A stretch of DNA of 21,703 bases from a virus: the IMG/VR virus record IMGVR_UViG_3300032309_000357, positions 1-21,703 of that record; one strand, 5' to 3'. The notes under the pieces were generated by a model, which was not told where the DNA came from, searched no databases, and saw only the letters and a program-made list of their open reading frames with translations. How positions within the stretch are numbered: the first letter of the stretch is position 1; each line of letters starts with the position of its first letter. Position numbers and translations under genes: made by a program. Positions 1 to 21,703 of this stretch are shown piece after piece.

Positions 1-245
1 ACCATAGACCAGTGGATAACCATAGGCTTAATATACACGTTTAAAAGCATTGTATAAGGGCTAGTTAAATTACTAGCTACTATGCCATCGTTTATCTTAT
101 TAAATAGCTTAGTGCCTAAGTACCCTTGTATGTGAGTATCTTGAGCAACCTTAACCCACTGAATAAATTTATCTACGTCCACGTTGCCATTTAGGGCAGT
201 GAATTTTACAATATCGTCTCGACTAACAAATAATGCTTGAGCCAT
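1..245 (-). CDS. Neck/head-tail connector-like protein (3' part cut by window edge)
   Basis: The reading frame opens with ATG at 243-245 and stays open to base 1, giving about 81 codons of the N-terminus. It begins MAQALFVSRDDIVKF and includes LNGNVDVDKFIQWVKVAQD and HIQGYLGTKLFNKI. This N-terminal pattern (a helical region with a conserved IQxYLG stretch) resembles the DUF6712-type proteins that Bacteroidota siphophages carry next to the portal, which are thought to be head-tail connector or adaptor proteins. The start codon lies 6 nt after the portal stop, and its leader is A-rich (AAAATAAAATAAA) with no Shine-Dalgarno motif. The family assignment is from memory of the pattern; the connector role is inferred from its place after the portal. 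Confidence 0.75.
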   Translation of the reverse strand, partial: MAQALFVSRDDIVKFTALNGNVDVDKFIQWVKVAQDTHIQGYLGTKLFNKINDGIVASNLTSPYTMLLNVYIKPMVIHWSM

Positions 246-251
246 TTTATT

Positions 252-1982
252 TTATTTTAAAAATCCTTGATTTGGCATATTAATAGGAGCCGTATAAACT
301 AATCTATCATTGGTAGGTAAAATCTCACCAGCTTTTCTAGCAGTTGCAGGACTTATTTCTGTAGCTCCTTTTCTTCTTGGGTCTATAAAACGCTTATAAG
401 TTTCACGAGTCCAAAAATGGTGACAAGCTCCGCCTCCCTTATAAAGGAATATATCATAAGTATTTGCGCCTTTCGGTCCCCACCCTTCATTAGTGTTAGG
501 ATTTTGACTCATACGCATTATATCTTCTTTGCGATACAATTTATTTGCAGCTAACATTCTTCTGCAAAACTCTCTTGATTTATCTGTCACTTGACCTGAA
601 TATCTGTAACGAGATGCAAATAATTTTCCGTCTTGTTCTGATTTTAAATCAGGTCTTGCTACTCCAGTAGAAACAAATTCCCAGACCTTAGAAAGAATAG
701 ATTTTTGAGGGTTGTTTAAAGCCTCTAGCTCTTCGTCTAAACGCTCTTCGTCTTCGTATGATACTGGTCTGCTATCTATAAGTTCCCACTCGTTAGGGTC
801 AAGTTCTGCGCCAAATTCTTCAACGTCTAATAAATCTAAATGTGACGATAATTTTACTCCTGTTTCTTCTTCCATTGTAGCCGAATCCATCACTGGGTTT
901 TGGTCAATAAATTCCAGTGGTTGTAAAGTCCTAAAGTAAAGATTTAAGCTAATAGCATTGAATGCTAAAATCTTATCGATAGCATCTATAACCGTTGCCT
1001 GCTTAGGGCGAATAGTCATATTGTCAAATAAGATTGACGCATTTTTAAGCTCATCCGCATTTGAACTAAATCCATTGCTTGAAGGTATTCCAAAAAGTAA
1101 ACCGCTTGTAATAGAATGACCTAGCAAAATCTTACCCCTCGATTCTTCGCTTAAATAAGTATAGTGTGCAGGCGCATCGTTTAAAGGTACATTGTCAATT
1201 GTAGTCTTTTTAGTCTCATCGCTATTAAATGAAACTACAATCTTAGCACCGCTCGCACCTGTTAGCTTACGCTTAACGTCTGCCGCTTGCAATGCCATCT
1301 TTTCTTCGTCCGGAACTCCGTTATTAAAGTTAATAACTGAAGTAGGCGAAAAACCATTTTGAACATCATTAATAAGATAATCTGCAATTTCTTCTTCTAA
1401 TTGAGTATAAGGCAAAGCACCAATGTAATCTACATTAGAATAGTATTTTTGTCCTACGCTATAATCACGAACACAAAGAATTTCTAGCGTTTTATCGCCA
1501 TAACCAAAAGCCCCAATACGCTTAGGCATAAACTTTTTAACATCTTGCCAGTTATCTGAATAATAATACCCAGTGATTTCGCCTTTCTCATTGCATTTTT
1601 CTGCTCTAATTAATTGAGCTGGAACGTGTTCAACTCTTACAATAGAATCTTTTGCCTTGTTATAGATAAGTTGAAAATATCCTTGCCCTAAAAGTTTATA
1701 GTCCGTAATTACGCACTTTAAAACCTCTGGTCTAAATAACATTTTCATTTGAGCGTATTCGTTCGGCTTCTTATTTGAATCCGTAGCGTCTAACCCACGT
1801 CCATAAATCAGTTTATTAATAGAGTTAATAACCGAGTTATTTGTATTCGAATTATTATATCTGTCAATTAGGTACTGAAAGTAGTCGTTATCATCGCCAA
1901 ATTGCACCCAAGCCTCTTTGTTAGATTCTTTGGATTGAGGCGGTTTATGCGATTCAAAATTAAATACGTGAACGTTACTCAT
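252..1982 (-). CDS. Portal protein with an extra C-terminal domain
   Basis: This 576-residue protein is the likely portal, the dodecameric ring at the DNA entry vertex. Residues 30-430 have the portal layout: an N-terminal helical part (IDRYNNSNTNNSVINSI near 39-55), a central region with GQGYFQLIYN near 99-108 and VPAQLIRAE near 120-128, and a long helical stem near 275-345. From about residue 450 there is a distinct domain: FASRYRYSG, SREFCRRM, YRKEDIMRMS, WGPKGANTYDIFLYKGG and CHHFWTRETYKRF. I recognise this as a recurring module of Bacteroidota phage structural proteins, of unknown function. The start codon overlaps the upstream 117-aa gene by 8 nt. The portal call rests on length, overall pattern and the neighbours (capsid gene and connector). 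Confidence is good for portal and low for what the C-terminal module does. Confidence 0.8.
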   Translation of the reverse strand: MSNVHVFNFESHKPPQSKESNKEAWVQFGDDNDYFQYLIDRYNNSNTNNSVINSINKLIYGRGLDATDSNKKPNEYAQMKMLFRPEVLKCVITDYKLLGQGYFQLIYNKAKDSIVRVEHVPAQLIRAEKCNEKGEITGYYYSDNWQDVKKFMPKRIGAFGYGDKTLEILCVRDYSVGQKYYSNVDYIGALPYTQLEEEIADYLINDVQNGFSPTSVINFNNGVPDEEKMALQAADVKRKLTGASGAKIVVSFNSDETKKTTIDNVPLNDAPAHYTYLSEESRGKILLGHSITSGLLFGIPSSNGFSSNADELKNASILFDNMTIRPKQATVIDAIDKILAFNAISLNLYFRTLQPLEFIDQNPVMDSATMEEETGVKLSSHLDLLDVEEFGAELDPNEWELIDSRPVSYEDEERLDEELEALNNPQKSILSKVWEFVSTGVARPDLKSEQDGKLFASRYRYSGQVTDKSREFCRRMLAANKLYRKEDIMRMSQNPNTNEGWGPKGANTYDIFLYKGGGACHHFWTRETYKRFIDPRRKGATEISPATARKAGEILPTNDRLVYTAPINMPNQGFLK

Positions 1983-2328
1983 AGAATATTATGTTTTGAT
2001 CGTTTTGTTTGTACACATCTTTATTTACCGAATAGGTATCAACCTCTTGATTTGTACAGAATATCTTATCACGGTGAACTAAATAGTAATCTAATTTGCC
2101 ATCTATTACACCATAGTATTTTAATTCTACGCTATAAAAGTGACCTTGCTCAATGAAATCAAAAACTAAATCAAAATAAGAATGAAAGGATTTTTTCTTT
2201 ACGTAAATTGACTTAGTTATCGTTTCGTTTGTCGTTTCGTTTGTGATATACATAAAGTTCGCATCGTTTAACCTTGTGGGGATAAACGTGAAACGCTGAA
2301 CCGTATTATTCTCTTTAAGAATTACCAT
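1975..2328 (-). CDS. Unknown virion-cluster protein (117 aa)
   Basis: This 117-residue protein lies between the probable tail tube gene and the portal and overlaps the portal start by 8 nt. It is rich in beta-forming residues, with FTFIPTRLND near the start and YLVHRDKIFCTNQEVDTYSVN near 81-101. The KIFCTNQ...YSVN ending is a pattern I associate with a small conserved protein in Bacteroidota phage structural clusters, but I know no function for it. It has no signal peptide or membrane segment. It is the first gene after an intrinsic terminator, and its ATG is preceded by the AACGTTTATA-N4 leader element, so it probably starts a new transcription unit that includes the portal. A minor virion or head-tail joining role is inferred from location only. 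Confidence 0.75.
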   Translation of the reverse strand: MVILKENNTVQRFTFIPTRLNDANFMYITNETTNETITKSIYVKKKSFHSYFDLVFDFIEQGHFYSVELKYYGVIDGKLDYYLVHRDKIFCTNQEVDTYSVNKDVYKQNDQNIIFYE

Positions 2329-2332
2329 AACC

Positions 2333-2360
2333 TATAAACGTTTTTTAATATGTTTTGTTT
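2333..2360 (-). promoter_or_regulatory. Repeated leader element AACGTTTATA (copy 1, before 117-aa gene and portal)
   Basis: On the minus strand AACGTTTATA (2333-2342) lies exactly 4 nt before the ATG at 2328, with an ACAAAAC box about 12 nt further upstream. The same arrangement occurs before 5658 and 13197. It fits a promoter whose transcript would be nearly leaderless, or a translation-initiation element. It does not match the usual Bacteroidota TAnnTTTG promoter element. Confidence 0.5.
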
Positions 2361-2373
2361 CTAAAACGAAAAA

Positions 2374-2394
2374 GGGTGGGACATCAGCCCACCC
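2374..2394 (-). terminator. Rho-independent terminator after the probable tail tube gene
   Basis: A perfect 7-bp GC-rich stem, GGGTGGG (2374-2380) with CCCACCC (2388-2394), encloses a 7-nt loop. Read on the minus strand it is followed directly by TTTTTCGTTTT, the expected U-rich tract, and it starts 26 nt past the stop codon at 2421. On the plus strand no T tract follows, so it serves minus-strand transcripts. Confidence 0.85.
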
Positions 2395-2420
2395 AGTTTC
2401 AAACCTCAAACAACAAAAAA

Positions 2421-2945
2421 CTAAACTCCTGAAGTAATAGTAAATCCTGCAGTTGTTAAAGAAGTGCTTATGAAGTTAGCAGGCACAGGCTCTTGTCCTG
2501 ATAATACTAAAGTATAACCACTTAAATCTCCCATTGCAGCTCCAGTAACGATAGTACCTCCTGATACTTCCATACCGTTACGTAAACCAGCGTAGAAGAA
2601 GTTACCATTGTTATCTTCTACGATAACCTGTGGACGACCGTAAGACAAAAGTTTAATTTGTCTATGGTCTGCAACTGATAACTTTTTTAAAGTTAAGTTA
2701 ACAGTTTGCTCGAAAAATGTAGTACCGTTTTCACGGCTTGAGTTGATAGTTTGCTCGAATGAGCTATTACCTTTTAGGTCGTACTTAAATGCGATAGGAG
2801 TACCAGCGACAGCAGAAATTGCGTCGGTATTCGTCACATCATAAGTATAACCAGTTGCATCACCCCAGTTAACAAAGTAAACGGCTTTCAATCCACCATT
2901 ACTCGTTTTGCAAGGCTCAATTCTACCTAAAGAAATATCGCACAT
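2421..2945 (-). CDS. Probable major tail tube protein
   Basis: This 174-residue protein starts MCDISLGRIEPCKTSNGG and is mostly beta-prone, with repeated short strands and a Gly/Thr/Val-rich C-terminal half (GMEVSGGTIVTGAAMGDLSGYTLVLSG near 124-150). Size and composition fit a siphophage tail tube subunit, and the MCDI..GR.EPCK..VGG opening is one I associate with such proteins in Bacteroidota phages. It is flanked on both sides by hairpin terminators, and its leader (ATAAATAAATAATT before ATG) is the A-rich type seen before the capsid gene, which suggests high, independent expression. Alternatives are another abundant virion protein such as a head decoration protein. It follows the major capsid gene directly. 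Confidence 0.6.
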   Translation of the reverse strand: MCDISLGRIEPCKTSNGGLKAVYFVNWGDATGYTYDVTNTDAISAVAGTPIAFKYDLKGNSSFEQTINSSRENGTTFFEQTVNLTLKKLSVADHRQIKLLSYGRPQVIVEDNNGNFFYAGLRNGMEVSGGTIVTGAAMGDLSGYTLVLSGQEPVPANFISTSLTTAGFTITSGV

Positions 2946-2972
2946 AATTATTTATTTATAATGTTTAAAATA

Positions 2973-2996
2973 AGCACCCCGAATTAACGAGGTGCT
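2973..2996 (-). terminator. Probable terminator after the major capsid gene
   Basis: On the minus strand a 9-bp stem (AGCACCTCG with CGGGGTGCT, one G-U pair) closes a 6-nt TTAATT loop and is followed by TATTTT. It lies 11 nt past the capsid stop. The U tract is short, so it may be a leaky terminator or an mRNA 3'-end stabiliser that raises capsid transcript relative to genes downstream. Confidence 0.7.
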
Positions 2997-3007
2997 ATTA
3001 ATTTCTA

Positions 3008-3961
3008 CTAATTTGCGGAATTTGTAATTCCGTATGTGACGATGTCTTGAACTACACCATACTGAACACCGGCGCTTAGGCGCATAATTACGCGAACATT
3101 CTGGCTGCCGTCGATGTCTGCTAAATCAATAACCTTAACTTCAGTGTGGTCAGACAATAAAGAAGTACCAAAGTATAAGTTATCTTTAGTTGTAGCGATT
3201 GCTTTGTTAGCACCCATTCCGTTTGCTACAAAGATTTTAACGCCATCAAAAGAAAGAGAACCATTGTTATACCACTGAGTTCCTAAAGCGTTTGTACCGT
3301 TAGCACCTAAACCAGATGCACCAAAACCACCTAAAGCACGAACGTAAGCACGAGCCATGTTCTGAGATACGTAGATATATAAGTCTTCATTTCCGTAAAG
3401 AGCAGCAGGGATAGCATCAACGATTTTACCCATTTCAGCAACTACGTTAGCAGCAGTAACTGTTGTACCGGCAACTTCGTTAGCAGTTGGTAAAGCAGCA
3501 TCAGCAGCTAATAAAGTAGCAAAGCCATCAAACTCACCTGCGTTAGCAGTTACACCTGACCAGATATTTGTCTCATTCTTTGCAGCAACTTTAGCAGCTA
3601 CGTGAGCTACCAAGAAATCTTGGAATGAAGTTGGCAATACATCAAATGAAGAAAAACCTTGTTGTGCAGAAAGGTAATCCGAGTGGAAATCTTTCTTGCA
3701 AAGTTGTAAGTTAACTTGGAATTCCTCTGGAGTGATAATACGCTCAGTCAAAGTGATTGTTGAAGTAGCATCGAAATCGCAAGTTGCGTTCTTTAAAATA
3801 TCATCTGTAGATAAACGCTTGATGATTTCTTTGTACTTAATGTTTGGTTTAACAGTGATACCACCAGCTTCGATAGTTGGAGCTGATAATAATGCAGCAG
3901 CGATAATTTGGTCTTTAAATTCACCGCTGTAAGTTGTAGTAATACTTGTGCTAGTTGGCAT
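3008..3961 (-). CDS. Major capsid protein (HK97 fold)
   Basis: At 317 residues this has the size and character of an HK97-fold major capsid protein, the subunit of the icosahedral shell. It has an N-terminal arm, an Ala/Gly-rich composition, a central TPEEFQVNLQLCKKDF region near 77-92 and a C-terminal part ending with VRVIMRLSAGVQYGVVQDIVTYG, similar to the C-terminal strands of such capsid proteins. The QDFLVAHVAAKVAAKNETNIWSG region (about 111-133) resembles the spine-helix segment, where many of these proteins carry an ExxxWxG-like motif. Neighbours support it: a scaffold-like gene is just upstream and a protease before that. The start is preceded by AAACAAATAAAAAA, a strong A-rich Bacteroidota leader. 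The fold is inferred, not tested. Confidence 0.85.
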   Translation of the reverse strand: MPTSTSITTTYSGEFKDQIIAAALLSAPTIEAGGITVKPNIKYKEIIKRLSTDDILKNATCDFDATSTITLTERIITPEEFQVNLQLCKKDFHSDYLSAQQGFSSFDVLPTSFQDFLVAHVAAKVAAKNETNIWSGVTANAGEFDGFATLLAADAALPTANEVAGTTVTAANVVAEMGKIVDAIPAALYGNEDLYIYVSQNMARAYVRALGGFGASGLGANGTNALGTQWYNNGSLSFDGVKIFVANGMGANKAIATTKDNLYFGTSLLSDHTEVKVIDLADIDGSQNVRVIMRLSAGVQYGVVQDIVTYGITNSAN

Positions 3962-3980
3962 TTTTTTATTTGTTTAATAA

Positions 3981-4577
3981 TTATTTTGAAAAAATTCTAT
4001 TATATACTGAATCTTGAATTGATCCTACTTTGTTTTTTGAAATTTTAAATTGCTTTTGAGAAACTGCAGCTTCTGGGTTATGAGCTAAAGGCTCAGCGCC
4101 TTCTTCGATAGATGACATCTCTAATTTTAAAGACTCATTTTCCGCTTTCAAAGCTTTGTTTTCTTCTTTGATAGATGAAAATTCTTGACGTAATTTCTCA
4201 ATCTCAGCAAAGAAAGTTTCCTTTGAAACTGATTCTACAATACGCTTAGCCTTTGGAGCTTCTTCAGCTAATTCTGGAGCAACTACCTCTTCAGGAGCGA
4301 CCTCAACCTCAACCTCAACTTCAGCTTCTGCTTTAGCTTCTTTAATTTCAGCAATGATACCTTCTACGGCTACTACTAAAATCATTCCGTCTTCTAACGT
4401 GTACTCGCCTACTGGCATCGGTACAATACCGTCCGCCGTTACAATTCCTACAGAGAAATCAGGCTCAAATGATTCTGCTTCGATAACGGTGATTCCGTCT
4501 TCTAACTTCATTTGTGCGAGCTTAACCTCCATAGAAAGAACAGCTTTAATTTTGTTTAATGTGTTCTTGTATTCCAT
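3981..4577 (-). CDS. Probable scaffolding protein
   Basis: This 198-residue protein sits directly between the protease region and the major capsid gene, the usual place for a scaffold. Residues 15-75 form a beta-prone domain with LEDGITVIEAESFEP and PMPVGEYTLEDGMIL. Residues 76-112 are an acidic Ala/Glu/Val/Pro linker containing EVEVEVEV, encoded by a short tandem repeat. Residues about 120-160 form a clear coiled coil (EIEKLRQEFSSIKEENKALK and onward). The C-terminal end is basic (KQFKISKNKVGSIQDSVYNR), as expected of a scaffold tail that contacts the capsid protein. Scaffolds act inside the prohead and are usually removed by the protease. The ATG follows TAAATAAATAAAA with no Shine-Dalgarno motif. 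Confidence 0.7.
   Translation of the reverse strand: MEYKNTLNKIKAVLSMEVKLAQMKLEDGITVIEAESFEPDFSVGIVTADGIVPMPVGEYTLEDGMILVVAVEGIIAEIKEAKAEAEVEVEVEVAPEEVVAPELAEEAPKAKRIVESVSKETFFAEIEKLRQEFSSIKEENKALKAENESLKLEMSSIEEGAEPLAHNPEAAVSQKQFKISKNKVGSIQDSVYNRIFSK
4303..4326. repeat. Short in-gene tandem repeat coding EVEVEVEV
   Basis: CAACCT/CAACTT hexamers repeat in tandem within the scaffold gene and encode a Glu-Val repeat in the acidic linker. It is a low-complexity stretch that could vary in length between related phages. Confidence 0.6.
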
Positions 4578-4595
4578 TTTTATTTATTTATTTAA

Positions 4596-4778
4596 TTAAT
4601 TTACTCTTTCAATTACTCTTGGTTGATTTGTATTTACAACCGATGAGCTAGCTTGGGCAACTAAAGCACCTACGCCTTGATTAATTAATTCGCCTTCGCA
4701 GCACTCTTTTGAATAAGTTCCATCTTCGCATAGGCAAGCACGAGATGAGTCTTTGGGGCTATTGTTTTTATTTGCCAT
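4596..4778 (-). CDS. Small conserved Cys-containing protein in the head cluster (60 aa)
   Basis: This 60-residue protein carries ACLCEDGTYSKECCEG near 14-29, that is C-x-C followed by C-C, which suggests a small metal-binding or disulphide knot, followed by an Ala/Ser/Gln-rich tail. Its start overlaps the end of the protease gene by 11 nt, and the next gene (scaffold) begins 18 nt after its stop. Small proteins with this RACLCEDG-type signature accompany head genes in Bacteroidota phages, to my memory. The function is unknown; a minor head role is inferred from location. Confidence 0.7.
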   Translation of the reverse strand: MANKNNSPKDSSRACLCEDGTYSKECCEGELINQGVGALVAQASSSVVNTNQPRVIERVN

Positions 4779-5658
4779 CTTTAATTATTTGGATTATTTG
4801 ATTAATTATTTTTTCTTCTTCTAATGTTAATAAATCTAATTCCCTTAATTTATTTCTTGACCAGCTAAGAGCTGACTTACCGCCCCATAATAAAAAGCTA
4901 ATATATCCGCAATCGTTTTGTGAGCTTGCATTATCATAATATGTTTCCGCTCTACTTAAATAAGAATACATTCTTTGAATCGTTTCTACCGAAACTGGTT
5001 CTCCTTTGGCTAGTTGTTGCGCTCTTACCTTTCCGGTTTGAGTTGCGCACTTATTGCCATTTCTTTCGTTTAATTCAATACCTTTTTGAGCATTGTTTTT
5101 AACGTCATTACCATAATCAGAATAAGATTCTAAAGCTACCTCTTCAGCCATCTCTAGCTTGTCTGCAAAATATCCTTCTATTGAGAATCCTTTATACTTA
5201 CCCTCCTTTACTTGCTTCCAAACCTTATCGTCTTCAATCTTCATAGAAATCATCCAAGTGCCTTTTGGTAAACTAAAGCCGTACTGCTTAGACTTATCCA
5301 TGTCTGGGTTGTCAATAATCCAAGACTCAACCACCGTTGCCCCGTCAAATTTAGCCTTATGCTCTAAAGTTGCGTTTGACTGATTACCATTCTTTAAAAA
5401 TAACTCGCTCGCTTGCTTAACCGTTGCCTCACTAAAGAAAACGTAGAACTCATCCTTGCCATTCTTACGATAGATTTGCTTATTAGGAATAAGAGCAGCA
5501 CCCATAAGAATACGCTTTTCAGCATCTACCTCAGCAAACTCTATTTTGTATTCCTTATTTAAAGCAATGAAGTTTTCTTCGATAGCTGGTGAATCCACCA
5601 AGCTAACCGCTTCAATCCCATCTAAATCTTTTTCTATTACAAGTTCAACAATTCTCAT
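4768..5658 (-). CDS. XkdF-like prohead protease with extra C-terminal domain
   Basis: The N-terminal part (about 1-170) reads like the XkdF-type phage serine protease family: SLVDSPAIEENFI near 19-31, FFSEATVKQASELFLK near 74-89, LEHKA with His100, VVESWIID near 109-116, GTWMISMKI near 133-141 and KGFSIEGYF with Ser159. His100 and Ser159 are the best catalytic candidates. Such proteases mature the prohead by cleaving scaffold and capsid proteins, which fits the next genes. Residues about 192-270 form a second module (KCATQTGKVRAQQLAKGEP, ETIQRMYSYLSRAE, CGYISFLLWGGKSALSW) that recurs in phage head proteins and is of unknown function to me. The ATG is preceded by the AACGTTTATA-N4 leader element, so the gene may start a head transcription unit. 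Confidence 0.75.
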   Translation of the reverse strand: MRIVELVIEKDLDGIEAVSLVDSPAIEENFIALNKEYKIEFAEVDAEKRILMGAALIPNKQIYRKNGKDEFYVFFSEATVKQASELFLKNGNQSNATLEHKAKFDGATVVESWIIDNPDMDKSKQYGFSLPKGTWMISMKIEDDKVWKQVKEGKYKGFSIEGYFADKLEMAEEVALESYSDYGNDVKNNAQKGIELNERNGNKCATQTGKVRAQQLAKGEPVSVETIQRMYSYLSRAETYYDNASSQNDCGYISFLLWGGKSALSWSRNKLRELDLLTLEEEKIINQIIQIIKDGK

Positions 5659-5662
5659 GACC

Positions 5663-5690
5663 TATAAACGTTTAAATTTTGTTTTGTTAT
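5663..5690 (-). promoter_or_regulatory. Repeated leader element AACGTTTATA (copy 2, before protease)
   Basis: AACGTTTATA (minus strand, 5663-5672) lies 4 nt before the ATG at 5658, followed by GGTC. An ACAAAAC box lies about 11 nt upstream of it. The 12 bases from CGTTTATAGGT to the ATG match copy 1 at all but one position. It lies in the 39-bp gap between the tape measure and protease genes. Confidence 0.5.
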
Positions 5691-5697
5691 ATTTTCA

Positions 5698-7731
5698 TTA
5701 TCCAAGAGTTGCACTTGAAACTATATTACGATTTAAACTTTGAGCAGATGTGACATCGTTTGCCACTACGTATGCCTTAACTGGTGGTAAATCTCTTCCT
5801 AATGTTTGAGCTATTTGATTTACACCAGAAGCACCTACTACATTAAAATTAGGTACAGCAGGAGCAGATGCAGGAGCACTGCCACCTCCTCCGCTATTGG
5901 GATCACCTGATTCTAAAATTGATTTTGCTCTACCAGCTGCACTTAGAACCGCTGCAACTTGAGATGCATAAAATATTGGAAATGCTAATGCTGCTCCCGG
6001 TCCTGCTGCCGCTGCACTTTTTTGTGCAATATCTAAACCTTGAACAAATCCTTTAGCTGTACCAATAGCAATATCAATTAATGCAAAGGCTTTTGCCTCA
6101 TCACTACCTTGTTTAAATAATGATCCTAGTGCAGAAAGAGCACCTTGCATAGCATCAACAAATTGTAATTCAGCAGCAATCCTTGCATCTCTATATGATC
6201 TTTCTATTGCAATACGCTTATCTGTATTATCTTTTAAAGCTTGAGTTCTTTCAGCTTCATTTGCATATTCTCTTTCTCTAATAATTGCATTTTGAGCATC
6301 TAAAGCTTCTAGTTGTGCTTGTAAAGCAGACCGCTCATTATTAATTACTAATTCATTAAAAGCATATTGTCTATTTAAAGACTCATTTTTAATTTCAACA
6401 TCTTTTGCTGCAATCGCATTATCAATTTCTGTCTTTTTTAATAAGAAAGCTGTTTCAGCATCAGCTCTAGCTTGAGTCCCCTCATTATAAGAATCTATTG
6501 TTTGCTGAATACTGGCTAAATCCCTTACTCTTTGTTCTTCAAGTGCTTTCTTTTGAGACGCTAGTCTTGCTTCATCGTTTTTGATTGAATCTGCATTAAA
6601 CTGCTCTTGAACATTTAATGCTTCAACCTTACCATCATTAATAGATTTTTGAAGTTCAAGCTCTTCTTTATTTAATGCAACAGCATTTACTTTTTGTTCT
6701 GACTCTAAACCCGTGATTTGAGCTGCTACTGCTTTTTTATTATTTAATGCCTCTTGTAAAGCAATTTGATTGGCCTGATTATCTAAAGCTTTAACCTCTG
6801 CTCTTGCTGCTGCTACTTGCAAATCCGCAAGCTTTGTCATTTCAACTCTTTGCTTTTCTAATATAATACCTAATTCGGTATTTGCTTTTTTCCTATTTGT
6901 AATACTTTTGGATTCATCATCTCTTATTTGTCTTTGAAGCTCAGCTTCTCTGTCATATTGTTCAACTAATCCTTGCTGCTGTGCAACCGCTAATTGAGCC
7001 GCTTTTCTAACTTTAACTAAATTTTCTGCTTGCCTTTTATTAGCTTCAATATCTATTTGACTTATGCCTTCAATTGATCCTTGAACTACTTGACCAATTT
7101 CAGATACTGCTTTGCCTAAATTTGATGCTATATTTTTTCCTGCTTCAACTGCATCAACTCTCGTTTCTCTTAAGCCAACCTTAAAATAGTTAAGTCTGTC
7201 AATTAAAACTTTAATTTGCTTTGGGTCTTTGTCTCCAAAAAGTGATTGTTCCCAAGCTAATTGTATTTCTGAAATTGCTACTCCTACACCATAAAATGCA
7301 GCTTTTAAAGGAGTCAAAGCAAGCGTTAATAATCCTTTAATTACATTTGTTAAACCTTCAAATCCTTTACTAGATTTGCTTACTTTATCAACAACTCCTA
7401 CAATTATATTAGTTACTTGATTTAAAGTAATTGCAATAGTCTCAAATATACCTGATAAAGTATCAACTATTTTTTGGTTACGTTGGAATGCATCCGAAAG
7501 TAATTCAAATCCTTTCATTAGCAATCCGATACCCATTGCCTTAACAGCAAGTCCAATACCAGAAAAACCTTTAGCTAAAGAATTAGCTGATTTTTCGGCT
7601 TCTTTAAAAGATTTATTGGTTTCCTTAGTGGATTCAACTACCTCATCTACCTTTACTACTACATCGTCTAACTTATTACTAACATCATCTAAGTTATTCT
7701 TAATTTCAATTTCTACTTTCTTTTTTTCCAT
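5698..7731 (-). CDS. Tail tape measure protein
   Basis: This 677-residue protein is the likely tape measure, which sets tail length and leaves the tail during DNA ejection. Residues 1-50 are Lys/Asp/Val-rich heptads. Hydrophobic segments lie near 55-80 (GLAVKAMGIGLLMKGFELL) and 125-155. A very long Ala/Gln/Glu/Lys-rich coiled coil spans about 220-540. A further hydrophobic stretch at about 545-600 includes ALIDIAIGTAKGFVQGLDIA and PGAALAFPIFYASQVAAVL. The C-terminus has a Gly/Ser/Ala/Pro linker (SGDPNSGGGGSAPASAPAVP). It is short for a tape measure, implying a short tail if the usual roughly 0.15 nm per residue holds. Its start overlaps a 49-aa ORF by 19 nt. It is the largest coiled-coil gene in the tail module. 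Confidence 0.85.
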   Translation of the reverse strand: MEKKKVEIEIKNNLDDVSNKLDDVVVKVDEVVESTKETNKSFKEAEKSANSLAKGFSGIGLAVKAMGIGLLMKGFELLSDAFQRNQKIVDTLSGIFETIAITLNQVTNIIVGVVDKVSKSSKGFEGLTNVIKGLLTLALTPLKAAFYGVGVAISEIQLAWEQSLFGDKDPKQIKVLIDRLNYFKVGLRETRVDAVEAGKNIASNLGKAVSEIGQVVQGSIEGISQIDIEANKRQAENLVKVRKAAQLAVAQQQGLVEQYDREAELQRQIRDDESKSITNRKKANTELGIILEKQRVEMTKLADLQVAAARAEVKALDNQANQIALQEALNNKKAVAAQITGLESEQKVNAVALNKEELELQKSINDGKVEALNVQEQFNADSIKNDEARLASQKKALEEQRVRDLASIQQTIDSYNEGTQARADAETAFLLKKTEIDNAIAAKDVEIKNESLNRQYAFNELVINNERSALQAQLEALDAQNAIIREREYANEAERTQALKDNTDKRIAIERSYRDARIAAELQFVDAMQGALSALGSLFKQGSDEAKAFALIDIAIGTAKGFVQGLDIAQKSAAAAGPGAALAFPIFYASQVAAVLSAAGRAKSILESGDPNSGGGGSAPASAPAVPNFNVVGASGVNQIAQTLGRDLPPVKAYVVANDVTSAQSLNRNIVSSATLG

Positions 7732-7862
7732 TGCCTTCTAATTTGTTGAAATGCCGCAGTAAATGTTTTAGGTAATTCGTATTTTCCTTTTGCTATTTCA
7801 ATTTCTTCAATTGAATTATAATGATTTTGCATCATTAGCATTTTTAAAATTAGACTTATCAT
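7713..7862 (-). CDS. Small unknown tail-module protein (49 aa)
   Basis: The ATG at 7860-7862 overlaps the stop of the upstream 151-aa gene as ATGA, and the frame runs 49 codons to a TAG at 7713, overlapping the tape measure start by 19 nt. The product begins MISLILKMLMMQNHYN, continues EIEIAKGKYELPKTFTAAF and ends in a basic stretch (RRQWKKRK). The coupled start and tight packing on both sides argue it is translated. It fills what would otherwise be a 127-bp gap in a genome that leaves few gaps. Function unknown. Confidence 0.65.
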   Translation of the reverse strand: MISLILKMLMMQNHYNSIEEIEIAKGKYELPKTFTAAFQQIRRQWKKRK

Positions 7863-8314
7863 AATTGAATCACTTCAACGTGAACGTAAATTGATGTTGT
7901 CTGGGCAGTAATTTCCTCTAATAAAATATCAAAGGTAGTTGTACTTGAACCATCTTTTCTAAACAAAACTCCTAACATATCATTATCTAAATTAGGTGAG
8001 GCGCTTGCTGATTCTACTTCGCTTCTAACTTTAAAATTTGTAGAAGTTAATAGACCTGATGGAATCGTTACTCTTATTTGAACATATTTACCTGATACTG
8101 AACCCACTCTTGTAGCACTCGATAAATTACCAGTAACTGACCAGCTTGTTGTGGAATCCGCTATATCTATAGGCCCAATTCTTCCATAAGCTACGGTTGG
8201 AAGTCCTACGTAATCTACTATGGCTTCCTCAACGGCTCTGTGTTCTGCTGCCGTTATGTTTGAGCCAGTTGCTAAATTAGCTGCTATTAAATCTAATACT
8301 TGTTGCTTTAACAT
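7859..8314 (-). CDS. Unknown tail-module protein (151 aa)
   Basis: This 151-residue protein has a short helical N-terminus (LKQQVLDLIAANLATG, then NITAAEHRAVEEAIVDYV) and a beta-rich C-terminal body of about 100 residues (VGSVSGKYVQIRVTIPSGL and SSTTTFDILLEEI). The N-terminal ITAAEHR.VEEAIVDYV motif is one I have met at the start of various Bacteroidota phage virion proteins, where it may act as an attachment module for tail-tip or fibre-like proteins. The gene lies between the 686-aa tail protein and the tape measure. A tail-tip or accessory structural role is an inference. Start 4 nt after the upstream stop. Confidence 0.7.
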   Translation of the reverse strand: MLKQQVLDLIAANLATGSNITAAEHRAVEEAIVDYVGLPTVAYGRIGPIDIADSTTSWSVTGNLSSATRVGSVSGKYVQIRVTIPSGLLTSTNFKVRSEVESASASPNLDNDMLGVLFRKDGSSTTTFDILLEEITAQTTSIYVHVEVIQL

Positions 8315-8318
8315 CTTT

Positions 8319-10379
8319 TTATGCGTTATAATCTGAAGGTGAATAATCTAAACTTGAGTAATCTTTTGTGCTTGGAATAACTCCAACCGTATCTCTAAAA
8401 TCAGTAATTAGTTCAAAATTTACTTCGCCACTTGTTAAATCTGTAGTGAAACTCTGAATAATATATCGCTTGCCACTAATGATAATTCTATCATTTAGTT
8501 TTAAGCTAGTCAAAATACCAATTGGTAAAATAGCTTTAATAAAAACTAACCTAGATTTTTTGCTAAATATATTACTCAAATATTCTTCATAATAATTTGC
8601 AAACAAAGAGTTTGTTTCTAGTCTATTAGTATAGGTCGATTGCTCCACCCCAAAGTTTAAGGTGTAATTTTCGCCACCTATATTAGTGTCCTGCCCAAAT
8701 AGGTTATAGGTTAAAACTTTGCTAGTAGATGAGCCATTATTAAAAAAGAAATCTTGCGATCTTATAGTGCCATAATCATAAAGCAACACTGGGCCTGGAA
8801 TAATAGGGCTCAAATTAATATCTACCGATGTACCTACTTGCAAATTAGTTCCTGTGAACTTTTGCATTTGAAAGGTTTCAAAAGGTAATTCTACTGAGTA
8901 TTCCGAGCCGTCTACATCCATCGTATAAAGCAAATCACCGTATGGAGTTTTGCTTCTTGATAGGTATTCTGTGGCTAATATGTTTTTAGATTCTGCAAAC
9001 TTAAATTTAATATTTTTATAAATTTGAGTTTTTTCTATGTCTATATTGTCGCTAGTCGTGTACTTGGTTAAATCTATTACCCTACCATTTAAATACCAGT
9101 CTTCTAACTGCTCGATTTTAAAATCTGTGCCATCTTCAGAATAGCAGGTCAAATTAAATAACTTTAAAACACCACTAAAGAAATCCTCTAGTGTTAATTC
9201 AGGCGCAAAGAATGGCAAGTTAATTGAAGCAGAAGACGTTTGAGCCGTAGACTGAGTAGCAGTTAATTGGAAAAAAGCACTTCCATAAAATGGAATAGTG
9301 TTTACTCTTAAAGTATAAGTGCTTGTAAAAGTTACCGACGCATCCGAGTTAATTTTAAATTGATATTTGCCAGTGCCACTTAAAGGCAAAGGAATATACA
9401 TTTGAGTGGTTTCGGTAACGTAGCTTTGCTCATTTACTTTAACTCCATCTTTATAAGTATAAATTGTAAAATTAGTAGGGTCTTCACCTACACTTGGGTC
9501 GCTAAAAGTAATTCTTAAAGCAGATTCCGCTACATATAAAGGAAAAATTGGCTGAACAAAATTTAATTCGTCATCAGTTGTATTAAATGAGCTAGTAAAT
9601 CCAGTCGTAGCGGTTACGCTATTAAAGTTTATATTTTTAGGTGCAAAGGTATCCGATATTTCATTGTTGTTTTTAAACCATAAAAACGCTCTTTTAAATT
9701 TATCGGAATTTAAAAATGATCCTGAAAATGTAACGTCTTCTAGTTTAGAGGATATTGCATTAAATATAGCACTTAATCTAACCGCAGGAAATAAATCAGT
9801 ATGGTAAATCGGAGTCGCACTCTTTGAAATATCCCAATCTTTTTCTACAGCCCCGTTTGTGTTCCATTGCCAAATATTTTTTGACGATATTAAAGGGAAT
9901 TTTACATCTGAATTTACTAAACCTTCTACTCTATCCTTTACGTTCGAGCCAGTGTAGTTAAAATCTAAAGCTGAATAGTCTAAATCTTTTAGGCTTAAGC
10001 TATTAAATTTATCCTTTAGTGAAACGATTGAGCCAAAAAATGTAATCTGGTAATTATCAATATTACCATTTTTAAATTGAGCCTTTTGTAATTGAAATTT
10101 ACCAATCTTAAAAGTAATAGTGTCTAGCTCTATATATCCATTTCTTCTCAATCGAGCGTCAAAGCCATTGTCTACATCGTTTTCGTACCAGTGCTTAAAT
10201 ATTGCATTGTTATTTTTTGTTGCAGGTACAGTAAAAGATTGGCTAAAGTCTGTAAAAACCTTAGATATATCCGCAATGTTTTGGACGCTAGACGATACGC
10301 TAATTTTTTCATCACTGAAAAGATCAACTCGCCTAGAATTACCATTCTCATCGTAAATGTAAACCCCTACTACTATCAT
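8319..10379 (-). CDS. Large tail protein, probable distal tail/hub component (686 aa)
   Basis: This 686-residue protein is mostly beta-prone. The N-terminal 60 residues (VYIYDENGNSRRVDLF, ISVSSSVQNIADISKVFTDF, SQSFTVPATKNNNAIFKHWY) form a pattern I recognise from large structural proteins of Bacteroidota phages. The C-terminal part (about 590-686: RLVFIKAILPIGILTSLKLN, DRIIISGKRYIIQSFTTDLT) resembles a tail-hub or baseplate barrel segment. Location supports a tail-tip role: it follows the tail terminator, gp10-like and 359-aa genes and precedes the tape measure. The ATG overlaps the upstream stop by 1 nt (TAATG), so translation is probably coupled. I cannot assign a precise tail-tip role; distal tail protein or hub are both possible. 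Confidence 0.7.
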   Translation of the reverse strand: MIVVGVYIYDENGNSRRVDLFSDEKISVSSSVQNIADISKVFTDFSQSFTVPATKNNNAIFKHWYENDVDNGFDARLRRNGYIELDTITFKIGKFQLQKAQFKNGNIDNYQITFFGSIVSLKDKFNSLSLKDLDYSALDFNYTGSNVKDRVEGLVNSDVKFPLISSKNIWQWNTNGAVEKDWDISKSATPIYHTDLFPAVRLSAIFNAISSKLEDVTFSGSFLNSDKFKRAFLWFKNNNEISDTFAPKNINFNSVTATTGFTSSFNTTDDELNFVQPIFPLYVAESALRITFSDPSVGEDPTNFTIYTYKDGVKVNEQSYVTETTQMYIPLPLSGTGKYQFKINSDASVTFTSTYTLRVNTIPFYGSAFFQLTATQSTAQTSSASINLPFFAPELTLEDFFSGVLKLFNLTCYSEDGTDFKIEQLEDWYLNGRVIDLTKYTTSDNIDIEKTQIYKNIKFKFAESKNILATEYLSRSKTPYGDLLYTMDVDGSEYSVELPFETFQMQKFTGTNLQVGTSVDINLSPIIPGPVLLYDYGTIRSQDFFFNNGSSTSKVLTYNLFGQDTNIGGENYTLNFGVEQSTYTNRLETNSLFANYYEEYLSNIFSKKSRLVFIKAILPIGILTSLKLNDRIIISGKRYIIQSFTTDLTSGEVNFELITDFRDTVGVIPSTKDYSSLDYSPSDYNA

Positions 10380-11458
10380 TAAATTACATTATTAATAAGA
10401 TTAAATGCGTATTCAAACTCCATTTCGTAGTTAATATTCCTATCCTTAAGCGAGGTTTTAATATCGGTTGATTGAGTCCTAAGTAAAACCGGAACATCGT
10501 CTAATAAAATCGTCTCAGCTAAAAGCAAATCTTGAATTAACTCACTATAATTTTCATTAACCCATCCTGTATTTAATTTTATGCTTTGCTTGCCGTTGAT
10601 ATTAAATACATCAGATTGCCCTTTCTTTACATTATAATTGACCGAATCTGGCAATACATTATAAGGTGTACCCATGACATTTATCGCCTCTGATTTAGCC
10701 TTAAAAAAAGTCATAAACTGCCAGCCTCCATATCGGTTAATAAATTGACATTGTACTGGTGTGTATTTTGGCTCGCAGATTGGAGTAACCGTAAACGTTT
10801 TAGAAATGCCTACCGTAGTGCCTTCCGGTTTCCAATTTAAAGTCACCGTATTACCTTGATCAAACTTAGTCGATGTAGTTCGAACTGGAATTTTAATTAC
10901 TGATATTGTATTTGTATCGTAGGAAACTACTATCTCATTACGTCCGTTCATATCCTTATAGGATACATCTACTTTGCTAAAACTGCTTCCAGTAAAATCT
11001 ACCAAAGCATTTATAAAAGGATATTTAGAAGACGCAATACCTTCTTGATAGGTAATTTCTATATTAGGATTTGCAAGGCAAACAAATAACTCGCTTGCAT
11101 CTGTTTTATTATAGCCATCGGTATACAAAGTATAGCCATTTACTGCAAAATGATTGGTGTTACTTACCGTTGTATAATCGCCCGGTGTGTTTTCTTTATA
11201 AGTAATAATATTTACTTTAGAAAAAATAGTATTTGAATTATCAGCTGGAGAAATAGTGTTTATATATTCTCTTAAATACTGAGAGATATTATAATCGTTA
11301 CGTAATTGAGTTGCAGACGGGGAGCGTTTAGATAGGGTATAGGTTGCAGTTCCCGGTAGTGATGAACCACCAGCTGCAATAAATAATTGAACTAATGAGC
11401 CTATTTGTCCTGCTTCATTAACGGTAATTATGTACGGGCTTCTTGCGTTAATTATCAT
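10379..11458 (-). CDS. Unknown tail/virion protein (359 aa)
   Basis: This 359-residue protein is beta-rich with many Thr/Ser/Asn, starting MIINARSPYIITVNEAGQIG and containing FINRYGGWQFMTFFKAKSEA near 239-258 and LKDRNINYEMEFEYAFNLIN near the C-terminus. The NRYGGW..FTFFK type segment occurs in structural proteins of Bacteroidota phages, to my memory. It overlaps the upstream gp10-like gene by 4 nt (ATGA) and the downstream 686-aa gene by 1 nt (TAATG), so the two large proteins are almost certainly made together and may form one tail-tip assembly. No catalytic motif seen. Function unknown. Confidence 0.7.
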   Translation of the reverse strand: MIINARSPYIITVNEAGQIGSLVQLFIAAGGSSLPGTATYTLSKRSPSATQLRNDYNISQYLREYINTISPADNSNTIFSKVNIITYKENTPGDYTTVSNTNHFAVNGYTLYTDGYNKTDASELFVCLANPNIEITYQEGIASSKYPFINALVDFTGSSFSKVDVSYKDMNGRNEIVVSYDTNTISVIKIPVRTTSTKFDQGNTVTLNWKPEGTTVGISKTFTVTPICEPKYTPVQCQFINRYGGWQFMTFFKAKSEAINVMGTPYNVLPDSVNYNVKKGQSDVFNINGKQSIKLNTGWVNENYSELIQDLLLAETILLDDVPVLLRTQSTDIKTSLKDRNINYEMEFEYAFNLINNVI

Positions 11459-12009
11459 TTTATTCTTTTTAAATTATATCCTACTAAAGTTTCTACATCT
11501 TGGGCGTAAGCTTTCATCAAATCTGTTTCAATATATTTTTGATAGCCTCTAATAAACGGTTTAGTAAAAAATAAACTGGGCTTTAATCCTTTTTGATAAA
11601 TACTTCTAGTAATTAAAAAGGCAGTAGATTTATAAGTCAAAAACCTTCCAGTTTTTTTATCTCTAAATTGTATTCCTTTTTGTACTACCCATTTTTCAAT
11701 CCCTAATGTTAACCCTCCTTTTACTCCCTTTTTTTTGCCAAATTGAAAACCTTCTTTTTTATAATCATTACGTGTTTGAAATTTCCCATTTAATCCTTTT
11801 ACTCCTTGATCTTGATAGAATCCGTATTCTTCCATCGTAAACCCAATCAAAGAGTAATTATCTTCAGTTAAAACTTCACCTTTTATGCTTTGATATAATT
11901 TTAATGTATTTTTTTTCTTGAGCTTAGTTAGGTTTGCCCTCGATTGTTGAACTACATAATTTTTATATTTTTCTAAAAGCTCAGAAGTTTTCTTTAACTC
12001 TATTAACAT
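11455..12009 (-). CDS. HK97 gp10-like tail completion protein
   Basis: This 184-residue basic protein (many Lys) has the gp10-like layout: an N-terminal helix (LLEKYKNYVVQQSRANLTKL), a central EEYGFYQDQGVKGLNGKF region near 60-77 and a C-terminal region with SLFFTKPFIRGYQKYI. Proteins of this kind join or complete the tail at the head-tail interface. The neighbour upstream is a probable tail terminator, overlapped by 7 nt, and the gene downstream overlaps by 4 nt. The identification is by pattern and context only; an alternative is another neck adaptor. Confidence 0.6.
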   Translation of the reverse strand: MLIELKKTSELLEKYKNYVVQQSRANLTKLKKKNTLKLYQSIKGEVLTEDNYSLIGFTMEEYGFYQDQGVKGLNGKFQTRNDYKKEGFQFGKKKGVKGGLTLGIEKWVVQKGIQFRDKKTGRFLTYKSTAFLITRSIYQKGLKPSLFFTKPFIRGYQKYIETDLMKAYAQDVETLVGYNLKRIK

Positions 12010-12458
12010 AATGTCATATCATTTGGGATAGTAACGTCAAACGTTAGTGTCCATCCTGCTATTTTGTTTTCGAATCTATCAACAAAAGGTTCTGCGCTTG
12101 GCTCTCCAATTACTTGTATTAAATTAGAATATAGATAACCCCTTACTAAATCAGCGGTTAGCTTAGAAGCTAAAGCAAGTTGTGTATTTAAAACATCTTG
12201 CTCATTGTCATTGCCTTCCCAAACGTCTGTGATCTCAGCCTTACTTTCGTCTACTAAATCCATAAAAAGAATTGATAGATTTAAAGACGTAGTACTTTCT
12301 GCAAGTTGCGCACTATTTACAATGATATGAGCTAAAGGATAAATAGTTTGCTTGCTTAAATCAATAGTAAAAATATCTCCAATACTAACGGTATTAATGA
12401 AATCATTTGACTTCAAATAATCCTTTAAAGTTTTTACGACATAATAATATCCATTCAT
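12003..12458 (-). CDS. Probable tail terminator/neck protein
   Basis: This 151-residue protein contains IDLSKQTIYPLAHIIVNSAQ near 32-51, LNLSILFMDLVDESK near 59-73, NEQDVLNTQLALASKL near 84-99 and a C-terminal EPFVDRFENKIAGWTLTFDV plus IPNDMTLC. This ordered pattern is a conserved protein of Bacteroidota siphophages that I associate with the tail terminator (gpU-like) or neck slot. Its ATG overlaps the stop of the frameshifted tail chaperone product by 1 nt (TAATG), which is strong evidence that the frameshift frame is really translated to that point. The gp10-like gene overlaps its end by 7 nt. Confidence 0.65.
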   Translation of the reverse strand: MNGYYYVVKTLKDYLKSNDFINTVSIGDIFTIDLSKQTIYPLAHIIVNSAQLAESTTSLNLSILFMDLVDESKAEITDVWEGNDNEQDVLNTQLALASKLTADLVRGYLYSNLIQVIGEPSAEPFVDRFENKIAGWTLTFDVTIPNDMTLC

Positions 12459-13197
12459 TATTTCTTATTTATCATTTTAATTTCCAAATTCGTTTTTTGC
12501 TTTTCAAACGTTAAAAATGTTAAGCACTGGTTAAGTGGAAGTTTTGAAATTTCATTAAATCTTCTAACGTCTCCTTGAGCGAGTGCATAGATGGAATTAT
12601 ACCATCCCCATCGTTTGCCAAATTGTGCTTGTTCACTATATTCATTATCGCTGGGTTCTCCTCCAAATAAGTCAGGGTATTTTTCAATAATTCTTTCCCT
12701 AAATGATAAAAAAAAACCATCGCTCCAAGAACTACATCAACTGGCGCATTTTTCATCACCTCCGCATAAACATCAGAGCCCTTGTATTCTTCTATTGAAT
12801 ATCTATTAAATTGCTTTTGAGTTATTGGTCTATAAAGTACCGCCATAGCTCTATGCATATTATCCCAATTACCAACATAGGTATCAATATCAACATATTC
12901 ACCCTGTGTTATTTCATCAAGATTAGGAATAAAGCCATATTCAATTCCACGCATTTTGAACGTGTTAATAAATTTATGCTTTGCATTAAATAATGCTCCC
13001 AGTTGCGCTGTTATTTCAACAACATCTCGATGCCTAATATTGGCAACTTCCTTTAATTCAATACCGCAAAAAATTTGCACCATCTTTTGATGCAAAAATT
13101 CACTTTCTTCGTTTTCCTTAGCAATTTTTAAAAATTTCTGATACTTTTCTAAAGAAATTTCATTTAGGCTTGTAGGAACATTCAGTTCTAGCTTCAT
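12458..13197 (-). CDS. Tail assembly chaperone, -1 frameshifted long form (246 aa)
   Basis: The long form shares codons 1-163 with the short form, then shifts to the -1 frame at the 9-T run (12708-12716) and reads 83 more codons from TTA at 12707-12709 to TAA at 12458-12460. The new C-terminal part includes EKYPDLFGG, FGKRWGWYNSIYALAQGDV, RFNEISKLPLNQCLTFLTFE and a Lys-rich end. FGKRWGWY..IYALA.GD with a following FLTFEK is just what I expect of the C-terminal half of a frameshifted chaperone (the gpGT of lambda-like phages, or the Bacteroidota equivalent). The stop shares one base with the next gene's ATG. The long form bridges tape measure and tail tube during tail assembly in studied phages. 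Confidence 0.85.
12520..13197 (-). CDS. Tail assembly chaperone, unshifted short form (225 aa)
   Basis: The zero-frame product is 225 residues and starts MKLELNVPTSLNEISLEKYQ. It contains QIFCGIELKEVANIRHRD near 41-58, a GEYVDIDTYVGNWDNMHRAM region near 103-122, YRPIT near 122-126 and, after the slip site, a helical end (YHLGKELLKN and onward). The position, before tail terminator and tape measure, is that of the gpG-type chaperone. The ATG is preceded by the AACGTTTATA-N4 element, and the gap to the terminase stop is only 31 bp, so this gene may begin a virion transcript. Expression of short and long forms from one gene is the norm in siphophages, with the short form in excess. Confidence 0.85.
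   Translation of the reverse strand: MKLELNVPTSLNEISLEKYQKFLKIAKENEESEFLHQKMVQIFCGIELKEVANIRHRDVVEITAQLGALFNAKHKFINTFKMRGIEYGFIPNLDEITQGEYVDIDTYVGNWDNMHRAMAVLYRPITQKQFNRYSIEEYKGSDVYAEVMKNAPVDVVLGAMVFFYHLGKELLKNTLTYLEENPAIMNIVNKHNLANDGDGIIPSMHSLKETLEDLMKFQNFHLTSA
12708..12716 (-). other. Programmed -1 frameshift site (9 T run)
   Basis: On the minus strand the zero-frame codons are ATG GTT TTT TTT TAT (12720 down to 12706). The heptamer T TTT TTT (12715-12709) is a canonical X XXY YYZ slippery site: both Phe tRNAs re-pair perfectly after a one-base backward shift. The -1 frame downstream is open for 83 codons. Transcriptional slippage on the same run is an alternative mechanism giving the same product. 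Confidence 0.85.
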
Positions 13198-13201
13198 AAT
13201 G

Positions 13202-13227
13202 TATAAACGTTAATTGTTGTTTTTTGT
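13202..13227 (-). promoter_or_regulatory. Repeated leader element AACGTTTATA (copy 3, before tail chaperone)
   Basis: AACGTTTATA (minus strand, 13202-13211) lies 4 nt before the ATG at 13197, with ACAAAA about 13 nt upstream of it, in the 31-bp gap after the large terminase gene. Spacing to the ATG is identical in all three copies. Confidence 0.5.
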
Positions 13228-13228
13228 A

Positions 13229-14440
13229 TTAGTAGACAAAATACTTACCTGAGTTTGGATTTGATAGCTGGTAGAATACGTTGTAACGTATGGCATCGAT
13301 AGCGTGGTTAAAGTTATCGACCACAAGCCCAGATTTTTTATCTGAGTAAATGTAATTGTTGAGTTCTTTTCCAATGTTTTGTGAGTTAGGTTCTATAATT
13401 AATTCGTAATCCTGCATAAGAGCAAGCCCAGCGGTAATACTTCCAGCTCCTTTTTCGGTTGCTATTATGTTACAACCCTGAGATGAAAGCTCGGCAATTA
13501 GTCTAGGCTCTGCACTATCCGCTACGATTAATCCTTTACCACATATTCGTTTGTTGATATGCCCTATCTCGCTAGTCGTTAGCTTAGGTTTGTAGAGATG
13601 CTCCTTAACATAGATGCGCTTTTTGTTCTTATCGATGGCTACTTCTACTAGCGTGGTCGGGTCTATTGAGAATCCAAAGTCTTGGCCGAATGAGGTTTGT
13701 AAATTGTCAGGATTAAAGTCTCCAAATTTCCAATTAGTAAATACCACGCCTTCGGCTTTGTCTAGCCATCCACCTAAAATCGTATGCTGGTACTTTCGTG
13801 TATTATTCTTTTCTAGATTCTCTATTTGATTAAGGAATGATTCACTAAGATATTCTAAATTATCTTTGTACGTAGTATGTATGTAGGTTGTATCGCCTTT
13901 GGTTAAAGACGTTCCCTCTTGCACTCCCTTCTCTTCAAAGAATCGGTTATAAATAAAGTGTTCTTTGGTGGTCGGGTTAAGGATAAGTATAACTCGGTTC
14001 TGCCTGTAGCTATTACGGATTGAGAAATCTATCTTATCGAATACGTCTTCATCTACTAATTCTTCTGCCTCGTCAAGCACGAACGTAGTGACACCCGATA
14101 AAGACTTTAAGTTTGCGGTTTGAGTTCCGCTCGAAGTCTTAATGCCCTTAAATAAAATCTTTGAATTGGTGCGGGTGTTAATGATTTCATCCTTTGTGAT
14201 GTAGAAATCCGATTCTAGCCCAGCCATCTCTATCTTTTCTACAAACTCTGGGATAATTGACACGTGAGCCGAAACTAAAGTGTAACGAGTAAATAGTATT
14301 ACGTGTCCGACTTCGTACGTCAAAAGCAAAAGGAAAGAGTTTAAAGCAAACGATTTGCCCGAACCCCTTCCCCCAGTAATTACAAAGTAGCGAGAATCGC
14401 TTTCGAATAGCGGAACGTATTTAGTATTTAGTTCTATCAC
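13229..14440 (-). CDS. terL: Terminase large subunit
   Basis: This 403-residue protein is the DNA-packaging motor. The ATPase domain has Walker A GGRGSGKS (23-30), Walker B TTFVLDEAEE (118-127, with Asp123 and catalytic Glu124) and a motif III region ILILNPTTKEHF (151-162). The C-terminal RNase H-like nuclease has three acidic positions: Asp254 in GQDFGFSIDP, Asp308 in VADSAEPRLI and Asp382 in NHAIDAIRY. This motif set is typical of the PBSX-like large terminases (Terminase_3 group). It cuts concatemers and translocates DNA into the prohead through the portal. Its start overlaps the small-subunit stop by 4 nt (ATGA). Full length, with no missing catalytic residue. Confidence 0.97.
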   Translation of the reverse strand: MIELNTKYVPLFESDSRYFVITGGRGSGKSFALNSFLLLLTYEVGHVILFTRYTLVSAHVSIIPEFVEKIEMAGLESDFYITKDEIINTRTNSKILFKGIKTSSGTQTANLKSLSGVTTFVLDEAEELVDEDVFDKIDFSIRNSYRQNRVILILNPTTKEHFIYNRFFEEKGVQEGTSLTKGDTTYIHTTYKDNLEYLSESFLNQIENLEKNNTRKYQHTILGGWLDKAEGVVFTNWKFGDFNPDNLQTSFGQDFGFSIDPTTLVEVAIDKNKKRIYVKEHLYKPKLTTSEIGHINKRICGKGLIVADSAEPRLIAELSSQGCNIIATEKGAGSITAGLALMQDYELIIEPNSQNIGKELNNYIYSDKKSGLVVDNFNHAIDAIRYNVFYQLSNPNSGKYFVY

Positions 14441-14793
14441 TTAAATTTTATGATATCTTTTATATCGAAATCCTCAATCTGAACTTTATTATTACTTTCC
14501 ACGTGGCTCATTGACAACTGGCGCAACTCATCAGGACTTGCGATAAGTTTCATTAATCCCATCTGTAAAGTTGGATTATCTGATTTATACCATTTAGAAC
14601 GCATTGAAACTTTTATTTCTGTTCTTACCTGCGTAAGTGCATCTTTTATAGTGTCTAATTTGTCTAAACCATGATTATAAAACGTAGCTCTTGAACAAGG
14701 CAAATAGGCTATAATATCATCTATAAAAAATAATCTATATTTTTGTATTGCCTCAATAGATAACTTTTCTAAATCACTTGCTTTGTACGTCAT
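14437..14793 (-). CDS. terS: Terminase small subunit-like protein
   Basis: This 118-residue protein lies directly before the large terminase, with a 4-nt overlap. Residues about 18-50 (YRLFFIDDIIAYLPCSRATF, YNHGLDKLDTIKDAL) form a likely helix-turn-helix: FIDDIIAYLPCSRATFYNHG reads like a recognition helix. The remainder is helical and basic, ending in DFDIKDIIKF. It probably binds the packaging site on phage DNA and recruits the large subunit. The start overlaps the methyltransferase gene by 20 nt. Identification rests on the HTH-like segment, size and location. Confidence 0.8.
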   Translation of the reverse strand: MTYKASDLEKLSIEAIQKYRLFFIDDIIAYLPCSRATFYNHGLDKLDTIKDALTQVRTEIKVSMRSKWYKSDNPTLQMGLMKLIASPDELRQLSMSHVESNNKVQIEDFDIKDIIKFK

Positions 14794-15955
14794 AAGGTTG
14801 TCCGTTTTTCTTAATCGTTAGACTAGGGTCTAGCTTTATCATTCTATCTAAAATTACTTGACAATATCTTGGGTCATATTCAACAAGGTATCCCTTGCGA
14901 TTTAATTGATGACAAGCAACCATTGTGGTACCAGAACCACCAAAAGCATCTGCTACAATATCTCCAATCTTTGATGAATTTTTAATTTGATAAGCAAACA
15001 ACTCGACTGGTTTCATAGTAGGATGTTCTGCATTTCTTGAAGGTCGATTAAAATCTAAAACAGTTGTTTGTTTTCTATCTGAATACCATTGATGAGCAGC
15101 ACCTTCTTTCCATCCATATAAACAAGGTTCATGTTTCCATTGATAATCTTGCCTTCCCATTACCATACTATTTTTAACCCAAATCAAACATTGCTTTACC
15201 ATTATGCCGGCATCTTTCATTGCTTGTCTAAAATTAGCACCTTCTGAATCTGCATGCCAAACATACCAAGCTCCTCCAGCTTTTGAATAAGAGCCTAAAG
15301 CTGTGTAAAAATCATATAGGAATTGATAAAAATCTTTATCATTCATATTATCATTTTCAATAGTTAAAGCATCTTTTGTTTTGCCAGTATAAGCTACATT
15401 ATATGGAGGGTCTGTTACAACCATATCAGCTAATTGACCATCAAATAATTTTGCAAAAGTATCCGTTTGTGTAGAATCTCCGCAAATTAATTTGTGCTGA
15501 CCTATTTCAAAAATATCACCTATTACAATATCTGTTTCAACTCCACCTTCGGGTGCTTCGTATCCATCATCATTGGCTTCGCCTTCATCCTTTATATCAA
15601 ATACAGGCAAATCTAATCCCCATGCTTCAAGCTCATCTGAATCCCATTCGTTTGCAATCATATCCCAATCCCATTCGCCTCCGCTTGTATTGTCTTTAAT
15701 TAAAAACTCTCTTTGCTTATCTTCTGTTAAATCGGTTACAATAACTGGTATTTCTTTTATACCCGCTTCTTTACAAGCTCTAAATCTCATATTGCCTCCT
15801 AAAATTATCATATCCTTATTAACCACAATAGGTCGGATTGATAACATCTCAGGAAAGTCTTTAATGGATTGAACTAGCTTTTTAAATTTATCATCCTTTA
15901 TTAATCTTGGATTATTAGGATTAAGTTTAACTTCGCTAATTTTTTTAATTTCCAT
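14774..15955 (-). CDS. ParB-domain DNA methyltransferase fusion
   Basis: This 393-residue protein joins two domains. Residues 1-115 form a ParB/Srx-type domain: LNPNNPRL (11-18), RPIVVNKDMIILGGNMRFRA (41-60) with CKEAG following, and IPVIVTDL. Residues about 140-375 are an amino-methyltransferase with motif IV DPPYNVAY (182-189), a target-recognition stretch, HPTMKPVELF (311-320) and motif I DAFGGSGTT (336-344), then EYDPRYC (359-365). DPPY preceding FGGSG is the beta-class order, typical of N6-adenine or N4-cytosine enzymes. It would protect phage DNA from host restriction or mark it for packaging. It begins within the previous stop (TAATG) and ends inside the small terminase gene. No partner restriction enzyme is visible. 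Confidence 0.92.
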   Translation of the reverse strand: MEIKKISEVKLNPNNPRLIKDDKFKKLVQSIKDFPEMLSIRPIVVNKDMIILGGNMRFRACKEAGIKEIPVIVTDLTEDKQREFLIKDNTSGGEWDWDMIANEWDSDELEAWGLDLPVFDIKDEGEANDDGYEAPEGGVETDIVIGDIFEIGQHKLICGDSTQTDTFAKLFDGQLADMVVTDPPYNVAYTGKTKDALTIENDNMNDKDFYQFLYDFYTALGSYSKAGGAWYVWHADSEGANFRQAMKDAGIMVKQCLIWVKNSMVMGRQDYQWKHEPCLYGWKEGAAHQWYSDRKQTTVLDFNRPSRNAEHPTMKPVELFAYQIKNSSKIGDIVADAFGGSGTTMVACHQLNRKGYLVEYDPRYCQVILDRMIKLDPSLTIKKNGQPYDVQSK

Positions 15956-16383
15956 TATTTATTGTCTTGTTTAAATACATTATAAACTTGTCTTATTTGC
16001 GAAATGTAATCTCTCCAGCATGAAGCGCAACTAGATTGCTCTAAACGAAAATTGAATATTCTAAAGTAAATATCCGATAACTCCCATTGTACTTGTGGAA
16101 CTATCTCATTCTGTGGCTTAGAGAAAAACTCTTTTAGGTATTCATAGTCTTCTTGATTTAAGCACTGAGGTTTACGATAAGACCAAAGCTGGTTTAGTTT
16201 CTCTTTCCGTTCATCACATCCGCAGTCCCAATCTAATGCTTTAGAAAGCATTTCTACACCTTTCTTAATTCCTGTAACGGTTGTAATCGCCTCAATGGTA
16301 TCACCTAACCCTTGAGCGTTTGAGAATGTAGCTACCTCTTTAGGCTCTACGTCAATTAATTCTTTGTTTGATTTTCTTGCCAT
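15955..16383 (-). CDS. Conserved Cys-containing phage protein (142 aa)
   Basis: This 142-residue protein starts MARKSNKELIDVEPKEV. It has Cys54 and Cys56 in DWDCGCDERKEKLNQLW, Cys74 in KPQCL and Cys119/Cys122 in SSCASCWRDYISQIR, five cysteines that could bind a metal ion (C-x-C with C-x2-C). The GIKKGVEMLSKALDWDCGCD region is a pattern I associate with Bacteroidota phage proteins next to the terminase or sigma-like gene, without known function. Its start overlaps the sigma-like gene by 28 nt and it ends in the TAATG shared with the methyltransferase. A regulatory or packaging-related role is possible from location; not established. Confidence 0.7.
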   Translation of the reverse strand: MARKSNKELIDVEPKEVATFSNAQGLGDTIEAITTVTGIKKGVEMLSKALDWDCGCDERKEKLNQLWSYRKPQCLNQEDYEYLKEFFSKPQNEIVPQVQWELSDIYFRIFNFRLEQSSCASCWRDYISQIRQVYNVFKQDNK

Positions 16384-16808
16384 AACTTTAATTTTAATTT
16401 ACATTTTTTAATGGTATTGTAAACGCTCATAAACCCTATGTTCGTTTCCCTTGATAATTTACGTATTGAAATTCGATTGTTTACCCAAAGCATAAATAGC
16501 TTTTTATCATACCAATCCCACGTATCAATAAACTCAATAAACGGCTGGGCTAGTTCTTCTGCTAGATCGTTGCTTTCATCTTCTCTTAAACTATACTCAA
16601 TGTCCTGTGTTACTTCTACCTTAACCACTTTCTTGGAATGTAAGTCCATCGTAAGACTTCTAAGCGTATAGTAAAAATAAGCCTCGTTAATATCTTTGCC
16701 ATAAACTTTAATGTATGCTTCTTGGACTACGTCTTCGGCGTAATTGACCTCGCCAAACTTTTTAACAATTGAAACCCAGTGCTTATGACGTGAGTATATA
16801 TGGTCCAT
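16356..16808 (-). CDS. RNA polymerase sigma-factor-like protein
   Basis: This 150-residue protein has the two-domain layout of a small ECF-like sigma factor. Region 2 spans about 2-60: YAEDVVQEAYIKVYG (23-37) is the usual conserved helix and FYYTLRSLTMDLHSKK (45-60) follows. An acidic linker (REDESNDLAEELAQP) leads to region 4 at about 98-145, where DKKLFMLWVNNRISIRKLSR and ETNIGFMSVYNTIKKCKLKL form a helix-turn-helix of region-4.2 type. It probably directs host RNA polymerase to phage promoters; the neighbouring virion genes are natural targets. It begins at the stop of the small gene upstream (TAATG). The alternative is a phage transcription regulator or terminase accessory protein that uses the same fold. 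Confidence 0.75.
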   Translation of the reverse strand: MDHIYSRHKHWVSIVKKFGEVNYAEDVVQEAYIKVYGKDINEAYFYYTLRSLTMDLHSKKVVKVEVTQDIEYSLREDESNDLAEELAQPFIEFIDTWDWYDKKLFMLWVNNRISIRKLSRETNIGFMSVYNTIKKCKLKLKLWQENQTKN

Positions 16809-16984
16809 TAGAGTAGATAAATATTTTCGGCTACTAATTTCCAGTAAATCTTATCGTCTGCTTTTTGGCAATACTCGCCAAACATTCCGCACATATAAAG
16901 GCAAAGCTCCCTAGCAAACATCTTATTACCTGTAAAATAATAAGCGTTATTCATTAGCGATGCAGCTCTCTCGTCTGGTTTCAT
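16808..16984 (-). CDS. Small unknown phage protein (58 aa; start chosen at 16984)
   Basis: The frame is open from 17056, but the ATG at 16982-16984 is the better start: it shares a base with the stop of the 39-aa ORF upstream (TAATG), and the product then opens MKPDERAASLMNNAYYFTGN. The body is KMFARELCLYMCGMFGEYCQ and ends DDKIYWKLVAENIYLL. That is the ordinary form of a small Bacteroidota phage protein (KAKEL.. .. AKECALI..DEI ..YW..V..EI) of unknown function. With the earlier start it would be 82 aa and overlap the 39-aa ORF by 73 nt. It ends in the TAATG shared with the sigma-like gene. Confidence 0.65.
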   Translation of the reverse strand: MKPDERAASLMNNAYYFTGNKMFARELCLYMCGMFGEYCQKADDKIYWKLVAENIYLL

Positions 16985-17103
16985 TAGTCCATCCATTTTC
17001 CGTGCTTGAACAAATGCCAAGTGCGATGCTTTAAAACTTCTATTATTAATTGCCATAAGGTATCAGCCTCATAGACTCCTGCTCCTTTTACGATTAGTTT
17101 CAT
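16984..17103 (-). CDS. Small unknown protein (39 aa), translationally coupled
   Basis: This ORF of 39 codons begins at ATG 17101-17103, which overlaps the DUF3310-like stop as ATGA, and ends at TAA 16984-16986, which overlaps the next ATG as TAATG. The product begins MKLIVKGAGVYEADTLWQLI and ends KHRTWHLFKHGKWMD, aromatic- and basic-rich and protein-like rather than random. Coupling at both ends is the main support. Function unknown. Confidence 0.6.
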   Translation of the reverse strand: MKLIVKGAGVYEADTLWQLIIEVLKHRTWHLFKHGKWMD

Positions 17104-17324
17104 ATTGATTTGCTTATTTCCCTATTAAGATACCACCTAGCCTTTTCGAGGTCTTGCCTTCTATTGCCTTTCTTATCAGCTCTTAAAATGTATTTGATTG
17201 CATTTCCTAAAGCAAAGTTTAGCTCAAACGAGTCTATTATATCTATAACTTCAATTCCGTTACCTTGATAGTGCTTAGGATGATTGACTAAACTAAGTTT
17301 TTCGTGAGGCTCTACGTAGTTCAT
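17100..17324 (-). CDS. DUF3310 family protein
   Basis: This 74-residue protein contains VNHPKHYQGNGIEVIDIIDS (13-32), FALGNAIKYILRADKKG (37-53) and RRQDLEKARWYLNREI (55-70). That string is the signature of the DUF3310 family (sometimes described as SaV-like), common in phages and found within the T7 gp1.7 nucleotide kinase; a role in nucleotide metabolism is suggested for the family but is not shown by this sequence. It follows an AT-rich 125-bp gap, so it probably starts a transcription unit that continues to the sigma-like, methyltransferase and terminase genes. Confidence 0.88.
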   Translation of the reverse strand: MNYVEPHEKLSLVNHPKHYQGNGIEVIDIIDSFELNFALGNAIKYILRADKKGNRRQDLEKARWYLNREISKSI

Positions 17325-17449
17325 TTCGTTTTAGTTTTGCAAAGTTTAATGAAAAAAAAAGATTAAACAAAATTTGTAAGTATTTATTTTATATTCAAAA
17401 AGATGTAATATTCCAACATTAACCTAAATTATATGTATTAAAGTATAAA
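17325..17449 (-). promoter_or_regulatory. AT-rich intergenic region with a promoter candidate
   Basis: This is the longest gap in the window. On the minus strand it contains TTTTG (17396-17400), then 20 nt, then AAATTTTG (17368-17375), close to the Bacteroidota promoter pattern TTTG...TAnnTTTG (one mismatch, T to A). The gene start is 43 nt downstream. The exact start site is not visible. An 11-bp direct repeat, CAACATTAACC, lies at 17414-17424 and again at 17455-17465 around the preceding stop codon. No strong terminator was seen. Confidence 0.4.
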
Positions 17450-17465
17450 TTATTCAACATTAACC
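17414..17465. repeat. Pair of 11-bp direct repeats (CAACATTAACC)
   Basis: CAACATTAACC occurs at 17414-17424 and 17455-17465, and the similarity extends upstream (TATTCC versus TATTC). The second copy overlaps the end of the 116-aa gene; the first lies in the intergenic region. It could be a regulatory site or the remnant of a duplication. Confidence 0.6.
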
Positions 17466-17800
17466 CCATAAGATTTTAGCAAAATGTTCATTTGAGTATT
17501 CAGAGTTTCTCTTTTTGTGTCATCAAGTCTTGCCATTTGAATCCCGATTTTATAAAAATAAAGCATTGCCTCCGCAGCGTCTACAAACTGCTCGGTAACT
17601 CTCATGCCTTCCTCACTATAATCGCCTCTAGGTAATAGTATTTCGACTACCTTATTTAGCTCGGTTAGTTGCTGGTTAGTGATCGACTTAACCCTTTGTT
17701 TGTTTGCTGGGTTTCCTATCCACTCATCCTCGATTATATGAATCAAAGCCTGACACATTGTGAAATAAGTAAGTGCTTTGTCTTTGTCTTCTTGTGTCAT
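17450..17800 (-). CDS. Unknown helical protein (116 aa)
   Basis: This 116-residue protein is predicted mostly helical (ALTYFTMCQALIHIIEDEW, NQQLTELNKVVEILLPRG, QFVDAAEAMLYFYKIGIQMA) with no catalytic motif I recognise. It overlaps the preceding 73-aa gene by 4 nt (ATGA) and is the last gene before the longest intergenic gap, so it probably ends the replication operon. Function unknown. Confidence 0.65.
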   Translation of the reverse strand: MTQEDKDKALTYFTMCQALIHIIEDEWIGNPANKQRVKSITNQQLTELNKVVEILLPRGDYSEEGMRVTEQFVDAAEAMLYFYKIGIQMARLDDTKRETLNTQMNILLKSYGVNVE

Positions 17801-18018
17801 TTGTATTTTTGGTTTAGATAATCTTTAATTTCTCGTACTCTTAAGAATGCTAATCTTTTTAGCGGGTCTATTCCAAATACGATTCGTTCCTTTTGCGATT
17901 TAAGACACGAATGCAAGTCGTTAATATAAATACCTTCCTTAAGCATAAATCGTTGGTTAGGCTTAAGCAATTGTGCATCTATCCATTCGATAGCTTTGGT
18001 TTCGCTTGTAGTTAGCAT
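17797..18018 (-). CDS. Unknown small protein (73 aa)
   Basis: This 73-residue protein starts MLTTSETKAIEWIDAQLLKP and ends LRVREIKDYLNQKYK, with a central MLKEGIYINDLHSCLKSQKE stretch. It looks like a small basic, mostly helical regulator or accessory protein, but I do not recognise a family. It begins 10 nt after the PP-loop gene's stop and overlaps the next gene by 4 nt, so it is transcribed and translated with them. Confidence 0.6.
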   Translation of the reverse strand: MLTTSETKAIEWIDAQLLKPNQRFMLKEGIYINDLHSCLKSQKERIVFGIDPLKRLAFLRVREIKDYLNQKYK

Positions 18019-18028
18019 ATTCTATTAT

Positions 18029-18844
18029 TTAGTCGGTACAAAATCCTGCTTGGCATCCAGAACCTGTGCCAAAATTAAAATCCATTTGTAATCCTATTTC
18101 TTTAAATTGAAAATATGATCCTTCTTTTTTCCAAGTGGCAAACTTTTCTTGCTCTGCAAACCATTGCATTTTATTTGGTTCTAAGTCCCAGTTCTTTCTA
18201 AGTTGTTGCATTGGTTTATGAAAGCATCCAACGCAATTAGAATCAGCAGGAAAAATTAAAGTAGTTGAATCTGCCCATTTTTTTACATCGTAATGAGTAA
18301 TTCTATTCTCTATCAAAGGAAAATAACCCTCTCGCCATTCTATCTCTTCCCATTTGTTACGGCCATTTACTGATTGTCCTACAATTCCCTTAAATATAGT
18401 TGATAAGCGATCAGCTCTTTCCATTTCATCGTATCTAAACCCGATGCCCATCTTAACTTTCTCATTGATATTTTTATACCACCAATCCCAAATAGGCCGC
18501 ATCTTCATTTCGGTAGTGCAAAATCTCCATTGCTGATTGGGTAATCCTTTGCCTCCAGTTGCTTTGCGATTAACTTGCTCAAATGTTCTACCAGTTACCC
18601 AGATAATTTCTTTTCCTATTAATTGTTCTAGATCAATCACTGCCTTTAGTGTTATGTCAGATTCAGCAGTTGCTATAAATTCTTGCCCTATTTTATCTGA
18701 TATAAATTGAACTAGCTTCAAATCTTTTGGAGTGCATCTCTTATCTTCAATACGAATCAAAGAAAATAAATTATAATCTGCTGGAAAATGTTTTGCTAGA
18801 TAGCTAGATGTCTTGCCTCCACTTAGTGAGTTTATTGTTTTCAT
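18029..18844 (-). CDS. PAPS-reductase-like PP-loop protein
   Basis: This 271-residue protein has the PP-loop SGGKTSSY (8-15), the ATP-pyrophosphatase signature of N-type ATPases and PAPS-reductase-like proteins, and WRFCTTEMKMRPI (106-118), typical of the PAPS-reductase family. Cysteines at 109, 204, 207 (CVGC), 264 and 269 could bind an iron-sulphur cluster, like the four cysteines of DndC-like enzymes; that is a suggestion. The family adenylates or reduces sulphate compounds or activates nucleic-acid targets. In a phage it could modify DNA or RNA, or counter host defence; the sequence does not decide. It overlaps the RusA gene by 4 nt. Cytoplasmic, no signal peptide. Confidence 0.85.
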   Translation of the reverse strand: MKTINSLSGGKTSSYLAKHFPADYNLFSLIRIEDKRCTPKDLKLVQFISDKIGQEFIATAESDITLKAVIDLEQLIGKEIIWVTGRTFEQVNRKATGGKGLPNQQWRFCTTEMKMRPIWDWWYKNINEKVKMGIGFRYDEMERADRLSTIFKGIVGQSVNGRNKWEEIEWREGYFPLIENRITHYDVKKWADSTTLIFPADSNCVGCFHKPMQQLRKNWDLEPNKMQWFAEQEKFATWKKEGSYFQFKEIGLQMDFNFGTGSGCQAGFCTD

Positions 18845-19188
18845 AGCTTTGTAATTTCAAATTCGATTCTAGGGTTTACCTTATCTATAAATTTATGCAT
18901 TGTTAGCCTATGGCATAACCTATCGTTCTCGATTGCTTTGCAATTTTGTAAACAATCTAGTATAATCTTTGCGGAATTGTCAAGGTCGCTTCGGTTTGAT
19001 TGAAAATATACTAAAATTTCAATGGAAAATTTTTCTTTGATCGTCTCAATTTGCCTACCGGTTGATGCTGCATATTGCCAAATAAATCTTTGCTCATAAT
19101 CTTTTAGCTCCTTTGATTTATAAAGCCGGTTATTGCCTATTTTATATCCGTTAGATTTGCTTGGGACTTGACCTAGTATCGTTATCAT
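18841..19188 (-). CDS. rusA: RusA-type Holliday junction resolvase
   Basis: This 115-residue protein has the RusA core: VPSKSNGYKIGNN near 8-20, then SDLDNSAKIILDCL (67-80) and IENDR (86-90). The aspartates 68, 70 and 89 and Lys74 have the same spacing as the catalytic Asp70, Asp72, Asp91 and Lys76 of E. coli RusA, offset by two residues. RusA cuts Holliday junctions symmetrically as a dimer and, in phages, processes branched replication or recombination intermediates before packaging. Its ATG overlaps the preceding stop by 1 nt (TAATG) and the next gene starts within its last 4 nt, placing it inside the replication operon. Length is normal. Confidence 0.9.
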   Translation of the reverse strand: MITILGQVPSKSNGYKIGNNRLYKSKELKDYEQRFIWQYAASTGRQIETIKEKFSIEILVYFQSNRSDLDNSAKIILDCLQNCKAIENDRLCHRLTMHKFIDKVNPRIEFEITKL

Positions 19189-19949
19189 TATTCGATAGGT
19201 TTAATTTGTCCGTCTTCCGTAATATACGCTTTAAAGTCTGCTAAGTTTTCTATGAATTCCTTGTAGCACATAGCTTTGCAGGCCATAACAAGTTCTTCTT
19301 TGTCAGCAAATTTGTTTATGTTACTAGCGTAAATCCTTTGTTTATCCTCAAGGCTTGCCTCGTAGATCCCAAACTTTACGATGTAGTCGTATAAAACGTG
19401 GAGGCCACCGGCTATCCAGTTCATTTTTATATTTCGCTCATGGCATCTAATCATTTCTTGAGCATACATATTAGCCGAGTTAATCGCTGCCATCTTTAAG
19501 TCTGCGTCGCTAGGAATTTCCTTTAATACCTCCTCGACTTGCGAAACGGTTATTGTCTCTTGCCTAGCGTAGTCGATATAAGCTTTCATTATTCGCCCAA
19601 AGTATTCACAAGAAAAGTTTTCGTAGCACTTAGCATCCACGTTTAGCTTACCACTTACCGCCCAATCAAAGGCAAGCTTTATTTCCTCTGGTGTTTGATT
19701 TCCAAAGTTTGATCGAATAAAATTTAGCAAGACAAACTTTTCCTCTTCGGTTGGCATATTATTGCCTCTAAGGCCGACTAAAACCATTGCATAGCGTAAG
19801 ACTTGTTTAAGGTCTTCTTCGTGTCTTAGACGCAAAGTCTGAGTGCTTCTTGCTTGAATTATAACGTCTGCCGTTACGTTACCAGTTCTTGATTGCTTCC
19901 ATTCTTGCTGCGCTCGTTCCAAGTTTCGGTTCGTTGTTTGTAGCTCCAT
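19188..19949 (-). CDS. Replication-associated protein of unknown type (start at 19949)
   Basis: The frame is open from 19994, but I prefer the ATG at 19947-19949 (MELQTTNRNLERAQQEWKQS), which follows an A-rich leader; the product is then 253 residues and overlaps the replication gene end by 71 nt. The rest is helical: LRLRHEEDLKQVLRYAMVL, TEEEKFVLLNFIRSNFGN, PEEIKLAFDWAVSGKL and CYENFSCEYFGRIMKAYIDY. It follows the initiator and precedes RusA, a place where phages often keep a helicase loader or a second replication protein. I see no Walker A, so loader activity is only a guess. Function unresolved. Confidence 0.65.
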   Translation of the reverse strand: MELQTTNRNLERAQQEWKQSRTGNVTADVIIQARSTQTLRLRHEEDLKQVLRYAMVLVGLRGNNMPTEEEKFVLLNFIRSNFGNQTPEEIKLAFDWAVSGKLNVDAKCYENFSCEYFGRIMKAYIDYARQETITVSQVEEVLKEIPSDADLKMAAINSANMYAQEMIRCHERNIKMNWIAGGLHVLYDYIVKFGIYEASLEDKQRIYASNINKFADKEELVMACKAMCYKEFIENLADFKAYITEDGQIKPIE

Positions 19950-20577
19950 TGAATTGTTTTTTAGGTTCGAATATTCCTTGGTAATTATTTGCAATAGAAT
20001 TGTTAATAGCTTCTTCTAGCTCTTGATCGCTTTTATTTTCCCAAGTTCGATATAATTGTTTAATTCCGCTAGGTGTATACTTGGATTTTTTTTCTTTCTT
20101 ATAAGAAAACCATCGATTAAACAACTCATCTCTAAAAGACAAAATTTCTTCTTGTTGGTATTCTTCTTCTTGTTCTTCTTCTTTTTCTTCTTCTTCTTGT
20201 GGATGTGTATCCATACTGTATAGATACTCTATCAATACTCTATTTTTTACGTTCTTTAGTTCTTTTTCTACACAAGCCAAAACTTTAGGAGAATTTGAGT
20301 CATTAAACTTAACCCAGTTTAAAAGTGCTATTTCATTGGTTTCTTTAGAAAATCTAATCTTATTCTTTTCTTGAAAAAAATCTAATAGCTTTTGAACGGT
20401 TTCCGAGTTGTATCCAGTATCAAAGCAAATTTTTCTTAATGATGTTTCATAGATTCCACATTGTGTGGTCTTATCATTAGTCATTAAGTAAAGGTAAAAA
20501 TACTTTTGCTCTGGAGTAAGCTCGCCTACAAATGAATCAGCCCAAAAGGTTACTGATATTTTTCTAAATGCTGCCAT
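19879..20577 (-). CDS. Phage replication initiator (replisome-organizer-like)
   Basis: This 232-residue protein has an N-terminal segment (KISVTFWADSFVGELTPEQK at 6-25, YFYLYLMTNDKTTQCGIYET at 26-45) of the phage replisome-organizer N-terminal type: FW.D..V..L..EQK.FYLYL.TN...  .GIYE is typical and predicts a winged-helix DNA-binding domain. A very acidic low-complexity linker follows (about 127-144, mostly Glu). The C-terminal part, about 148-203 (ELFNRWFSYKKEKKSKYTPS, IKQLYRTWENKSDQELEEAI and NYQGIF), resembles a DnaD-like module that binds helicase-loading proteins. By analogy it binds the origin and recruits the host helicase. Its ATG must be 20577, since the conserved N-terminus begins there. 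It lies 13 nt after a terminator-like hairpin. Confidence 0.75.
   Translation of the reverse strand: MAAFRKISVTFWADSFVGELTPEQKYFYLYLMTNDKTTQCGIYETSLRKICFDTGYNSETVQKLLDFFQEKNKIRFSKETNEIALLNWVKFNDSNSPKVLACVEKELKNVKNRVLIEYLYSMDTHPQEEEEKEEEQEEEYQQEEILSFRDELFNRWFSYKKEKKSKYTPSGIKQLYRTWENKSDQELEEAINNSIANNYQGIFEPKKQFNGATNNEPKLGTSAARMEAIKNW
20146..20200. repeat. Purine/pyrimidine tract with repeated TTCTTCTTGT in the initiator gene
   Basis: TTCTTCTTGT occurs at 20146-20155, 20164-20173 and 20191-20200, spaced 18 and 27 nt apart, within a near-uninterrupted pyrimidine tract on the plus strand that encodes the Glu-rich linker. It may simply reflect the acidic linker. Phage initiator genes sometimes carry their origin in the same place, as in lambda O, which makes it a candidate origin region. 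Confidence 0.4.
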
Positions 20578-20589
20578 AATAAAATAAAA

Positions 20590-20620
20590 AAGCCAGCTAC
20601 GTGAGAGAGTAGACTGGCTT
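20590..20620 (-). terminator. Terminator-like hairpin just before the replication initiator gene
   Basis: The stem AGCCAG-CTAC/GTAG-A-CTGGCT (one bulged A) closes an 8-nt loop and on the minus strand is followed by T6-A-T4. It would stop transcripts from the upstream genes before the initiator unless overcome. Its proximity to the ATG (13 nt) is unusual for a simple operon terminator. Confidence 0.65.
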
Positions 20621-20673
20621 AGTTGGTTTTTTAACCCTAAATCACCGAAGAGCTCTCACCCACTTCGCTGATT
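20590..20673 (-). ncRNA. Structured leader RNA: two hairpins with complementary loops
   Basis: Minus-strand order: hairpin 1 (20640-20673) has a 10-bp stem with one C/C-type mismatch and a 12-nt loop containing GTGAGAG; a 20-nt linker follows with a small GGTT-AACC hairpin; hairpin 2 (20590-20620) has a bulged stem of 11 bp and an 8-nt loop containing CTCTCAC. The loop heptamers (20653-20659 and 20601-20607) are perfect complements, so the hairpins can form a kissing complex. Hairpin 2 is followed by TTTTTTATTTTATT and the initiator ATG, 13 nt downstream of the stem. The whole fits an attenuator or riboswitch-like leader; no known class recognised. Confidence 0.6.
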
Positions 20674-20692
20674 GTTTTGCAATATAAAAAAG

Positions 20693-20959
20693 CTATTTGC
20701 TTTTACAAAATCTTTTTTCAAAAATTCCTGAAAAATGTGGGTAGTCTTGCTCAAACTTTCTAGCATAATCAGCGGTAAAATTATTGTTTACCTTATATTG
20801 ATCATTGCGTTTAATTTTAGACTCCCATCTTATTCTTTCAAAAACTGATTTTGCACCTACTTTAATCTGTCCAGCTTGTATCATTTCGTGAGTATAGTGG
20901 ACAAACTCCTTATAAATCTTAGGATTTCTTTCTTGATATTGCTCGAATGTTTCTCTCAT
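20693..20959 (-). CDS. Conserved phage protein of unknown function (88 aa)
   Basis: The product from the ATG at 20957-20959 begins MRETFEQYQERNPKIYKEFV and continues VHYTHEMIQAGQIKVGAKSV, ERIRWESKIKR, YKVNNNFTADYARKF and GIFEKRFCKS. The pattern NP..Y..F......G....GAK.I.ERIRW....  D..K.NN....YAR.F is a conserved phage protein widespread in siphophages and some bacterial prophages; I know no function for it. An alternative start is TTG at 20969-20971 (92 aa). Overlap with the upstream 42-aa ORF would be 41 nt (ATG) or 53 nt (TTG). After its stop comes a short gap, then the structured leader. Confidence 0.75.
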   Translation of the reverse strand: MRETFEQYQERNPKIYKEFVHYTHEMIQAGQIKVGAKSVFERIRWESKIKRNDQYKVNNNFTADYARKFEQDYPHFSGIFEKRFCKSK

Positions 20960-21047
20960 CGCTTTTAACAAGTTTAAGTTTTATGTAGTTCTTATTAAGC
21001 TCTTTGGCTAAGTGTGCTTGCCATTGGTTAAATGTTATCTTTGACAT
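20919..21047 (-). CDS. Small unknown protein (42 aa)
   Basis: The ATG at 21045-21047 lies 1 nt after the stop of the preceding gene (TAA A ATG) and the frame runs 42 codons, beginning MSKITFNQWQAHLAKELNKN and ending SDERNIRAISRKKS. It overlaps the 88-aa gene that follows by 41 nt. Tight coupling to the upstream stop and a basic, helical protein-like sequence support it. It is short and unplaced in any family, so the risk of being a chance ORF remains. Confidence 0.55.
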   Translation of the reverse strand: MSKITFNQWQAHLAKELNKNYIKLKLVKSDERNIRAISRKKS

Positions 21048-21048
21048 T

Positions 21049-21237
21049 TTAGTTTGTGTTTATTAGTGCATCTTGCACCGCTTCCCAGTAGTCTATGTCT
21101 TCTCCTAATGTAACTCCTACAAGTAAATCAATGTGTAGGATCGCGGAGGCTATTGCCTCTTCTTTGCTTTTCTTTGTTCTAACCTGAGCATTAGTAAAAT
21201 GCTTAATTAGCTCGGTTGCTTTTTGCTTTGGTGTCAT
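21049..21237 (-). CDS. Unknown small phage protein (62 aa)
   Basis: The product is MTPKQKATELIKHFTNAQVR and ends with GVTLGEDIDYWEAVQDALINTN, an amphipathic-helix protein of the small phage type. TPKQKATELIKHF resembles the start of the small protein family represented also at 16808-16984 (..AKELV..F.. ..YW..V..EI..), so this may be a paralogue. It lies after a dyad element and ends 1 nt before the 42-aa ORF. Function unknown. Confidence 0.6.
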   Translation of the reverse strand: MTPKQKATELIKHFTNAQVRTKKSKEEAIASAILHIDLLVGVTLGEDIDYWEAVQDALINTN

Positions 21238-21253
21238 AATTTTTAAGGTTGAA

Positions 21254-21274
21254 CTTGTTCTAAAATAGAACAGG
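21254..21274. promoter_or_regulatory. Dyad element between two small early genes (operator candidate)
   Basis: The perfect dyad TGTTCTA-TTT-TAGAACA lies at 21256-21272 (minus strand), extended to CTTGTTCTA...TAGAACAGG with one imperfect pair at 21254-21274. It sits between the stop of the gene ending at 21275 and the ATG at 21237. No U-rich tract follows on the minus strand, so it is more like a protein-binding site than a terminator. Confidence 0.4.
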
Positions 21275-21463
21275 TTAGTGTTTTGTTTTTTCTAATTTTA
21301 ATTGTTTAAGCTCTTCAAATACCTCTGGGTAGTTTACCTTCCCATAAACGGTTTGTTGTACTAAAGCTTGCGACCATTGCCTTGCACTAAAAGGTAATAC
21401 ACCTTTGGCGTTTAGTCTTTCGGCTACTAATCTATAACTCTCTAATTTTCCTATTTTAGTCAT
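21275..21463 (-). CDS. Unknown small phage protein (62 aa, start at 21463)
   Basis: The frame is open from 21541, but the ATG at 21461-21463 is preferred because it overlaps the upstream stop by 8 nt and the product then begins MTKIGKLESYRLVAERLNAK and ends EVFEELKQLKLEKTKH. Upstream residues (MSLILKKNLEIILYKDLGKN) lie wholly within the preceding gene in another frame. The protein is basic and helical with SARQWSQALVQQTVYGKVNY in the middle; it might bind nucleic acid, but no family is recognised. Confidence 0.6.
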   Translation of the reverse strand: MTKIGKLESYRLVAERLNAKGVLPFSARQWSQALVQQTVYGKVNYPEVFEELKQLKLEKTKH

Positions 21464-21677
21464 TACAATTTTTGTCAAAAAATTCTTGCCCAAATCTTTG
21501 TATAATATGATTTCTAAGTTCTTCTTTAAAATCAAACTCATCTATAATTTTCCAGCCGTTCATTAGCTGGTAATTTTCCCACTCTTCAAAGTCTTGCTTA
21601 GTTCTAAAACTTTGTGTGTGCTTCGATTGCTTTCCGTTGCCCATCGATAGCGTAAAGATTGTCGGATATTTATACAT
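21456..21677 (-). CDS. Unknown phage protein (73 aa)
   Basis: The product begins MYKYPTIFTLSMGNGKQSKH and continues FRTKQDFEEWENYQLMNGW, then FKEELRNHIIQRFGQEFFDK. It starts 2 nt after the stop of the probable SSB gene and overlaps the next start by 8 nt (ATGACTAA). The beta-then-helix layout and aromatic content look like a real small protein, but I do not recognise it. Its position suggests an early DNA-metabolism role. Confidence 0.6.
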   Translation of the reverse strand: MYKYPTIFTLSMGNGKQSKHTQSFRTKQDFEEWENYQLMNGWKIIDEFDFKEELRNHIIQRFGQEFFDKNCND

Positions 21678-21679
21678 AG

Positions 21680-21703
21680 CTAAAAAGGTAAGTCGCTTAA
21701 AGG
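21680..21703 (-). CDS. C-terminal end of a probable single-stranded DNA-binding protein (partial)
   Basis: The last 7 codons before the TAG at 21680-21682 read PLSDLPF. A terminal acidic-Leu-Pro-Phe (DLPF) tail is the hallmark of bacterial and phage SSB proteins, where it recruits replication and repair partners. The rest of the gene is beyond the window edge. The call depends on only seven residues, but its position at the head of the replication genes fits. Confidence 0.5.
   Translation of the reverse strand, partial: PLSDLPF

Follow-up and report, generated by a model that had tools for sequence, protein, structure and literature searches.

The 21,703-nt stretch of phage DNA from IMG/VR analysed here (the window) carries two hairpins with fully complementary loops just ahead of a replication initiator gene, which raises the question of whether this leader is a genuine RNA element and what it might control. 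The first-pass annotation had described two independent stems with complementary loops before the initiator; we confirmed this arrangement on the minus strand, the comparative evidence being decisive.

All parts of the locus lie on that strand. Upstream is a promoter box composed of TTTG (20709-20706), 19 nt and TATATTGC (20686-20679), spanning 20679-20709. It resembles the Bacteroidota promoter consensus TTTG/TAnnTTTG, and a scan of the window returned a sigma-70-like promoter match at 20708-20681. The 5′ hairpin (HP1, 20640-20673) has the arms AATCAgCGAAG and CTTCGgTGATT, with one G-G mismatch, and the loop tgg-GTGAGAG-ct, whose kissing sequence GUGAGAG (20653-20659) pairs with 20607-20601. 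A predicted linker mini-hairpin, GGTTaaaaAACC (GGTT-aaaa-AACC, 20625-20636), is followed by the terminator-type hairpin HP2 (20590-20620), which has the arms AAGCCAG-t-CTAC and GTAG-CTGGCTT and the loop t-CTCTCAC. The second kissing sequence, CUCUCAC (20601-20607), is assigned from the predicted fold and covariation. The U-tract reported for the downstream hairpin is present immediately 3′ of HP2 (20591-20586), and the gap from HP2 to the ATG is short as reported, at 12 rather than 13 nt. The leader folds with a minimum free energy of -30.3 kcal/mol (z = -2.9; 2 of 200 shuffles were equally good), and its minimum-energy and centroid folds contain just HP1, the mini-hairpin and HP2. GTGAGAG and CTCTCAC each occur once across the 21.7 kb, and we estimated the chance of a 7/7 loop match at <0.1%.

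The first gene past the leader (19879-20577, ATG at 20577) encodes a 232-aa replication initiator or replisome organizer that matches PHROG 6251 (E 7e-46) and PHROG 1701 and, weakly, Pfam HTH_56. The terminase of the window has its closest counterparts, among named phages, in Flavobacteriaceae phages, for instance Nonlabens phage P12024L (60% identity). Near the late-gene side, positions 16356-16808 of the minus strand encode a 150-aa protein with a weak match to Sigma-70 region 2 (E 0.02), possibly a phage sigma factor; a sigma-like gene is annotated in phage P12024S as well.

Covariation among relatives

Initiator homologues were gathered blind to the leader. An architecture finder placed the element upstream of 45 of the 69, and four others (L019, L028, L037 and L044) carried one that was visible by eye. 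The first-pass annotation had named loops drifting out of complementarity as the observation that would speak against it. We found the opposite: the loops vary (GTGAGAG, GTCAGAG, GTAGGAG, GTCGGAG, GTGGTAG, GTTGCAG, ATGGTAC and others) and every variant remained fully complementary to its partner. Further elements were collected by using the lower HP2 stem as a search pattern while leaving HP1 and both loops free. In this group a GTNNNAG loop was matched by its exact complement in HP2 in all 66 distinct elements. Sets obtained with this pattern, or with the kiss fixed, are evidence solely for the parts that the pattern left free, and related sequences within the sets are non-independent.

In an alignment of 30 relatives, the loop-loop pairs were Watson-Crick in 210/210 cells over the seven positions. 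The covariation of loop pairs that had been proposed as a check was present: both partners had changed at the three middle pairs, and each of GTGAGAG, GTCAGAG, GTAGGAG, GTCGGAG and GTGGTAG was accompanied by its exact complement. Complementarity over at least 6 nt, kept by compensatory change, places the element among kissing-loop RNAs. Over all pairs of the alignment 96.8% of cells were paired; changes on both sides were seen in 129 cells, where shuffles gave 35.5 (0/500), and the covariation score was 0.407 against 0.132. The stems followed the same pattern, with changes on both sides in 10 of the 11 HP1 pairs and in all 4 pairs of the upper HP2 stem; the lower HP2 stem was invariant within the group. 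G-T pairs outnumbered A-C mismatches in the stems (18 to 5), as would be expected of a structure in RNA of the minus (leader) strand. A linker hairpin of 3-5 bp was found in 53 of 58 group elements, mostly as GGTT/AACC and also as GGTA/TACC, and a U-rich tract was retained in all relatives examined, even where the stems were unrelated. Since the loops co-vary in matched pairs, sequence comparison supports the leader as a real RNA control element, and an apparently undescribed one.

Distribution, first genes and loop codes

Scanning for the GTTGCAG/CTGCAAC code uncovered many elements with unrelated stems. We then used a de novo finder that asked for a loop 7-mer, its complement in a terminator-like hairpin, a promoter box and an ORF. 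The fetched loci yielded 189 matches with promoter and ORF (102 unique) and their reversed sequences none; for whole contigs the corresponding counts were 27 and 0. The made-up codes GTTCCAG and GTTGGAG gave zero elements with promoter and ORF in viral contigs. Of 98 elements selected solely for their ORF, 85 had TAnnTT[TG] at -25 to -5 of HP1 and 56 had the exact TAnnTTTG (background 0.018 per 21 nt). The box lies ∼13 nt upstream of HP1, and because it is so close HP1 is expected to form the 5′ end of the RNA, with transcription starting within a few nucleotides of it. The distance from the HP2 stem to the ATG was 5-44 nt (median 14).

The genes behind the leader are diverse. They include several unrelated initiator families (DnaD-like, Lin1244_N and HTH_36), NUMOD4/HNH endonucleases, a Mom-family protein, a DnaG primase-helicase and a ResIII helicase. 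Where a small gene intervenes between leader and initiator, as in several phages, the leader remains with whichever gene comes first. This is the case in the cultured Tenacibaculum phage JQ (MT002873), where an element with the code CATCCTA/TAGGATG, a U-tract near record position 36,057 and a 39-nt gap precedes the small gene ahead of the initiator homologue. The occurrence before HNH, Mom-type, primase-helicase and helicase genes suggests a leader of early transcription units generally. The earlier proposal of an attenuator of phage replication is thus supported in part and too narrow in scope, the element being far broader than a switch for replication. The leader-bearing phages are numerous and appear to have Bacteroidota as hosts. 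No element was found in the cultured phages P12024S and 11b (full genomes) or in most of phi10:1 and of phi17:1, and blastn of elements or first genes against named phages gave no related leader. Sequence comparison establishes the promoter box and U-tract, the two hairpins with their pairing loops, and the placement ahead of early genes.

These data bear on three other readings. An element acting at the DNA level, such as an origin or protein-binding inverted repeats, or a mere coincidence, would accord with replication initiators often being near. We regard this as hardly credible, and rejected a DNA-level origin, given the strand bias of G-T over A-C, the orientation fixed with promoter and U-tract, the HNH and Mom genes served, and the finder matches against none in the controls. 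The leader could also act as a 5′ stabiliser or translation element, its structure protecting the mRNA or shaping ribosome access and the U-tract being just an A/U-rich ribosome-binding region. Such a role would suit the predicted location of HP1 at the start of the RNA and the short distance from HP2 to the ATG; however, a U-tract directly after a GC-containing stem is kept across families with unrelated stems, including phage JQ with its long gap, and we consider the role distinctly unlikely. Control of ribosome access, also raised in the first-pass annotation, gained no direct support, as the start codon is unpaired with the element. The third reading is an antiterminator that modifies RNA polymerase, in which the kissing complex would bind the polymerase in the manner of put RNA or EAR and carry it past HP2 and later terminators. 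The leader's place at the head of early operons, its own promoter and a compact fold that is complete ahead of the U-tract are consistent with this mode of action, whereas the freely varying stems and most loop letters leave little conserved sequence for polymerase contact, and in several cases a lone small endonuclease gene is all that the element serves. We judge it very unlikely.

Stand-alone HNH/NUMOD4 genes with their own promoter and kissing leader were seen at L029:1167-1260, L205 (minus strand, ∼6330), L030:864, L076:3081 and in G407 (L356). Their code often differs from that of the replication operon, as though the endonuclease gene travelled together with its leader in a single cassette. 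The second elements of L076, L125 and G429 are HNH leaders with CTGCAAC in HP1 and GTTGCAG in HP2, the common code reversed. A similar two-hairpin leader with the loops GTTCCAG/CTGGAAC, without the Bacteroidota promoter box, occurs in L398 (∼7517, minus strand), L448 (1596) and L469 (1825, minus strand). It has no Rfam match and precedes a gene starting MQELVKVQPVVIGGEEVNAVNARDLHARLE that is antirepressor-like by eye and without a Pfam match (30 residues). The viral contig L469 also contains a match to the Type III hammerhead ribozyme at 3617-3672 (45.6 bits against a gathering threshold of 48.5, E 1.7e-7).

Close relatives differ in their leaders. The window and L002 have 100% identical elements with coding DNA at 91-92%, and L006 and L007 have another element in common. 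Between L002 and L007 the promoter is 88% and the coding DNA 90-92% identical, and the element only 66%; for L149 and L170 the values are 97% for coding DNA and 69% for the element. Across 577 pairs from three initiator families, those with at least 90% coding identity had median element identities of 92-100% when the code was the same and 69-75% when it was different. The leader therefore exists in discrete allelic forms, and close relatives can carry different ones. Differing codes were also found within single contigs carrying two or three elements, in ten cases as a raw count (L029, L030, L076, L125, L205, L073, G405, G407, G410 and G429). The 59-kb contig of L084 (G006) has one code twice, at 21,063-21,159 and 52,164-52,262; its two replication initiators belong to different families and each have one of these same-code leaders, and the contig may be a chimeric assembly.

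The pattern of alleles and of codes within contigs fits selection for specificity. One explanation, compatible with an attenuator, is that the terminated leader accumulates and pairs in trans with newly made leaders that carry its own code, which would result in negative feedback or keep out a second phage of the same type. The discrete alleles, the ten contigs with different codes and the much weaker pairing between loops of the wrong code (-2.4 to -5.1 against about -9 kcal/mol) speak for this explanation. On the other hand, the partner in cis is always close and should win, the L084 contig repeats one code, though perhaps as a chimera, and recombination that swaps conserved modules could account for the alleles. 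On balance we find action of the leader as a trans-acting specificity RNA rather unlikely. Extended further, this would give apparently non-lysogenic phages a specificity system that needs no protein, in which early-operon leaders recognize leaders of the same code, the resident limits its own copy number and excludes phages of its type, and the loop code diversifies into exclusion groups. We think this unlikely; such same-code exclusion resembles plasmid incompatibility, and if the codes did act in trans it would constitute an RNA-only exclusion system.

Candidate mechanism and known systems

The reading that we consider probable is a kissing-loop transcription attenuator of early operons. 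The upstream promoter and conserved U-tract fit a conditional terminator, and the gap between HP2 and the ATG is so short that, if HP2 terminates, the gene would require read-through. We infer termination, its regulation, the direction of control and any action in trans. Transcription would start at or next to HP1, making the element the 5′ leader of the phage early transcript. HP1 would fold first and present its 7-nt loop, and the HP2 loop, once made, would pair with it as a 7-bp kissing helix, while the outer HP2 stem would close on the U-tract as a putative intrinsic terminator. The kissing fold may then be the default terminating state, releasing a compact RNA of ∼85-100 nt, with the downstream gene expressed by read-through only when a factor (a protein, an RNA or a state of the polymerase) blocks the kiss or HP2.

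Whether the kiss favours or opposes termination is finely balanced, and we lean slightly towards the former. The kiss and the terminator stem have no nucleotides in common, so the two can coexist. The inner HP2 stem is as short as ∼3-4 bp in half of the GUUGCAG-code elements, where it rests on an internal loop of AGUA/GAA, so that the kiss would help HP2 to fold. Together these two features favour a default terminator stabilized by kissing. AGUA and GAA flank the inner stem in 24 of 47 GTTGCAG-code elements, compared with 0.5% when flanks were shuffled, and may be the signature of a bulged-G (sarcin-ricin) motif. Three observations count against an attenuator: in many relatives HP2 is interrupted by a bulge or by large internal loops, a simple terminator scan did not pick it up, and the minimum-energy and centroid folds contain no alternative antiterminator pairing, so that no switch is visible.

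Little is known about the timing of early genes in Bacteroidota phages. The leaders would form a widespread class of phage leader RNA whose code, a 7-nt loop plus the complementary sequence, is simple and readable, and they would offer a natural set of kissing-loop regulators orthogonal to one another; the cultured phage JQ is a system for testing the predictions.

The first-pass annotation had recognized no known riboswitch or RNA thermometer, and neither Rfam nor the papers found describe the element. Rfam 15 gave no match at the gathering threshold in the window and 14 related loci; in a permissive search the best sub-threshold match scored 19.4 bits where 55 were needed. No such element appeared in the literature searched, which comprised open-licence papers, so its absence there is no proof, and the main text of two structured-RNA surveys does not mention kissing.

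The closest functional parallels are the antisense-controlled leaders of plasmid rep genes, namely the pT181 attenuator and the loop-loop systems of IncB, IncI-alpha and IncK (PMC4878617, PMC10724649). Like the element, they combine an initiator leader, loop-loop kissing and specificity from a few loop nucleotides. The pT181 leader ends in a regulated intrinsic terminator, and the element has HP2 and the U-tract, a predicted terminator, between promoter box and ATG. The plasmid systems need an antisense RNA and/or alternative pairings, whereas both loops of the element are on one sense RNA, which also precedes non-replication genes. An antisense promoter was not enriched: TAnnTTTG, the only type counted, occurred on the opposite strand within 250 nt of 27 of 111 elements against ∼22 expected.

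In phages P1 and P4, the c4 and CI RNAs are short leader-derived RNAs with loop complementarity inside the same transcript, near genes controlling replication or lysis. Their architecture differs from that of the element, for which we saw no sign of lysogeny. The c4 antisense RNA family (RF01695, listed in PMC2864571) had no match in the window or related loci. A chromosomal or prophage element was rejected as well, as the GTTGCAG-code pattern had no clear copy in 395 Bacteroidia genomes and its matches in 11 of them look like chance.

In the cobalamin riboswitch the hairpin of the expression platform pairs through its loop with a loop in the domain upstream. The element has this loop-to-expression-hairpin pairing in common with it, without an aptamer core, HP1 being a single hairpin of ∼34 nt. 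In HK022, phage early transcripts begin with put RNA, a pair of hairpins without loop-loop pairing or an immediate U-tract of its own. The element would likewise open early transcripts with a pair of hairpins, but differs from put in its kissing loops, its own U-tract and stems that are not conserved in sequence.
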